Shown piece by piece: positions 1-64,000 of a stretch of 64,000 nucleotides of DNA. The DNA comes from Opitutia bacterium. Lineage in GTDB: Bacteria > Verrucomicrobiota > Verrucomicrobiia > Opitutales > Opitutaceae. The notes beneath the pieces were generated by a model. The model saw only the letters and a program-made list of their open reading frames with translations. It was not told where the DNA came from and did not search any database. Positions within the stretch are counted from its first letter, which is position 1; the number at the start of each line of letters is the position of its first letter. The translations under genes and the position numbers were made by a program. The stretch spans positions 20,372 to 84,371 of the forward strand of contig JACRHS010000006.1 of the NCBI GenBank assembly GCA_016217595.1, given 5' to 3'.

Positions 1-1147
1 GCTGGTCGGCGAGGAACCCGTGCCGGGCGACGAACGTGTGGTGACGCCGTCGCGTCCGCGTTGGGGCAACGCGCGCCGGTTGCTGCGGCCGCTGGTGGCC
101 AACTGGCGTGTGCCGCGAAATGCGCGCGGATTATTTTCCGAGCTCGTCCTGCCCGGAGCGGCGGCGCGGACCGTCGCCGCGCTGCGCCCCGATGTGGTGC
201 ACGTGCACTGGGTGCAGGACGGACTGCTCTCGCTCGGGCAACTCGCCGCGCTGCGCCAACCGCTCGTCTGGACGCTGCACGACGACTGGGCTTTCACCGG
301 TGGCTGCCACTACGCTGGTGCGTGTCAGCGCTACGAACAAAGCTGCGGATGCTGCCCGCTGCTCGGAGCGCACCGCGAACGTGACGCCAGCGCACGCGGC
401 CTCGCCGCCAAGCAGCGCCAATTCGGCGGACACGCCATCCGCTGGGTCGCCATCAGCGAAGCCCAACGCGCCCGCGCTGCGCGAGCCGCGCTCCTGCGCG
501 ACCAACCGCTCGCGTTCATCCAGTGTGCGATCCGCACCGAAGAATTTCAACCGCATCCGCGGCCGCTCGCCCGCCGCCTGCTTGGATTGGAAGAGAACCG
601 CTTTTGGATTCTCGCCATCGCCTCGCGGCTCGACGATCCGCGCAAAGGATACGACCGCCTGCTCGCCGCGCTGCCGCAGATTCCGATCGCTGGAGAAATC
701 CCGCCCAGCTTGCTCCTCGTCGGCAGCGGCCCCGAAATGTCAGTACCCGCGGGCTGGCATGTCCGCCGGCTCGGCGTGTTGCACGACAGCGTGTCGCGCG
801 CGCTCGCGTACTCGGCGGCCGACGTCTGCGTCGTGCCTTCGCGCGAAGACGCCGGACCGATGACCACGTTGGAAGCGCTTGCTTGCGGCACCCCCGTCGT
901 GGCGACGCCGTGCGGCTTGAACCCCGAGGTGATCGCCCCCGAGCGCAACGGCTGGATCGCTGCCACCGGCGCGCCGGCCGAACTCGCCGCGGGAATCGCC
1001 TGGGCGCGTCGCACCGTCAGGGTCGAAAACGTGCGCGCCGCCGCCCGCACCGCTGTGGTCGCTCGCTCGTCGGAAATCGAGGCCGCCGCCTACGCCGCAC
1101 TTTACGCTACGGCACTCGCGAGCCCGCAACCCGGGAGCGGCGCATGA
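1..1147 (+). CDS. Glycosyltransferase family 4, 5' end outside window
   Basis: Predicted cytoplasmic sugar transferase of the GT-B fold, adding a sugar to a growing surface polysaccharide; donor and acceptor unknown. The frame is open to base 2, so the start lies upstream; the GTG at 20 is only the first in-window start codon. Seen: PDVVHVHWVQDGLLS and WTLHDDWAFTGGCHY, followed by a Cys-rich CQRYEQSCGCCP stretch typical of WcaC-like GT4 enzymes; C-terminal nucleotide-sugar half with SREDAGPMTTLEALACGTPV, an EX7E-like element in which Asp takes the first acid position. Its stop overlaps the next start (ATGA), so it is the first visible gene of a polysaccharide operon. The family assignment is secure, the sugar specificity is not. 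Confidence 0.88.
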   Translation, partial: LVGEEPVPGDERVVTPSRPRWGNARRLLRPLVANWRVPRNARGLFSELVLPGAAARTVAALRPDVVHVHWVQDGLLSLGQLAALRQPLVWTLHDDWAFTGGCHYAGACQRYEQSCGCCPLLGAHRERDASARGLAAKQRQFGGHAIRWVAISEAQRARAARAALLRDQPLAFIQCAIRTEEFQPHPRPLARRLLGLEENRFWILAIASRLDDPRKGYDRLLAALPQIPIAGEIPPSLLLVGSGPEMSVPAGWHVRRLGVLHDSVSRALAYSAADVCVVPSREDAGPMTTLEALACGTPVVATPCGLNPEVIAPERNGWIAATGAPAELAAGIAWARRTVRVENVRAAARTAVVARSSEIEAAAYAALYATALASPQPGSGA

Positions 1148-1902
1148 AACCGTGGTGGCATGCCGTGTTTCCCGCTTCGTGGCGGCCGACGGGTTACCTG
1201 CACCGCCGCATCGTCGAGCGCGAACCGCTGAGCGTGTTATCGGGGCCGTTCGCCGGCCTGCGCTACATCGCGATGGACCCGGCCACCGCGTGGCTGCCCA
1301 AACTGCTCGGCACGTACGAACGCGAGCTGCACGGCGTGTGCGCGGAGATCGCCGCCCTGAAACCGCGCGCCACAATCTGCGTCGGCAGCGCCGAGGGTTA
1401 CTACGCTGTCGGCCTGCTCTGGCGCGGCTGGACGCTCAAGGTGATCGCGTTCGAGAGCGACGCCACGCGCCGCGACCAGCTCGCGCAGATGGCCGCGTTG
1501 AACGAAGTCGCCGACCGCGTCGAGATCCGCGGCGAAGGCAACACCCCCGCGCTTGCCGCCGCCCTCGCCGCCTGCGCCGAGCCGCCGCTCATCGTCTGCG
1601 ATATCGAGGGCGCCGAGGCGCACCTGCTCGATCCGGCGCACTGCCCGGGACTCGCCGCCGCCGCGCTGTTGGTGGAGCTGCACGAAACGCTCGCGCCGGG
1701 TGTTACCGCGACGCTGCGCGAGCGCTTCGCCGCCACGCACGCCATCCGCGAGATTGCGCAACAACCGCGCACGGCGGCGGATTTCCCGCTGCGCTGGCCG
1801 GTGGCGTGGGCCATCCCCTTTCGTTACAAACGCGGCTATCTGGAGGAGGGACGCGTCGGCCAGATGAGCTGGCTCTGGCTCCGCCCGAAATCGCGCCCAT
1901 GA
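1144..1902 (+). CDS. FkbM-like SAM-dependent methyltransferase
   Basis: 252-residue Rossmann-type methyltransferase, probably modifying a sugar of the polysaccharide made by the flanking glycosyltransferases. Seen: motif I-like ICVGSAEGYYAVGLLW near residue 80, an acidic ribose-binding position in VIAFESDATRRDQL, and CDIEGAEAHLLDP, which matches the D-x-EGxE signature of FkbM proteins. No signal peptide or membrane segment. The ATG at 1144 overlaps the upstream stop and its own TGA overlaps the next ATG at 1899, so the three genes are translationally coupled. The methyl acceptor is unknown, and a hypothetical protein without catalytic activity cannot be excluded. Confidence 0.72.
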   Translation: MKPWWHAVFPASWRPTGYLHRRIVEREPLSVLSGPFAGLRYIAMDPATAWLPKLLGTYERELHGVCAEIAALKPRATICVGSAEGYYAVGLLWRGWTLKVIAFESDATRRDQLAQMAALNEVADRVEIRGEGNTPALAAALAACAEPPLIVCDIEGAEAHLLDPAHCPGLAAAALLVELHETLAPGVTATLRERFAATHAIREIAQQPRTAADFPLRWPVAWAIPFRYKRGYLEEGRVGQMSWLWLRPKSRP

Positions 1903-2879
1903 ACGTCGGCCTCGTCATCCCCGTCCATAACCGGCGCGAGCTCACGCTCGCCTGCCTGCGCCGCTTGCGGGCCGATGGCGTGCTTGGCTGGGCCGAGGCC
2001 ATCGTGGTCGACGACGGTTCGACCGATGGCACGGCGGACGCGGTGCGCGCCGAATTTCCCGAGGCCGTGCTCCTGCGCGGCGATGGCCGGCTCTGGTGGA
2101 CCGGCGCAACCGCGCTCGGCATGAGCGAGGCGCTCACCCGCGGCGCCAGGCACATCTTCTGGCTCAACGACGATTGCGCTCCCGCGCCCGGCGCGTGTCG
2201 CCGTTTGTTGGACACCGCCACGCGCACCGGCACGGTTGTCACCGGCGTGTGTCGCGTGGAGCCCGCCGGTCTCGTCGTCTACGGCGGATTGCGCCGCGGA
2301 CGAATCGGCCTGCAACTCGTCACCGATTTGGGCGACGACCTGACCGCGTGCGACGCGGCGTGCGGCAATTTCGTGTGTTTCCCGCGCGCCGTGGTGGAGG
2401 CGCTCAGTCTGCCCGACGCCCGCCGTTTCCCTCATGCGCATGGCGACACCGACTACACGCTGCGCGCCACGGCGCAGGGTTTCCGCGTGTGCATCGATCC
2501 GCAGGCGCGCGCCGAGGCGCGGCCCAACGCCCTGCGCAACCACGCCTCGTGGCTGCACGGCGACATCTCCCTCGCCGAGATGTGGAGCGGGCTCTGGCAG
2601 GTGCGCTCCTACTCCTATTTTCCGACGCATTTCCGCTATCTCGCGCGGCATTTCGGCTGGCGCGGCGCGGCGTTCTGCCTCTGGACGGTCGCGAAACGCG
2701 TGCCGATCACGGCGGTGCGCCTGCTCGTCCCGCGCGCGTGGCGGCAACGCTGGTGGGGTCACACCTCCGCGGTCTGGCAGGAGGAAAAACGCCTGCACGC
2801 CGCGCTGGCCGAGCCACCGGCCGCGACGACGCCCTACTCAGGAAACCAGCCACCGACGCAACCCGGGCACGCAAAATAA
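1899..2879 (+). CDS. Glycosyltransferase family 2 (rhamnosyltransferase-like)
   Basis: 326-residue GT-A fold inverting glycosyltransferase acting at the cytoplasmic face. Seen: N-terminal VGLVIPVHNRRELTLACL, nucleotide-binding VVDDGSTDGTADAV, the metal-binding acidic turn FWLNDDCAP, and HGDTDYTLRA, in the place of the catalytic-base ED motif. Length is normal for RfbF/WbbL-like enzymes; there is no obvious membrane segment. It is coupled to the preceding gene by an ATGA overlap. Its last 42 bp overlap the 3' end of the oppositely oriented GT2 gene, so both stop codons are embedded in the other gene. The donor sugar is not predictable from sequence. Confidence 0.88.
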   Translation: MNVGLVIPVHNRRELTLACLRRLRADGVLGWAEAIVVDDGSTDGTADAVRAEFPEAVLLRGDGRLWWTGATALGMSEALTRGARHIFWLNDDCAPAPGACRRLLDTATRTGTVVTGVCRVEPAGLVVYGGLRRGRIGLQLVTDLGDDLTACDAACGNFVCFPRAVVEALSLPDARRFPHAHGDTDYTLRATAQGFRVCIDPQARAEARPNALRNHASWLHGDISLAEMWSGLWQVRSYSYFPTHFRYLARHFGWRGAAFCLWTVAKRVPITAVRLLVPRAWRQRWWGHTSAVWQEEKRLHAALAEPPAATTPYSGNQPPTQPGHAK

Positions 2880-3716
2880 CAGCGCGTTGGCGCTCGTCCT
2901 CCAATCGGCTCCGCGGCTTTCGCGCCACAACCGCCATCCGATCTCTGCGCACCGCGCCGGCGCGCCGGCGCGCTTCGCAGAGATCAACAGTGTCGCCAGC
3001 ACAAAACGCCGCCGCGCCCCGCGAGAAAATTCGCCCCGCCGCACGGCGAGGATGCGCGCGGCAGCGCGGAGCTGCGGCCCTGCGGCCGCGTTCACCCGCG
3101 GACCGAGTTGCGGGAAAATATCGACGAGCGCCGCAGGCACGACCGGCACCGCCGCCGCCCCCGAACCGTGCAGCAAGCGATGCGCAAACTCGGCATCTTC
3201 GCCTGCGCCGAGCGCGGCATCGAAGCGCAACGCGCCGGGATGGCGGTGAAAGAGCAGCGGCGTGTTCCAGCGCGCGCGCAACAGGACATCGTCGCCCGTC
3301 CATTGCGTCGCGTCACACTGCACGCGGCGGAGTCGGCCCGGCAGATGAAACGCCGCGCCACACAGGACCAGCGGCGCCGAGGTGACGCGCGCCAGCGACA
3401 ATTGGCGAGCGAGCTTGTCGGGCTGGTAGGCGTCGTCGTCGTCGAGGTATGAGACCCACTCGCCGCGTGCGGCGGAGAGGCCTACGTTGCGGGCCTGAGC
3501 GGCATTGGTCGCGACCGCGCCAGAGAACAAACGCACGCGCGGATCCGCCAGCCACGACGCCAACGCCGGTTGTTCCGCCAGCGGCGGCTCGCGGCGGTTG
3601 TTGTCGATCAGCAGCACCTCGAAGTCATCGCAGGTTTGCCGCAGCAAGCTGGCGAGAGCGCGCGGCAGGAGCGCGGCACGGTCGCAGGTGGGCAGAATCA
3701 CGGAGACGGCGGGCAC
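2838..3716 (-). CDS. Glycosyltransferase family 2
   Basis: 292-residue GT2 enzyme on the opposite strand to its neighbours. Seen: AVSVILPTCDRAALLPRAL, EVLLIDNNRR, ARNVGLSAARGEWVSYLDDDD with the DxD-type metal site, and GAGEDAEFAHRLL as the probable catalytic-base region. I chose the GTG at 3716 because it sits immediately before the conserved VSVILPT strand; the frame stays open far upstream but that part is antisense to the O-antigen ligase. The gene converges on and overlaps the preceding GT2 gene by 42 bp, and diverges from the O-antigen ligase with about 135 bp between starts. Target glycan unknown. Confidence 0.82.
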   Translation of the reverse strand: MPAVSVILPTCDRAALLPRALASLLRQTCDDFEVLLIDNNRREPPLAEQPALASWLADPRVRLFSGAVATNAAQARNVGLSAARGEWVSYLDDDDAYQPDKLARQLSLARVTSAPLVLCGAAFHLPGRLRRVQCDATQWTGDDVLLRARWNTPLLFHRHPGALRFDAALGAGEDAEFAHRLLHGSGAAAVPVVPAALVDIFPQLGPRVNAAAGPQLRAAARILAVRRGEFSRGARRRFVLATLLISAKRAGAPARCAEIGWRLWRESRGADWRTSANALLFCVPGLRRWLVS

Positions 3717-3851
3717 GGGCGACGAGTAGGCGAAGCGCCCCGCGGCGACAAGCCCGCGTGCGCGGCAGACCGCGCGGACGATTTTGGAGTTGGACTCGCC
3801 CGGGCGCGGCGGTTTTCGTCGCGCAGTTTCCGCGAACCTTCCGAACCCGCG

Positions 3852-5378
3852 ATGAATCCCGTGTTGCAACGGCGGCTCCTGGCGCTCGCAGCCCTGCCCG
3901 TGGCATTGCTGATCGGGTGGCAGGTGGCCCACGAATCTCTGCTCCTGCCCCTGCTGCTCGCGGCGGGCGCGGCGGCGTTTGTCGCGGTGCGGTTCACCCA
4001 CGTGGCGCTCGATGTCGCGGTGCTGGGGCTGCTGCTGTTCGGCTACGTGGTGGGCAACCGGGGCTTCGCACAACAGATGCCTTTCGCCGGGCTGCCGCTG
4101 TTTCCCGCGGAGTTTGGGCTCGCGCTGGGTGGCGGCTGGCTGCTGGTGAAATCCGCCTGGCACAAGGAACTCCCGTGGCGCGGCGATCTGCTCAACTGGA
4201 CGCTGCTGCTGTGGATCGCGGCGGGCACGGCGCGGCTGGCCTTCGATGTGCGGCGCGAGGGCTTCATGGCGGTGCGCGACTACGCGATGGTGTACTACGC
4301 GGGTTTCTTTTTCGTGGCGCAGCAACAGGCGGCCGATGCGCGCGCGCGCCGGTTTTTGCGCGGCTGCCTGCTCTGGGGCGTGGCGGTGTTGCTGCCGGTT
4401 TATCCGCTCTTCAAGGCGTTCCCGGAATTTTTTGTCGGCACGCTCACCGTGCGCGGCGTGCCGCTGATTTTCTACAAAAACGACCTTGTGCAGACGTTTC
4501 TCGCCGCCGGCAGCGTGGTGCTGTTTCAAGCCGCCATGGGGCAGCGCTGGGCGTTGGCCGGAAAGCTCGGAGCGATTTTGCTGGGCGGCGCGGTGCTGGT
4601 GGAAAACAGCCGCGCCGCGCTGGTGGGTCTGGCCGCCGCTGCGGGTTGGCTGGCGCTGACGCGCAAGCCCGCTTACCTGAAATCGCTGGCGCTCGCCGGC
4701 GCGCTCGCGCTGGTGGGGTTGTTGTTCGCCACGTGGGTCGGTCGCGGCGAGTGGCGACAGAGTTCGCTCGTGGTCATGTACGAGCGCGTGGCTTCGATGT
4801 TCGACGTACAGGGCACGCGCACCTACGCCAGCGAGGAGCTCGGCGACAAACCCAACAACAACCGTTTTCGGCTCGTCTGGTGGCGCAGCGTGATCGGCGA
4901 AACGTGGGAAAATGCCCCGGCGTTCGGCCTCGGCTTCGGCCACGATCTCGCGGAACGCTTTCTCCGCGTCTACGAGTTCGATCTGGGCGAGGACTTCAAT
5001 GTCCGCAGTCCCCACAGTTTTCCCGTGACCGTGTTTGGCCGCATGGGGGCCGTGGGCGCGCTGCTCCTGCTGGCGCTGATCGTCGCGTTGACGCGTATCA
5101 CGTGGCGGCGGTTGCGCGAAGCCGACGAGACGGCCGAGCCGCAGAGCGGCCTGTGGTGCGCGTGCTGGGTGATCCTGGTCAGCGCGTGTTTTGGCGTGGT
5201 GCTGGAGGGGCCGATGGGGGCGGTGGTCTTCTGGACGCTGCTGGGGTTGGCCAACGGCACCCCTGCAACCGAACCTGCAGATGACGCGATGACGCCCGCC
5301 GACACACCGGCCAGCGATTCCGCCGCTCCGCCCTTGCCGAAGGCGCCGGCAGCCGTTTCTGTGGACCGCGCATCGTGA
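3852..5378 (+). CDS. O-antigen ligase/polymerase family membrane protein
   Basis: 508-residue polytopic inner-membrane protein of the Wzy/WaaL type, which polymerises or transfers lipid-linked glycans at the periplasmic face. Seen: around ten hydrophobic segments; VLVENSRAALVGLAAAAGW, which matches the conserved xxxSRxAxxG helix of this family; a large periplasmic loop after about residue 290; and RSPHSFPVTVFGRMG, equivalent to the conserved 'H-N-x-F' region of Wzy_C proteins. The C-terminal 45 residues are Pro/Ala/Thr-rich and cytoplasmic-looking. The GTG start of rodA overlaps its stop (GTGA). Ligase and polymerase cannot be told apart from sequence alone. Confidence 0.8.
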   Translation: MNPVLQRRLLALAALPVALLIGWQVAHESLLLPLLLAAGAAAFVAVRFTHVALDVAVLGLLLFGYVVGNRGFAQQMPFAGLPLFPAEFGLALGGGWLLVKSAWHKELPWRGDLLNWTLLLWIAAGTARLAFDVRREGFMAVRDYAMVYYAGFFFVAQQQAADARARRFLRGCLLWGVAVLLPVYPLFKAFPEFFVGTLTVRGVPLIFYKNDLVQTFLAAGSVVLFQAAMGQRWALAGKLGAILLGGAVLVENSRAALVGLAAAAGWLALTRKPAYLKSLALAGALALVGLLFATWVGRGEWRQSSLVVMYERVASMFDVQGTRTYASEELGDKPNNNRFRLVWWRSVIGETWENAPAFGLGFGHDLAERFLRVYEFDLGEDFNVRSPHSFPVTVFGRMGAVGALLLLALIVALTRITWRRLREADETAEPQSGLWCACWVILVSACFGVVLEGPMGAVVFWTLLGLANGTPATEPADDAMTPADTPASDSAAPPLPKAPAAVSVDRAS

Positions 5379-6613
5379 ACCTCCAATCGCCGGTCGAACA
5401 TACGCACGTCTTCAAACTCGCCACGCGCGAGCGGTGGGACTTGCTGACCCCGCTGGCATTGATCGGGTTGGCCACGTTTGGCGTGTGTTTCATCTACAGC
5501 GCCCAACTCTCGAATCACGGCACCGACTGGATCAAGCAGCTCGTGTTTATCACGGTCGGCGGGATGCTGTACCTCACGGTGGCGTTCGTCGATTACCGCT
5601 TCTGGCTGAGCATCGCGCACTGGTTTTACGTGATCTGCATCGGCTCGCTGGTGCTGGTGTTGATCCCCGGCGTCGGCGACGCGCAATTCGGCGCGCAGCG
5701 CTGGTTGGACTTTGGCGTCTTCAAAGTGCAACCCTCCGAAATCGCCAAGGTTACCGTGCTGCTGATCGTGGCGAGCATCCTTATCCGCTCCGAAATCGGC
5801 ACCATCCGGCAATCTCTGGGGGTGCTGGGGAAGTTGGCGCTTGCGGTGGGCTTGCCCGTGTTCCTTATTTTGCTTCAACCCGACTTGAAGTCGGCGATTG
5901 TCCTCCCACCCGTCGTGTTTGCCATGTTGTACGTCTCCAAACTCTCCACCCGCTTCTTCTTGGCGGCGTTGGGGGCGTTTTTGCTCATCGTGAGCGTGGT
6001 GATGTGGGACGTGTGGCGCTATGCCTCGTTCATGGAGGCACAGCGTCTCTCTTTTTTCACGGATAAAGGCAGTTACGAGCCGCACTCCTGGCTCCCGTAC
6101 CTGCACGATTATCAGCGCAACCGCATCCTGTCCTTTGTCGCCCCCGAGGTGATCGATCCCGCGGGGACCGGCGATAGCTGGAACCTCCGCCAGTCGCTCA
6201 TCTCCGTCGGCAGCGGCGGGCTCTACGGCAAAGGCTGGACCGAGGGCACGCAGGCGCAGCTCGGTTACCTGCCGCGTTCGGTCGCGCACAACGATTTTAT
6301 CTTCTCGGTCATCGCCGAGGAGAAAGGATTCCTGGGAAGCCTCACGGTTCTCCTCCTGTTTGGGATAGTGCTGTTTAACGGTGTCCGCATCGCGAGTCTC
6401 GCTCGAGACCGCCTCGGCACGCTGATAGCCATCGGCGTGACGGTGCTCTTCGCAGTGCATATCTTCGTAAACATCGCCATGACCATCGGGCTGGTGCCCA
6501 TCACGGGCATACCGCTTCCCTTCATCAGCTACGGTGGCTCCTTTGTGCTCAGTTGCTGCTTGCTGCAAGGACTGGTCCAGAGCGTCTATCGCTTCCGGAA
6601 GGATTTCACATGA
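5375..6613 (+). CDS. rodA: Rod shape-determining SEDS protein RodA
   Basis: 412-residue SEDS-family peptidoglycan glycosyltransferase of the elongation machinery, working with a class B PBP in the inner membrane. Seen: about ten membrane helices, FGAQRWLDFGVFKVQPSEIAK, the GxGLYGKGWTEGTQAQLGYLP loop region (SVGSGGLYGKGW visible), HNDFIFSVIAEEKGFLG, and the C-terminal GLVPITGIPLPFISYGGS, all diagnostic of RodA/FtsW. The catalytic acid position is consistent with the family. It begins with GTG overlapping the upstream O-antigen-ligase stop, which is odd because rodA normally sits with mreBCD/mrdA. The coupling suggests co-expression of cell-wall and surface-glycan genes. Confidence 0.94.
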   Translation: MNLQSPVEHTHVFKLATRERWDLLTPLALIGLATFGVCFIYSAQLSNHGTDWIKQLVFITVGGMLYLTVAFVDYRFWLSIAHWFYVICIGSLVLVLIPGVGDAQFGAQRWLDFGVFKVQPSEIAKVTVLLIVASILIRSEIGTIRQSLGVLGKLALAVGLPVFLILLQPDLKSAIVLPPVVFAMLYVSKLSTRFFLAALGAFLLIVSVVMWDVWRYASFMEAQRLSFFTDKGSYEPHSWLPYLHDYQRNRILSFVAPEVIDPAGTGDSWNLRQSLISVGSGGLYGKGWTEGTQAQLGYLPRSVAHNDFIFSVIAEEKGFLGSLTVLLLFGIVLFNGVRIASLARDRLGTLIAIGVTVLFAVHIFVNIAMTIGLVPITGIPLPFISYGGSFVLSCCLLQGLVQSVYRFRKDFT

Positions 6614-6724
6614 CCCCCATCATGTCCCTTCTCCGCGATATGGACCGCTCTGCCGGAATTTCCTGCGCCGCGACTGCCGCCCAAGGGTGCCCCGGAGTTA
6701 ACCCACCCGATACACACCCGCACC

Positions 6725-8488
6725 ATGAGCGATCATTCGTCTCAACCCGCCAACGACGCTCCGGCGTCTTCCACTCCGCCCGACCTCGCGCAAAAATATG
6801 ACGAGGAACTGGCCCAACCGCCACAACCCGTCACGGCCGACCAAGTCGACCCCTCGCAACTGAAGGCCGGCGCCCAGGAACGCGCCAAACAACGCCCGCT
6901 CCTCCAAAAGATCCTCTCGATCTTCCAAAAAGCGAAGACCTCCTACCGCGAGCTCATCATCAACGCCGAGCCGCTCGAAAGCCGTGTCGCCCTCCTCGTC
7001 GACGGCCGCCTCGAAAAATTCGAGATCGAACGCCAGTCCGACGACCGCATGGTCGGCGGCATCTTCAAAGGCCGGATCAAGAACCTCGACAACGGCCTCA
7101 AGGCCGCGTTCGTCGACATCGGTTACGCCAAAAACGCCTTCCTCCATTACTGGGACATGCTCCCGGCCGCCGCCGACTCCTCCATCGAAGTCGTCCGCGT
7201 AAACAAAAAGAAGAACGCGCAGCCCAAGGGCGAAATCACCGTCAAAGACATCCCCAACCTCTACCCTCCCGGCACCGACATCGTCATCCAGGTGACCAAG
7301 GGCCCCATCGGCACCAAAGGTCCGCGCACCACCGCCAACCTCTCCATCCCCGGCCGCTACCTCATCCTCACCCCGTTTAGCGATGGCTGCGGCATCTCCC
7401 GCAAAATCGAGGACCAGAACGAGCGCAAACGCCTCAAGCAACTCATCAACGAGCTCACCATTCCCGAGGGCATGGGCGTCATCGTCCGCACCGCCGGCGA
7501 GGGCAAGAAAGCCCGCTACTTCGTCCGCGACCTGCACATCCTCCTCAAGAAATGGGAAGAGGTTACCCGCAAGATGCAGACCGAGCGCTCGCCCGCCTGC
7601 CTCTATCAGGAGCCCGACCTCGTCGAACGCACCGTGCGCGATTTCCTCACCGAGGAAGTCGACCGCGTGCTCATCGACAACAAGGAAGACTACACCCGCA
7701 CCGCCGACCTCGTCGGCCTCATCTCCCAGCGCTCGCGCAGCAAGATCGCCCTCTACAAAGACAGCATCCCGATCTTCGAACGCTTCAACATCGAGCGCCA
7801 GATCGAGCAGACCTTCCAACGCAAAGTCTCCCTCCCCTCCGGCGGCGAAATCGTGATCGACGAGACCGAGGCCCTCATCGCCATCGACGTCAACACCGGC
7901 TCCCACAAGAACCGCTCCGGCGACGAGAAAAACACCATCTACGCCGTCAACCTCGAAGCGGCCGACGAAATCGCGCGCCAGATCCGCCTGCGCAATCTCG
8001 GCGGGCTCATCATCATGGACTTTATCGACATGAAGGAGCGCCGCCACCGCAACGCCATCTACGACAAGATGGTCGAGCTCATGTCGGAGGACAAAGCCAA
8101 GACCCACATCCTGCCCATCTCGCAGCTCGGCATCATGCAGATGACGCGCCAGCGCCAGCAGGAATCGCTCGCGGCCAACCTTTACGCCGACTGCCCGTAT
8201 TGCCACGGCCGCGGCATCGTGAAGTCCGCCACGACGATGAGCGTGGAGCTCCAACGCCGCCTCTCCTCGATCGTCCGCCGCCTCACCACCCGCGGCGACA
8301 GCAAGGACTACTCGCTGCGCGTGCTGGTGCACCCGAGCATTCTCGAACGCCTCCGCAGCGAAGACGCCGACCTGCTCGTGCGCATGGAGAAACTCTTCGG
8401 CGTGAAACTGGCCTTCCGCGCCGACCCGAACTACCACGTCGAGAACTTCAAAATCATCAACGCGAACACCGGCGAAGAGTACCGGTAA
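6725..8488 (+). CDS. rng: Ribonuclease G/E family endoribonuclease
   Basis: 587-residue endoribonuclease that cleaves single-stranded A/U-rich RNA in rRNA maturation and mRNA decay. Domains: about 75 Pro/Gln-rich N-terminal residues not present in classical RNase G, an S1-type RNA-binding segment (about 85-190, with [19 protein letters not shown]), then the RNase-H-like catalytic part. Mg-binding Asp candidates are D388 in IAIDVNTGS and D432 in IIMDFIDM; the Zn-link cysteines are C490 and C493 in CPYCHGRG. There is no long C-terminal degradosome scaffold, so it is closer to RNase G or a short RNase E. A strong terminator hairpin follows at 8534. Confidence 0.94.
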
Positions 8489-8533
8489 GCAACCGCCATG
8501 CGGCATCGCCCGATGCCGCCGCGCTTCCCTCTC

Positions 8534-8569
8534 ACCGCCGCCCGGCCCCGCGCCGCGCGGCGGTTTTTT
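8534..8569 (+). terminator. Rho-independent terminator after RNase G/E
   Basis: An 8-bp stem, ACCGCCGC pairing with GCGGCGGT, is followed at once by six T residues. It sits 45 bp after the rng stop and reads in the same direction. Confidence 0.85.
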
Positions 8570-8784
8570 GCATCCGCGAGCCGGTCCCGAAAAATACACG
8601 AAGAAGAGCTGATCCTCCACTGCCACAGAGCGCATTGCCTCTGGGCTCACGCAAGCGCGTCAGGTATTCCGAGCATTCGCGATGGTTGTCGGTGTAGTCT
8701 GCCGTCCAGCTCAGCGGCACCCGTTACATCAGTCTTCACCGGGCCCCGGCCCGACACGCCGGGCGCTTGGCCGTGGGACGCGCC
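8570..8784. other. Intergenic, no gene seen
   Basis: About 215 bp between the rng terminator and the 3' end of tspO. Possible reading frames here lack any recognisable domain and run antisense or out of frame with no family signal. Confidence 0.6.
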
Positions 8785-9270
8785 TCAGGAGTTGAGCCGC
8801 CAGAGCGTAAAATTAAGGAAAGTGGCGAACGAAACCCAGGCCAAGTACGGGGCGAGCAGCGCCGCCGCACCTCGATGCACGCGCGCGAAAGCCACAATGG
8901 TCGCCACAATCCCAAACCAGAGTAGGACGATGTCCACGAACGCGAGGTCCGCGCGATGCAACCCGAAGAAGAGCGGGGTCCAGAGGGCGTTGAGGGCAAG
9001 CTGCGCGAGGAACAGACCGAGCGGGAGCCGTTGTGCGCGCCATCCGCCGCGTCGCCAGATCATCCATGCAGCCACGGCCATCAGCGTGTAGAGCCCCGTC
9101 CACACCGGACCGAAGATCCAGTTGGGCGGATTCCACGAGGGCTTGTTGAGTTGAGCGTACCATTCGCCGGGACCGGCAGCCGAGCCGAGCACCGGTGCAA
9201 CGAAACACACCAGGAGCCAGACGAAGAGGCCGGGCCAAGCGGATTTCAGTTTGTCGGCGGCGGCGGTCAT
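8785..9270 (-). CDS. tspO: TspO/MBR family tryptophan-rich sensory protein
   Basis: 161-residue integral membrane protein of the translocator/peripheral benzodiazepine receptor family, which binds porphyrins and modulates stress or photosensory responses. Seen: five hydrophobic segments; the family hallmark LNKPSWNPPNWIFGPVW; NALWTPLFFGLHR; and LAPYLAWVSFATFLN near the C-terminus, where aromatic residues line the ligand pocket. The ATG at 9270 gives the usual family length; an upstream in-frame start would only add 13 non-conserved residues. It stands alone, with the terC gene upstream on the same strand and a degenerate stretch between them. Confidence 0.93.
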   Translation of the reverse strand: MTAAADKLKSAWPGLFVWLLVCFVAPVLGSAAGPGEWYAQLNKPSWNPPNWIFGPVWTGLYTLMAVAAWMIWRRGGWRAQRLPLGLFLAQLALNALWTPLFFGLHRADLAFVDIVLLWFGIVATIVAFARVHRGAAALLAPYLAWVSFATFLNFTLWRLNS

Positions 9271-9389
9271 GTGGAGATCAGGAGCGTGGGCGGAAAACAA
9301 ACGCAGCACAATCGCGGGTGCAGCTTCTCGGTGCGGTTAGTAGATGGGCGCGTAGCGGCGTATTCTGGGGCAGTAGCACTTATTCAGCA

Positions 9390-9627
9390 CTATTCGGACG
9401 AGAGTCGGGCGGGGGATATTTCACCGAAGATATCAAACGGCGCACGTGCGCCGACAGTCTGCCCGAGCCGGTTCGCGTCCTTCGATGCATTGATTACAGC
9501 GTATTCGATTCCGGCGGGGCAGGCGGGTTTTCCGGGCCTACACCACGGCGATCGCGGTCCTCGCGAAGACGCTGTTGGCCGCCAAGAGCAGCAGAATGAG
9601 GATGAGATCGAGCGCGATGCCACTCAT
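9390..9627 (-). pseudogene. Remnant of a CNNM/DUF21 (HlyC/CorC-type) transporter N-terminus
   Basis: An ATG at 9627 overlaps the terC stop (ATGA) and reads 29 codons, MSGIALDLILILLLLAANSV then FARTAIAVV, to a TAG at 9538. This resembles the first helix of CNNM-domain proteins (LANGxFAMSEIAVVSAR). After the stop, another frame continues with NASKDANRLGQTV, reminiscent of the following LAxDPNRFLSTVQ segment, and then ends at 9390. No CBS or CorC_HlyC domain follows. I read this as a frameshifted, truncated relic. TerC and CorC-type domains are often neighbours or fused (E. coli YoaE), which supports the reading. The similarity is from memory, not a search. Confidence 0.5.
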
Positions 9628-10574
9628 GGGATTCGATTGGAGTCGGTCAGTGCGGTGCCGACCTTCTTCGGCCACAGCAGCGAGGCGATGACGGCGGTGA
9701 TCAAGATCGCCGCGATCACGCCAAGCGACAGCAGCGTGTCAATTTTCCACGCGGTATGCGCGAGCATCATTTTCACCCCCACAAACGTCAGCACTACGCC
9801 CAAGCCGATTTTGAGGTAGTGAAACTTGTCCATAACCCCGGCCAGCGCGAAATAGAGTGAGCGCAGGCCGAGAATCGCGAACACGTTCGAAGTATAGACG
9901 ATGAACGGATCTTTCGTAACCGCGAAGATCGCCGGGATCGAGTCCACCGCGAAGATCAGGTCGGAAATTTCCACCAGCAAAAGCACCACGAACAGCGGCG
10001 TGGCCATGAGAAGGCCCTTCTCGCGTACAAAAAATTTGTCCCCGCGAAATTCCGGCGTCACGGGCATAAGCCGCTTGAACCATCGCACGACCGGATTGCG
10101 CTCGGGATGAATCTCCGCCTCGTGCTTCACGATCATCTTGATGCCAGTGAGGATGAGGAATCCGCCAAACACGTAGATAATCCAGTCGAATTTCGCGATA
10201 AGCGCCGCCCCCGCCAAGATCATGACAGCGCGCATGAGCAGCGCCCCTAGAATGCCCCAGAAAAGCACTTTATGCTGATACAACTGCGGCACGCCGAAAT
10301 ACGAAAACAGCAGCGCGAAGACGAAAACGTTGTCCACACTCAACGATTTCTCGATGAGGTAGCCGGTAAAAAACTCCAGCGCCTTCGTCGAGCCCCCGTA
10401 GTACCACACGCCCGCGTTGAAACCCAACGCCAGCACTATCCAGACAAATGTCCAGCCAAGCGATTCGGCGAGCGACACGATGTGCGCCTTGCGATGAAAG
10501 ACGCCGAGATCCAGCGCGAGCATCGCGAGGACAAACACGTTGAAACCGACCCAGAGCCAATGCGATTCATTCAT
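9624..10574 (-). CDS. TerC/Alx family membrane protein
   Basis: 316-residue inner-membrane protein of the TerC/Alx family, implicated in metal (Mn2+) export or metalation of exported proteins and in tellurite or pH stress. Seen: nine or so hydrophobic segments; the acidic membrane motifs EKSLSVDNVFVF and EISDLIFAVDSIPAIFAV, whose Asp/Glu residues are conserved across the family; TGIKMIVKHEAEIHPERN loop (ITGIKMIVKHE visible). Full-length for Alx-like proteins. The leader is short (ATCTATATAC before the ATG) without a Shine-Dalgarno sequence, and I saw no yybP-ykoY-like Mn riboswitch upstream. Its stop overlaps the start of the CNNM remnant. Confidence 0.92.
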   Translation of the reverse strand: MNESHWLWVGFNVFVLAMLALDLGVFHRKAHIVSLAESLGWTFVWIVLALGFNAGVWYYGGSTKALEFFTGYLIEKSLSVDNVFVFALLFSYFGVPQLYQHKVLFWGILGALLMRAVMILAGAALIAKFDWIIYVFGGFLILTGIKMIVKHEAEIHPERNPVVRWFKRLMPVTPEFRGDKFFVREKGLLMATPLFVVLLLVEISDLIFAVDSIPAIFAVTKDPFIVYTSNVFAILGLRSLYFALAGVMDKFHYLKIGLGVVLTFVGVKMMLAHTAWKIDTLLSLGVIAAILITAVIASLLWPKKVGTALTDSNRIP

Positions 10575-11317
10575 GTATATAGATGTTTGCGCGTGCCGAG
10601 TGCCCCTGCGGCTTTCAGGCGTAGGACGCGGCGAACGGGCGGCGGCGCAGTGCGGTCTGCGTCAAGGCCAGTTGATTTTGCCACATGGTGAACAGGGCGG
10701 CGTCCATGCTCCCGACGCTACGCCAGGCACCGTACGGGTCAACTCGCCCACCCCTAAAATTGCGACTGCTTCGAGTATGCATGCGTCATGCAACTCGGCA
10801 GTCCGTCCAATCTGCAGCAGACAACAGCAGTGGTCCTGGGTGGCAGGACCGTTGATCGTGAAAGGTTGTCAGGCTGTCAGGAGCCACTGATATGTGAGAA
10901 AGCAGGCTCTTTTGCCGGATGGAGGTCGCGCATATGAGGCCGTCACCTCCCCGGCCGCGGGCCGCGTCAATGGTGTGCAACGCATGGCTCGGCCGGCCGG
11001 GTTTGTGCGGTTTGTAGCCAACCCGAGCGGCTTGAGCGCGGTATCCACTTCGAGGATCCACGGCGTGCGCAAAAGTTCATCGGCTCAGCAACTCATCACA
11101 TCCACCGTTTCCTGTCTCCCTCAACTGCCGGCCTTGGGATCAAGAGCGAATCCCTCGGCGCTCCTCAACCGACTAGTGCCGCTGCAATCAAAGGATGGAA
11201 TCACAAGTGCGTGACAAGCTCCTCTGCCACGTCACTCGTCGCAAAATTTATGAAGAGCGCATCGAGGGGCAGAAAATCATTCAACCTCGCCCTGCGCCAT
11301 TGGTCCGAGCGCCTTGC
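10575..11317. other. 743-bp intergenic region without a supported gene
   Basis: Lies between terC and the ExbD-like gene. On the minus strand a short frame ending near 10617 reads MDAALFTMWQNQLALTQTAL and onward to a TGA. It has a GGGAG upstream of its ATG but no recognised family, so I do not call it. The other frames between 10750 and 11210 are low-complexity and Arg/Ser-rich and look like chance translations. Confidence 0.5.
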
Positions 11318-11695
11318 TCACGGGGTGCGGCCGACCGCGAGCTCGATCATGCTTACCCCAATATTCTTCGCGTCGGTTTTGCGGAGAAGGTCGATCGCTT
11401 TAACCACATCACCATATTTCGTGCCTTCGCGTATATGCATACCGATATAGGAGACCTTTCTGCTTTTCAGGAGATTGTTGACGTATTCGACCACGCCATC
11501 GCCCGGGATCGGGTTCGCTTCGTAGGAGAGGTAAGGGCCTTCAACCACAAGGAGGAGAAACTGATCGCGGTCCACGGGCCCCTTCCCGTTGCCCACCCCG
11601 ACAAACGTGACGCGAGGGAACTCTTCTTTATCTGCCGCCAACACATCGGCGCAGAGGCCGACCATGAGCAATGCCATCAATATACGGTATTTCAT
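11318..11695 (-). CDS. Small exported ExbD-like domain protein
   Basis: 125 residues. Residues 1-25 (MKYRILMALLMVGLCADVLA then AD) look like a Sec signal peptide with an ALA-type cleavage context. The rest is one small domain: VEYVNNLLKSRKVSYIGMHI, then REGTKYGDVVKAIDLLRKTD and AKNIGVSMIEL. This matches the periplasmic half of ExbD/TolR, where the same helix-strand order reads 'kYgdVvkv-d..r.ag..nVgl'. ExbD normally has one transmembrane helix with a catalytic Asp and no cleaved signal; here the anchor would be removed. No ExbB or TonB gene is adjacent. The start at 11695 was chosen because upstream codons are not protein-like. Function unknown. Confidence 0.62.
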   Translation of the reverse strand: MKYRILMALLMVGLCADVLAADKEEFPRVTFVGVGNGKGPVDRDQFLLLVVEGPYLSYEANPIPGDGVVEYVNNLLKSRKVSYIGMHIREGTKYGDVVKAIDLLRKTDAKNIGVSMIELAVGRTP

Positions 11696-12163
11696 AGTTT
11701 TTGGGTTTTGCCTAACGTTGCAGAGCTGAAAAAGCGGGCGATCTTCGATTGCGCTGATCCGAAATGGACTTTTGTGACCAAGATTCCACCGGCGCGCGGA
11801 GAATATTTGGGTGCTTACAGTGAGTCTGGCGGCGGCGGCGACAGGGGGCTGTTTGATAATGCACACAGGGGTTTCGGAACTGTGGTCACTCTGTAAGTTA
11901 AGGCGGAAAAATCAATCCCTAAACATCTTCTCGGAGTTTTTATTGGAGAGCGGAGTTACATCACACTCCAATTCATGGTGTGCACGCTCGATCACGGCGT
12001 AAACCGCCCATTCAGGCTCGCACCTCTACGGTTGACCGCCTGGCAATTGTCAGCCCGTCGGCTCCCCGCTTTTTATACAGTGCGCCTAAGAAACTAACTT
12101 GCACGGATCGTTTCCAGGCCGATCCGTGCTGAGGAGGAGCGGAGCCGGGCAGCAACCGAAGTT
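11696..12163. other. 468-bp intergenic region, no gene seen
   Basis: Separates the ExbD-like gene from the GH38 gene on the same strand. It is somewhat AT-richer than its surroundings and holds one clean inverted repeat (12101-12129, listed separately). No frame carries a recognisable domain. Confidence 0.55.
12101..12129 (-). terminator. Perfect 10-bp inverted repeat downstream of GH38
   Basis: GCACGGATCG and CGATCCGTGC are separated by 9 bases, 35 bp after the GH38 stop on the minus strand. The following minus-strand sequence AAGTTAGTTTCTT is only weakly T-rich, so this may be an intrinsic terminator or a hairpin that protects the mRNA end. Confidence 0.5.
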
Positions 12164-15100
12164 TTAAAGCAATTCTGCCCGCAAGGTCACAATGCCACGC
12201 GCCGGCACGACGATCGAGTCGGCTGCGTCGCTCAGCGGTTGTTCGCTCGTGTCGCTGAGGCTCACGCGGCGCGGCGCGGGCTCCGACCATTGCAGACGGG
12301 TGGTGACATCTTTCTCGGCTGCATTCCACAGGCGCACGATAGCAGCGCGGCCGTCGTCGCTCGGTTTAAGACCAATCACCATCACCTCGTTTGCACTGAG
12401 CTGAAGTCGGGACCCTTGTGGCGCGCGCGGCCCAAATGCCCGGACCGGCAGCAACGGCTGGCTTGCCTCTATCGCTGCGCGCGACGTAGCCGTCGGCTCG
12501 TAGGGGCCGTGCGGCCGCAGCACGAAACGAAATGTGTGCGGCCCCTCCTGATAGGCGCGGTAGTTTGTCCCCCAATGGTTGTTCATCACCCAGGCGTAGA
12601 GTTTCTGCGTCTGTCCGATCTGCTTGCGCCAGACCGCCGGGTTCGTCTGGGAATTCAGCAGATTCGCCGTCAACCCGCCCAGCTGCAGCAGGGGCACATC
12701 GAGCGAGATCCACGTGATGCCGTAATCGGCGTTGGCGACATCCGCCCAGCGATTAATCGTGAGCCAGTTCTTGCACGCGCTGGGAATCTGGTCGGCGTCC
12801 GGCCGCACGATTCCGAACGGCACATCGAAGCGCACCTGTCCGCCCGGCACGTTGAAGGGAAAAGCGAAGTTGAGGCTCTCCTTCGATCCGGTGGCGTGGT
12901 AATTCACGCCCGCGATGCGTTGCTTATCGACAAAGTTTTCGATCTCGACCCGATCCTCGCCCGCCACGAGCCGCACCTCGCGCACGAAGCTGTGACAGCC
13001 CGGGGCGGTCGACTCGACCAGCAGCGAGGCGACCAGCGGTCCCTTCTCCTTCACGTTGATCTTCGCCGGCCCGCTGCTTACCGCCTTCGCCGCATCCTCG
13101 TCGGTGAAATAAAGATATTGGTTCAACGCCTCTCCCTTGGCGCTCGGGGCAAAATTCTTCTTAATGCCGTGCACATACAGCTCGACGATATCACCGGTCT
13201 GTGGGTCCAGCCGGACTTTGATGCGGCCGTTGTCCAACGTCGTCCCTTCAACCACGACCTTTTCTTCGATATGCGGCTGTCCTGCGCCAACCGTATAGCG
13301 CCGCGCACCAAGTGCCGGGACATCCCGCGCCAATATTAGCAGTTCGCCATAGGAGTTGCGCTGCGAAGCAACCGGCTGACCGCGATCATCGGTGACGCGA
13401 TCTCCGCCTCTGGAAAAGTCCTTGGGCAGCAGGGCGAGTCCGGTCCGCGCCCATGAGCTGGTATTGTAGATGTCGATGCAGGCATCCTTCGCCTCGCCGG
13501 AAATTGCGAGCGCGAGCGCGCGGCTCATTAAATCGCGGGTCAAGGCATCGGCGGTGGCGGCGTAGGAGTGCTTGATCGGCCATTGCTCCAGCGTGGTCCG
13601 ATGATTGGGGGTGTTGACGCTGCGTGCCGCGCCCCAGGTGTGCTCGTCGTAGAGCAGCAAATACCGCATCGCGTCCGTGAAATCGCGCACGGGATAGCTG
13701 CGCGGCTGCAACATCGTCCACAACGCCTCAGCCTGCGCGAGCCGATCCGAACTCGTGCGGTTCATCGCGGTCTCGAGCGCCGACGAGCCGGCGCCGTCCT
13801 CCCAATACGGGGACCAGTCGCCCTTCACTTCGGGCAGCTGCGCGCCATGCTTTTTCTCGAGCGACGCAAACGCCTCGTGCACGGTGCTGATCACCAGGCG
13901 CGGCCAGGCGTAGGTTTCATTCCATGCTTTGACGTTGTCGCAAATCGACGTGTTGGGCGCCGAGTTGTCGCCGCCACAGGCCCAGCGAAGATAACTGACA
14001 TCGTACTTGTGCCCCAAACGGACGAGCTCCTCGGTATAATTCATCAGCCATTCGGGCGTGAGCTTCACCCCCAGGAGTGCCGCCAGATAATAACCGCGCG
14101 ACGGCACCCAGACCAGCACCCGCTCGCGACCCGATGGGCCGACCCACCAGAAGGGCTTGTTCTCCCACTGCACGAGAATGTCGCCGATGCGGTCAAAGAA
14201 GTTTGGCGCGACCGAAAAATAGCGAATGCCCGCCTGCGCCATCGCGGATACAGTGCCCCAGGTGTAGCCGGGCACATCGCTGATCATCGCGCTGTCGAGC
14301 GGCGCACCGGTCATAGCGCGCATCTCCGGCGCGAAGCGAAAAGTCCGGATCAATTCCTCCGGCCGGCATAGTCCGGTGAGGATGTTGAAATACATGCCGT
14401 TTAGTCCAATGCGCCCGTCCTTCACGGCCTGCAGAAAAAGTTCGCGCTGCTGCGGTCCAAACCGACGCAAAAACAAATCTGCCGGCCAGAGATTTTCGAG
14501 GTTCCAGACAAAGCGCGCACCTTCGGGATAGTTCGCGGTCCGATCCGCCGCCGCGATGCCGGCGAGGATGTTGTTCACCTGCTTCTCCTCGATGTCGGTC
14601 TGGATTTCGGTGTAGCCGATGTCGACGTGCGAGTGGGGAACAATGTAGATCGTCAGCTCGCGAAACGCCGGCACGGAAAATTCGCGACGCAAGAGAACCT
14701 GCTGCTGAGCATCGGTGATGACCACCGGCAGTTTCTGCTCGCGATTCGCAATCGGCATCATCCATTCCAGCCGCTGCACCCCGGCGACGAGTCGCGCCGG
14801 CTTGGGCGGCGTGGCGCCGAGCTGCACGGTGACGTCGCAGGGCTCGGCATAGGGATAGTCGACGGTCAGCTTGATGGGTTGGCGACTGCCGCCCGGCGTG
14901 CGATCGGCCACCGGCAGCGCAGTCGCTTCCGCCGTGAGCCCGGTCGGGGACGCCTCGACCCCGCTGGGACGGAAAAACGTAAGCTCCGCAGCGCCGACGA
15001 TGGTCACGCGGGCATCGCTAAGTTTCGTCACCTGCCAGCGCACCCGCCGCGCCGAGACCGCGGGCATGATCGGCTGCATCGTCACCGCACTGCGCCGTCC

Positions 15101-15493
15101 GACATGGATGACCGGAACGCGTGCCGTCTCGTGCCCCTGCTCGTCGAAGCAGACGAGCTCCGAGGCGGCGACGGTACCACCGCGCGAGTTCTCCTGATGG
15201 CGAAAGCCCGCGAGCGAAACCGTCGAGCCGAAGTCGAACTCGGCGAACGTCTCGAGCCCCTTGCCTGCCGAGGCATACTCGGTCGCCCCATCGCCATCGA
15301 CCAAGTTGCGCACCAAATGGGCCCCGCCGGGATTGACCTCGGCGGTAGCTACGACTTTCGGCGCCGGCAGTGGCTGGATTCGGGTGAAATTCGCCGCGGG
15401 CAAGCGAGTCGCTCCCAAAGCTAGCGCAAGCAGGCCAAGGCAAATTCCAAAACGTCGATCAACGGGGTGCGGTAATTGGGTGAAATAACGCAT
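12164..15493 (-). CDS. Secreted glycoside hydrolase family 38 (alpha-mannosidase-like)
   Basis: 1109-residue exported glycosidase. Residues 1-33 form a signal peptide (GICLGLLALALGATRLPAA). Residues 40-170 look like a discoidin/F5-8C-type carbohydrate-binding domain (NLVDGDGATEYASAGKG then ETFAEFDFGSTVSLAGFRHQ). The GH38 catalytic part starts at IVPHSHVDIGYTE; H287, H289 and D291 are expected zinc ligands and D406 in SDVPGYTWG is the candidate nucleophile. The C-terminal half carries mannosidase beta-sandwich domains (TTLDNGRIKVRLDPQTGDI). It is an outlier branch, with GY instead of the usual GW after HxHxD. It stands alone and probably acts in the periplasm or outside the cell on mannose-containing glycans. 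The exact substrate is uncertain. Confidence 0.86.
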   Translation of the reverse strand: MRYFTQLPHPVDRRFGICLGLLALALGATRLPAANFTRIQPLPAPKVVATAEVNPGGAHLVRNLVDGDGATEYASAGKGLETFAEFDFGSTVSLAGFRHQENSRGGTVAASELVCFDEQGHETARVPVIHVGRRSAVTMQPIMPAVSARRVRWQVTKLSDARVTIVGAAELTFFRPSGVEASPTGLTAEATALPVADRTPGGSRQPIKLTVDYPYAEPCDVTVQLGATPPKPARLVAGVQRLEWMMPIANREQKLPVVITDAQQQVLLRREFSVPAFRELTIYIVPHSHVDIGYTEIQTDIEEKQVNNILAGIAAADRTANYPEGARFVWNLENLWPADLFLRRFGPQQRELFLQAVKDGRIGLNGMYFNILTGLCRPEELIRTFRFAPEMRAMTGAPLDSAMISDVPGYTWGTVSAMAQAGIRYFSVAPNFFDRIGDILVQWENKPFWWVGPSGRERVLVWVPSRGYYLAALLGVKLTPEWLMNYTEELVRLGHKYDVSYLRWACGGDNSAPNTSICDNVKAWNETYAWPRLVISTVHEAFASLEKKHGAQLPEVKGDWSPYWEDGAGSSALETAMNRTSSDRLAQAEALWTMLQPRSYPVRDFTDAMRYLLLYDEHTWGAARSVNTPNHRTTLEQWPIKHSYAATADALTRDLMSRALALAISGEAKDACIDIYNTSSWARTGLALLPKDFSRGGDRVTDDRGQPVASQRNSYGELLILARDVPALGARRYTVGAGQPHIEEKVVVEGTTLDNGRIKVRLDPQTGDIVELYVHGIKKNFAPSAKGEALNQYLYFTDEDAAKAVSSGPAKINVKEKGPLVASLLVESTAPGCHSFVREVRLVAGEDRVEIENFVDKQRIAGVNYHATGSKESLNFAFPFNVPGGQVRFDVPFGIVRPDADQIPSACKNWLTINRWADVANADYGITWISLDVPLLQLGGLTANLLNSQTNPAVWRKQIGQTQKLYAWVMNNHWGTNYRAYQEGPHTFRFVLRPHGPYEPTATSRAAIEASQPLLPVRAFGPRAPQGSRLQLSANEVMVIGLKPSDDGRAAIVRLWNAAEKDVTTRLQWSEPAPRRVSLSDTSEQPLSDAADSIVVPARGIVTLRAELL

Positions 15494-15866
15494 GGCGGCG
15501 AAAATGTTTTCCCCAACTAGGGCGTAGAATCAAGACTTTGTTTAAACATTTAGCCAAATGTTCTGAACTTGGAGCCGCGGGGTCCTCCGCAAGCAGGGCA
15601 AATCCCGAGAATTGTAGATCCGCCGGCACCCGAAATGATGCGGATTTGCGATTGCACTGGATTCGGTCTCCATCGCGCAGCCACGCAGGAGAACCGTTTT
15701 AGAGTCAGCTCGCCCTTAATCTGGCTTGCCCGTGGGCGCACCGGTCTTGCGTCGCCCCACACCCGGCAGCGGCGGATTGCCTTTCGTTTTTTCCACGCCT
15801 TTGCTGACTCCGCGTCGCATGTCCTTCTCTCGAAAACGGATTTTCCGAATCGCCGCTCCGCAAGCC
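15494..15866. other. 373-bp divergent intergenic region
   Basis: Lies between the divergent GH38 and GreA-like genes and must hold both promoters, although I see no convincing -35/-10 pair. The GreA-like frame is open upstream to a GTG at 15726 and an ATG at 15819. These 30-odd extra residues are Pro/Arg-rich and unconserved, so I left them out of the gene. Confidence 0.5.
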
Positions 15867-16439
15867 ATGACGATTTACGTCCGGCCGGGCTACAACCGCG
15901 TGCTGGCCGAGCAATTCGAGGAGCTCAAGGTCAAGCGCGCCGCCTTGGTCAAAGACAAGATCGAGGCGCACAGTCAGGGCGATCTGCGCGAGAACTTCGG
16001 CTTCAAGGCCGCCAAGGAGGCCATCCGCGCCATTGACCGCAAGATGACCGCGCTCGACCGCTTCGTCGCCCGCAACACGTTCATCGAAGTCGATCCCGCC
16101 ACCTGGCTCTCCAAACCGACCGCCTCCCTGCAACTCGGGCACGTGGCCACCATCGAAAAGCAGGACGTGGCGTCGAAACGGGTCCATCGGTTCACGTTTC
16201 TTGTGACCACGCACGGCGAGACCGCGATTGATCCCGAAACAGGCATCGAGTGCCTGCCCCACAATTCTCCGCTCGCCACGGCCCTGCTGGGTCTGGAGGC
16301 CAACACCCGCGCCAAGGTCACGCTCCCCGCGGGCGAAGCCATCCTCACCGTGCTCTCCATCCGCAATCCGACCCAGCCCGAACTCGACCGCCTGCTCACC
16401 GCCATCAAGCCGCCTGAGATCGAGGATGACGAGGAGTAG
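15867..16439 (+). CDS. GreA/GreB-family transcription elongation factor
   Basis: 190-residue protein with the two-part Gre architecture: an N-terminal coiled coil (about residues 8-75, including LKVKRAALVKDKIEAHSQGD and LRENFGFKAAKEA, where Gre factors carry acidic tip residues) and a C-terminal FKBP-like domain with LGHVATIEKQDV, HNSPLATALLGLEANTRAKV and TLPAGEAILTVLSI. Gre factors enter the RNA polymerase secondary channel and stimulate cleavage of backtracked RNA. It is longer than GreA (about 158), with an insertion around DPATWLSKPTAS and an acidic tail EIEDDEE. An alternative in-frame ATG at 15819 exists. It stands alone. Confidence 0.82.
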   Translation: MTIYVRPGYNRVLAEQFEELKVKRAALVKDKIEAHSQGDLRENFGFKAAKEAIRAIDRKMTALDRFVARNTFIEVDPATWLSKPTASLQLGHVATIEKQDVASKRVHRFTFLVTTHGETAIDPETGIECLPHNSPLATALLGLEANTRAKVTLPAGEAILTVLSIRNPTQPELDRLLTAIKPPEIEDDEE

Positions 16440-16751
16440 TGGCTGGCCGCGCATCTCCCTCCGCGACCGATCGGCGAGCACACCAAAAGCAGCGACCACA
16501 GTCAGGGGAAGAAAGAATAGTGAGTTCTCCCTCATTAATATAGGGCCCAACACTGTCTCCCTTCGATTATGCGCGTCACACGACCCGCAGTAACCGCAAA
16601 ACCATCACCACAGGACATACACCCTGCTGGTTCCGATCAGTCACTATCTCATGCTGTTCATGTCGATCTGGATGTCTTAAGACATAAGGGCCAGCCGGTC
16701 TTCACTGACGAAGAAAATTGCGCCACATGCAGGAAATGCATTCGTTGAGAC
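16440..16751. other. 312-bp intergenic region upstream of the DUF488 cassette
   Basis: Lower G+C than the flanks. It contains a 14-bp perfect palindrome at 16672-16685 (listed separately) and no recognisable coding frame. Confidence 0.5.
16672..16685. promoter_or_regulatory. 14-bp perfect palindrome, candidate operator
   Basis: ATGTCTTAAGACAT, perfectly self-complementary, 67 bp upstream of the DUF488-domain gene. Its position suits a repressor site for the two-gene cassette. No clear -10 or -35 elements could be paired with it. Confidence 0.35.
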
Positions 16752-17648
16752 ATGCTGTTTGATCGCCATAAACGCCTTCTTGCCCTCGTCGATGCCCTCG
16801 GCGGCGAGATCGGCAATCTGGATTTCCAGAAACTTCTCTTCCTCTACTGCCGCGAAGTGGAGACAGAGCCCTCCTATGAGTTTGTGCCCTACAAGTTTGG
16901 CGGCTTCTCCTTTACCTCGTATGCCGACAAACGTCGCCTTACCGAACAGGGTCTGCTAGCCGAAGAGGAACGCGTTTGGAAATTAACACCTGAAGGCCGG
17001 ACTCTCGCTAAAGTACCGCCGATGGTGCGCGTGGGTATGGATGGTTTTGCGCGTCGCAAAGCCTCCCTCCGGGGTGATGCACTTGTTGCCGATACCTACC
17101 GCCGCCATCCCTACTATGCTACGCGCAGTGAAATCGCCGCCCGCCTCCTCGCCACCGATGCCCTTACGCGAGCTGCCATCGACGCCGCTCGCCCACCACG
17201 TGGGCAGCCAGGCCTCTGCACCATCGGCTACGAAGGTTACACGTTGGAAGGTTATCTAAACCGCCTACTCCAAGAGGGTGTGACGCTGCTGTGTGACGTA
17301 CGACGCAATCCGCTCAGCCGCAAATACGGTTTCTCTAAGAGCACATTGGCTAAAAGTTGCGAAGGTGTTGGTCTTCGATACGAGCATTTGCCTGAACTCG
17401 GCATTGCCTCCGAAGAACGTCGCTGTCTTCAAACGCAGGCTGACTACGACGCACTATTCGCCACCTACGAACGCGACAACCTTCCACAGCAGGGCGCGGC
17501 GTTAGCGAAAATTCACAGCTGGGTGCAGGAAGACCATCGCGTGGCCCTAACCTGCTACGAAACTCATGCCTGCCAGTGTCACCGGCATAGCGTGGCAGAG
17601 GCGCTGGAGCGGGAGTTCGGCCGGACGTATTCCCCCCGACACCTGTAA
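16752..17648 (+). CDS. DUF488-domain protein with N-terminal winged-helix-like domain
   Basis: 298 residues, predicted cytoplasmic. Residues 10-85 (LDFQKLLFLYCREVE, YEFVPYKFGGFSFTSYADK, EERVWKLTPEGRTLAK) look like a small helical or winged domain, resembling the N-terminal part of DUF4065/SocA-type proteins. Residues 153-290 are DUF488: CTIGYEGYTLEGYLNRLL, TLLCDVRRNPLSRKYGFSK, YEHLPELGI and CQCHRHSVAEAL, with the conserved DVR and the Cys/His C-x-CHR motif. DUF488 has no established biochemical activity, although its Cys/His residues suggest an enzyme. It is followed 15 bp later by an uncharacterised partner gene. Lower G+C than its neighbours suggests transfer. No function assigned. Confidence 0.78.
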   Translation: MLFDRHKRLLALVDALGGEIGNLDFQKLLFLYCREVETEPSYEFVPYKFGGFSFTSYADKRRLTEQGLLAEEERVWKLTPEGRTLAKVPPMVRVGMDGFARRKASLRGDALVADTYRRHPYYATRSEIAARLLATDALTRAAIDAARPPRGQPGLCTIGYEGYTLEGYLNRLLQEGVTLLCDVRRNPLSRKYGFSKSTLAKSCEGVGLRYEHLPELGIASEERRCLQTQADYDALFATYERDNLPQQGAALAKIHSWVQEDHRVALTCYETHACQCHRHSVAEALEREFGRTYSPRHL

Positions 17649-17663
17649 CGGAGACTCCACTCT

Positions 17664-18485
17664 ATGGCCCGCGAGCGCATACTGATCACGGTAAAAACCT
17701 ATCCGACGCTCTCGAAGACTCACGTTGAGCTGGTCTGTACCGCTGGCTTTCGGGAGGACGGTTCGTGGGTTCGCATTTATCCTGTACCCTTCCGGTTGAT
17801 GGAGCACGGCCAGCAGTTTTCCAAGTGGACTTGGGTCGAGCTGCCGTTGGCGAGGAGGACCAAGGACCACCGCCACGAATCACACAGCCCTATCGACCGA
17901 AACGATATCCAGATATTCAACACTATCGGCACCACTGATGGTTGGCGGGAGCGCCGTCAATGGGTGATCAAGCGCGGACCCGTCTGGAGAAATCTAAAAA
18001 ATCTGATTACTGCGGGCAAAAGGGGCGATATCTCGCTTGCAACTTTCAAGCCCACCCAGCTGTTGGGATTCGATCACGAACCCGCCATCACCGAATGGGA
18101 TGCCGACCGCATGGCTGCCGCAAAAGAACAACTCCGACAGACCGATTTTTTTGAAACTGACGACTTGGTCGAAAATTTTAGGCCGGCCGACAAGGTACCG
18201 CACAATTTTTATTACCGCTTTCGAGATGAGGCAGGCACCGAGAGTAGAATGAGGATTTTGGATTGGGAAATTGGGATGCTCTATTGGAACTGCCTTAAAC
18301 TAGCGCATGGCGACCAAGACGAAGCTCTGCGCAAAGTGCGCCAGAAATACGAACAAACGTTCTTTTTAACCGACCTACACTTTTTTCTCGGCACCACCTT
18401 AGAATGGCATGATCGCGCTCCCAATCCTTGGGTGATCGTCGGCGTAGCCCCCATCCCGCATCAACTGCAAAGTGAGTTGTTTTGA
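17664..18485 (+). CDS. Uncharacterised partner of the DUF488 gene
   Basis: 273 residues, no signal peptide or membrane helix. I do not recognise a named domain. Visible: an N-terminal beta-rich stretch (ERILITVKTYPTLSKTHVEL, GSWVRIYPVPFR), a charged middle, and Trp/Tyr-rich C-terminal helices (MRILDWEIGMLYWNCLKL). The ITVKTYP...W-V-RIYP pattern looks like a small-molecule or nucleic-acid-binding sandwich fold, but that is a guess. GGAG lies 13 bp before the ATG, one of the few possible ribosome sites in this window. The 15-bp gap to the DUF488 gene implies co-transcription and a joint role. AT-richer than its surroundings. Confidence 0.72.
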   Translation: MARERILITVKTYPTLSKTHVELVCTAGFREDGSWVRIYPVPFRLMEHGQQFSKWTWVELPLARRTKDHRHESHSPIDRNDIQIFNTIGTTDGWRERRQWVIKRGPVWRNLKNLITAGKRGDISLATFKPTQLLGFDHEPAITEWDADRMAAAKEQLRQTDFFETDDLVENFRPADKVPHNFYYRFRDEAGTESRMRILDWEIGMLYWNCLKLAHGDQDEALRKVRQKYEQTFFLTDLHFFLGTTLEWHDRAPNPWVIVGVAPIPHQLQSELF

Positions 18486-18626
18486 ACATTGGCCATAGCC
18501 AACAAATTGCCACTCGCGATTAGACGGGACGTAAATTGTTAGTCTGATTATTTTTGATGCACTGGTATATAGTGCGTGAAAAAGGGTCGTTGGCCTTCAT
18601 AAGGCATCAAAGCTGTTATTCATAAT

Positions 18627-21600
18627 TCACTTCACTCGGGCCGCTGCCAACGGACCGTCTTGTTTCGGGTCGTCCGGTTTTGCCGCGGCTTTGGCCAGCA
18701 GATCGCGCCATTGGCTCAGGTCGATGTGTTGCAGTGTGCCACCGAAGTGGACGGGCTGATTCAGCAACGCGTAACCCTTCTCGTCTTTCTGGGCGGAGAG
18801 CAGACCGGCTGTCGCCAGGCGGTCGGCGAACTGGTTACGAAATCCAAACTGCAGTTGCACGCTGAGCGGTGCCGCGGGGAAATCCTGCCCCTTGCCCGCA
18901 GCGATCTCGCCGGTACCCGTCACGCTGATGTCCCGGGAATTCATCGCGATCTCCGTCAGGCGAAATGTGCCATCGGCTTTGCGGATGGCCGTGATCGCGA
19001 TCTGGTCGTAACCGATCTCCGCCATCAGGTAGTTGAAATCGAGGACCGCCCGGGTGTTTTTGCTGACGTGATTCTGGCGCGCCTTGATGGCGTTGCGCTG
19101 CGCGCTGAAAATTTTCCCGACGAGCTCGCCCATGGTGTCGAGCGCGTCTGACATCGGGGCCGAAGGTTCCGGGATCGTTTCCGCCACGTTCGTTTTCAGC
19201 AACCGGACAATCCCGTTCTTACTCGCGAGCCGGAATTCCTGCTCCATTCGGCCGAGCAGATCGTCGAGGTTGGCGCCGTTTCCCCGGAGCGTCGTGGCCA
19301 CGGAGAACCGCCCCTTGAACGCCGCATCGCGACCCGCAGGCGCCGCGCCAAACAGCGGCGCGGCGTCAATCTCGCCGAGCGCCGCCGCGCCTTGGAGGCT
19401 GTACGGCAGCTCCGCGGCGGGATCGAACGCGAGCAGCCCTTCCGCTTTTGCCAGCTTATGATCGGCGAGCATCCACAGGCCGTCTTGCAGCCGGATGGAT
19501 CTGTGATCGAGGCCGAAGACGCCGCGCACGCCATCAAAGTCGCGGTCCCCTGCCCGCAAACGATCGAAGGCCACGCTCACGTTTCCGATCCAGTCGCCCC
19601 AAAACGGTATCCGGTCTTTCGCGCCCACCGCCGACGGAGCGCTCCCCAACGCGGTCAGCGGAGCCACCAACGACTGCAGATGTTCCAAGGCGACCTGCTT
19701 GCCCGACACGCTCATGTTGACGCGATCTCCGGCCGCCTCCCGGGTCCACGTTCCCGCGGTCGTCAGCTCCGACGCATTTGCTCCCAACGCGATTTTGATC
19801 GGCGCCCGAAACGAGAGCGCAGGCCCCGCGCCGACATCCGCCTGAAACTCTGCGGAGATGGTTTGATCCGCCGCCGGCCCGACCACCGCCAGTTTGCCCT
19901 TCACGTTCGTCCATCGCGCGAAGCTCGCCGAAAATTCCCCCGCGGCGGATTGCGCGGTGATCCACCCCAACCCCGGGATCGCCGTCTGCGATGCCAGCGC
20001 CTTGAGGTCGGCATTCCACGTGCCGTCGACCGCGGCTGGCGCACCGGCTTTCGCCGGCCAGGAGGCCTTCGCGGCGATGGTCGCCAACGGCTGGCCGGCG
20101 CTTACGACTGTCAGGGGCGTGAACTCCACCCTCCAGCCACCGGCCGCGTACTCGGCGAGAATCGCTGCCGACAAATCGAGGTCGCGCCCGATCGTCGCGT
20201 TCGCTCGTTGCACGGAAACTTTGGTCGCAACAACCGGCGCTTTGGAGCGAATGATGAACCCGGCGTCGGCCGTCCGGACAACCAACTCGCCCGTCGCATC
20301 GCCGCCGGCAAAGGCGCAACCGCCCCAAAATTCCGGCAGCCCGGCCAACGAAAATGCCCCGACAGAAACCTCCAGCCAGTCGTTGCGCGGATCGGCCACG
20401 GTCAGACGACCGCTCCGCTCATCGATCTCAAACGGCTGGAGCGACCGCACCACCGCCGCCCGACCGGGCCCGGCCGCGGAAATGTTCAGCTGCTCGACCC
20501 GGACGGATTGCCCGCTGTGGACTAAATCGAAACGAGCATCCATCGTCACCGCGCCAAGGAAATCCAGCGACGGCGCAATGGCACCCCAGCGGCTGGTCGC
20601 GAGGTTCAGGCGGCCGAGCGCGTGCACGCGGGTGAACGCCGCGTCCACGTCGAAATCGCCTTCCCCGTCGGCCGCGACGGTGGGCAGCGGCCGGTTCGGC
20701 AGGAAGGGGATCAGGTCGGAATTCCGCAGATCGATTTTCCAGGTTCCTACCAGCCGTCCGGTCGCAGCAGGCGCGTGCGCGACAAGGCGCAGAAAGCGCC
20801 GGCCTTCGCCGCTCAGATCGAGCGTGTAGAGTTCCTCCGCCGTGCCGCGCGCCGCCGCCATCTCAACCGTCCAGACGAACCCCTTCGGCAACGACCGGCC
20901 ATCCACCGCGAGGTCGGCCTTGATCGCGATGCGGTTCACGGTCCGCGGTGAATCCATCGTCACGACGAGACGGCCGTGCACCGTGAAATCGGCGGTGTTG
21001 TTCTTCGGATCGCGAAAACTGCCCATCGCCTCCAACGACAGATCGCCCGCACGACCGACGCCCACGCCATCCCCCTTGATGATCACGTGCGCCTTGGCGG
21101 GCGGAGCCCCCGCCGCACCGGCAAACAAGACGTCGCCTTCCAAATCGATTTCGTCGCACGACAGATCGCAGGGCAGATTTCCTCCGCTCAAGATTTCCCG
21201 GAAGATGCCCAACAACTTTTGCGCCGGCATAGCGTTCGCCTGCGTCAACGCGCTGGCTCCGGCCTCGCGCCCGGGCACAGCCGCGCCCTGCGCCGGCGCA
21301 TCGGCCGCAACCGGGCGGCGACTGAGATCCAGCGTCCAGCCGCGGGCCACCAGACTCCGCGCCTTGACGTTGCGATTCCACAGCGAGCGGGTGAGCGGAA
21401 GCTGCGCTTCGAGGTACGGGATGTTGAGAACGGCGTCCTCGCGCTCCAGATGCAGATGGCCGACCTGGACTTTACCGAACCGCGCCGACAACGCCTCGAT
21501 GGACCCGCGCAGGCCAGGCTGCCGGGCCAGCACCCGTTGCGCGACCCACGTCTGGAGGACGGGCGCGATCGTGAGGACGGCAAGCAGAGCGCCGAGCGCG

Positions 21601-21644
21601 ACCGCCCAGCACACTGTTCGCGAAAGGAGTTGGTGAAATTTCAC
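18627..21644 (-). CDS. Large AsmA/YdbH-like inner-membrane-anchored protein
   Basis: 1005 residues. A single N-terminal anchor (AVALGALLAVLTIAPVLQTW) is followed by a long periplasmic region of beta-rich repeats. The C-terminal third holds AsmA-type segments (GEIDAAPLFG, FKGRFSVATTLRGNGANLDD, KNGIVRLLKTN). Such proteins form bridge-like grooves that move phospholipids between inner and outer membranes. Length is normal for YdbH/TamB-class members. The start is GTG at 21644, placed directly before KFHQLLSRTV and the anchor; no Shine-Dalgarno sequence. Monocistronic as far as visible, preceded by a REP-like element. The assignment rests on architecture and C-terminal resemblance, so the precise subfamily is uncertain. 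Confidence 0.7.
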   Translation of the reverse strand: MKFHQLLSRTVCWAVALGALLAVLTIAPVLQTWVAQRVLARQPGLRGSIEALSARFGKVQVGHLHLEREDAVLNIPYLEAQLPLTRSLWNRNVKARSLVARGWTLDLSRRPVAADAPAQGAAVPGREAGASALTQANAMPAQKLLGIFREILSGGNLPCDLSCDEIDLEGDVLFAGAAGAPPAKAHVIIKGDGVGVGRAGDLSLEAMGSFRDPKNNTADFTVHGRLVVTMDSPRTVNRIAIKADLAVDGRSLPKGFVWTVEMAAARGTAEELYTLDLSGEGRRFLRLVAHAPAATGRLVGTWKIDLRNSDLIPFLPNRPLPTVAADGEGDFDVDAAFTRVHALGRLNLATSRWGAIAPSLDFLGAVTMDARFDLVHSGQSVRVEQLNISAAGPGRAAVVRSLQPFEIDERSGRLTVADPRNDWLEVSVGAFSLAGLPEFWGGCAFAGGDATGELVVRTADAGFIIRSKAPVVATKVSVQRANATIGRDLDLSAAILAEYAAGGWRVEFTPLTVVSAGQPLATIAAKASWPAKAGAPAAVDGTWNADLKALASQTAIPGLGWITAQSAAGEFSASFARWTNVKGKLAVVGPAADQTISAEFQADVGAGPALSFRAPIKIALGANASELTTAGTWTREAAGDRVNMSVSGKQVALEHLQSLVAPLTALGSAPSAVGAKDRIPFWGDWIGNVSVAFDRLRAGDRDFDGVRGVFGLDHRSIRLQDGLWMLADHKLAKAEGLLAFDPAAELPYSLQGAAALGEIDAAPLFGAAPAGRDAAFKGRFSVATTLRGNGANLDDLLGRMEQEFRLASKNGIVRLLKTNVAETIPEPSAPMSDALDTMGELVGKIFSAQRNAIKARQNHVSKNTRAVLDFNYLMAEIGYDQIAITAIRKADGTFRLTEIAMNSRDISVTGTGEIAAGKGQDFPAAPLSVQLQFGFRNQFADRLATAGLLSAQKDEKGYALLNQPVHFGGTLQHIDLSQWRDLLAKAAAKPDDPKQDGPLAAARVK

Positions 21645-21772
21645 GCGTGGATCGACGCGTCAGACCGCGTACGTCCGCCAGAGTGTCATCGAAAAGCGCG
21701 GGCATCAACCCTGCGCCTTCTTGCGTCCCTTTGCGGCCACACCTTCCGAACCGGCGAAATTGGACCGTGCCT

Positions 21773-21849
21773 GTAGGGCGGCATCGCCGAATGCCGCCGG
21801 GATTGAGCCGCTCGCGCCAAAGCGGCGGGGTTCGGCGACCCCGCCCTAC
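21773..21849. repeat. REP-like inverted element, copy 1
   Basis: A 77-bp element bounded by GTAGGGCGG and CCGCCCTAC. Its left 31 bp recur exactly, in inverted orientation, at 24381-24411. Internally each half is an imperfect palindrome around TTCGGCGA. It resembles the extragenic palindromes that spread through bacterial genomes. Confidence 0.75.
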
Positions 21850-21896
21850 AAAAGAGGGCGGTCGAGGCCCTTTGGGGCTCTGTATATAAACCGCCC
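21850..21896 (-). terminator. Probable terminator of the outer-membrane protein gene
   Basis: On the minus strand GGGCGGT pairs with ACCGCCC across a 27-base loop that itself can fold, followed by TCTTTT. It lies 16 bp after the stop of the gene at 21913. Confidence 0.5.
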
Positions 21897-21912
21897 GCTG
21901 CCGCGATCCTGC

Positions 21913-22560
21913 TCAGAACGTGCAGCTCAGCGTCAGGCCGAGGCTGTGCAGGTTGCGCTTCGGTGGCGCGCTGTAACGGTAGCCGACACCCACGCTCCAA
22001 TGGTCGCCCAGTTTGCAGGCCACGTTGGCAAACGCACCCAAGGTATAGTCTTTCTCGCGAAATACAGTCGTGGGCCCGCTGCCCGCCAGCACCAGGGCGG
22101 CGGGGTTATATACATTAAACTCCGCCCGCGACACACTCAGATCCAGCGACGGTCCCGCGCTCACCGACCAGTTGCGCGCAATCCGGGTGACGTAGCCGGC
22201 CTGCACCCCCCACTGGTGAATGCTCTCTGTATAATCGTAGGACGTGAGCACCTGCGCGCTCACCCCGCCGTTGTGGAAAACGTCGGACGTGGCCGCCGTG
22301 CCCCGCCCATTGATGTTTTTCAAATAACGATAGGACGCACCGACGAACCACTCGGGCGTAAGTTGGTAGGAAAGGTTCAGCCCGGGGGCGAACTTCGTGG
22401 CGGTCTTATTCAGGTTTTGGATATTGTTGTCTGCGGCGTAAGCGCGGGTGCCGCCGATCCAGACCTGGTCGGCCGTGGGCGTGATTTGCAGACCGGTAGC
22501 CTGGACCGCCACGGCGCTGAGCCCAAACAAGACAACTGCGAGCAAGGATGTGCTTTTCAT
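21913..22560 (-). CDS. Small outer-membrane beta-barrel protein
   Basis: 215 residues. Signal peptide at 1-21 (SLLAVVLFGLSAVAVQA). The mature part is a chain of amphipathic beta strands rich in Tyr, Gly, Ser and Asn (LNLSYQLTPEWFVGASYRYL, WGVQAGYVTRIARNWSVSAG, WSVGVGYRYSAP) and ends in a terminal Phe (LGLTLSCTF), the BAM recognition signature of outer-membrane proteins. The size suggests an eight-stranded barrel of the OmpA/OmpW-like porin superfamily. No OmpA peptidoglycan domain follows. ATG at 22560 begins the signal peptide directly; upstream codons in the frame are low-complexity. Role unknown; it is followed by a terminator and appears monocistronic. Confidence 0.75.
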   Translation of the reverse strand: MKSTSLLAVVLFGLSAVAVQATGLQITPTADQVWIGGTRAYAADNNIQNLNKTATKFAPGLNLSYQLTPEWFVGASYRYLKNINGRGTAATSDVFHNGGVSAQVLTSYDYTESIHQWGVQAGYVTRIARNWSVSAGPSLDLSVSRAEFNVYNPAALVLAGSGPTTVFREKDYTLGAFANVACKLGDHWSVGVGYRYSAPPKRNLHSLGLTLSCTF

Positions 22561-23018
22561 AGTAGTTTCAGGGCACGCAAAGACCATCTGCGCACACGCC
22601 GGTTCCAATTTTGTCGTGCAGCAACATAGCCCAACACAGCCCTGGCCATGTCCGCACCCGCACAAACCTTGTCCGCCGCTGAACAGCCCGTGTCTGCGCG
22701 AGAACAACTCCTGTCCGGCTTGGCACAACCTGCCGCTACCGCCGCCCAACTGGCCCATTACGCCGCCTTTGCGCCTCAGCCGCCTCAATCCTCCACGCCC
22801 CCGCTGTCGGATCTTACTACTATACAACAATACTCGGCTCGACCCCCTCGGCTTTACCATCTACGCTCCGCGCATGTGCGTTTCACGCCGCGATCACCCT
22901 TTGGGCAACAGGCTCTTGCCTCTTGACAGCGACATCGATTGAACGGACCGTACTGCTCAATTCTCATACCAAGAGACATTGTCAATTGTCCCCCCCAAGA
23001 CTCCTTTTACACCCTCCC
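22561..23018. other. 458-bp divergent intergenic region
   Basis: Lies between the outer-membrane protein gene and the TonB-domain gene, which diverge. Frames here (22648-22926 and others) are Pro/Ala-rich without domain signal, so I call no gene. Confidence 0.5.
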
Positions 23019-23906
23019 ATGAAGATATTCTATATATCTATTGTTTTTATAGTCGCTATCGTATTGTGTTACGCTAGTGAACGGGCCCCTGCTAAGGCGA
23101 ATGGGGAGGCGGAATCGTTCGAGAAAAGCAAAAAGCTTTTCGATAAATATCGACCCAATTCAGTGAGCATTCTTTTACCAAAACACGGAAACTCTACTAC
23201 GGTTGTTGATAAACGCGCTTGGAATGCGGACTTCAGTCGGGTTGACGGACGGATATCTGCCAAGCTGTTTTTAGATAAACTCAGATACAAGGATGTCACT
23301 CCGCAACGACTAGCAATACAATTGCGTTACAAAGGGCGCACCCCAGAGGAAGAGTCTGCTTTGGAATGTGGGCAGGATTTCGGCCCGACTTTTCGAGTCG
23401 ACCTGCCGTTTCGTTTGGAAGCCGATGGCATCTATACGGTCTCTATCGATCTCCCGCAGGGTGAGACTCGGCAATATGTCTTGCAGATCGCGGCTGAGAT
23501 CGAGGAAGGGTACAAAACTGGATCAGTCATCGATATTCCTGGGGTCACAGCTATACGCTCCAGCTTGCTTGGTGGTTTTTACGAAGTGGACAAAGTGGAA
23601 GTGCCGCCCAAGGCTCTTTCCCAGCGTAAGCCGACTGCGCCAGCAGGGGCCAAGGAGGCGTCGGGATCAGTTGTTTTAAAATATATAATAGAGGAAGATG
23701 GGACGGTTTTGCATGCCGATATTGAGTTGGTTATTAATGTGAAGAATGACCCTAAAAGTGCCCTAAACCAAGCGGCTCTGGATGGCGTGAAGCAGTGGCG
23801 TTTTGAACCGGCGACGATAGGAGGAAAACCTGTGCGATGCCGAAAAACTGCTAGAGTAGATTTTGGGAACGTACTTTTCATTGACGATGGGACTAAACTG
23901 AAATGA
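23019..23906 (+). CDS. Exported TonB C-terminal-domain protein
   Basis: 295 residues. Residues 1-19 (MKIFYISIVFIVAIVLCYAS) form a signal peptide or anchor. The middle 190 residues are unrecognised and beta-rich. Residues about 210-288 match a TonB/TolA C-terminal domain: SGSVVLKYIIEEDGTVLHAD, then AALDGVKQWRFEPATIGGKP and a final VDF strand, the 'A..a.....f.Pa..nGkpv' pattern. There is no Pro-rich spanner, so it is not a classical TonB; proteins of this type often act in periplasmic or outer-membrane contexts. Clearly AT-richer than its neighbours with different codon use, which suggests recent acquisition. The GTG-or-ATG choice is clear: ATG at 23019 opens the hydrophobic segment. Confidence 0.66.
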   Translation: MKIFYISIVFIVAIVLCYASERAPAKANGEAESFEKSKKLFDKYRPNSVSILLPKHGNSTTVVDKRAWNADFSRVDGRISAKLFLDKLRYKDVTPQRLAIQLRYKGRTPEEESALECGQDFGPTFRVDLPFRLEADGIYTVSIDLPQGETRQYVLQIAAEIEEGYKTGSVIDIPGVTAIRSSLLGGFYEVDKVEVPPKALSQRKPTAPAGAKEASGSVVLKYIIEEDGTVLHADIELVINVKNDPKSALNQAALDGVKQWRFEPATIGGKPVRCRKTARVDFGNVLFIDDGTKLK

Positions 23907-24218
23907 CTGCTTTGACAGAAGGTGGCGTGGGCGGTTTAGGGTGTATATCCTAACCCCTTGAAACAAGTAATAGATAGTCGGTCAGATGGAAGCGCTATGG
24001 TTCTTTTTGCGCCCTGAATCCTGCTCACATGTGGGAAGTATCCGGGTGACTATATATAGTAATTCCGGCTTTGGGTACTGCGGCGAACTGGTGAAATGTG
24101 CGCACAGGCGGGGAGGAGTGGCGGGCGAGCGGCAACTCAGTAAAGGGCGGAAGAACAGGAAAACCTTAAACCCTTTCGGACGCCTTCTTTGTGCCGATGG
24201 GTGCGACAGACGGATTAG

Positions 24219-24369
24219 GGTGACCACGAAAGACACGAAAAACACGAAAGTCGGAGGGGACCACAGATGGCACAGACTGCACGAATAGGATCTGTTGCAG
24301 GGACGTTGTCCGTGTATTCCGCGTGATCCGTGGTTTATATGCCGGTGGTTCGTAGGCGGAGGGGCCACG
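24219..24369. repeat. 151-bp direct repeat, copy 1
   Basis: Begins GGTGACCACGAAAGACACGA and ends at GCCACG. It aligns base for base with 24616-24766 apart from a handful of substitutions. Confidence 0.88.
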
Positions 24370-24380
24370 GTGGCAGCATT

Positions 24381-24411
24381 ATCCCGGCGGCATTCGGCGA
24401 TGCCGCCCTAC
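24381..24411. repeat. REP-like element, inverted copy 2
   Basis: Exact reverse complement of the 31 bp at 21773-21803, carrying the palindromic core GCGGCATTCGGCGATGCCGC. A degenerate relative starts at about 24807. Confidence 0.8.
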
Positions 24412-24615
24412 AGATACGAGTCACTGGCGCACTCGGCAATTTTGCCACAAAGAGGCGCGAGAAATCTGTCCGCTATGGCTGTGCCCAGAGAAGCGCCTAT
24501 AGGCGCGTGTGGCTGTCGGAGTCTCGGGCAATTTTGTGCATTCTTGCGGCCAACCAAAACTCTTCCGGCCTCTGCGCTCTCCGCGTCCTCCTGTAAGCTG
24601 CGTCGGTGTTGGAGG

Positions 24616-24766
24616 GGTGACCACGAAAGACACGAAAAGCACGAAAGTCGGAGGGGACCACAGATGGCACAGATTGCACGGATGGGATTCAATGCAGGGA
24701 TGTAATCCGTGTATTCCGCGTGATCCGTGGTTTATATGCCAGCGGTTCGTAGGCGTAGGGGCCACG
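24616..24766. repeat. 151-bp direct repeat, copy 2
   Basis: Second copy of the 24219 repeat, offset by exactly 397 bp at both ends, including the CCGTGTATTCCGCGTGATCC segment. The 246 bp between the copies is not duplicated. Confidence 0.88.
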
Positions 24767-24936
24767 CTTTCGCCTGCGGCTCAAGCGCGGCTACATGCGT
24801 TGCTTTATCCCGGCGGGGTTCGGCGAGCCCGGCCGGCAATGCGCTGACTCCTTTTTCGTGCCTTTCGTGTGTTTCGTGGTTTCAACCGGCCATTTCGATC
24901 TGGCCAAAGGCGCGCGGTGGGGAGAATGCTACGGGC

Positions 24937-25593
24937 ATGTCCAGCACGTCCGACTCCGAGTACACGTTGCACGAGGAAATGGTTCATAGCATCACGCACG
25001 GGATCGGGATCGTGCTCAGCGTCATCGGACTCACCGTGTTGATCGTGTTGACCGCGTCGCGCGGCACGGCGTGGCATGTCGTCAGCACCACGGTTTTCGG
25101 CGCGACGCTCGTGTTGCTCTACACGTCGTCGACGTTGTACCACGGGTTTCGCGAGGAGAAGGCCAAGGATCTCATGCAGAAGCTCGATCACGCCGCGATC
25201 TACGCGTTGATCGCCGGCACGTACACGCCGTTTCTGTTGGTGAACCTGCGCGGGCCGTGGGGGTGGAGTTTGTTCGGCGTGATCTGGGGGCTGGCGGTAG
25301 TGGGCATGGTGCTCAGCTTCTGGTTCGCCGGGAGATTCCGCCTGGTCACGACGCTGGTTTACCTCGGCATGGGCTGGTTGATGGTGGTGGCGATCCGGCC
25401 GCTGCTGGCCAGCGTCGCGCCGAGCGGGTTGTGGCTGTTGCTGGCGGGCGGGCTGTGCTACTCGGGCGGGACGATCTTTTATCTCTGGCGGGCGATGCGT
25501 TACCATCACGCCGTGTGGCACGGTTTTGTGCTGGCGGGCAGCATCTGCCACTTCTTTGCGGTGTTGTACGCGGTGGTGCCGGCGGCGGCGTAA
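24937..25593 (+). CDS. Hemolysin III family (PAQR/YqfA-like) membrane protein
   Basis: 218-residue seven-helix membrane protein of the HlyIII/PAQR family, thought to act as a zinc-dependent membrane hydrolase or homeostasis factor; true haemolysis is rarely shown. Seen: EEMVHSITHGIGIVLSV in helix 1, SSTLYHGF with the conserved Ser and His, KLDHAAIYALIAGTYTPF with the conserved Asp, and YHHAVWHGFVLAGSICHFFA, giving the His pair expected to bind zinc. The length is normal. The ATG at 24937 comes 60 bp after the last repeat motif; GGGGAGA lies about 11 bp before it. The convergent neighbourhood offers no partner, so it is probably monocistronic. Confidence 0.9.
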   Translation: MSSTSDSEYTLHEEMVHSITHGIGIVLSVIGLTVLIVLTASRGTAWHVVSTTVFGATLVLLYTSSTLYHGFREEKAKDLMQKLDHAAIYALIAGTYTPFLLVNLRGPWGWSLFGVIWGLAVVGMVLSFWFAGRFRLVTTLVYLGMGWLMVVAIRPLLASVAPSGLWLLLAGGLCYSGGTIFYLWRAMRYHHAVWHGFVLAGSICHFFAVLYAVVPAAA

Positions 25594-25730
25594 ACGACAG
25601 GAAAAACCGGGCGCGGCGGCGGGCAAATCATTGGCGGCAGCGACCGCGTTTTCCTCGCCTCGCAAGAAATGCGTTGGGATGGGCAACCGGTGCGAAGCCC
25701 GGCACGGGTGCACGCGGTTAGTGTTACCCT

Positions 25731-29315
<3,585 letters not shown>

Positions 29316-29322
29316 TCTCTCT

Positions 29323-29381
29323 GGCTACGGGTGCCAGCGACGGGCGTTTCGCGCTCTCGCTGGCGCCCGTAGCCATTTTTT
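29323..29381 (+). terminator. Terminator after nifJ
   Basis: An 18-base stem arm GGCTACGGGTGCCAGCGA pairs, with one mismatch, with TCGCTGGCGCCCGTAGCC, followed by ATTTTTTC. It would separate nifJ from the downstream gene, although read-through is possible. Confidence 0.88.
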
Positions 29382-29423
29382 CGTCTCACTTCCCATTCAG
29401 TAGCCAACACACTTTTAGCCGCC

Positions 29424-30416
29424 ATGAATCTCTCCACCACCTACCTGGGCCTGAAACTCAAGAACCCCTTGATGCCAGGCGCCTCGCCGCTCGTCGATAA
29501 CCTCGATAATGTCCGCCGACTCGAGGACGCCGGCGCCGCCGCGATTGTCATGCACTCGCTCTTTGCCGAGCAAATCGAAGGTGCCCGCATCGCGCTCGAC
29601 CGTCACCTCGAACGCTGGGAGGACAACTTTGCCGAGGCCACCAGCTTCTTCCCCGCGCAAGACGACTACGTGCTCGGACCGCAGGAATACCTCGCGCAGA
29701 TCGCCAAGATCAAAGCCGCCACCAAGCTGCCCGTCATCGCTTCGCTCAACGGCACCAATGTCGGCAACTGGATGGATTACGCGAAGCAAGTGGAACAGGC
29801 CGGCGCGAACGCGCTGGAGCTGAACACCTATTTCTTCGCCACCAACCGCCGGATGTCGGCCACCGTGCTGGAGCATCGCGTGATCGAGATCGCCCGCGCC
29901 GTCCGGAAATCCGTGAAAATCCCGGTGGCGGTGAAGCTCTCGCCTTTCTACACCTCGGTCGGCCATGTGGTCGGTCGTCTGGAAGAGGAAAAGATCGACG
30001 GCGTCGTGCTCTTCAACCGTTTCTTCCAGCCCGAAATCGACGTGGAAGAGCTGCAAGTCACACCGCGGCTCGACCTGTCCTCCTCGGAAGACCTGCGCCT
30101 GCGCCTGCGCTGGCTCGGCATGCTGCGCGACCAGGTGAAGATCAGCCTCGCTTGCAGCGGCGGCGCGCACACTCCGGCCGACATCGTCAAGGCCCTGCTC
30201 GCCGGCGCCGATGCCGTGCAAGTCGTGGCCGAGCTGCTCACCCGCGGTCCGGCCCGCATGGGCGAACTGCTCAAGGGTCTCACCGAGTGGATGGAGGCGC
30301 ACGAATACGAGTCCGTCGAGCAGATGATCGGCGCGCTCAGCCTGCGCAACTGCCCCGACTCCGAAGCCTACGAGCGCGGCAATTACTTGAAGACGCTCCA
30401 ACTCTGGCGCGAATAA
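29424..30416 (+). CDS. Dihydroorotate dehydrogenase-like FMN protein
   Basis: 330-residue TIM-barrel flavoprotein of the class 1 DHOD superfamily. Seen: LSTTYLGLKLKNPLMPGASP at the FMN-contacting N-terminus, NALELNTYF, IPVAVKLSPFYTS with the conserved Lys, and CSGGAHTPADIVKALLAGAD then AVQVV at the phosphate-binding end. The sequence diverges from true PyrD in the active-site loop, so the substrate may not be dihydroorotate. This DHOD-like family often lies beside nifJ and has been suspected of feeding or draining ferredoxin-linked electrons; that role is inference. The ATG at 29424 has the pyrimidine-rich leader CTTTTAGCCGCC. A terminator follows at 30445. Confidence 0.88.
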   Translation: MNLSTTYLGLKLKNPLMPGASPLVDNLDNVRRLEDAGAAAIVMHSLFAEQIEGARIALDRHLERWEDNFAEATSFFPAQDDYVLGPQEYLAQIAKIKAATKLPVIASLNGTNVGNWMDYAKQVEQAGANALELNTYFFATNRRMSATVLEHRVIEIARAVRKSVKIPVAVKLSPFYTSVGHVVGRLEEEKIDGVVLFNRFFQPEIDVEELQVTPRLDLSSSEDLRLRLRWLGMLRDQVKISLACSGGAHTPADIVKALLAGADAVQVVAELLTRGPARMGELLKGLTEWMEAHEYESVEQMIGALSLRNCPDSEAYERGNYLKTLQLWRE

Positions 30417-30444
30417 GCTCCAGGAACAAAGCGCTTATCACCCG

Positions 30445-30475
30445 AGTCCGCCGCCGCAAGGCCGGCGGACTTTTT
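30445..30475 (+). terminator. Terminator after the DHOD-like gene
   Basis: AGTCCGCCG pairs with CGGCGGACT, followed by TTTT, between the convergent DHOD-like gene and ctaG. Confidence 0.85.
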
Positions 30476-30532
30476 GTTGGCTCGCGCACCGGAAAGATTC
30501 CGCGACCAGGAACTATTTTAACCCAACACACC

Positions 30533-31327
30533 TCACGGATGCCGCGATGGATTCTCTGTGTTCTGATACCACTCGTAGAAGGCCACTCCGAACGCGCCAA
30601 ACGACACGGCAAAGCCGATCAGTTTCATCATCGCCGCCCCGAGCAACTGGTCGGCGGCGGGCGTGAGAGAGGTGAGCCGCGGAGCAAATTCGTAGGTGGG
30701 GTAAAGAATGTCGGTCGAAAAGGCCAGGAAGGCGAACAGCGGCGTCATGCCCAGCGTGATGCCGAGCAGGTAAAGCATGCGCCAGGCCGGCCGCAACGGA
30801 GGCAAGTCGCGCGAGCGACTGATCAACGGCCACCAGAAAAGCAGGGCTGAGCCGAAAAATACGAAGTGTTCGAGAATGTGCACCGGTCGGGAGCGCAGGG
30901 CCCAATCGTACAGGGCGGGAGCATGCCAGACGGAAATCGTGCCAACATAGATCGTGCCGCCGACAAGCGGATGCACCAGCAAACCAAGCGGGCGGCGCAA
31001 ATGCCGGTGTCCGCAGATCGGATGCAGCAACCAATCGGGCAGGCCGCGCAGAAACAGGATCGCGGCCGGATAAATGATCAGTTGATGCTGCAGCATGTGC
31101 GCGCTGAGCAGGTAACGCTCGGCGATTTGATCGAGGGGAGATCCGACCGCGAGATAGAAGCAGAGCAGGCCGCCATAGAAACAGCAGGCGGCCGCAGACG
31201 GATAAGGGGTGCCCACCGGCGCAAACCGCGCCCGCCACGGGCCGGTCGCCAGCGCGTAGAGCCAGCCGAGGAAAATCAGCCCGCCGATCAGGTAGGGCTC
31301 GTTGTGCCAGTGGGTCCAGTCGATCAT
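30533..31327 (-). CDS. ctaG: caa3-type oxidase assembly protein CtaG
   Basis: 264-residue polytopic membrane protein of the caa3_CtaG family, which helps build the CuB site of caa3 oxidases in Gram-positives and related systems. Seen: WTHWHNEPYLIGGLIFLGWL at the N-terminus, seven hydrophobic segments, and conserved membrane-edge His residues in LSAHMLQHQLIIYP, ISVWHAPALYDWAL and HILEHFVFF, likely copper contacts. It is the last gene of the minus-strand caa3 operon, 64 bp after ctaF. It is unrelated to the Cox11-type CtaG of proteobacteria, which is absent here. Confidence 0.9.
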   Translation of the reverse strand: MIDWTHWHNEPYLIGGLIFLGWLYALATGPWRARFAPVGTPYPSAAACCFYGGLLCFYLAVGSPLDQIAERYLLSAHMLQHQLIIYPAAILFLRGLPDWLLHPICGHRHLRRPLGLLVHPLVGGTIYVGTISVWHAPALYDWALRSRPVHILEHFVFFGSALLFWWPLISRSRDLPPLRPAWRMLYLLGITLGMTPLFAFLAFSTDILYPTYEFAPRLTSLTPAADQLLGAAMMKLIGFAVSFGAFGVAFYEWYQNTENPSRHP

Positions 31328-31390
31328 GGGACGGAGGCGATGCGCCGAGAAACGTTGGCCCGCACCGTCACGAGAAACGCGCCGGCGCGA

Positions 31391-31777
31391 TCAAACCCAG
31401 TGCGTGCCCTCCGGCACGGAAAAGACCGCGGCGGCGGTCAGCGGCTTGCTATCAGGCGCACTAAAAACCCGCAGCAGGGCCCACATCGTGAAGCCCGCCA
31501 AAATCAGACCGATGCAAAACAGCACCGTGCAGAACAATTTGTCCCAACGCAGGTGCATGAAGTAAAAGATGACGAAGATGAATTTCGCGGCGGAAAGGAC
31601 CACCAGCGTGGGCAGAAGGACGGATTTTCCGAGCGGCAGAAAGATGCAGGCCAGCTCGACAAACGTGATCGCTGCCAGCACCAGGGCTATTTTGATGAAA
31701 ACCTGCAGCCTGGAGGGTTGGGCGTGGTCGGGCGCGGCCGCACCGGGCGAAACGGAGGAGACGGGGGCGGTGGACAT
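31391..31777 (-). CDS. ctaF: Cytochrome c oxidase subunit IV
   Basis: 128-residue small membrane subunit of the bacterial COX4/CyoD type. Seen: a Pro/Ala-rich N-terminal tail, three hydrophobic helices (IALVLAAITFVELACIFLPL, then VVLSAAKFIFVIFYFMHLRW and LFCIGLILAGFTMWALL) and the family-typical FYFMHLRWD turn. It stabilises the oxidase and has no cofactor. It starts 3 bp after the ctaE stop, so the genes are coupled. Confidence 0.88.
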   Translation of the reverse strand: MSTAPVSSVSPGAAAPDHAQPSRLQVFIKIALVLAAITFVELACIFLPLGKSVLLPTLVVLSAAKFIFVIFYFMHLRWDKLFCTVLFCIGLILAGFTMWALLRVFSAPDSKPLTAAAVFSVPEGTHWV

Positions 31778-31780
31778 GGC

Positions 31781-32404
31781 TCAGAGGTATTCGACGAGAT
31801 AAACGACGGTAAAAATGATGATCCAGACGATGTCCACGAAATGCCAATACAGGCCGATCGCCTCGACATCCACGGCATTGCCCGAACCATAGCCCTTCCT
31901 GAAGGAATAGAGCAGCACCGACACGAGCAGCAACACGCCGACCGCCACGTGCGCGCCGTGCGTGCCGGTGAGCGTGTAGAAGGTGGAACCAAAGATGCAG
32001 CTCGACAACGTGAGCCCCTCCACGTGCACGAAATGCGTGAATTCGTACACCTGGCAGCCGAGGAAAATCCCGCCGAAGAAGATGGTGCCGGCCAGCATCA
32101 GCCGCATCGTTCGCACCTGGCCCTTCTGAATCGCATTCACGGCCAGCGCCATCAACAGGGAGGACATGAGCAGGATGAACGTCGAAAAGGACGTCAGCGG
32201 TATGCTGAAGATTTTGGTCGGTACGGCGTTGCCCGGCGGCGGATTGAGCCGGTAGATCAAATGCAGCGAGATCAACGCTCCGAAAAACATGCAGTCGGAG
32301 GCCAGAAACGCCCACCAGAGCAATTTCTTGTTCGGGATGCCGGTGCAGGTGGAGGCGTCGTGATGAGGATCGATGGCCGCGACGGCTGGCGAGATGACGG
32401 ACAT
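31781..32404 (-). CDS. ctaE: Cytochrome c oxidase subunit III
   Basis: 207-residue subunit III of the heme-copper oxidase with five predicted helices. Seen: KLLWWAFLASDCMFFGALIS, QVYEFTHFVHVEGLTLSSCI, GTHGAHVAVGVLLLV and YWHFVDIVWIIIFTVVYL, all diagnostic; the E in the membrane segment before FTH corresponds to the conserved lipid-facing Glu. The ATG at 32404 is the only start compatible with the family and is preceded by the pyrimidine-rich CTCCTTTTCTTT rather than a Shine-Dalgarno sequence. It sits 19 bp downstream of ctaD. Confidence 0.95.
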   Translation of the reverse strand: MSVISPAVAAIDPHHDASTCTGIPNKKLLWWAFLASDCMFFGALISLHLIYRLNPPPGNAVPTKIFSIPLTSFSTFILLMSSLLMALAVNAIQKGQVRTMRLMLAGTIFFGGIFLGCQVYEFTHFVHVEGLTLSSCIFGSTFYTLTGTHGAHVAVGVLLLVSVLLYSFRKGYGSGNAVDVEAIGLYWHFVDIVWIIIFTVVYLVEYL

Positions 32405-32423
32405 AAAGAAAAGGAGTTGAAAC

Positions 32424-34418
32424 TTATTCGTGATGTTCGCCGCGCAGCGTGCGGATTCGGCCCGGGCCTTCGATCCGCAGGTGGTAGCCACCCGGTCCCT
32501 CCAGCGCCCACAGATAAGCGCCAGCAAGCATGATCCCGAGCCCCATGATGACCAACGGCAGATGGGAGCTGAAGAGTGACACGCCGAACCAGACCACCGG
32601 CTCATGCAGCGGCGCGAACGCCAGCATCATCCAGGTCAGGCCAAAGGTGGTGAGCAACGGATACCACGAGGCGTCGGGCATGTGAATGTCGCCAGCGGGG
32701 CGGTCCGTGTCCGGCGTGATCTCGCCGGTGACACCGCGCGCCCGGGCCATGGCTTTGTCGTGCCACCAGGAGTCGCGCGCTTCGACGCTGGGCAGCGAGG
32801 CGAAATTGTACTCCGGCACCGGCGACGGGAGGCTCCATTCGAGCGTCCGGGCGTCCCATGGATCGCGCGACGCCGGAGCGCCCCGGAAATAGCTCCAAAT
32901 CGCAACGACAACATAGGTGGCAATGCCGAGTCCGAGCGTGTAGGCGCCCATCGTGGAGAGGAAATTCCCCTCGTTCCACCCCATGTTGCCGTCATAGGTC
33001 CAGGTCCGGCGCGGCATGCCGTTCAACCCGAGAAAATGCATGGGGAAGAACGTCAGGTTAAAACCGGTGAAGATAATCCAGAACGAGAGCTTGCCCCAGA
33101 ACTCCGGAATCATGCGGCCGAAAAATTTAGGAAACCAAAACTGGATCGCCGCGAGCAGGCCGAAGGTGGCGCCGCCGATCAGCACATAATGGAAATGCGC
33201 CACCACGAAATAGCTGTCCTGCTGCTGCGAGTCGGCGGGCGCGGCGGAGTGCATGATGCCGGAGAACCCGCCGAGCATGAACATCCAGATGAAACCAAGG
33301 GCAAACATCATCGGGGTGCGAAGCTGGAGCTGCCCGCCCCAGAGCGTGCCGATCCAGTTGAAAATCTTCACGCCGGTCGGCACAGCGATGGCCATCGTGG
33401 CGAGGGCGAAAGAGGCGGTGGCCATGGTGCCAAGACCGGTGGTGAACATGTGGTGACTCCACACGCCAAAGCCGATGAAACCGATGGTGGCGCCGGAAAA
33501 CACGACCAGCGGGTAGCCGAAAAGCGGCTTGCGCGCGAAGGTGGGCAATATCTCGGAAACATAGCCCATCGGAGGCAAAATCAGGATGTACACCTCGGGA
33601 TGACCGAACACCCAGAACAAGTGCTGCCAGACGATGGGCTGCCCGCCGTTGGACACCTCGTAAAAGCTGGTGCCGAAATGGCGGTCGAAGATCACCCCGA
33701 GCAGCGCGATGGCGATGGCCGGCAGCGCGAGGATGAGCAGAAAACTGGTGATCAGCGCCATCCAGGTAAAGACCGGCAGGCGCATCATCGTCAGCCCCGG
33801 CGCCCGGAGATTGACGATGGTGACGATGAAATTCAGCGAGGCTACGATGGAGGAAACGCCCAGCGTCTGTAGACCGATCGTCCACAAGTCAGTCGAGAGA
33901 TTCGGACTGAAAAGCTTCGAACTGAGCGGAGCATAACCGAACCAGCCGATGGCGGGCAGGCCGCTCTTCAAAAACCAGCCCGCGTTAAGCATGATGGCGC
34001 CGCCGACGAAGGTCCAAAGGCTGAAGGCATTGAGCCGCGGAAAGGCGACATCGCGCGCGCCAATTTGCAGCGGAATGAGCAGGTTGAAAAACGCCGCGTT
34101 CAACGGCATCACCGCGAGAAAGATCATCGTGGTGCCATGCATCGTGAACAGTTCGCTGTAGAAATGCGCGCTGATGAAATTGTTGTTCGGCACCATCAGC
34201 TGGGTGCGGATGAGCAGCGCCTCGACGCCACCGAGCAAAAAGAAGAACGCGGCAAATCCGGCATACAATAAGCCGATTCGCTTGTGATCGACGGTGGTGA
34301 GCCAGCTCGCCAGGCCGGTGCTGGCGGTCGGGCGCGGGAAAAGATTGATCGGCCGGACGTGGGAGCCCCCGTTGGGAGCATGGGCTGGAGCGGCGGCGGT
34401 TTCGACAGACTGAGCCAT
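32424..34418 (-). CDS. ctaD: Cytochrome c oxidase subunit I (heme-copper, A1 type)
   Basis: 664-residue catalytic subunit that reduces O2 to water and pumps protons. All ligands are visible: low-spin heme a H94 (FTMHGTTMIF) and H410, heme a3 H408 (VVAHFHYV), CuB H273, H322 and H323, and the cross-linked Tyr277 in GHPEVY. Proton-pathway residues of A1 enzymes are present: D123 (IGARDVAFPRLN), E275 and K351 (AVPTGVKIFNW). About 12 helices are followed by a C-terminal extension with extra helices (MPDASWYPLLTTFGLTWMML), as in Bacillus and Thermus caa3 oxidases. The substrate is cytochrome c, here supplied through the fused domain on subunit II. Confidence 0.98.
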   Translation of the reverse strand: MAQSVETAAAPAHAPNGGSHVRPINLFPRPTASTGLASWLTTVDHKRIGLLYAGFAAFFFLLGGVEALLIRTQLMVPNNNFISAHFYSELFTMHGTTMIFLAVMPLNAAFFNLLIPLQIGARDVAFPRLNAFSLWTFVGGAIMLNAGWFLKSGLPAIGWFGYAPLSSKLFSPNLSTDLWTIGLQTLGVSSIVASLNFIVTIVNLRAPGLTMMRLPVFTWMALITSFLLILALPAIAIALLGVIFDRHFGTSFYEVSNGGQPIVWQHLFWVFGHPEVYILILPPMGYVSEILPTFARKPLFGYPLVVFSGATIGFIGFGVWSHHMFTTGLGTMATASFALATMAIAVPTGVKIFNWIGTLWGGQLQLRTPMMFALGFIWMFMLGGFSGIMHSAAPADSQQQDSYFVVAHFHYVLIGGATFGLLAAIQFWFPKFFGRMIPEFWGKLSFWIIFTGFNLTFFPMHFLGLNGMPRRTWTYDGNMGWNEGNFLSTMGAYTLGLGIATYVVVAIWSYFRGAPASRDPWDARTLEWSLPSPVPEYNFASLPSVEARDSWWHDKAMARARGVTGEITPDTDRPAGDIHMPDASWYPLLTTFGLTWMMLAFAPLHEPVVWFGVSLFSSHLPLVIMGLGIMLAGAYLWALEGPGGYHLRIEGPGRIRTLRGEHHE

Positions 34419-34437
34419 GGTGAATGAAAGAGAGAGA

Positions 34438-35724
34438 TTACTTGAGATGCTGCAGATAGGCGACCAACGCCGTGATTTCCTGGGCGTCGAGCGTCACCAA
34501 ACGCCGGCCGGTCTTGGGCTCGATGTAACCGCCATGGACCATTTTATTGCCCGGCTTGAAGACCGCAGGATCGCGGACCCACTGGAACATGCGCTCGGGC
34601 GTGTTGGCGAGCACACCGGCGGCAATGGTGGTGCGGGAACCGACATGAGTAAGATCCGGACCGGCGATGCCAACGCCCTCGTGGCCGCGCACTACGTGGC
34701 AGCCGATGCAGGTCTTGGTTTGGAACAGGGCCCGGCCGCGCGCGATAAGATCGGCGTCCTCCTGCGCGGGCAACTCCTGCTGCCGTTTCCAACCCGCGAG
34801 CGGATCGGCCTCAAATGCCGGCGAAGCGGCGCGAATTCCACCGCGGTCCGCCGCCGGATCGGCGGGCTGCAGCGGCACGATCTGCGCGAGCTCGCGCGGC
34901 GTGCCGCTGGTGGCGCGCGCCGGCAATTTCTGCGTCGCGAGCCAGGCGGCGTAATCGGCGGGCGCAAGTGCGATCACGCGAAAACGCATGATGGCATGCG
35001 ACTCACCGCAGAACTCGGCGCACTGGCCGTAGAAATAGCCGGGGGCCGTGGCTTTGAACCAAAGGAAATTCGGGCGGTTGGGGATCATGTCCACCTTGCC
35101 CGCGAGTTTCGGCACCCAAAAACTGTGAATCACGTCGGTGGTGCGCAGCTGCACGCGCACGGCCCGGCCGGCCGGAACCACGAGTTCGTTGCCCGTCACC
35201 AGCGGCCCTTCGCCCCCGGCGGGCAAAGCGATTTTCTCCGTCGGGTATTCGAACTTAAACCACCACTGGTAACCGGTGGCCACCACTTCGAGCGCGTCTT
35301 TCCGCTCGGCCTCGGGCACGTCATAGGTGTACCAGATCGCGCGCATGGTGGGCACCGCGATGATGGCCAGCAGCCCCACCGACGCGAGGATCAGCCCGAC
35401 TTCGATCCAAGGATTGCCGTGGTCCTGCCCCGGCAGCGCATCGGCTGCGCGCAACCGGCCCCGCGCCCGGAATTTGATCATGGCGTACGCCAGCACCGCG
35501 CCCACCACGACAAAAATGAACAGCGTGACCCAGACCGTGACGAGGAAGACGGAACGCTGCGACTCGGCCACCGGCCCGGCGACATCGAGCGTGGATTGGT
35601 GGCCGCCCAAGTTGGCCCAACCGCAACCGGCGAGCGGCAGCAACAACAGAGCTGCAGGCAGCCAGGACAGAGGGGCGAGTGAGGAGAAAAGACGTCGGAA
35701 AAAAAAGCAGCTGCGCGAGACCAT
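34438..35724 (-). CDS. ctaC: Cytochrome c oxidase subunit II with fused cytochrome c (caa3)
   Basis: 428-residue lipoprotein-type subunit II. A signal peptide ends in lipobox LAGC (C34), followed by two membrane helices and a cupredoxin domain with the dinuclear CuA ligands H200, C235, C239, H243 and M246 (CAEFCGESHAIM; the Glu backbone ligand is also present) and the aromatic GYQWWFKFEYP. A C-terminal class I cytochrome c domain begins near residue 325 with CIGCH (339-343) and probable axial M395 (PGNKMVHGG). The fused heme makes this a caa3 oxidase, taking electrons from ACIII or membrane cytochromes without a free carrier. It lies directly before ctaD. Confidence 0.97.
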   Translation of the reverse strand: MVSRSCFFFRRLFSSLAPLSWLPAALLLLPLAGCGWANLGGHQSTLDVAGPVAESQRSVFLVTVWVTLFIFVVVGAVLAYAMIKFRARGRLRAADALPGQDHGNPWIEVGLILASVGLLAIIAVPTMRAIWYTYDVPEAERKDALEVVATGYQWWFKFEYPTEKIALPAGGEGPLVTGNELVVPAGRAVRVQLRTTDVIHSFWVPKLAGKVDMIPNRPNFLWFKATAPGYFYGQCAEFCGESHAIMRFRVIALAPADYAAWLATQKLPARATSGTPRELAQIVPLQPADPAADRGGIRAASPAFEADPLAGWKRQQELPAQEDADLIARGRALFQTKTCIGCHVVRGHEGVGIAGPDLTHVGSRTTIAAGVLANTPERMFQWVRDPAVFKPGNKMVHGGYIEPKTGRRLVTLDAQEITALVAYLQHLK

Positions 35725-35786
35725 CGTGGCACCATAGAGAGCTCGGCTCGAGATTCAACTCGACCGGCAAGAAAGCGCGCAGTCTG

Positions 35787-36212
35787 TCAGAACCACACGT
35801 AAAGAAAGAAGAACACCAGCACGCCGGTGACCGACACATAGTACCAGATCGGAAAAACGACGCGCGCCCAACGCCGGTGCCGGACATAGTCGCCGCGCAA
35901 CGCCAGCAGAAATGTGCGCGGCACCAGATAGGCGACCGCCATCGCGAGCACGACATGGCTCGCCAGCAGCGTGTAGTAGACCGCGCGCAGTACAGCGCCT
36001 TCGCCGGCAAAAGGCGTGTGCACGCCGTGAATCAGAATTTTGTGCGCAACGTAACCCACCAGAAAAATCGCCGAGACGATACCGGCGGCCACCATGAACG
36101 CACGATGGGCTTCCCGCCACCCTCGCCGGATGCAGATGAAGCCCGCTGTCATCAAAACCGTGGCCGTGGCATTGAGCGTCGCATTCAGGGCGGGAATATC
36201 GCGGATCGACAT
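35787..36212 (-). CDS. DUF420 family membrane protein
   Basis: 141-residue four-helix membrane protein of the DUF420/YozB (CtaM-like) group. Seen: SIRDIPALNATLNATATVLM at the start, a GYVAHKILIHGVHTPF segment and VYYTLLASHVVLAMAV carrying the conserved His residues, and a final WYYVSVTGVLVFFFLYVWF helix. Homologues are needed for aa3/caa3 oxidase maturation, possibly for heme or copper insertion. The position between ctaB and ctaC is typical. ATG at 36212; upstream codons encode a Cys/Ser/Arg-rich non-conserved stretch. Confidence 0.86.
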   Translation of the reverse strand: MSIRDIPALNATLNATATVLMTAGFICIRRGWREAHRAFMVAAGIVSAIFLVGYVAHKILIHGVHTPFAGEGAVLRAVYYTLLASHVVLAMAVAYLVPRTFLLALRGDYVRHRRWARVVFPIWYYVSVTGVLVFFFLYVWF

Positions 36213-36258
36213 GGAATAGTTTCTGCGCCGCCGAAGGCAGCTTCTCTGGGACCGGTGG

Positions 36259-37182
36259 TCAGCCTTGCAACCAGACACGGTCAAGCACGAGGACCGTGAG
36301 CACCAAGGGCAGATATGCAATGGAGGCGAAAAACAGTCGGCGGGCCGCGCGATCCCGCTCCGACGGACGCAAGATGCTCAGCGCCGGACGCAACATCCAG
36401 CCGCCGAGTAGAATCGCCAACGCGCCGTAAAACCACGTGGCATAACCGAGCGCCACCGGCGCGAGACTCGCACCAACCAGCAGTACCGTCCAGGCGCAGG
36501 CACGATACGCGAGCCGTCGCCCCGAAGGATCGACGACGGAGAGCATCGGAAAATCGGCGGCGGCGTAATCCTTGCGATAAGTCCACGCGAGGGAGAAAAA
36601 ATGCGGCATCTGCCAGGCGTAGAGCACAGCGAAGAGGGTCCAGCCCAAGTCGGGATTGGTGCGCCCGGCGGCAGCCCAACCCAGGAGCGGCGGCAGGGCG
36701 CCACTGACGGCGCCGATCTCGGTGGACCAGCGCGACCAGCGCTTGGCTGGAGTATAGATCGCGAGATAGGCGATCACCGTGGCGAGCGCGAGCAACGCCG
36801 AGAGGCCGTTGACGCGCGTGAAAAGCATCGCCAGCCCGCCAAGGCAAAGGCCCCAGCCGAATACGAAGGCGGAACCGGGCGCAATCACCCCGCGCGGTAT
36901 CGGCCGGTCCTGAGTCCGGCGCATGCGGGCATCAAGATCGGCCTCCATCCATTGATTCAAAGCGGCCACTCCACCGGCGCAGGCTGCTGTACCCAGGAGA
37001 AAAAACAGCGTGCGGCTCCAATCCCAATACGGTCGGGCCACCAGATAACCAACCAGCGCGGTGAGGACAGAGAGCAAACTCAGGCGCGGCTTGGTGAGTT
37101 CCAGATAGTCGCGCCACGTGGCGCGCTGAGTCGAATCCAAGGCGCCGAGAGATGCAGAGGTGGGAGAATGAACAAAGCTCAT
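36259..37182 (-). CDS. ctaB: Protoheme IX farnesyltransferase (heme O synthase)
   Basis: 307-residue UbiA-superfamily prenyltransferase that adds a farnesyl group to heme B, giving heme O. Seen: DYLELTKPRLSLLSVLTALV at the first helix, the prenyl-diphosphate-binding NQWMEADLDARMRRTQDRPI (N-x-x-x-D-x-x-x-D type), the second acidic region with YAWQMPHFFSLAWTYRKDYA, and DFPMLSV. About nine helices. It overlaps ctaA by 4 bp (ATGA), so heme O and heme A synthesis are translationally coupled. Confidence 0.96.
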   Translation of the reverse strand: MSFVHSPTSASLGALDSTQRATWRDYLELTKPRLSLLSVLTALVGYLVARPYWDWSRTLFFLLGTAACAGGVAALNQWMEADLDARMRRTQDRPIPRGVIAPGSAFVFGWGLCLGGLAMLFTRVNGLSALLALATVIAYLAIYTPAKRWSRWSTEIGAVSGALPPLLGWAAAGRTNPDLGWTLFAVLYAWQMPHFFSLAWTYRKDYAAADFPMLSVVDPSGRRLAYRACAWTVLLVGASLAPVALGYATWFYGALAILLGGWMLRPALSILRPSERDRAARRLFFASIAYLPLVLTVLVLDRVWLQG

Positions 37183-38210
37183 ACAGAGTGCTCCAGAGGG
37201 AAAGTGGCGGGAAGCGGTTGCCGCCGTGCAGCGAGCCTGCGCGGGTCGGCGCTCTCACCCGCTTCGAGCGCCTCGCGATGCGCAAGGAAGGCGAGGAGAA
37301 ACGCCGTCGCGAGCGTGGCGCTGCCCAGCAGCACGTGCGCTGTGGTCAGATAGACTTGGCGCTGTGTCCAGACGATGGCGGCGCCGAGCGCAATTTGCAG
37401 CGCGAGTTCGACGACCAGCAGCCAGCCCAGACTCAGTAGCAAAGAACTGGCGCCCGTATCGCGCCGAAGAGCGCGTACCTGAAAGAAGACCGCACCGACA
37501 AGTGCGAGGGCCATGACGCGATGCGCAAACTGGATGCCCGTGAGAAAATTCCAGTCCGGAGGGAAGAGGTCGCCCGCCGGCGACGAGAGCGGAAAGCTCG
37601 GCAACGCGAGTCCGGCATGGTTGTGCCGCATGGTGGCCGCGATCGCGAGTTGGATGACCAACAGGGCCACCGTTGCCAAACTCCAGCGTCGCACCACCGT
37701 GCCCGGCGCACCGAGACGGCCTTCGCACCACGAGCGCGACAGGCCGGCCGCAATGGCGAACAACAGGCACACGAAAAGTTGCGCGAGAATACCGTGCGGA
37801 ATGCGCAGCATCTGCCCGAGTGACATGGCAAATCCGGGCACCGCCACCGCATCGAACAGCACCCGCGTTCCGCCGAGTACGCCTTGCAAGACGACCATCG
37901 CCAGAGCGCCCCAGCCGAGCCAGCGCAGCCAACGCCGCGCTTCGCACCGCGCCAGCCCCACGGCCAGAACAATGGTGATCAAACCCATCGTCGTACCGCT
38001 CAGCCGGTGCGAATGCTCTGCAAACATCGCGATGTCGCTCATCCAGCCGGGCGGATTGACGGAGCCGTTGGAGAGCGGCCAGTCGGAGAACGCCATGCCA
38101 GCGCCAATCGTCGTGGTGAACGCGCCGAGCGCCACGAGCACAAAGACCCATGCGCTGCCAATCAGCGCAAACCAGGCCAGCCAGGGTTGGTGACGAGCGA
38201 CGGGTGTCAT
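37179..38210 (-). CDS. ctaA: Heme A synthase
   Basis: 343-residue COX15/CtaA-type membrane monooxygenase that oxidises heme O to heme A. Seen: eight helices with four conserved His: EHSHRLSGTTMG in the first half, RIPHGILAQL, QFAHRVMALALVG and TTAHVLLGSATLA in the second. These coordinate the two hemes. SDWPLSNGSVNPPGWM fits the periplasmic loop 'WPLC.G..P'. The Cys pair found in some Gram-positive CtaA proteins is not seen there. ATG at 38210; a longer frame upstream adds 23 unconserved residues. First gene of the caa3 operon; diverges from the SCO gene. Confidence 0.94.
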   Translation of the reverse strand: MTPVARHQPWLAWFALIGSAWVFVLVALGAFTTTIGAGMAFSDWPLSNGSVNPPGWMSDIAMFAEHSHRLSGTTMGLITIVLAVGLARCEARRWLRWLGWGALAMVVLQGVLGGTRVLFDAVAVPGFAMSLGQMLRIPHGILAQLFVCLLFAIAAGLSRSWCEGRLGAPGTVVRRWSLATVALLVIQLAIAATMRHNHAGLALPSFPLSSPAGDLFPPDWNFLTGIQFAHRVMALALVGAVFFQVRALRRDTGASSLLLSLGWLLVVELALQIALGAAIVWTQRQVYLTTAHVLLGSATLATAFLLAFLAHREALEAGESADPRRLAARRQPLPATFPLEHSV

Positions 38211-38288
38211 GGATAGGTAAACAAATGACGGACAGCGGACCGTCGCCAGGAACGCACAGAGCGCAACCGCCGCCGGCATTTTGACATT

Positions 38289-38305
38289 TTCACCGAATGG
38301 GTGAA
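38289..38305. promoter_or_regulatory. Inverted repeat in the ctaA/SCO divergent region
   Basis: TTCACC-GAATG-GGTGAA, a perfect 6-bp dyad 10 bp before the SCO start, overlapping sequence downstream of a TTGACA hexamer at 38281. It could be a regulator site, but no -10 box fits well. Confidence 0.3.
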
Positions 38306-38315
38306 TCGGTGCATC

Positions 38316-39215
38316 ATGCAGAGGCTCTCTCTTCAGCTTGCGGCGCCGGGATTACTGTTGGCAGTCCTGCTGCTGGCAGGATGCGGCGGGCAGAAGCGGG
38401 AAAAATCAACCGCCGCGGTCAGCGAGGAAGCATCCGTCCTGTCGGGGGAAGTCGTCACGGCCGATCGGGTACAGAAAACCATCCAGTTGCAACAGCCCGG
38501 CCTGCCAGGCCGCCTGCCCGCCGGACTCCAAACATTCCGTCTCCTGCCGGCGGATGCGGAGATCGTCACGACTGGTCAGGCGTGGCGCGGCGAAACGCAT
38601 CAGCGCAATGGCGACTGGTGGCTGGAACATCTCTGGCCCGACGATGCGACCACGCTGCGCTTGTTGACAGCCACGGGACAGGCCTTGGCGCAGGATACCA
38701 TGATCCGCGGCCGGGCGGCATATCGCGAGATCGGCGAACTGATCCCCGACTTCACCCTGCTCGATCAAAATGCGCGCCTGGTGAGCGCCAACCAGTGGCG
38801 CGGCCGGCAAGTCGTGTTGAACTTCATCTTCACCCGCTGTCAGGTGGCGACAATGTGCCCGGCCGCCACGCGACGCATGCAACAGTTGCAACAGGCGGCG
38901 AAGGCCGCCGGACGCAATGACGTCACGTTTGTGACCATCACATTCGATCCGGCTTACGATTCGCCCGGCGTGTTGCGCGCCTATGCGACGGAACGCGGAA
39001 TCGACCTCGGCAATTTCAGCCTTCTCACCGGACCGGAGACGACCATCCAACATTTGCTGACCCAATTCGGGGTGCTGCGCACGATCGCGGACGGAACGAT
39101 CAAGCACACGGCCACCACGGTGTTGATCGACCGTCAGGGGCACATCGCATATCGCGCCGAAGGCAGCGCCTGGACGGTGGAGGAGTTTCTGGAAAGGCTC
39201 GTCCCGCCGCCATGA
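38316..39215 (+). CDS. SCO family copper chaperone, lipoprotein
   Basis: 299-residue thioredoxin-like protein that delivers copper to the CuA site of subunit II. Lipoprotein signal ends in LAGC. Residues about 45-95 (SGEVVTADRVQKTIQLQQPG, ending FRLLPAD) have the outline of a CusF-like copper-binding domain, but the metal residues (His, Trp, two Met) are absent. The SCO domain follows with FTRCQVATMCPAAT, a CX5C copper and thiol site, and the third ligand His in GTIKHTATTVLID. ATG at 38316 is preferred over GTG at 38301 because it opens the signal peptide. It overlaps the next gene by 4 bp and diverges from ctaA. Confidence 0.9.
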   Translation: MQRLSLQLAAPGLLLAVLLLAGCGGQKREKSTAAVSEEASVLSGEVVTADRVQKTIQLQQPGLPGRLPAGLQTFRLLPADAEIVTTGQAWRGETHQRNGDWWLEHLWPDDATTLRLLTATGQALAQDTMIRGRAAYREIGELIPDFTLLDQNARLVSANQWRGRQVVLNFIFTRCQVATMCPAATRRMQQLQQAAKAAGRNDVTFVTITFDPAYDSPGVLRAYATERGIDLGNFSLLTGPETTIQHLLTQFGVLRTIADGTIKHTATTVLIDRQGHIAYRAEGSAWTVEEFLERLVPPP

Positions 39216-40138
39216 CCCCGTGGCGTCAGACCTGGCTGCTTACAGGCCTCGCGGCAGCCATTTTCCTCGTCGTGCGCTCGCTTCCCACGGGCACCAATCT
39301 TTCGCACATGGATTTCCGGCCGGAAGGAAAGTCGCTGCTCGAGTGGTGCGATCCGGCCAACCCGCAATTCATCTCCGTGCTGCAAGTGCGGTCGCCCGTG
39401 ACGCTCGCCGTCCTGTTGTCTGATGCGCAGCCACTCCAAGCCGGCAACGTCTCAACCCTGCGTTTGGAGTTGAAGACCTCCAGCGGGAAACCGATCACGC
39501 CGGGCGATCTGGCCGTCGTGCACACGCGCAAGCTGCATCTGCTCGTGATCGACCCCAGCCTGTCGGACTACCAACACCTGCATCCTCATGCCGGGGCGCG
39601 GCCCGGCACGTGGGAAGTCAGCTTCACGCCCCGTGGCGGCGGACTGTACCGCGTATTTGCCGACTTCACACCGGTGGCGACCGGCCGGTCGCTCTACGCC
39701 GCGGCGGACCTGCCCGTAACCGGGACTCCCCTGCCCGCCGCGCCCGATGCGGCGCGGCAACGGCGCGAGGGCGAGGCGATTTTCACGCTGCACGCGCCGG
39801 AGTCGATGCGCGTCGGCCGCCCCGTGGATCTCCGTCTGGAGGTGCGTGACGCGCATGGCGCCCGCCCCGACTTGACGCCCGTCATGGGTGCGCCGGCGCA
39901 TCTCGTGGCCTTCGATGAACAGCGCACCGGATTCGCCCATTTGCACCCCCGCGATCCAACGCCAGCGCCAGAAACGCCGAACGCCGCTGGAACAAGCGTG
40001 GTGCTGAACTTCGCGCTCACGGTGCCGCGGGCGGGTCGCTATCTGATCTGGGCGCAATGCGCGCCGCACGGGATCGAAACCCTGGTGCCGTTTTGGATCG
40101 AGGTAGGCGGCCGCGGAGGCGACGGCGCGCCGCAATAA
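39212..40138 (+). CDS. Exported His-rich protein, possibly copper-related
   Basis: 308 residues. An N-terminal hydrophobic segment (TWLLTGLAAAIFLVVRSLP) acts as signal or anchor. The body appears to contain two Ig-like beta domains, each with a TLRLELKT- or DLRLEVRD-type strand and a His cluster: SDYQHLHPHAG in the first and FAHLHPRDP in the second. This duplication resembles YtkA/FixH-like and copper-resistance beta-sandwich proteins, which bind copper with His or Met. Coupling to the SCO gene by an ATGA overlap points to a role in copper handling for the oxidase. That role is inferred from context; the family is not certain. Confidence 0.66.
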   Translation: MTPWRQTWLLTGLAAAIFLVVRSLPTGTNLSHMDFRPEGKSLLEWCDPANPQFISVLQVRSPVTLAVLLSDAQPLQAGNVSTLRLELKTSSGKPITPGDLAVVHTRKLHLLVIDPSLSDYQHLHPHAGARPGTWEVSFTPRGGGLYRVFADFTPVATGRSLYAAADLPVTGTPLPAAPDAARQRREGEAIFTLHAPESMRVGRPVDLRLEVRDAHGARPDLTPVMGAPAHLVAFDEQRTGFAHLHPRDPTPAPETPNAAGTSVVLNFALTVPRAGRYLIWAQCAPHGIETLVPFWIEVGGRGGDGAPQ

Positions 40139-40153
40139 GCTATCGCCGCCAAA

Positions 40154-40822
40154 TTATGGCGCGCTCTCCACCGCGGATAATTCAGCCGCGGTCCAAGGCT
40201 TGTCGCGCGTCACCTTGGTGCGGACCTCGGCCACCTTTTCCGGCGTGATCGGGCCGGCTTTATTGCCCCACTCCTGTCGCACGTAGGTCAGCACGGCAGC
40301 GATCTGGTCATCGCGCCAGTTGTAGCCGCTGCCGGGCACTTTGCCGAAAGACGGCATGGCGCCGTTGAACACTTTGTCGCCAACTTTGATTTCACCGCTA
40401 AGGCCGTGCAGCACGACGCGGATCACCCGTTCCTCGTTGCCCGTGACCCACTCGGAACCGGCCAGCGGCGGGAACGCGCCGGGCACGCCCAACCCTGTCG
40501 GTTGGTGACAGGTCACGCAAGCCGCCGCGTACTGCTTCTTGCCGAGCACAACCGGATCGATCGGCGGGGGAACGGCCGCCGCGCCCGCGGCAATCGGTGG
40601 CGCCTCTTCGTTGTAGGCCAGGGGAGAAAACCGGCCCGAGTAGCGATCAAGATAAATGCCCGCCACGTAGGCGACCGCGGCAAAAACGATCGCGAGGCCA
40701 ACCGACAACCCCACGTTGCTGCCGGTGGGTTCGGCCGGCGGGGACGCATGGGCCTGGCGCAACGCTTCGTCCGATTGAGCGGAGCGTTCCTGGCGGGGGT
40801 CGGGAGACGGATCGGCGCGCAT
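40154..40822 (-). CDS. Membrane-anchored monoheme cytochrome c (CcoP-like)
   Basis: 222 residues. About 35 polar N-terminal residues, one helix (VGLSVGLAIVFAAVAYVAGI) and a periplasmic class I cytochrome c domain with CVTCH and probable axial Met in NGAMPSFG. A Pro/Ala linker separates helix and heme domain. It is last in the ACIII operon and follows CcoN- and CcoO-like genes, so it takes the place of CcoP but carries one heme, not two. It ends 15 bp from the stop of the convergent His-rich protein gene. Likely role: electron transfer between ACIII and the oxidase. Confidence 0.85.
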   Translation of the reverse strand: MRADPSPDPRQERSAQSDEALRQAHASPPAEPTGSNVGLSVGLAIVFAAVAYVAGIYLDRYSGRFSPLAYNEEAPPIAAGAAAVPPPIDPVVLGKKQYAAACVTCHQPTGLGVPGAFPPLAGSEWVTGNEERVIRVVLHGLSGEIKVGDKVFNGAMPSFGKVPGSGYNWRDDQIAAVLTYVRQEWGNKAGPITPEKVAEVRTKVTRDKPWTAAELSAVESAP

Positions 40823-40852
40823 GAAAGAAAAGAGTCGAAACGGGACCGAGTG

Positions 40853-41536
40853 CTATGGGGTTTTCGCCGGCGCAGTGGCGGCGGGAGCAGTCGAAGCTGC
40901 GGGTGCGGGTGTCGCCGGCACGGCCGCGGGAATCACCGCCGCGGGCGCCTCGGGCAAAGCGTAGTCTTGCTTGAGCGCCAGCAGGTAGCTCACCAGCGCC
41001 TCCGCCCGCGAGGTCGGCACCACCTGCCAGCCCGGAGCGACGGGCAAGGCGAGGGCCGCGGAAGATTTTTGCCCCACAATCGCACGACGCTCGAAGAGGA
41101 AAGAAAACGCCGGCATACCGCCCTGGCCGTCGTGGAGCATCCGATAAAGTTTGGCGCGATCCACACCGGCCTTCACGGCGCGCTCGCCGAAATTGGCGAG
41201 GTCGGGGCCGATGCGCGCTTGCCCCAGTTGCGGGTGCGTCTGCAACGCGTAATCGCGGGCGACGCTCTGACGCTCGCCCCAGCCGCGGTTTTGATCCCAA
41301 CCGTAGCCGTAGCGCCGCACCTGTTGCGTGTGGCACGCGCCACACCCCAACTCCTGATAAACGCGTTGCCCTTGGGCCGCCTGCCCCGACATCGCTGCCG
41401 GGACGCTCATGTTGTCGAGCGGATCGAAGTGCGTTCCGAGTGCGCGCAGCTGGCGGTGAGAGCCCACAACGATGGCGGCCCAGGAGAGCGCAATCGCACC
41501 AAAAACGCCGAGGAAGAAATAGAGGCTGGGCTTCAT
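40853..41536 (-). CDS. CcoO-like monoheme cytochrome c (cbb3 subunit II type)
   Basis: 227 residues. One N-terminal helix (YFFLGVFGAIALSWAAIVVG) and a periplasmic cytochrome c domain matching CcoO: YQELGCGACHTQQVRRYGYG with the heme-attachment CGACH, GQARIGPDLANFGERA, and MPAFSFLFERR with the probable axial Met. The C-terminal 45 residues are Ala/Pro repeats. In a cbb3 oxidase CcoO passes electrons to CcoN; here the adjacent CcoN-like protein seems to lack its metal sites, so this subunit's partner is unclear. It overlaps the CcoN-like stop by 4 bp. Confidence 0.88.
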   Translation of the reverse strand: MKPSLYFFLGVFGAIALSWAAIVVGSHRQLRALGTHFDPLDNMSVPAAMSGQAAQGQRVYQELGCGACHTQQVRRYGYGWDQNRGWGERQSVARDYALQTHPQLGQARIGPDLANFGERAVKAGVDRAKLYRMLHDGQGGMPAFSFLFERRAIVGQKSSAALALPVAPGWQVVPTSRAEALVSYLLALKQDYALPEAPAAVIPAAVPATPAPAASTAPAATAPAKTP

Positions 41537-42978
41537 GACGCGGGCGCAGAGGCGAGGGTATCGGAGTGCGCCGCATCAGAGGCGGGCACCAGCTGAAGGA
41601 TTCCGTTAACGAGCAGCAGCACGCCGCCGAGCAGTTCCAGACCGAGCCCGAGGGTCGCGGTGAGCAACCAGGGACGCGTGGCGGCAAAAATCTCCGCAAA
41701 CGTCTGCGCTGCGATCTGGCCGTCCGCCGCGCGGATCGCCACGAGCGCAGTGCCCTGCGTAAGACCTGCGCCGACCAGACCCGCGATCAGAATCAGCAGA
41801 CCGATCCAAGTCGCGCGAAAGTGGGTGCGGATCAGACCATCCGAGGCCCACGCCCGACCGGTGAGTCGCGGCAACAGAAAATAGAGCGCGCCGAAGGCAA
41901 TCGGCGTGAACACGCCCAACACCAACAGCGTCAGCCGCGCTTCGCCGAGATAGGTGAATTGCGTGTATTGCGCCACCGAGCGGAAGGCCAGCGCCGTGTC
42001 CGTCAGCCCGCTCGCGAGGTAGGCGGCGATGCCAACCAGCACAAACCGCAAAGCCTGGCTGGGACTGCCACGGCGAAAGACCGCCTTAAAGTTGGAAGCC
42101 ACGATGAGGTAGTGCAGCGTGAGCAAAAGCGTGCAGCTCACTCCCACCGTCGGCACCCACACTGGCACCGGCCCGCCGACCAGCGCCCGCGTGCCGACCC
42201 ACGGAGCCAACACGATCAGCGCCCAGAATCCGACATCCGCATAGTTGTAAGCCGCCAGCTTCTGCCCGTTGAGCTTGGGCACGAGATAATAGGCGGCCGC
42301 GAGCGCCAACGGCGCGATCCAGACCAGCCGCAATCCTTCGCCCGCCCACGCGCCCACGATGGCCTGGGAAACTCCGGTCACAGGATAGAGCGAAAGCATC
42401 GCATAAGCGGCGGAATAAAACCAAGGCAGCGCGAAAATCGCCGCGCTCGCATACCACTGCGCCGCGTAGGTGTCTGCCCGGCGGCGGTCCAGCCATGCGG
42501 CCAGACCCGCGACACCGAAAGCGGCATAGGCGGCGCCCAACAGCGGAAAAACATAAGCCGGCATTTGCAGCAGCGCGTACGGTCCGAGATCGCCGGCGAG
42601 AATGCCGATGACGCCGACCGTCACGCCCGCATTCCAAAAGGCGACGCCGATCAACGCTCCGACCGCGCCGCGCGGACGTTCTCCGCCCAGCCGGCCCAAC
42701 AGCCACCACGCAATGGCAAACCCGACATTGGCCACCCAGCCAAACACCAACGCCGACTCGGCGGCGGCCTGCACGCGGCCAAAGGTAAACCACTCGTACC
42801 GGGCCAAAAATTCCGGAGTGTGCAACTGGATCGAATGGATCAACGCGAGGAACCCGCCCGCGACGAACCATTTTATACCCAACGCCAGCAGCAACAACAA
42901 CGCCCAGCGCGCCTGCGTTTCGACCGCGACCGGTTCGTCGTTCGACGAGGCGCTAGAAGGTGTGGCAGGGGCATTCAT
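41533..42978 (-). CDS. CcoN-like membrane protein lacking heme and CuB ligands
   Basis: 481-residue protein with about 12 helices that aligns by eye with cbb3 oxidase subunit I (CcoN): FTFGRVQAAAESALVFG (64-80), QAIVGAWAGEGLRLVWIA (205-222), FWALIVLAPWVGTRALVGG (251-269) and QYTQFTYLGEARLTL (337-351). The corresponding CcoN positions are metal ligands, but here I read Ala73 for the low-spin heme His, Glu214 for the first CuB His, Arg264-Ala265 for the CuB His pair, and Glu346 and Arg348 for the b3 and b His. Only five His occur in the whole protein. It should therefore be a structural, non-catalytic paralogue. It sits in the ACIII operon with ATGA overlaps on both sides, so it probably associates with ACIII and the CcoO-like cytochrome. 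Confidence 0.82.
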   Translation of the reverse strand: MNAPATPSSASSNDEPVAVETQARWALLLLLALGIKWFVAGGFLALIHSIQLHTPEFLARYEWFTFGRVQAAAESALVFGWVANVGFAIAWWLLGRLGGERPRGAVGALIGVAFWNAGVTVGVIGILAGDLGPYALLQMPAYVFPLLGAAYAAFGVAGLAAWLDRRRADTYAAQWYASAAIFALPWFYSAAYAMLSLYPVTGVSQAIVGAWAGEGLRLVWIAPLALAAAYYLVPKLNGQKLAAYNYADVGFWALIVLAPWVGTRALVGGPVPVWVPTVGVSCTLLLTLHYLIVASNFKAVFRRGSPSQALRFVLVGIAAYLASGLTDTALAFRSVAQYTQFTYLGEARLTLLVLGVFTPIAFGALYFLLPRLTGRAWASDGLIRTHFRATWIGLLILIAGLVGAGLTQGTALVAIRAADGQIAAQTFAEIFAATRPWLLTATLGLGLELLGGVLLLVNGILQLVPASDAAHSDTLASAPAS

Positions 42979-43301
42979 CGGCGGGAGGCGGCAATTTCCT
43001 TCACGGTGATTTCCATCGCAAGATCGATGGGCAGGCGGACGACACCCTTCGACCGGTCAATCCACGCGCATTCCTGCGCCGCACTGATCTCGCGGGCGCG
43101 CAGGTCGGCGAGCCGCTGGGCGCGACCTTCGGCGGTGAATTTCCAGCGATCGCCTTCCGCGACTTGAGAGAGATCGACCGGCACCGGCCCGTCGGGACGA
43201 CGCGCCAGATAGCCGAGCAGGATGAACAACGCGAAGCCGGCGAGGATCGCCGCGACACTCACCCACGAGAGGGGTTTCGAGCTGGCAGAATCAGTCGGCA
43301 T
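42975..43301 (-). CDS. Small single-helix membrane protein of the ACIII operon
   Basis: 108 residues. One N-terminal helix (WVSVAAILAGFALFILLGYL) and a charged periplasmic tail with LADLRAREISAAQECAWIDR, then GVVRLPIDLAMEITVKE. The W-x-D...G-V-x-x-P-I-x-x-A-M pattern looks like a conserved partner found in other ACIII operons, but I cannot name a family. It overlaps the actF stop by 11 bp and the CcoN-like start by 4 bp, so it is certainly co-translated. No cofactor motif. Confidence 0.72.
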   Translation of the reverse strand: MPTDSASSKPLSWVSVAAILAGFALFILLGYLARRPDGPVPVDLSQVAEGDRWKFTAEGRAQRLADLRAREISAAQECAWIDRSKGVVRLPIDLAMEITVKEIAASRR

Positions 43302-44568
43302 GGGGCTGGTGGTAAGTGAGGCATTCGCCGATGCGCGGATCGCGGATCGGGATGAGTTTGGTCGTGGCGAAGCTCTTCAGGTACGCCCACACACAGATGC
43401 CGCCGATGCCGACGACGGAGGTGAGCGTCCAGATGAGGCCGCCTTGGAGGAAGGGATACGGGTCGCCGTTCGGGAGTTTTTTTGCCGGCATCACGTTGTA
43501 GCAGATGTCGAGCAGCACTATCAGCGCGATGAAAGCCGCCACCACCGGCAGCAGCTTTTTGTTAATCTTCACCGGATAGTGGATGAGCGTGAGGAACGGC
43601 GCGAGGAAATGGCCGAAGAGCAGCACCATCCCGACCCAGAGCCAGTCGCCATGTTCGCGGAGGTTGTACCAGAAGGTTTCTTCGGGGACGTTGGCGTTCC
43701 AGATCAGGAAATACTGCGAGAACGTCACGTACGCCCAGAACACCGTGAACGCGAACATGAGCTGGCCGATCGAGTGCAGGTGATTGTCGTTGAGGATGCC
43801 CTTGAAGTCGCCGCGCACCCAGAGCCAGATCAGCATGATCGCGCCCACCGAGAGCGCCGCGCGCACGCAGCCGGCAAAATACCACACGCCGTACATCGTC
43901 GAGAACCAGTGGTAATCGAGCGACTTCACCCAGAGGATCACACACAGCGTGAGCGTGACCGCCATGAGCGGAATGCCGCCGGCCGACCACTTGTGGCTGG
44001 AGATGGTCCAACGCACATCGCCGTCGGAGTCCTGGGCGAAGGAATTGCGCCGGAAAATCCGCGCCAGCGCGATCCAGACGGCGAAGGAAACCGCGGTGAC
44101 CAGCGTGAAGACTTTGATGCTGAGGAAACCGGATTTCTTGGCCCACAGCACATCGTCGCCGACCGTGCCGTGACCGCCGACCTGCGCGAGGTCGAAGTGC
44201 GGATCCATCCATTTCCAGATGAGCGTGGGATTTGTCCACGCCACGAAAATGAGCGGCACGAAGAGCAACGCGAGCCAGGGCAGCGACGACAGCCAGTGCT
44301 CATATTGGCGGCGCAACAGCACCGACCAGTTGGCATCGAAGAGATGGTGGATCATCACGAGCAGCAGCATGCCGAGCGCGACGCCGATCCAGAACACGAG
44401 GCCGATCAGCCACGAAAGCGCGACCGAGGCGGTGTTGCCTGGAAGGAAAAGTCCGAGCGCGGTGAGCCCGATGCCGGCAAGGCCGAGCATGAGCGCTTTC
44501 GTTGCGCCCGGGGCGACGGGGAATGCGCCAACCGGCGCGGTGGAGACGGAAGCGGTGGGCGTGCTCAT
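43291..44568 (-). CDS. actF: Alternative complex III subunit ActF
   Basis: 425-residue membrane subunit of the quinol:cytochrome c oxidoreductase ACIII, in the ActF (NrfD-related) group. Seen: about ten helices; GMLLLVMIHHLFDANWSVLL, NDNHLHSIGQLMFAFTVFWA, YVTFSQYFLIWNANVPEETF and LLFGHFLAPFLTLIHYPVK. The sequence has no cofactor motif, as expected; ActF lies beside ActC in the membrane and may form a proton path. An ATGA overlap links it to actE. Confidence 0.93.
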   Translation of the reverse strand: MSTPTASVSTAPVGAFPVAPGATKALMLGLAGIGLTALGLFLPGNTASVALSWLIGLVFWIGVALGMLLLVMIHHLFDANWSVLLRRQYEHWLSSLPWLALLFVPLIFVAWTNPTLIWKWMDPHFDLAQVGGHGTVGDDVLWAKKSGFLSIKVFTLVTAVSFAVWIALARIFRRNSFAQDSDGDVRWTISSHKWSAGGIPLMAVTLTLCVILWVKSLDYHWFSTMYGVWYFAGCVRAALSVGAIMLIWLWVRGDFKGILNDNHLHSIGQLMFAFTVFWAYVTFSQYFLIWNANVPEETFWYNLREHGDWLWVGMVLLFGHFLAPFLTLIHYPVKINKKLLPVVAAFIALIVLLDICYNVMPAKKLPNGDPYPFLQGGLIWTLTSVVGIGGICVWAYLKSFATTKLIPIRDPRIGECLTYHQPHAD

Positions 44569-45218
44569 TTGATCCCGAGCTCCTTCTGTTGGGCGGCCGG
44601 CACATCGGCGGGCGTGCCTTGCTGGGCGCGCTGGAGCGCCCGCACGTAAGCGACCACGGCCCAGCGCTCATCCGGCGCGAGTTTGTCGGCGTAGGAGAGC
44701 ATGGTGTTTTTGCCGTGCGTGATCGTGTTGTAAATTTCGCCGGCCGGCATCTGACGCAGGCGGTCGTCGTGATAGGTGGGCGTGGCGCCCATGCCGTAGG
44801 CTTTGGTGATGCCCTGACCGTCGCCGAGCGCGCCGTGGCAGGGCTGGCAATAAATCACGTAGCGTTCCTGACCGCGCTTGATGAAAGTCCGGTCGATGGC
44901 CAGCGCGGCGGGGAAACCCGGCGCCCACGCTCCGGTCGCGGTCTTGCCGGCGTAGAGATGATCGTCGTCGCGCAGCGGCTGCCCGGCGGGGCCGTAGCTG
45001 CTCGCCACCACGCCGGGAGGCAAGGGGCGGTCGGTGCGCCCGTCGGCGAAGAACTTCGACTCCGCCTGCGGTTTGTACTTCGGCTGCCGTTTCATGCCGG
45101 GGAAAGCCCATTCCGGAAAGACATCGATCGGCGGCTTGACGAAGGTCGCGCCGCGGAAGCCAAGCAGCGACACCGCGAGCACAGCCAGAAATGCGAGGAC
45201 AAGTAAGGCGTACCGCAT
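44565..45218 (-). CDS. actE: Alternative complex III monoheme cytochrome ActE
   Basis: 217 residues. An N-terminal hydrophobic stretch (YALLVLAFLAVLAVSLLGF) serves as signal or anchor; a family-typical MKRQPKYKPQAESKFFADGR segment follows. The single heme motif is CQPCH in RYVIYCQPCHGALGDGQGI, with a probable axial Met in KNTMLSYADKL (ITHGKNTMLSY). ActE accepts electrons from the ActA pentaheme domain and hands them to the oxidase or to membrane cytochromes. It lies 3 bp after the actD stop. Confidence 0.93.
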   Translation of the reverse strand: MRYALLVLAFLAVLAVSLLGFRGATFVKPPIDVFPEWAFPGMKRQPKYKPQAESKFFADGRTDRPLPPGVVASSYGPAGQPLRDDDHLYAGKTATGAWAPGFPAALAIDRTFIKRGQERYVIYCQPCHGALGDGQGITKAYGMGATPTYHDDRLRQMPAGEIYNTITHGKNTMLSYADKLAPDERWAVVAYVRALQRAQQGTPADVPAAQQKELGIK

Positions 45219-45221
45219 GGG

Positions 45222-45755
45222 TCAGTCCTCCAGCTCCGTGATTTCCCGGCCGCCGATTTGCTCGAGCAGCGCGCGGGTGGCGGCGGGATCGAAGCGCGGA
45301 TCGCGCGTTTCGATCACGATGAAAAAGCGGTCGTTGGTGCCGCGGTGGAACTTCTCATAGTTCAACACCGGGTGGTAGTGCATCGGAAGGCGGTTGAACA
45401 AAAACATGCCGATGATGGTGGCAAAGGCGGTGAACAGGATGGTGAGCTCGTACGACACCGGGAACGCGAACATCGGACTGAAGTACGGCTTGCCGCCGAC
45501 GATGAGTTTGTAGTTCGACGCGCCGGTCCACCAGATGAGCGACATGCCGGTGGTGAATCCCGCGAGGCCGCCGAGGAACGAGACCTGCGGTACTTTCGAG
45601 CGGCGCATGCCCATCGCGCGATCCATGCCGTGGATCGGGAAGGGCGAGATGACGTCCCAGAATTTGTAGCCCTGGTCGCGCACGGTTTCGGCGGCGTGCA
45701 TGACCTCGGCGGTGGTTTCGAAGGTGGCGATCAAGCCGTAGGATGGCGCGGGCAT
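45222..45755 (-). CDS. actD: Alternative complex III subunit ActD
   Basis: 177-residue two-helix membrane protein of the DUF3341 family. Seen: YGLIATFETTAEVMHAAETV, KFWDVISPFPIHGMDRAMGM, RRSKVPQVSFLGGLAG, and a final alpha/beta part with RFFIVIETRDPRF. ActD is a structural ACIII subunit between ActC and ActF. ATG at 45755 begins right before the conserved PAPSYGL; the longer frame upstream is antisense-like. It follows actC by 10 bp. Confidence 0.92.
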   Translation of the reverse strand: MPAPSYGLIATFETTAEVMHAAETVRDQGYKFWDVISPFPIHGMDRAMGMRRSKVPQVSFLGGLAGFTTGMSLIWWTGASNYKLIVGGKPYFSPMFAFPVSYELTILFTAFATIIGMFLFNRLPMHYHPVLNYEKFHRGTNDRFFIVIETRDPRFDPAATRALLEQIGGREITELED

Positions 45756-45765
45756 GGTCGGTGGC

Positions 45766-47193
45766 TCAGGCGTGTTTGTCGCCAGCGTGCGGGTCGGCCT
45801 GCTGGGTGACGGCCTTGATTTCCGCCATCGGCATGATCGGCAGAAACCGGATGAAGAGGAGGAACAGCACCGAGAAGACGCCAAAGGTGCCGAAGAACGT
45901 GAAGATTTCCACGATGGACGGGCTGTAATAGCCCCAGCTCGACGGCAGGAAGTCGCGCGCCAGCGAGGTGACGATGATCACGAAACGCTCGAACCACATG
46001 CCGACGTTGACGAAGATCGAGAGGATCCAGACGAGCGCGGTGTTCTGGCGGACTTTCTTAAACCAGAAGAACTGCGGCGTGATGACGTTGCACGTGATCA
46101 TGATCCAGTAAGCCCAGGCGTAGTTGCCAAACGCGCGGTTGATGAACGCAAAGCCCTCGTAGGGGTTCGCGCCGTACCACGCGATGAAGAACTCCATGCC
46201 GTAGGCGTAGCCCACCATGGTGCCCGTCGCCAACGTGATCTTGCAGATGCAGTCGATGTGATACTGCGTGATCAAGTCCTCCATCTTGTAGATGGCCCGC
46301 AGCGGCAGCATGAGCGTAAGCACCATGCCGAAGCCCGAGAAGATCGCGCCCGCCACGAAGTATGGCGGGAAAATCGTGGTGTGCCAGCCGGGCAACAGCG
46401 ACACCGCAAAGTCGAACGACACGATGGTGTGCACCGAGAGCACGAGCGGCGTGGAGATGCCGGCGAGGATCAGGTACGCCATCTCGTAGTTGCTCCAATG
46501 GCGGTTGGAGCCGCGCCAGCCCATCGCGAAGAGCCCGTAGATCCAGGCGCGAAGCCGGTTGCCTGTCGCGGCGAAGCGGTCGCGCAGCGTCGCGAGATCG
46601 GGGATGAGGCCCACGTACCAGAAGCAGATCGACACCGTCGCATAGGTGGAGACGGCGAACACGTCCCATTCGAGCGGTGAGCGGAAGTTCTGCCAGATGG
46701 CGTTGCTGTTCGGAATCGGGAACAGATACCACGCGTACCAGACGCGGCCGACGTGGAAGACCGGGAAAATGCCGGCGCAGACCACCGCAAAAATTGTCAT
46801 GGCCTCGGCGGCACGATTGATCGACGTGCGCCACTTTTGCCGCAACAGACACAAGATCGCCGAGATCAGCGTGCCCGCGTGGCCGATACCGATCCAGAAC
46901 ACGAAGTTCACGATGTCCCAGGCCCAGTTGACCGGATTGCTGTGACCCCAGACGCCGACACCGGTCGACACCAGATAGGTGATGCCGGCGACGGTGAACG
47001 ACGCGACAAAGCACGCGACCACGAAGCAAATCCACCACCACAGCGGCGTCTTGCCTTCGATCAGGCTGCAAATCTTGTCGGTGATCCAACCGAAGTCGCG
47101 GTTGTTCTCGACGAGCACCGGACGCGGCAACACCGCGGGTTTGACCTCCTGCAGAATGGCCGGTGCGGAAGCGTTATGTTCTGCGTGTGCCAT
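45766..47193 (-). CDS. actC: Alternative complex III subunit ActC (NrfD-like, quinol site)
   Basis: 475-residue ten-helix membrane protein of the NrfD/PsrC family, where menaquinol is thought to be oxidised. Seen: [53 protein letters not shown] segment ([15 protein letters not shown]), and [20 protein letters not shown] with [13 protein letters not shown], which hold the His and Asp residues conserved around the quinol pocket in ActC. Its start overlaps the actB stop by one base (TGATG). Confidence 0.95.
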
Positions 47194-50100
47194 CAGGCCA
47201 GCCCTCCGTTGCGTTTGGCGTTTTCAATGCCGGTGTGTCCATGCGGCGCGTGCGGCTTGTCCGCCCCGCCCTTCCCTGCCCCGCCCGCTTCGTGTCCGTG
47301 CGTGTCGCCGTGCGGAGCGCTGTGACCGGATTTGTTGTTGTACTCCACGCGGCTCAGCGGGAGATCGCGATAATCGGGCATGCGCGGGTTCGGGTTGCGG
47401 AGTTTGCCGAGATACGTGGTGCGCGGACGGATGTTGAGATAGCCGAGCAGCGAGTAATCCTGCGCGCGGGCCTTGGCCTGCACGACGGCGCTCTGCGGAT
47501 CGAGCAGATTGCCGAACACGATGGCGTCGGCCGGGCAGACTTGCTGGCAGGCGGTCTTGATCGTGCCGTCGGGCACCACGACATCGCCGGGGCGGCCTTC
47601 CTTGGACGACTTCGCCTTCCACTGGATTTTCGCGTTCTGAATGCGCTGCGTGCAATAGGTGCATTTCTCCATCACGCCGCGCATGCGCACCGTGACTTCG
47701 GGATTCTTGCCCATCTGCACGAGCTCGGGCATGCCCTGCGGACCGAGCGGTCCGAGGTAGAGGCTGTCGAGCTGGCGCTGATTCCAATCGAAGAAATTAA
47801 AGCGGCGGACCTTGTACGGGCAATTGTTGGCGCAGTACCGCGTGCCGATGCAGCGATTGTAGGCCATGACGTTGAGGCCCTCGCCGTCGTGCACGGTGGC
47901 GTTGACCGGGCAAACCGTCTCGCACGGCGCGAGCTCGCACTGGGCGCACGCGACCGGCTGGAGGGAAACCTGCGGATCTTCCGGAATCTCCTTGTTGCCC
48001 TCGCCGCCAAACGCGCCGGCGTCGGCCTTGCCGTCCGAGTAGTAACGGTCGAGGCGAATCCAGTGCATTTCGCGACCGCGCAGCACCTGATCCTTGCCGA
48101 CAATCGGAATGTTGTTTTCCGCCTGACAGGCGATGACGCACGCGTGGCAGCCGGTGCAAACGTTGAGATCGATCGACATGCCCCACTGGTGGTGGCCGTC
48201 GAACTCGGGCGTCTTGTAGAGGGAATTGCCGCGCGGGATCTGCGTCGCCTTCTCGGCGGGTGTCAGCTTCGCGCCGTCTTTACCGTAGATCGGCGGACTG
48301 TGCGCTTCGAGCCCCATCGCGTTGACAAACGCGGGATTCTTCTCGAATTCCTCGTAGTTCGCCTCGCGCACCAGATCGCGGCCTTCCATCGACCAGTGCT
48401 CCTGCGTGTTGGCGAGCAACGTACGTTCGCCGGTGAGCTTCACCGTCGCGCCCGTGGCAAAATGCAGCGCGGCGCTCGTGCGCAGCGGATAAACGTCGAA
48501 GCCCGCGCCGGTGCCGACGCGCCCGCTCTTCGTCCGACCATAGCCGAGCGGCAGCACCAACGTGTAATTCGATAGACCGGGCTGGATGTGCAGCGGCCCA
48601 CGGATTTTCCGTCCGCCGACCGTCACCTCGCCCACGTAAGCGTTCTCCTTGCCCTGCTCGAATTCGGCCAGCTCCTTGCGCGCCACTTGCAGCCGCGCGC
48701 CCGCCGGATCGATGCCGAGCTCCTTCGCCAGCCGAGGGCTGACGAGAATGACATTGTCCCACGCGATTTTCGTGATCGGGTCGGGGCACTCTTGCAGCCA
48801 GCCGTTGTTGGCGAAACGTCCGTCGTCGAGCCGGTAGTCGGCGATAAAACGCACTTCGAGATTGGCCGGGGTCAACGCCTCGAACTTGGGCGCCTGGCGG
48901 AACAGCACTTCCGCGGTGCGCGGGTTGTAGGCTGCATCGATCTTCGGCCAAGCCGAGCCGGCGAGCAGGCCGTCGTGCAGGAAACGCTCGAAGGCTTTGC
49001 GCGCATCGCCGCCCGCCAGTCCGGTGATCGTGTTGAAAACAATCGTGTACGGATCGGTGACCGATTCGCCCGCGAGCCGCGCGAGCATTTCGAGTTCCGT
49101 GAGTCCGCCAAACAGCGGCAGAATCATCGGCTGCACCGGCACGATGGTCCCGTCGAACGCGCGGGCATCGCCCCACGATTCGAGGAAATGCGTGGCAGCG
49201 AGATGCACCGTCGTCGTCGAAGCGACCGCCGAGGTTTCGTCGACGTAATAACCGTAGCGAATCACCTCCGGCACCGATTGCTGCAACGCGGGCCAGTTCA
49301 GCTCGGCGGGCGCGTTGTAAGCGGGATTGCCGCCGACGATCACGAGCGTCTTGACCGCGCCCGTCTTGATCGTCGCCGCGAGATCCTGGATCGAAGCCGC
49401 CGTGTCGGGCTCGGCGGCGACCAGCTCGACGGTCTTGCCGAGATTGCCCAGCGCATCGTTGATCGCGTAGGCGAGCGCGTGCACCGCGGCGGGTTGGTGC
49501 GCACCGGCCAGCACGAGCGACTCGCCCCGATGCGCGAGGAGATCCGCCGCGCATTCGGCGACCCACTCGGGTTTGACATCGAGCCCGCGTGCCAGCGGCG
49601 CGAACATTTCCGTGCCGAGCACTTTTCCGGCGAGCGCCGCCGCCAGCGCGAGCATGTGACTGCTCGCGAGCCGCAGCCGGTGATCCGCCATCGTGCCGGT
49701 CAGCGTGAAGCCGCTTTCCGCCACGTAGAGCCGGTTCATCGGATCGGTGGGCTTGGTCACGCGACGGCCCTTGGCGAATTCCCGCGCGAAATAGAGATGG
49801 TCCGCCTCCCCGCCGAGAAAATCGGCGTCGAGCGCAACAATGCGCTTCGCCCGGGCAAACTGATAGAGCGGCTTAACCGCCTTGCCGAAACAAGCGCGCG
49901 CCGCTTCCGCCGGCGGCTCATCCTGCACCGGCTCGTACTCGGCCCAGGTGGCTTGCGGGAATTTGCTCCGCAACTTGCGCACAAGCGCGGCGCGCGATGG
50001 CGAACTCGAAACCTGCGCGAGAAACGCCAGCCCGCGCCCGCCGTTGGCGGTGTGCGTCTGACTCACTTTGGCCAACAGATCGGCGACGGCGGCGCTGTCG

Positions 50101-50585
50101 AGTGCATCGCCATTGCGCGTATGGGCGGTGGCGCGATCCGGATCGTACAGCTCGAGCACGGATGCCTGCGCAAGCAACGAACTGGTGCCGCCGAGTGGAG
50201 CGAAGGTCGGGTTGCCCTCCAGCTTCGTGGGCCGGCCCTGGTGCGTCTCGGCCAGAAGCGGGAGCGCGCTGCGGCGCAGCGGCATCGCGGTGGCGAAATA
50301 AAGCGGCAGCCCGGGAATCACGCCCTCGACGGATTTCCCGTAGGGCAGAATGTTTTTTTCCGGCCGGCGGCAACCGGCGAGGCCGAGCCCGCCGAGCGCG
50401 AACGACGCCGCCATGAGTTTTAGGAAATTGCGGCGGTCGGAGCCTTCCAGTGCGGCGGCGCCTTCGGGAAACTCGCGTTCGAGCTGCGCCTGGAAGCCCG
50501 GCGTTTGCGCAAGCTCGTCGAGACTGCGCCAGTAGCGCGGTCCACGGAGTTCGGACGAGGCAGGAGTGACGGGCTGGCGTTTCAT
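47193..50585 (-). CDS. actB: Alternative complex III subunit ActB (molybdopterin-like + Fe-S)
   Basis: 1130 residues. N-terminal [20 protein letters not shown] then an internal Tat/lipoprotein signal, [20 protein letters not shown] with AGC as lipobox, which exports the protein folded. The middle 650 residues are a molybdopterin-oxidoreductase fold that in ACIII binds no Mo cofactor. The C-terminal domain carries four Fe-S clusters: [53 protein letters not shown], then CTYCTQRIQ and [10 protein letters not shown]. It relays electrons from ActC to ActA. The very end is His/Gly-rich (GHEAGG). ATG at 50585 overlaps the actA stop. Confidence 0.95.
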
Positions 50586-51238
50586 CGGTGGCAACCGGAG
50601 CAACTTTGCGGAGGTTTGATCTTCCAATCGTCGACGAGCTTCTGGCCGTCGCGGAGCTGGCCGCTCGCGCCGGCGGGATGCTGCCAGCCGAGATTGGTCA
50701 CGAGTTCACGGGGTCGCACGGCCTCTTGGGGCGCGCGATGGCAGTCGAGACAGAATTCCATCGAGAACGGTTTGGCGTGCTGCACGGTTTCCATCTGATC
50801 GATGCGATCGTGGCAGGACACGCAACTGACGCCGCGGGTGACATGCGCGGCGTGGTTGAAATAGGCGTAGTCGGGCACGCTGTGAATTTTCACCCACGGC
50901 ACGGCTTCGCCCGACTCGTAGCTCTGGCGCACCACGGCGAGCAGCGGGCTCTGCGGCTTGATCTGGTTGTGGCAGTTCATGCACGTCTGCGACGTGGGCA
51001 CGTTGGCATGACCGGATTTTTCCACATTGCTGTGGCAATAGCGGCAATCGAGCCCGAGCTGGCCGGCGTGCAGCTGGTGGCTGAACGGCACGGGCTGCAC
51101 CGGCGCGTAGCCGACGCGCGTGTATTTCGGCGTCATGTAGTAGGTGACGCCCAGCGCCGCCAGGCCGCCCAACACGCCGACAAACGTCAGGATTTGCAGT
51201 GGGAGCCGGTTGGCGGATTTCGGGAAAAGTTTCGGCAT
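50582..51238 (-). CDS. actA: Alternative complex III pentaheme cytochrome ActA
   Basis: 218 residues. One N-terminal helix (LPLQILTFVGVLGGLAALGV) anchors a periplasmic multiheme domain with five CXXCH motifs: CRYCH, CMNCH, CVSCH, CLDCH and CSGCH. Bis-His partners are supplied by PVPFSHQLHAGQLGLD, NHAAHVTRG and similar segments. ActA takes electrons from the ActB clusters and passes them to ActE. The ATG at 51238 gives the usual N-terminus; an upstream TTG at 51262 would add eight residues. It is the first unquestioned gene of the ACIII operon. Confidence 0.95.
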   Translation of the reverse strand: MPKLFPKSANRLPLQILTFVGVLGGLAALGVTYYMTPKYTRVGYAPVQPVPFSHQLHAGQLGLDCRYCHSNVEKSGHANVPTSQTCMNCHNQIKPQSPLLAVVRQSYESGEAVPWVKIHSVPDYAYFNHAAHVTRGVSCVSCHDRIDQMETVQHAKPFSMEFCLDCHRAPQEAVRPRELVTNLGWQHPAGASGQLRDGQKLVDDWKIKPPQSCSGCHR

Positions 51239-51271
51239 GTCCGAAGAGTGTTGGGGCGGCAACGGTTCGGG

Positions 51272-51478
51272 TCAGAGACGGTCGGTGTGCCGGGCCACGG
51301 CACGGGTTTCCGGTCGAAGCGAGAACGCGTTGGCGGCTGGCGCGGAACGCGCAGGCAGGACTTTCGCGACCAATCGGGGGGCGAGGCCAAAGACCGCCGA
51401 CAGACTGAGCATGCGAGTGAGAAATTGTTTGCGCGAAGGAGCTGGGATCACGGGTAGGCGACGTGGTGAGGAGTCCAA
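51272..51478 (-). CDS. Possible small exported protein at the head of the ACIII operon
   Basis: 68 codons from a TTG, ending 33 bp before actA on the same strand. SRKQFLTRMLSLSAVFGLAP looks like a Tat or Sec signal, followed by LVAKVLPARSA and FSLRPETRAVARHTD. No known domain. The start is uncertain: GTG at 51451-51449 and an internal ATG are alternatives. The signal-like start, strand and spacing support a real gene; the short length and weak start argue against. It may be a leader peptide or assembly factor. Confidence 0.45.
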   Translation of the reverse strand: MDSSPRRLPVIPAPSRKQFLTRMLSLSAVFGLAPRLVAKVLPARSAPAANAFSLRPETRAVARHTDRL

Positions 51479-51499
51479 AAGGGAGATGCGAGGGCTAAG

Positions 51500-51505
51500 A
51501 GTATA
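51500..51505 (-). promoter_or_regulatory. Candidate -10 box upstream of the ACIII operon
   Basis: TATACT on the minus strand, 22 bp before the first codon of the small ORF, in an AT-rich break of this GC-rich region. The -35 position at 17-bp spacing is not a good match. Confidence 0.3.
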
Positions 51506-51632
51506 CTAGAATCTGGGCCGTGCAGACTTTCGGCATTTCATTAGAAGAAGGCGAAACGTGCCGACGTTCGCGCTAATATGCCTGCTTATATCCCGATTTC
51601 CAGCACGATCCACAGGCCTTTCGGCCCGCGCC

Positions 51633-52346
51633 TTACTCGACAAACACGCCGTCGCGCATCGGCCGCACAAAATCGCAACGTTGCGCGATCTCGGGGTTGT
51701 GCGTGACGAGCACGACCGCCTGGCCGTGATCCTTGGCCAGACGCGTCAGCAGATCGAAAACCATCGACGAGTTCTTGACGTCCAAGTTGCCCGTGGGCTC
51801 GTCGGCGAGGATGATGGTGGGCTCGTTGGCCAGCGCGCGGGCGATGGCCACGCGTTGCTGCTCGCCACCCGAGAGCTGCGTGCCCAGCCGGTGCGTTTTC
51901 TCGCCGAGGCCGACATCGTTCAACAAGCGGTGCGCGCGCTCGGTCATCTGCGCCGGCGTGAGCCGGGCGAGCTTGCGCATCGGCATCATGACGTTTTCCA
52001 ACGCCGTGAATTCCTGCATCAGAAAGTGAAACTGGAAAACGAAGCCGATATGCTGGCAGCGGGCCGCCGTGCGCGCGTCGTCGCTGCTGGCCGACATCGG
52101 CTGCCGGTCGATCCAAATGCGGCCGTCGTCCGGCCGGTCAAGCAAACCCAACAAGTAAAGCAGCGTGCTCTTGCCGCAGCCGGAGGGACCGACGATCGCA
52201 TACACTTTCCCGCGATGCGCCTCGAACGTCACGCCCTTGAGCACATGCACGCGCCCATCGCCCTGCCCCAGATAGCGGTGCAGGCCTTCGCAACGCAGTG
52301 CCAGTTGATTGTCGTTGGGTTTGGCCATGGCGGGTGCGTTTTTCAT
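51633..52346 (-). CDS. LolD/MacB-type ABC transporter ATPase
   Basis: 237-residue ATP-binding subunit. Seen: Walker [11 protein letters not shown]-loop [11 protein letters not shown], signature [17 protein letters not shown], Walker [13 protein letters not shown] and switch His in VTHNPEI. The Leu-Met-Gln-Glu-Phe and ALENVMMPM pattern is typical of LolD/FtsE/MacB ATPases, which drive mechanotransmission rather than transport through the membrane. An ATGA overlap joins it to the permease gene. With the adaptor and TolC genes upstream it forms an export system; substrate unknown (lipoprotein, peptide or glycolipid). Confidence 0.93.
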
Positions 52347-53587
52347 TGGCCCGTGCCGCGGATCACATCGCCCGGCTCCAGCCGCGCCGCCCGCCGGGCC
52401 GGCAGCAAGCTCGCGACCATGACCATGACCACGGCGGTCAACGTCGCTTCGACATAATGCCAGATCGACCACGCCACGACAAACGTGTCGGTTTTGAAAA
52501 TACCTTTCACCTCGATCCGGATTTGCCCGACATAATACGTCACAAGCGCACCGAGGAGGCACCCCAGCACCGATCCGACCACGAGCACGATGCCCGCCTG
52601 CCACAGGAAAATGCCCGAAATATCCTCCCGCGTGTAGCCCATGGAACGCAGGATCGCGATCTCCTTGGTTTTCTCCATGACGATCATCGCAAGCGTATTG
52701 AACATCGCGAGCCCGGCGATGAGCGTGAAAATCGAAACCGTGATGCCCGACGAAATGCGCAGCGCGCGGAACACACTCAGCCAGGTTTTTTCCCGATCCT
52801 GCCATCCCGCCGCGCTATGATGCAGAACGTCGACCATCCGCGCCGCATCTTCGCGGGCGCGGTCGGCATCCAACAGCGCGATCTGGAGGTAGGAGGAGCC
52901 TGTCCGCTTTTTCAGCAATGAGCGCGCCTCGGCGATATTCATGTAAACGCGTTCGCGATCGATTTCCTTAACGCCGGTCTCGTAGATCGCGGCCACCCGG
53001 TAGCGACGCATCTGATCCTTGGCTTCGAGTTGAATCGAATCGTTTACGCTCAATTGCAATCGCTCGGCCATCACGCGCCCCACCAGCACGCTGTTGGGTG
53101 AATCGCGAAAATCGGCCATGCTGCCCTGCACAATTTGCTGGCCGATATCGGAGACGCGCTGGTGCTGCACAATGTCCACGCCGTAGATGCGCGCCGACTC
53201 GCTTTTAAACGCGCTGTGCACCATCGCCGCGCCGCGCAAAACTTCGGACCACGCCGTGACGTTGCCGATCTGCCGCAGTCCCTCGATGACCTGTTTGGGT
53301 TCTTCGATTCCCTCGATGTACTTGCGCCCCTCTTTCAACTGCGTCTCGAAGAGCGTGCCATGGCCGCCCGCCGCCATGCTGCGATGCGTCTCCTGAATTT
53401 TATCCTCGATCCGGATGGCGCCATCGGTGCCGAGGATTGTTTTGATGAAAAGCCCTTCGAATCCGCTGGTCGTCGCTTGCGTGACGATAAACATACCCAC
53501 GCCAAGTACGATGCACGCCAGGCTCATCAGCATGGCGCGCTTCTTCGCCGTGAGGAAACGCAGCGCGATGCGAAATTTCGGTGACAT
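52343..53587 (-). CDS. FtsX-family ABC permease (LolC/MacB-like)
   Basis: 414 residues with the four-helix MacB/LolC topology: one N-terminal helix (LMSLACIVLGVGMFIVTQAT), a 220-residue periplasmic domain, and three C-terminal helices (SSGITVSIFTLIAGLAMFNT, ISGIFLWQAGIVLVVGSVLG, LTAVVMVMVASLLPARRAAR). EKTKEIAILRSMGYTREDIS is the coupling helix that contacts the ATPase, and LEPGDVIRG closes the protein as in LolC/E. It follows the adaptor gene by about 30 bp. Confidence 0.92.
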   Translation of the reverse strand: MSPKFRIALRFLTAKKRAMLMSLACIVLGVGMFIVTQATTSGFEGLFIKTILGTDGAIRIEDKIQETHRSMAAGGHGTLFETQLKEGRKYIEGIEEPKQVIEGLRQIGNVTAWSEVLRGAAMVHSAFKSESARIYGVDIVQHQRVSDIGQQIVQGSMADFRDSPNSVLVGRVMAERLQLSVNDSIQLEAKDQMRRYRVAAIYETGVKEIDRERVYMNIAEARSLLKKRTGSSYLQIALLDADRAREDAARMVDVLHHSAAGWQDREKTWLSVFRALRISSGITVSIFTLIAGLAMFNTLAMIVMEKTKEIAILRSMGYTREDISGIFLWQAGIVLVVGSVLGCLLGALVTYYVGQIRIEVKGIFKTDTFVVAWSIWHYVEATLTAVVMVMVASLLPARRAARLEPGDVIRGTGQ

Positions 53588-53617
53588 CGGAGGGCGGCGG
53601 CAGCGATTGCAGCGTGG

Positions 53618-54745
53618 TTACTTCACGAGCTCGGCTTTGACGCGATCGCCGTCGCGGAACTGGTCGAGCTGATCGACGATCACAACCTCCCCCTTGGCCA
53701 CGCCCTCGCGGATTTCCGCGAAATTGAGCGCCACGTAACCCTTCTTCACCTTGCGCAGCTGCACGCGGCCGTCTTTCACCACGAACACCTGATCGTTGAA
53801 CAAGGCCGAGCGCGGAATGATCGTCTCCGAGGGATGCTCGTCGATCACTATGGTCACCTCGCCCGTGTAACCCGGCACGAAAGGACGCTCCGGATCAGGC
53901 TGCACCTCCAACTCGAAAGTATAGCGCTGCGTCTCGGGGTCGGCCGCCGGGAACTTCTTCACCACCTTGGCCGGGAATTGCCACGCGCCATAAGGCAGAA
54001 ACGTCACCGACGCCTTTTTCCCCACCTTCACGCCCGCCGCATTTTCTTCGCTGATTTTTGCCTCAATGATCCGATCCAACGCGATGAGTTTGGCGATCGG
54101 AGTGCCCGGGCCAATCAAAGCGCCCGGCGTGCAGGAATAATCCTCGGCAATCTCGCCATCGAAGGGGGCGCGCACCGACATTTTTTGCTTCTGGAGTTTC
54201 TTCGCCGCGAGGTCGTTCGCGATGCTTTCGCTGTTGTTCTGAATCGAGATTTTATCGATCTCGCGCTGCTGCTGCAGCTTTTCCACCTTGCGTTTCTCTT
54301 CGGTAAACTCGGCCTCGGATTTCATGCCGCGCTTGAACATCCGCTCGGCATTATCGAGCCCTTCCTTGATCGCCGCCCAGTTCAGCTCGACCATTTTTTC
54401 CTCGAAGACGCGTTTTTGCTCGAAAGTCTTGGCGTTGCTCTCGGCGATCTTGATCTGGAGGTCGATCTCGTCGGTGTCCAATTGCAGCAGCACGTCGCCT
54501 TTTTTCACCGCCTGGCCTTTGACGAACTTTTTTGCCGCCACCCGGCCGCCATATTCGCATTTGATTTCCTGCGACTCGACCCGGACGGTCACGCTGCCGG
54601 GCACCGAATCGGTGGACATGCCCGCACGGACCGCCACGACCTTCGCGATCGGCCGGCTGTAGATTAGAAAATAATAGGAAACCGCAGCCAGCAGCCCGAG
54701 CACGAGCAGCGTCCGCAGCAGAAAGCCGGAGGTTTTACTTGTCAT
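53618..54745 (-). CDS. HlyD/RND-type periplasmic adaptor
   Basis: 375 residues. One N-terminal helix (LLVLGLLAAVSYYFLIYSRP), a split lipoyl/biotinyl-like domain (CEYGGRVAAKKFVKGQAVKK, GDVLLQLDTDE and later VRAPFDGEIAEDYSCTPGAL), a coiled-coil hairpin of about 90 residues between them, then beta-barrel and membrane-proximal domains (SVTFLPYGAWQFPAKVVKKF, VPGYTGEVTIVI). It would bridge the FtsX-type permease and TolC. It overlaps the TolC gene by 11 bp. Confidence 0.93.
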   Translation of the reverse strand: MTSKTSGFLLRTLLVLGLLAAVSYYFLIYSRPIAKVVAVRAGMSTDSVPGSVTVRVESQEIKCEYGGRVAAKKFVKGQAVKKGDVLLQLDTDEIDLQIKIAESNAKTFEQKRVFEEKMVELNWAAIKEGLDNAERMFKRGMKSEAEFTEEKRKVEKLQQQREIDKISIQNNSESIANDLAAKKLQKQKMSVRAPFDGEIAEDYSCTPGALIGPGTPIAKLIALDRIIEAKISEENAAGVKVGKKASVTFLPYGAWQFPAKVVKKFPAADPETQRYTFELEVQPDPERPFVPGYTGEVTIVIDEHPSETIIPRSALFNDQVFVVKDGRVQLRKVKKGYVALNFAEIREGVAKGEVVIVDQLDQFRDGDRVKAELVK

Positions 54746-56186
54746 GGTCGAGATAGCTGGCCGGGAGGTTGCGGATCATGGGGTCGACCCAAAGCAAAGA
54801 AACGAGGTCCGACCACCGGCTGTAAAGTTCGATGCGATTGGCCAACGCTGTCAGCTCAGCCTGCATGACGCCACTGCGTACGCTGTCTTCCATGTTGGCC
54901 GAGAACCGGCCCTGCTTGACCTCTTCCTGCACGAAGGCCAGCCCGCCTTTGCTCATTTCCAAACGCTGCTCACTCAGCGCGACACCTTGGGCCGCGAGGT
55001 TGAGCTGCTCGGTGAGACTGCGGATCTGATCGTTGACCGTTTCCACGTGCGTCTGCAGTTGCCGCTCCGCCAGCCGTTTGTCGGCCAGAGTCCGCAATTT
55101 CATGCCGCGGGTATAAAAACCATCGAATATGCTCCAGTTGGCCACAACGCCGACGCTCTGATTTCTGGTCTCCATCGAATTAGTCACTGGCTTATTAGTT
55201 TTCGGATCTACCGAAATATTCGACTGATTCTGCACGCTCATGCTCGCAAAAAAGTTCACCATCGGACGCAGCCGCATTTTCGCGATCCGGTAATCAAGTT
55301 CGTTTTTGCGAATGCTATAGTTCAGCACCATCGCAGAAGGCGTGTTCGTCACTCCATTCGACTGCTCAAAGACACTCACTAAATTGACCGCTTGATCTTC
55401 TGTCCAATCCGGCCGGGCCAGTGTATCGGGAATGCTTTCATCTGCCAGCGACTTTAGTCCGGCGAGGCGGACCAGCATGCGTTTGCCGTTGTCGTATGTA
55501 CTGCGAAGTCGTGCCACTGCCAGCCGCTGTTCCTGCATCGACAGTTGGGCGGCCCCAAACTCATTGGCGGCAACCAACCCCAACGCATTTCGTTCCTGCA
55601 ATGCGGCAAAGTTGTGCTCGGCAGTCTGAAGGTTGAAGAGCGTCAACTGCAGCGCCTTCTTCTGGTAGATCAAATTCAAAAAGCTGTTGCGGATCTCCAC
55701 CACCAAACCGCGATAAACTTCAGCATTCTGCCGCTGCGCGATTTTTTGCTGCAGTATACCGATTTCATTCGATGCACGTACAGTACCCCATCTGTAGAGC
55801 GCTTGATTCAGCCCGATGTTGTAAAAAAAGCCCTCTTCTCGTGTAGACTGCGTATTACTGACGGCTACTGTTCCTGTAGCGGCTCGCGCATCGCCACCAA
55901 GACTCGGCCAACGCCCCGATCCCGCCATGATTCGCTCGGCATCTGCCTTCGCCAAATCGAGGCTCTTGCTGAGCATCCGCGGCGATTGGCGCAACGCCTG
56001 CGCGATAATCTCTGCCAAGACCGGAACATCCTTCTCCGGCAAGGTCTTCGCCGGATCGACCGGCTGCGCCAGCGCAGCCACGCCCAAGCCTCCGGCGATG
56101 AGAACACCGGTGACCAACCTGCCTGCGATCCGGCCCAACCGCGGGCTGCAACGAAACGCACGAATCACTCTTGCCAGCTTTTGCAC
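54735..56186 (-). CDS. TolC-family outer-membrane efflux protein
   Basis: 483 residues. Signal peptide LVTGVLIAGGLGVAALAQ; two repeated outer-membrane-efflux halves with long coiled helices (ADAERIMAGSGRWPSLGGDA, YRGLVVEIRNSFLNLIYQKK and LADKRLAERQLQTHVETVND). TolC proteins form a trimeric channel-tunnel; here partnered by the downstream adaptor and ABC genes. GTG start at 56186 preceded by the pyrimidine-rich CCCGTTTTCCCCGC. First gene of the four-gene operon; it diverges from the polysaccharide-export permease. Confidence 0.93.
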   Translation of the reverse strand: MQKLARVIRAFRCSPRLGRIAGRLVTGVLIAGGLGVAALAQPVDPAKTLPEKDVPVLAEIIAQALRQSPRMLSKSLDLAKADAERIMAGSGRWPSLGGDARAATGTVAVSNTQSTREEGFFYNIGLNQALYRWGTVRASNEIGILQQKIAQRQNAEVYRGLVVEIRNSFLNLIYQKKALQLTLFNLQTAEHNFAALQERNALGLVAANEFGAAQLSMQEQRLAVARLRSTYDNGKRMLVRLAGLKSLADESIPDTLARPDWTEDQAVNLVSVFEQSNGVTNTPSAMVLNYSIRKNELDYRIAKMRLRPMVNFFASMSVQNQSNISVDPKTNKPVTNSMETRNQSVGVVANWSIFDGFYTRGMKLRTLADKRLAERQLQTHVETVNDQIRSLTEQLNLAAQGVALSEQRLEMSKGGLAFVQEEVKQGRFSANMEDSVRSGVMQAELTALANRIELYSRWSDLVSLLWVDPMIRNLPASYLDHDK

Positions 56187-56342
56187 GCGGGGAAAACGGG
56201 GCCGGATTTCATAGTTAATTGCAACCTCAGAAAGAGTTCACGAGCGATTGTTCCGTCTCCATGCAATCATGGCGGCCCGCGCGAGCCGGATGTTCGCCAT
56301 TGACGCGCCCCGCGCTTTGGCTGGAGGTATCGGGCGCTCGCG

Positions 56343-57158
56343 ATGCGTCTGTCCAACCCATTTACCACGCTCTACCGCCACCGCGATCTGGTGGTGCAGT
56401 TTACCCTGCGCGAACTGCAATTGCGCCACAAAGGCAGCCGGCTCGGGCATTTTTGGGCACTACTCTCACCAATGACGATGCTGGGTCTGTACCTCTTCGT
56501 CTTTGGCTTCATTTTCAAAAGCAAATTCCTCGATGACGCCAACGAAACGACTTTCGACTACGCCATCACTCTTTTCCTCGGACTGATCTTTTTCCACGTC
56601 ATCGCCGAGGCCATCGCAGCAGCGCCACTGCTAATCGTAAATCAGCCCAACTACGTTAAGAAGGTCGTATTCCCGCTGGAAATCATCCCTCTGGCTACAG
56701 TGGCTTCCTCCGCCTATCACGCACTCCTAAGCATCCTGTTGCTACTGGTTGTCGCGCCCTTCAGCCACATGGGCATCGATTGGGCGGGCGTTGCCTTGTT
56801 GCCGTTGCTCTTGCTGCCGCTGGTGTTGATTGCCCTGGGGCTGGCGTGGGGGCTGGCTGCACTCGGAGTGTTTGTTCGCGACATCAGCCACATGACGCCC
56901 TTCGCCTCCACCGCGATCATGTTTTCGAGCTGCATTTTCTATCCCACCTCGTTGGCCAAAGATGAACCGTTGATCTGGGTTTGGTTGAAATACAATCCGC
57001 TGTTGGTGCTCGTGGATGAGGCGCGCAAACTCCTGTTTTGGCGCGAAGCCATCGATTTTGTCGCTCTCGGTTACGTGTATGGGGTCGCCGGAATCAGCGT
57101 GACGCTCGGGTATCTGCTCTTCGCCACCCTGCGTCCTTACTTCGCCGAAGTCATCTGA
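56343..57158 (+). CDS. ABC-2 polysaccharide export permease (Wzm-like)
   Basis: 271-residue six-helix permease that carries undecaprenyl-linked or lipid-linked glycan across the inner membrane. Seen: LVVQFTLRELQLRHKGSRLG then HFWALLSPMTMLGLYLFVFG, the Wzm/KpsM hallmark; NYVKKVVFPLEIIPLATVAS; FVRDISHMTPFASTAIMFSS; and YNPLLVLVDEARKLLF. Its last 22 bp overlap the 3' end of the convergent ATPase gene, although the two proteins should work as one transporter. The usual arrangement is wzm-wzt in tandem. Confidence 0.92.
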   Translation: MRLSNPFTTLYRHRDLVVQFTLRELQLRHKGSRLGHFWALLSPMTMLGLYLFVFGFIFKSKFLDDANETTFDYAITLFLGLIFFHVIAEAIAAAPLLIVNQPNYVKKVVFPLEIIPLATVASSAYHALLSILLLLVVAPFSHMGIDWAGVALLPLLLLPLVLIALGLAWGLAALGVFVRDISHMTPFASTAIMFSSCIFYPTSLAKDEPLIWVWLKYNPLLVLVDEARKLLFWREAIDFVALGYVYGVAGISVTLGYLLFATLRPYFAEVI

Positions 57159-58519
57159 GCCGACGCATCGAGCGGGTGAAAGGCGTTCACCTCGTACGGC
57201 AGTCGGGTTAATCCGTGCACGATGTCCTGATCCGGCGCAGTGGACACTTCGATGACCGTCGCCGCCGCGATTCGCTGCCAGATGTTGTCATCACGCTCGC
57301 CGGCACCGCAACCGACATCCAACGTGTATTGCCCGGCCGCTATCTCGAGTTTGAAGCGCATGATCACCAGCCGACACTCGCCCGCCGGTATCGCAGCGAT
57401 CAACCGTCGCACCGCGCGCAGACCCACCGCAAATATCACCTGCCCATGCCGGTCGCGGAGCTCGGCGCCAGCGCTGACCAGGCGCGCATTCTTCTGCGCC
57501 CGCACCAACACCGCCAACCGGCACCACTCGCCCAGCTGAAAAACCGTGGAACTCTCGCCCGCTTCGTTGAGCAACCAAACGCGTTCAACCATCACCCCAC
57601 CATCGCCGAGCTTTTGCCGCCCGGTGAGATCCAACGGATGCACCGCCGGCAGAGCTGCTACGCCGAGATCACCTGTTGTCATGGCCGACGCATTGAGGTC
57701 GTTGCCCGCCGATGCCGCCATCGCGGTCATATATTCCCGGACGCAAGCCGCCGCATCGCCCAAATAGGCCATGCGCCCCTTGTCGAGCCACAGGGCGCGA
57801 TGGCAAAGATTCAGCACAAACGCTGTATCATGGGTGACGACCAGCAGAGTGATGCCACGTGCCAGTAGCTCGCGCAGACGGCGGTTGCATTTCTGCTGAA
57901 ACAGGATGTCGCCCACACTCAACGCCTCATCGATGATGAGAATGTCGGGGTCGACCGCCACAGCGACGGCAAACGCCACACGCATCAACATACCGGTCGA
58001 ATAGGTTTTGACCGGTTGTTCGATGAAATCGCCGATATCGGCAAACCGCTCGATCTCCTCCAGCTTGCGGTTCATCTCCGCCCGACCGATACCGAGGATC
58101 GAACCTGCGAGATAAATGTTCTCCCGGCCGGTGAACTCCGGATTGAACCCCGAGCCCAACTCCAACAGCGCCGTCACCCGGCCACGAATTTTCACCTCAC
58201 CGCTGCTCGCGCGCAAAGTGCCGGCGAGAATTTGCAGCAAGGTGCTTTTACCGGCGCCGTTGCGCCCGATGATGCCAAAAGCTTCGCCGCGCTTTACGGT
58301 GAAAGACACATCGCGCAACGCCGCCACCCCATCACTGCTGGTGACCGCACTGGCCTGCACTGCTCTGCCCAAGCCCAGTCCTTGCGCCAGCCAACGCAGC
58401 AATGGCACGTTGCGCTGATAGAGCTTATGCAGATAACTTACGCTAATAGCTGATTTATTGTCATTTACTAAATAATTTACATCGACTTTACCTGCATCCA
58501 TTTTCGAGAGCGTGCACAT
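57137..58519 (-). CDS. Polysaccharide ABC exporter ATPase (Wzt-like) with C-terminal sugar-binding domain
   Basis: 460 residues. An N-terminal nucleotide-binding domain with Walker A GRNGAGKST, Q-loop region LELGSGFNPEFTGRENIYLA, signature YSTGMLMRVAFAVA, Walker B ILIIDEALSVGD and VVTHDTAFV. A C-terminal Wzt-type beta-sandwich (about 290-445, with ERVWLLNEAGESS and QYTLDVGCGAGE) that recognises the end of the glycan chain. Several in-frame starts exist near the N-terminus; the region up to about residue 20 is unconserved. Convergent with and overlapping the Wzm-like gene by 22 bp. Confidence 0.91.
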   Translation of the reverse strand: MCTLSKMDAGKVDVNYLVNDNKSAISVSYLHKLYQRNVPLLRWLAQGLGLGRAVQASAVTSSDGVAALRDVSFTVKRGEAFGIIGRNGAGKSTLLQILAGTLRASSGEVKIRGRVTALLELGSGFNPEFTGRENIYLAGSILGIGRAEMNRKLEEIERFADIGDFIEQPVKTYSTGMLMRVAFAVAVAVDPDILIIDEALSVGDILFQQKCNRRLRELLARGITLLVVTHDTAFVLNLCHRALWLDKGRMAYLGDAAACVREYMTAMAASAGNDLNASAMTTGDLGVAALPAVHPLDLTGRQKLGDGGVMVERVWLLNEAGESSTVFQLGEWCRLAVLVRAQKNARLVSAGAELRDRHGQVIFAVGLRAVRRLIAAIPAGECRLVIMRFKLEIAAGQYTLDVGCGAGERDDNIWQRIAAATVIEVSTAPDQDIVHGLTRLPYEVNAFHPLDASAQMTSAK

Positions 58520-58606
58520 GTTCTGACGAATTTTAAATGAGTGGATTTTTTACGATTAACTTGTGCGGCAAGATCAAGCCTAGGCGAACTACAGACTGTT
58601 AAGCTT

Positions 58607-58644
58607 TTAAAACAAAAGAGGCGACCAGATAAACTGGTCGCCTC
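58607..58644 (-). terminator. Terminator after the haemagglutinin-like gene
   Basis: A perfect 11-bp stem, GAGGCGACCAG with CTGGTCGCCTC, and a 5-base loop. On the minus strand it is followed by TTTTGTTTT. It lies 35 bp beyond the stop of the 1208-codon gene. Confidence 0.9.
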
Positions 58645-58678
58645 TTCGCGGCGTAATAACAATCAACAAACAATCTGA

Positions 58679-61600
58679 TTAGGGCGTCGTCGGCCCTGTC
58701 AAGGTGCCTCCACCTGTGCTAACCGGGTTAAGGTTATTCAAGTTACCGGCCTTGCTTAACGCGGTGATATCTTTGGCACCTGGCGAATTAAGGGTAAAGA
58801 CACCACCGATAAACCACGGATTGGAAACCGTAATCGTACCAGTAGCATTCAATGTAACCGTACCGGTGAAATTACTACCACCTGTCCCACCTGTGGAGAT
58901 GTTACCATAGCTCGTAAGAGTGATCGGCCCACTGGCAGTGACTTGACTACCGGCGGACAGCACCATGCTGCTATTTTGAACGATGGTAATACCAGCGGCA
59001 CCGGCCTTGAAGCGCAATGCGCCAAACGAATTGCTAACATTGTTCAACACTACTGAGCCGGTGCCTGCGTCAAAGTAAGTGTCACCAGTTGCAGAAACCG
59101 GGCCATCAGAATCGATCACACCATTGGCACTATTGACAACTGTGAGCGCTCCTGCTGCGGCCGAGCCAGTACCCAAACGTGTATTGCCGACGCTATCCAG
59201 TAGGTAAGTAGCAGCACCGGAGTTAAATGTCACAGTACCACCAAACGCATTGCCTGTTGCATCAAGCGTGATATCTCCAGCAGTAGCAGTCAGGGAGGCT
59301 GCACCGCCTGCAACAATACCTGTATTCCCTGTGTCGATGATCGAACCCGCGGTAGATACCGCTGTAAACGTGCCACCTGTACCAGCGGCAACAGAACTGA
59401 TGTTCAGCGTGCCAGCTTCCTTAATAGAAATATTGGCACCAGCAGCAGTGGCACCCGCTTTGGTTGAATCAAGAGTAACTTTACCGAAGTTATTACCGGT
59501 ATTAGCGAGAGTGATAGCTGCGCCATCAGTCTTAACGTTTAGGTCACCATTGATCCAGATGGTATTGCTAGCAGCAGTCTGCGTGACGGCCTTTCCAGCA
59601 GCTCCACTTGTATCCACAATCAAACCTCCGCCCGTCACTGCTACGTTACCCAACTTGGTAGCGACAGGGTTGACCAATTTACTGGCATTTTTTGCCGTAA
59701 TTACGACTGATGAGGTAACATTATTCGCCGCATTATCGAGCGTGACAGCCCCATTGCTAGCGGTAAAGGTAGCCGCACCAGTCCCACCCACAGACGTAGC
59801 ACCTGTCTGGATAATGCTACCCGCATCTGCAGTGGCAGTAAGGTTTTTATTGGCTGCCGTAACGGTAACTGCACCCAAATTCAGCGTACCACCTTCGCGG
59901 ATTGTTACATCACCGTCTGTAGCAGTAATAGCTACCGCGCCGAAGTTATTGCCGGCGTGACTGATTGTGACGGCCTTACCTGCATTAAACGCCACATTAC
60001 CAAAGGTAGAAATCCCTGTATCAACACTATCTACGACGTTACCAGCAGTCGCGGCAAAAGTCGCCAGACCAGTGGTTGTCAGGTTAATTCCAGCGCCCAA
60101 GGTAAGATTGCTGGTTGTTGAGGTAATGGTCGCGGTGCCTGTACCTGATTGCGTGGCATTAGCGAGCGTCAAGGCATTGCTATCAGTGATCGATACGACC
60201 GAAGCTCCGGAAGCCGAATAACCAAGCGTAGTATAGTCACCCGTAACAGTAAGATTATTGGCTGCAACATTAAACGTCGCCACACCTGACACGGGATTTG
60301 TCGTCCCTACGGTTGTAGCAACCGTATTCTTCAATGTGAAATCCTTTGCGCGTGTGATGGATGTGGTCGCGATTGCATTGCTTTGACCCATGGTAACATT
60401 ACCCGGGGCTGTTGCAGAACCTGCTTCGAAAGTAGCAGTGCCTGTGGCAGTAACAACGCCAGAATTCACAATATCACCGGCCAAACTTCTAGCGTTAACA
60501 TCAGCAGCGGTGATAGTACCAAGATTAAGAGTGGTGTTTTCAATTACGGTCAGTGTACCTGTGCCCACATTGGAGATAATTTTTCCAAAAGAAGAGCTGG
60601 TAGATGCAGCTGTACCCAAGCTCACATTAGCATTTGTGGTATTGAGGGTCACATCACTACCAATCGTGACATTGTTAGCTGTCGTGCTGATAGTGCCTCC
60701 CGTTGAGGTCAGCGAGAGTGCTCCACCAAAAGAAAGCGTATCAGCGGCAGCGGAACCAATTGTGATATTACCAGCTGCTGTGATCGTGGTTCCAGCAGAG
60801 GTAGCTGTGCCAGTATCCAAGATCACTGCGTTTGTGTCTACTACAGTAATGCCACTCGCACCATTTTTCAGAACCAGTTTAGCGAAGTCGTTGCCGGCTG
60901 TTCCAAGTGTGATAGTTTTGGCATCAAACGTTGCCTTAGTGGCTGAGGTGATTGCACCTGTTTGGGTGATATTACCACCGGTTGATGTGACTGTTGCAGT
61001 TGGAGCCGTCAACGCACCGGTCAGTACGACATTGCCTGACGCTGACAGGCTCGCACTCGTAGCGGCTGAAATGGCAGCGCCGGCAGTGATTGTGCCGCCT
61101 GTTGTGGAAACAATAAGATCTTTGACTGCAGCAATAGCAGGAAGTGTCAGATTGCCTGTGCCATTAATTGTAACTGTGCCAGTAGCATTAGATGCAAGGG
61201 CCGCAAATGTAACCGCACCGGTAGTATTCACTGTGATATTCTTGCCGGCTGCTGTGGCAGAAAGAGAAACAGCGCCCGTACTGGTGACAGCACCAGAGTT
61301 GCTTAAGCTACCCCCTGTCGATGTGACACCAAGAGTACCAGAAATAGTGGACGCGCCGAGTGCCAAATCATTGGCATCGGTGATCAATGTATTACCACCT
61401 GTAGCAGAAACCGTGACTGAATCACCATCCAAAGTGATAGTACCCGTGCCTGCATTGATAGTAGTTGTCTTTGCTGCAGTGTTAGCAACAAATCCACTTG
61501 CTGTCGTGGTACTAACATTACCATTCGCCGTAGCCAAATTGGCATTCCCCTTAACTGTTGTAATATTTGTGCCCGCGAGCTCAAGCGCACCGCCAGCGGT

Positions 61601-62305
61601 CGCCACGTCTAGATTGCCACCAGCACCGCTCGTTGCATTAACAGAAAGAGCAGAACCTTGACCCAAGCGAGCAGTGCCACCCATGGAGCGGACATACAAA
61701 TTACCGCTAATGGTGGCTCCGACATCAACGGCGTTACCAACGAGGTAAACATTGCCGTTACCACCGACCGTGGTGATCGTGGCCGCACCCGCAGCCCCTA
61801 CCGTAACACCTGCTGTGGTTGTTCCCACATAGCTCAAGTCGCCATTGGCCGCAAAGTAGCCATCTGGCTCCTGCACTGTGCTAAGAACTAGACCAGCCAC
61901 ATTGATGTTAGCATTATTTGTGACTGTAATGCCGGTAGGATTAAGAATGAATACCTTACCATTCGAGGTAATAACACCATCAATGGTCGTCGCAGTCCCA
62001 CCAGTAACCCGGTTCAAAACCGCAGAGGTAGCATCGGGGAGAAAGAAATTAACCGACTCACCACTATTGAGAGTATGGCCAGCTGAACCAAAGGCAGTCC
62101 ACGTGAGGATAGCCTTATTGGGCGCAGTGACATTTAAGGTGGAGCCCGCCGTCTGGAATGTTACTCCAGCAGTGGTTGACACATTGGCGGAAGTCGTGCC
62201 GGGGAGAGCCCACAGCGGCGCAGGTAGCGTCGCCAAGGGACCCGCGACCAGCGCAGTGAGAAACAACTTTCTCACGGACAAGCTAGCAATCGGTTTATTC
62301 TTCAT
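58679..62305 (-). CDS. Filamentous-haemagglutinin-like secreted repeat protein
   Basis: 1208 residues. Signal peptide at 1-33 (LFLTALVAGPLATLPAPLWA). Residues 35-145 match the TPS secretion domain of TpsA exoproteins: ILTWTAFGSAGHTLNSGESV, NFFLPDATSAVLNRVTGG, then GKVFILNPTGITVTNNANIN and VAGLVLST. The remaining thousand residues are Gly/Ala/Thr/Asn-rich beta-helix repeats such as GNVSTTTASGFVANTAAKTT. No Cys, no C-terminal autotransporter barrel and no PEP-CTERM anchor are seen. The protein is probably secreted or displayed as an adhesin or matrix fibre, but no TpsB porin gene is in the window. Base composition is visibly less GC-rich than the surroundings. Confidence 0.82.
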   Translation of the reverse strand: MKNKPIASLSVRKLFLTALVAGPLATLPAPLWALPGTTSANVSTTAGVTFQTAGSTLNVTAPNKAILTWTAFGSAGHTLNSGESVNFFLPDATSAVLNRVTGGTATTIDGVITSNGKVFILNPTGITVTNNANINVAGLVLSTVQEPDGYFAANGDLSYVGTTTAGVTVGAAGAATITTVGGNGNVYLVGNAVDVGATISGNLYVRSMGGTARLGQGSALSVNATSGAGGNLDVATAGGALELAGTNITTVKGNANLATANGNVSTTTASGFVANTAAKTTTINAGTGTITLDGDSVTVSATGGNTLITDANDLALGASTISGTLGVTSTGGSLSNSGAVTSTGAVSLSATAAGKNITVNTTGAVTFAALASNATGTVTINGTGNLTLPAIAAVKDLIVSTTGGTITAGAAISAATSASLSASGNVVLTGALTAPTATVTSTGGNITQTGAITSATKATFDAKTITLGTAGNDFAKLVLKNGASGITVVDTNAVILDTGTATSAGTTITAAGNITIGSAAADTLSFGGALSLTSTGGTISTTANNVTIGSDVTLNTTNANVSLGTAASTSSSFGKIISNVGTGTLTVIENTTLNLGTITAADVNARSLAGDIVNSGVVTATGTATFEAGSATAPGNVTMGQSNAIATTSITRAKDFTLKNTVATTVGTTNPVSGVATFNVAANNLTVTGDYTTLGYSASGASVVSITDSNALTLANATQSGTGTATITSTTSNLTLGAGINLTTTGLATFAATAGNVVDSVDTGISTFGNVAFNAGKAVTISHAGNNFGAVAITATDGDVTIREGGTLNLGAVTVTAANKNLTATADAGSIIQTGATSVGGTGAATFTASNGAVTLDNAANNVTSSVVITAKNASKLVNPVATKLGNVAVTGGGLIVDTSGAAGKAVTQTAASNTIWINGDLNVKTDGAAITLANTGNNFGKVTLDSTKAGATAAGANISIKEAGTLNISSVAAGTGGTFTAVSTAGSIIDTGNTGIVAGGAASLTATAGDITLDATGNAFGGTVTFNSGAATYLLDSVGNTRLGTGSAAAGALTVVNSANGVIDSDGPVSATGDTYFDAGTGSVVLNNVSNSFGALRFKAGAAGITIVQNSSMVLSAGSQVTASGPITLTSYGNISTGGTGGSNFTGTVTLNATGTITVSNPWFIGGVFTLNSPGAKDITALSKAGNLNNLNPVSTGGGTLTGPTTP

Positions 62306-63677
62306 GTGGGTGGATAATAAGGCTGTTGTTGAGTTACGGTATTATGCCGTTACGAGAAGGCAGAAAGCGAAACGGCGGCACTCTTGGCAAGCCTAATTTC
62401 ACACATCCCCCCAGCGGCTAGAACAGACTAACGAGAACAATCTGCCCTCAGCGGCCCGATTCAGACTCAAACGCTGACCTCCAGAGAACTTAATCCAACA
62501 GGAGCGCAACCGTTGAGATGATGCTAAAAATCACTAGTAACTTATTATGTGCTATTTCTGCATCTCTACGAGTGTTTAGTTTATCTTATCTGTGGTAGTT
62601 GCATTACGACTGGCCGTGCAGAACATTCCTGCGCTTGATCAATTACTCAGCGGGGGCAGGGACATTGTGCTTAAACGACAAGAGCACTGTTCCAAGCGTT
62701 TTGCGGTACCGATGCCAAGCAGGCGACGCCTCCATCAAGCCGCACTTAAGGTGCCAATTGAGGCTTGCGATGCCCAAACACTCGCTACTGATTCGCATGA
62801 ACGCGGCAAAGCACGACATGCATCAGATACAGGCCCAGTAATCGGGAGATGAGGCCGCGCAGCCGTCGGGGACTTCATCATGCCAGCAATGCCGACACGC
62901 TTGTCGCGAACACAGGCGCATGAGCTTTGCGCCGCAATCGACAAACGGAGGATGCAGCTCAAATGGATCAAAAAAGTTGACCACTGGAAGCCTGAGAGGT
63001 GCTACTGTTTGAACGAGCCAGAAGATCCAAGACTGACGATGAAGGAGCCGTGCGCGATCCTTGTGTTGCCAAGCCCGAGCTTCTGCCATACGCCGCGCCC
63101 CGAGTCGGAGGAAACTTGCCGCCTGTTGGCGTCGATCATGAGATTTATCTAGCATATCCACTCTTTGGCGACAGGTAGATGACGGACTGGATGCGGCCGC
63201 AGATTTTCCCTGTGAACCGCAAACCATGTCCACTGGCCTATGCGGAGCGATCGGACTCGATGGCGATCGGATCATAGACGCTGCGCTATCGCCGGCATCA
63301 GGCGCATCCGGATTGCCCGTATCTGTGGCTCGCTCCGATGGCAATCCTGCCATATCAACTTTGGGCGAGCATCACGCATCTGTCATAGCCCGGCGGGCAC
63401 GCGCATCTGCGTGCGGTGCTCTACTGGATGAAACTTAAATATTTTTTTAATTTGCTTTACTATAAGGCATTAGATCGTTTATTCACAAATCTGGAATGTC
63501 AGAGATTGTGACTCCCGCCTTAGCCAGACTCATGGAGTAGCAACGATCTAGTTTGAGAGATCCATGAGGTGGCGAAGCCCGCCGTCATGGGTTCGCTGTA
63601 GTAGCCAGAGAGGCGTGGTCCTAGTGTTCTGAGCGATTAAAGCGTGCAATAAGTCAGCAGCTCTGATCTCCTGCGTG
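62306..63677. other. 1.37-kb region with no supported gene
   Basis: Contains the haemagglutinin promoter region (AT-rich 62515-62600) and then mixed sequence. Frames such as 62823-63353 on the minus strand lack domain signal, are interrupted in their alternatives, and look like chance or decayed sequence. Given the IS630 gene at the right edge, it may be an eroded insertion-sequence neighbourhood, but I cannot show that. Confidence 0.5.
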
Positions 63678-64000
63678 ATGGCCCATGGCAGACCCCTGGT
63701 GGAATTGGTGTTAAGTGCGGAAGAATCCGCCAAGCTCACGACCATGGCCCGGCGGCCAAAGTCGGATCAACGCAGCGCGTTGCGCGCGAGGATCGTGTTG
63801 GATTGCGCGCGCGGGCTGAGCAACACCGCGGTGGCGAAGCGTTACGCGGTGACGCTGGCGACGGTCGGCAAGTGGCGGCAGCGGTTCGTGACGCAGCGGC
63901 TTGCCGGTTTGGGCGATGCGCCGCGGCCGGGACAACCACGCAAGATCACGGATGCCAAAATCGAGGCCGTTGTCACGCGCACCCTGGAGAGGAAGCCCGC
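63678..64000 (+). mobile_element. IS630-family transposase, 3' end outside window
   Basis: 107 codons are visible, open to the window edge. The protein starts AHGRPLVELVLSAEESAKLT, then RPKSDQRSALRARIVLDCA, GLSNTAVAKRYAVTLATVGK, WRQRFVTQRLAGLGDAPRPG and KITDAKIEAVVTRTL. This is the N-terminal helix-turn-helix of IS630/Tc1-type transposases with the RARIVL and DxPRPGxPRxI signatures. The DDE catalytic domain lies beyond the edge. ATG at 63678 was chosen because the conserved G-R-P...V-L-S-x-E-E stretch precedes the later ATG at 63744. No left terminal inverted repeat could be matched without the right end. Confidence 0.85.

Follow-up and report, generated by a model that had tools for sequence, protein, structure and literature searches.

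Results

Gene content of the alternative complex III locus

The window, meaning the whole stretch of 64,000 nucleotides analysed here, harbors on its minus strand a block of genes in the order ActA, ActB, ActC, ActD, ActE, ActF, orf108, N, a CcoO-like gene (O) and a CcoP-like gene (P) (Table 1). The ActABCDEF gene set of alternative complex III (ACIII) is complete, with ActA and ActB assigned from their domains and position only. Part of ActB is presumably molybdopterin-oxidoreductase-like, and ActA carries five CxxCH motifs in 44 of 44 relatives. The listed ORF of ActD probably starts too early, since its Pfam match begins at residue 49. The gene under study, N, is an intact frame that overlaps both of its neighbors, as the preliminary description of this DNA had stated. 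Each overlap measures 4 bp, with 42975 as the end of orf108 and 41536 as the start of the CcoO-like ORF. Searches of orf108 against Pfam, NCBIfam and the PDB returned no credible match.

As in cbb3 operons, heme-bearing homologues of the O and P subunits adjoin N. The O protein resembles CcoO in its FixO match and heme motif, and P resembles CcoP in its cytochrome c domain, with a single CxxCH motif; canonical CcoP carries two hemes. Both proteins score far below the equivalog cut-offs of CcoO and CcoP. Beyond P, past two plus-strand ORFs, lies a second minus-strand set comprising ctaA, ctaB, coxB, coxA and coxC. These cox genes are a close neighbor of the ACIII block yet a unit separate from it, and the cytochrome c domain of CoxB is proposed as an electron acceptor. 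Two COX1-type genes, coxA and N, were found in the window's genome, the assembly of which is 68% complete.

Table 1. Features of the ACIII block and its surroundings (positions within the window)
Feature	Position	Strand	Evidence or remark
CoxA, oxidase subunit I	32424..34418	minus	NCBIfam CtaD_CoxA, 682 bits against a cut-off of 671 bits
CoxB with C-terminal cytochrome c domain, caa3-type	34438..35724	minus	COX2 and Cytochrom_C domains
SCO1-like protein, beyond P	38301-39215	plus
ORF without Pfam match, beyond P	39212-40138	plus
P, CcoP-like mono-heme cytochrome c	40154..40822	minus	Cytochrom_C, 1.3e-11; weak ccoP match
O, CcoO-like mono-heme cytochrome c, CxxCH kept	40853..41536	minus	Pfam FixO, 8.6e-8; PDB matches to CcoO
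N, CcoN-like subunit free of metal ligands (P0001), 481 aa	41533..42978	minus	Intact ORF
orf108, small conserved protein between ActF and N	42975..43301	minus	One likely TM helix, judged by eye
ActF of ACIII	43291..44568	minus	PDB 6f0k_F (ActF), 3.3e-48
ActE, mono-heme cytochrome c of ACIII	44565..45218	minus	PDB 6f0k_E, 2.5e-41
ActD	45222..45884	minus	Pfam ActD, 9.7e-64
ActC, NrfD family	45766..47193	minus	Pfam NrfD, 4e-25
ActB, FeS protein	47193..50627	minus	Fer4 domains; operon position
ActA, pentaheme cytochrome c	50582..51262	minus	Cytochrome_C7

N is a CcoN homologue devoid of metal ligands

By its COX1 fold and its sequence, N is a homologue of CcoN, the subunit I of cbb3-type oxidases, in line with the resemblance noted in the preliminary description. 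The Pfam COX1 model matches residues 28-444 (E 1.1e-32, 114 bits), and the NCBIfam ccoN model scores 97 bits, far below its cut-off of 583 bits. Five PDB sequence matches were obtained, every one a cbb3 subunit I chain (best 9g6b_A, E 6e-22, and 3mk7_A, E 2e-18), with the best alignment covering residues 33-476. An AlphaFold model computed for N alone from a 24-row alignment (pLDDT 88, pTM 0.89) had CcoN as its top seven PDB matches in Foldseek (TM 0.86-0.90, rmsd 2.1-2.8 A), the TM score against CcoN 3mk7 being 0.87-0.90. N is like CcoN (e.g. PDB 3mk7) in length, its model contains 12 long helices, and the two share 22% identity over 458 alignment columns, including the structural residues W175, Y230-Y231, P234-K235, F251-W252 and H386. 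In contrast, the six metal-ligand histidines, the active-site tyrosine and the nearby heme-pocket residues are all changed in N.

Alignments to the best PDB match (HMMER) and to a true CcoN, P0097 (MAFFT), place the same substitutions at the metal sites: H60 to A73, H207 to E214, Y251 to A258, H257 to R264, H258 to A265, H347 to R348 and H349 to T350, the CcoN numbers being, as we take them, those of Pseudomonas stutzeri. The ligand-position residues A73, E214, R264-A265 and R348 named previously are in this register. E346, which had been counted with them, aligns instead with a non-ligand Ile/Val, two positions ahead of the histidine that ligates heme b3; the final ligand site is taken up by T350. 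N contains five histidines (48, 53, 289, 386 and 471), none of them on a metal position. Each of the six histidines that ligate heme b, heme b3 and CuB in CcoN is thus replaced, and the active-site Tyr position, A258 in N, holds Tyr in 0 of 89 homologues. Judging from these residues, binding of heme b, heme b3 or copper by N is improbable, and N is probably unable to reduce oxygen.

Ligand loss is shared by the nearest homologues

When 5.8 billion proteins were searched and 7998 candidates scored, a family of at least 92 members including the query emerged, at identities of at least 33%; a further member, P0188, came from a later search. Among the 89 full-length homologues (at least 440 aa, query included), which are nearest relatives, 22 keep none of the six metal histidines, 64 keep one and 3 keep two. 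The retained histidine is mostly H265 (63/89), next to R264 (82/89).

Genomic context was read from named loci, namely the best 80 of 506 matching stretches, again nearest relatives, whose titles are with one exception those of Opitutae-type or Verrucomicrobia genomes. Among these best 80 of 506, N and O were each detected in 80, orf108 in 79, ActF in 78 and P in 74, and orf108 directly precedes N in 79 in the order of detected genes. In the six loci where P was missing, the contig extends at most about one gene length beyond N. The CxxCH motif was found in O at 79 of the best 80 loci and in P at 73 of the 74 that have the gene, the remaining case ending at a contig edge each time. None of the best 80 of 506 loci carries the full ligand set, which is present in distant members of the same operon. 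Ligand loss in N exceeds chance and is shared by its nearest homologues.

Intact and stripped forms within one operon

Of 387 Verrucomicrobiota genomes searched, 128 had a match; the operon region was read in the 93 that matched more strongly (weakest E 7e-65), and 92 of these were classified. The one left out, G313, has an intact N, but the 5.2-kb contig that carries it is without an Act gene. Across the window's class of Verrucomicrobiota, ActABCDEF-orf108-N-O-P is a recurring block. Within this same ACIII block, N has all six His and the Tyr in 27 of the 92 genomes (intact) and lacks the full set in 65 (stripped). The stripped genomes retain three His (2 genomes), two (5), one (40) or none (18). 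No genome has four or five, as expected if the function was lost as a whole. In two stripped genomes, L128 and L153, only the H60/H349 pair is left and the oxygen-reducing site is lost; their residues suggest that these proteins may still hold a low-spin heme b. Second COX1-type genes from the same phylum, used as controls, are intact in 16 of 16 cases (L133-L148).

The fully liganded N of the same operon (e.g. L173-L181 and L193-L197) has the same neighbors as the window's N and 45 conserved sites in common with it, and differs in retaining the six His and the Tyr. It also differs from canonical CcoN, since in the six rows compared it is without the glutamate that we take to be E323 in CcoN numbering. 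The preliminary description was right about the ligand-free state of N and had overlooked these fully liganded versions in relatives, which make the loss a recurrent one.

The heme motifs of the neighbors persist throughout. CxxCH is present in 65 of 65 stripped genomes for O and likewise for P, so that the earlier claim that the CcoO-like neighbor retains its heme motif holds well beyond the window; among intact genomes the figures are 27/27 for O and 25/27 for P, the P gene being unseen in two. Among 81 rows, the probable axial position of O holds Met in 49 and His in 25.

Weaker matches came from 35 genomes, of which 11 were looked at (L113-L117, L119, L120, L138-L140 and L143). Ten have the full ligand set, and L120, with its start truncated, has the five ligands that can still be seen. 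Only L119 adjoins Act genes; these have no N-O-P alongside, and an intact CcoN/O pair is divergently placed. N-O-P is thus not obligatory for ACIII. A separate CcoN-like family (P0096 and kin) has lost most ligands as well, with R264 in 81 of 81 full-length members.

The metal sites appear to have been lost several times

A quick tree of ActB plus ActC from 84 operons and an outgroup, with SH-aLRT support only, requires at least eight changes between the intact and stripped states, six of them forced by well-supported branches. With eight long-branch or outgroup rows removed, seven changes remained, all seven forced. A topology uniting the stripped rows in one clade is rejected on this tree by 2325 log-likelihood units (p 4e-55). 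About ten all-stripped clades can be counted by eye, some on weak forks, and the fully supported 34-row clade around the window comprises 28 stripped and 6 intact rows. The changes are read as losses, it being implausible that seven residues were each regained exactly.

A tree built from N alone (also quick, with SH-aLRT support) gives a different picture, with four changes, one of which is an artefact of the truncated row L120. Most stripped forms group together there on long branches, and a single clade for the window's family is mildly rejected (p 0.012). Long-branch attraction may underlie the conflict, or operons may have exchanged N. Taken on the ActB and ActC tree, with which the N tree disagrees, the metal sites appear to have been lost several times in related bacteria.

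Stripped N remains under purifying selection

With one locus per distinct N, the median dN/dS was 0.134 for stripped N (36 pairs, maximum 0.338) and 0.067 for intact N (7 pairs); inclusion of repeated genome pairs gave 0.143 (48 pairs) and 0.075 (10 pairs), respectively. For ActC the values were 0.076 in the stripped group (25 pairs) versus 0.043 in the intact group (10 pairs). Every one of the 65 stripped genomes retains an open frame of at least 467 aa. Purifying selection acts on stripped N, and neither a broken frame nor neutral evolution, the marks of a pseudogene, was found.

Site conservation was compared between 33 rows of intact N and 165 of stripped N, with near-copies left in. At 45 sites conserved to at least 90% in stripped N, the residue is that of intact N. 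A further 69 sites, conserved to at least 95% in intact N, have been released in the stripped form; they comprise the seven metal and Tyr sites and others such as R70, W210, R441 and E135. The kept and released sites together indicate that the fold and some surfaces were retained while the metal pockets were let go.

Residues in the emptied sites

The preliminary description had further suggested that salt bridges might stand in for the metal center and had named Glu214/Arg264 and Glu346/Arg348 as pairs to examine for covariation. Nine of 89 homologues combine an acidic residue at 214 with Arg/Lys at 348, and six of the nine belong to the 13 nearest; of four independent contrasts on a tree, only about one has both positions changing. 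Raw co-occurrence is high, with Arg/Lys348 in 9 of 12 rows that have an acid at 214 and an acid at 346 in 14 of 16 rows that have Arg/Lys348. The commonest residues among the 89 homologues are Q214 (72/89) and Q348 (56/89), and the proposed salt-bridge residues are concentrated near the window's own branch. With E346 at no ligand position, few joint changes and a powerless sign test, covariation of E214/R348 and E346/R348 was rejected as a general rule, and a general replacement of the metals by salt bridges is not supported.

Of the 65 stripped genomes, 44 have Arg or Lys at the CuB di-His spot (264/265), a feature that changes at least five times on the operon tree. The mean Arg/Lys frequency over 224 helix-core sites is 1.4%, a figure against which 264/265 must be read with care, as it lies at a helix end outside those 224. 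Single core sites can also be rich in Arg/Lys, namely 384 (65%; 59% in intact N) and 435 (45%). The residues at 264/265 are suggestive of a weaker form of charge substitution.

Association with a CoxA-type oxidase

Matches to the window's CoxA (E<=1e-60, a measure of similarity only, the matches not being typed singly) were found in 89 of 93 genomes, including all 65 stripped ones and 23 of the 27 with intact N. The four genomes lacking coxA all have intact N and represent two genera (G001/G146 and G128/G228), so that the association between coxA absence and N state (Fisher p 0.006), drawn from two genera, is weak. Within the fetched stretches, coxA lies near the operon in 26 of 65 stripped versus 2 of 27 intact genomes; a tie between nearby coxA and metal loss found no support once relatedness was counted. 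The order of detected genes Act genes-N-O-P-coxA-coxC-coxB was seen in several families (L121-L123, L125-L127, L152 and L154-L165), and the gap from P to coxA has a median of 182 bases in 26 stripped genomes.

Discussion

Proposed role of the stripped subunit

We consider it fairly probable that an ACIII-linked, cbb3-like oxidase has repeatedly lost its metals and that N was kept as a scaffold for c-heme subunits on ACIII. The ancestor would have been an ACIII-linked C-family (cbb3-like) oxidase, the catalytic core of which may have become dispensable in genomes with a CoxA-type oxidase, leading to several losses of the metals. N would have been retained as a membrane body against which ACIII, O and P still pack, its membership of the ACIII complex being putative and read from gene order. 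Electrons would then pass from the ActA/ActE hemes to the hemes of O and P, cast as wires on the strength of their heme motifs, and on to the CoxB cytochrome c domain or a soluble cytochrome c, with N itself neither carrying electrons nor reducing oxygen. Of the metal-free scaffold in an ACIII operon put forward in the preliminary description, the ligand loss and the operon are borne out, the gene proves to be conserved, and the scaffold is the reading that we infer to fit them best.

A more far-reaching form of this proposal seems to us evenly balanced between right and wrong. It holds that a metal-free ACIII adaptor arose perhaps about ten times in one class, with c-heme subunits wiring ACIII to a CoxA-type oxidase in a supercomplex built around a dead oxidase. 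The pockets would be filled by ordinary side chains, often Arg/Lys at the copper spot, and fully liganded and half-stripped stages would survive in living relatives.

Several other explanations bear on the same observations. The simplest is that the ligands of N are present and were overlooked through misalignment or an assembly error, a concern raised by the first reading, in which the register of one helix was shifted by two. The same register is given by HMMER, by MAFFT and by the conserved residues on either side, same-operon genes of related genomes place His exactly in these columns, and the loss recurs in 89 homologues and 65 genomes, so that the intact relatives and stripped forms together refute this explanation. 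That N is a decaying gene without a new role, its function lost and its frame carried along by its operon neighbors, would agree with the release of 69 sites and with a dN/dS about twice that of intact N. ActC, however, is also higher in the stripped group, and the ratio of N to ActC (1.8 versus 1.6) indicates only a small relaxation; given also the open frame in every stripped genome, the N-O pair in 80 of the best 80 of 506 named loci and the 45 conserved sites, decay is very improbable.

Two further alternatives grant N a function. N could bind another cofactor, such as a quinone, a different metal or a heme ligated in some other way, and thereby have gained a new redox role, for which one may cite the recurring polar residues (E74 82/89, Q214 72/89, R264 82/89 and H265 63/89), the joint presence of H289 and H386, both outside the metal sites, in the window's N and in 81 of 89 close homologues, and the H60/H349 pair kept by L128 and L153, which may still bind low-spin heme b. 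However, the window's N has no His at any metal site, H386 is no new ligand, since canonical CcoN has it too, as do 27 of 27 intact genomes, and H289 is present in only 14 of 65 stripped genomes. The heme-pocket residues near the ligands (R70, W210 and R441) were released too, and the sites are filled by differing residues in different lineages, which leaves a new cofactor unlikely. N-O-P could otherwise serve ACIII or the CoxA-type oxidase as an assembly or regulatory module (a chaperone or an oxygen/redox sensor) off the electron path. Pseudoenzymes are often allosteric partners, and cox genes and a SCO1-like copper chaperone lie nearby in the window. This role is nonetheless decidedly unlikely, given that both c-heme motifs, needless for a chaperone, persist in all 65 stripped genomes and that the position and order of the genes fit an operon of structural subunits. 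Retention of N as a membrane scaffold for O and P is thus the reading we prefer.

Implications for annotation and respiration

A gene name alone is enough for a heme-copper oxidase to be taken as an oxygen reductase, and many sequence sources label such N genes as cbb3-type subunit 1, so that metabolic annotation errs at this gene: 65 of 92 such ACIII-operon genes of one class are without the metal-holding residues. The occurrence of intact, partly stripped and fully stripped versions in one operon makes the reason for retention after lost catalysis directly testable. The scaffold reading also leads one to expect an ACIII supercomplex of a new kind in Verrucomicrobiota that are known mainly through environmental genomes.

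Comparison with known ACIII systems

In the open-access literature, which was the scope of our search to the exclusion of subscription papers, no description was found of a ligand-free CcoN in an ACIII operon, nor of the fully liganded N of this operon. The intact forms may overlap with an 'unknown group' of oxidases reportedly distinguished by Muntyan in 2015. The ActABCDEF core of the window is as in the ACIII-oxidase supercomplex of Flavobacterium johnsoniae and the ACIII of Rhodothermus marinus; we know of no N-O-P module in either of these complexes. A supercomplex of ACIII with a cytochrome oxidase is itself known, according to the review PMC8361435. In a Verrucomicrobiota isolate, the locus numbers given in a table of PMC13274419 place cox genes after ActABCDEF and leave no room for N-O-P, which suggests, as far as that table goes, that not every member of the phylum has the module.

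Gene context of the CcoN-like subunit

In the ACIII operon (ActABCDEF-orf108-N-O-P), the small protein encoded by orf108 carries a W-x-D...LP motif, and its gene is kept upstream of N, the CcoN-like subunit gene, in 79 of 80 named loci (the best 80 of 506 matching stretches). No family match was obtained for orf108, and a profile search with it gave no match in several families of the window's class. An additional mono-heme cytochrome, similar to the CcoP-like protein P, is located between ActF and N in L124, L127, L159-L167 and L172 (loci from Verrucomicrobiota genomes). Elsewhere in the phylum, liganded C-family oxidase genes adjoin a cytochrome with seven CxxCH motifs (L113, L115, L116, L117 and L120).

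Window features considered in this section
Feature	Position	Strand	Remarks
SCO1-like gene and 308-aa ORF without a Pfam match	38301-40138	+	stand between ACIII block and cox block
N	41533-42978	-	CcoN-like subunit
orf108	42975-43301	-	small protein

Ligand loss and retention in CcoN-like proteins

The window N shares two histidines, H289 and H386 (window numbering), with 81 of the 89 close homologues (full-length, 440 aa or more, query included), neither of which lies at a metal site. Most metal ligands are also missing from a second CcoN-like family (P0096 and P0098-P0186), whose named sources are Vicinamibacterales and Actinomycetota; its full-length members carry Arg at position 264 (81/81) and mostly Asn at position 214 (74/81), and three of the four members displayed retain His at the heme b ligand position H349 (P. 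stutzeri numbering).

Within ACIII operons, the N proteins of L128:9673 and L153:1270 retain the H60/H349 heme b pair, with the remaining four ligands and the Tyr gone, and may represent a heme-b-only stage intermediate between oxidase and scaffold. The operons of L173-L181, L184-L187 and L193-L197 encode N with the full ligand set (six His and the Tyr), and the N tree places these intact proteins in one clade with other N. The canonical CcoN Glu (alignment column 326) is absent from the six intact N rows displayed, and the intact N would constitute an oxidase type apparently without a name.
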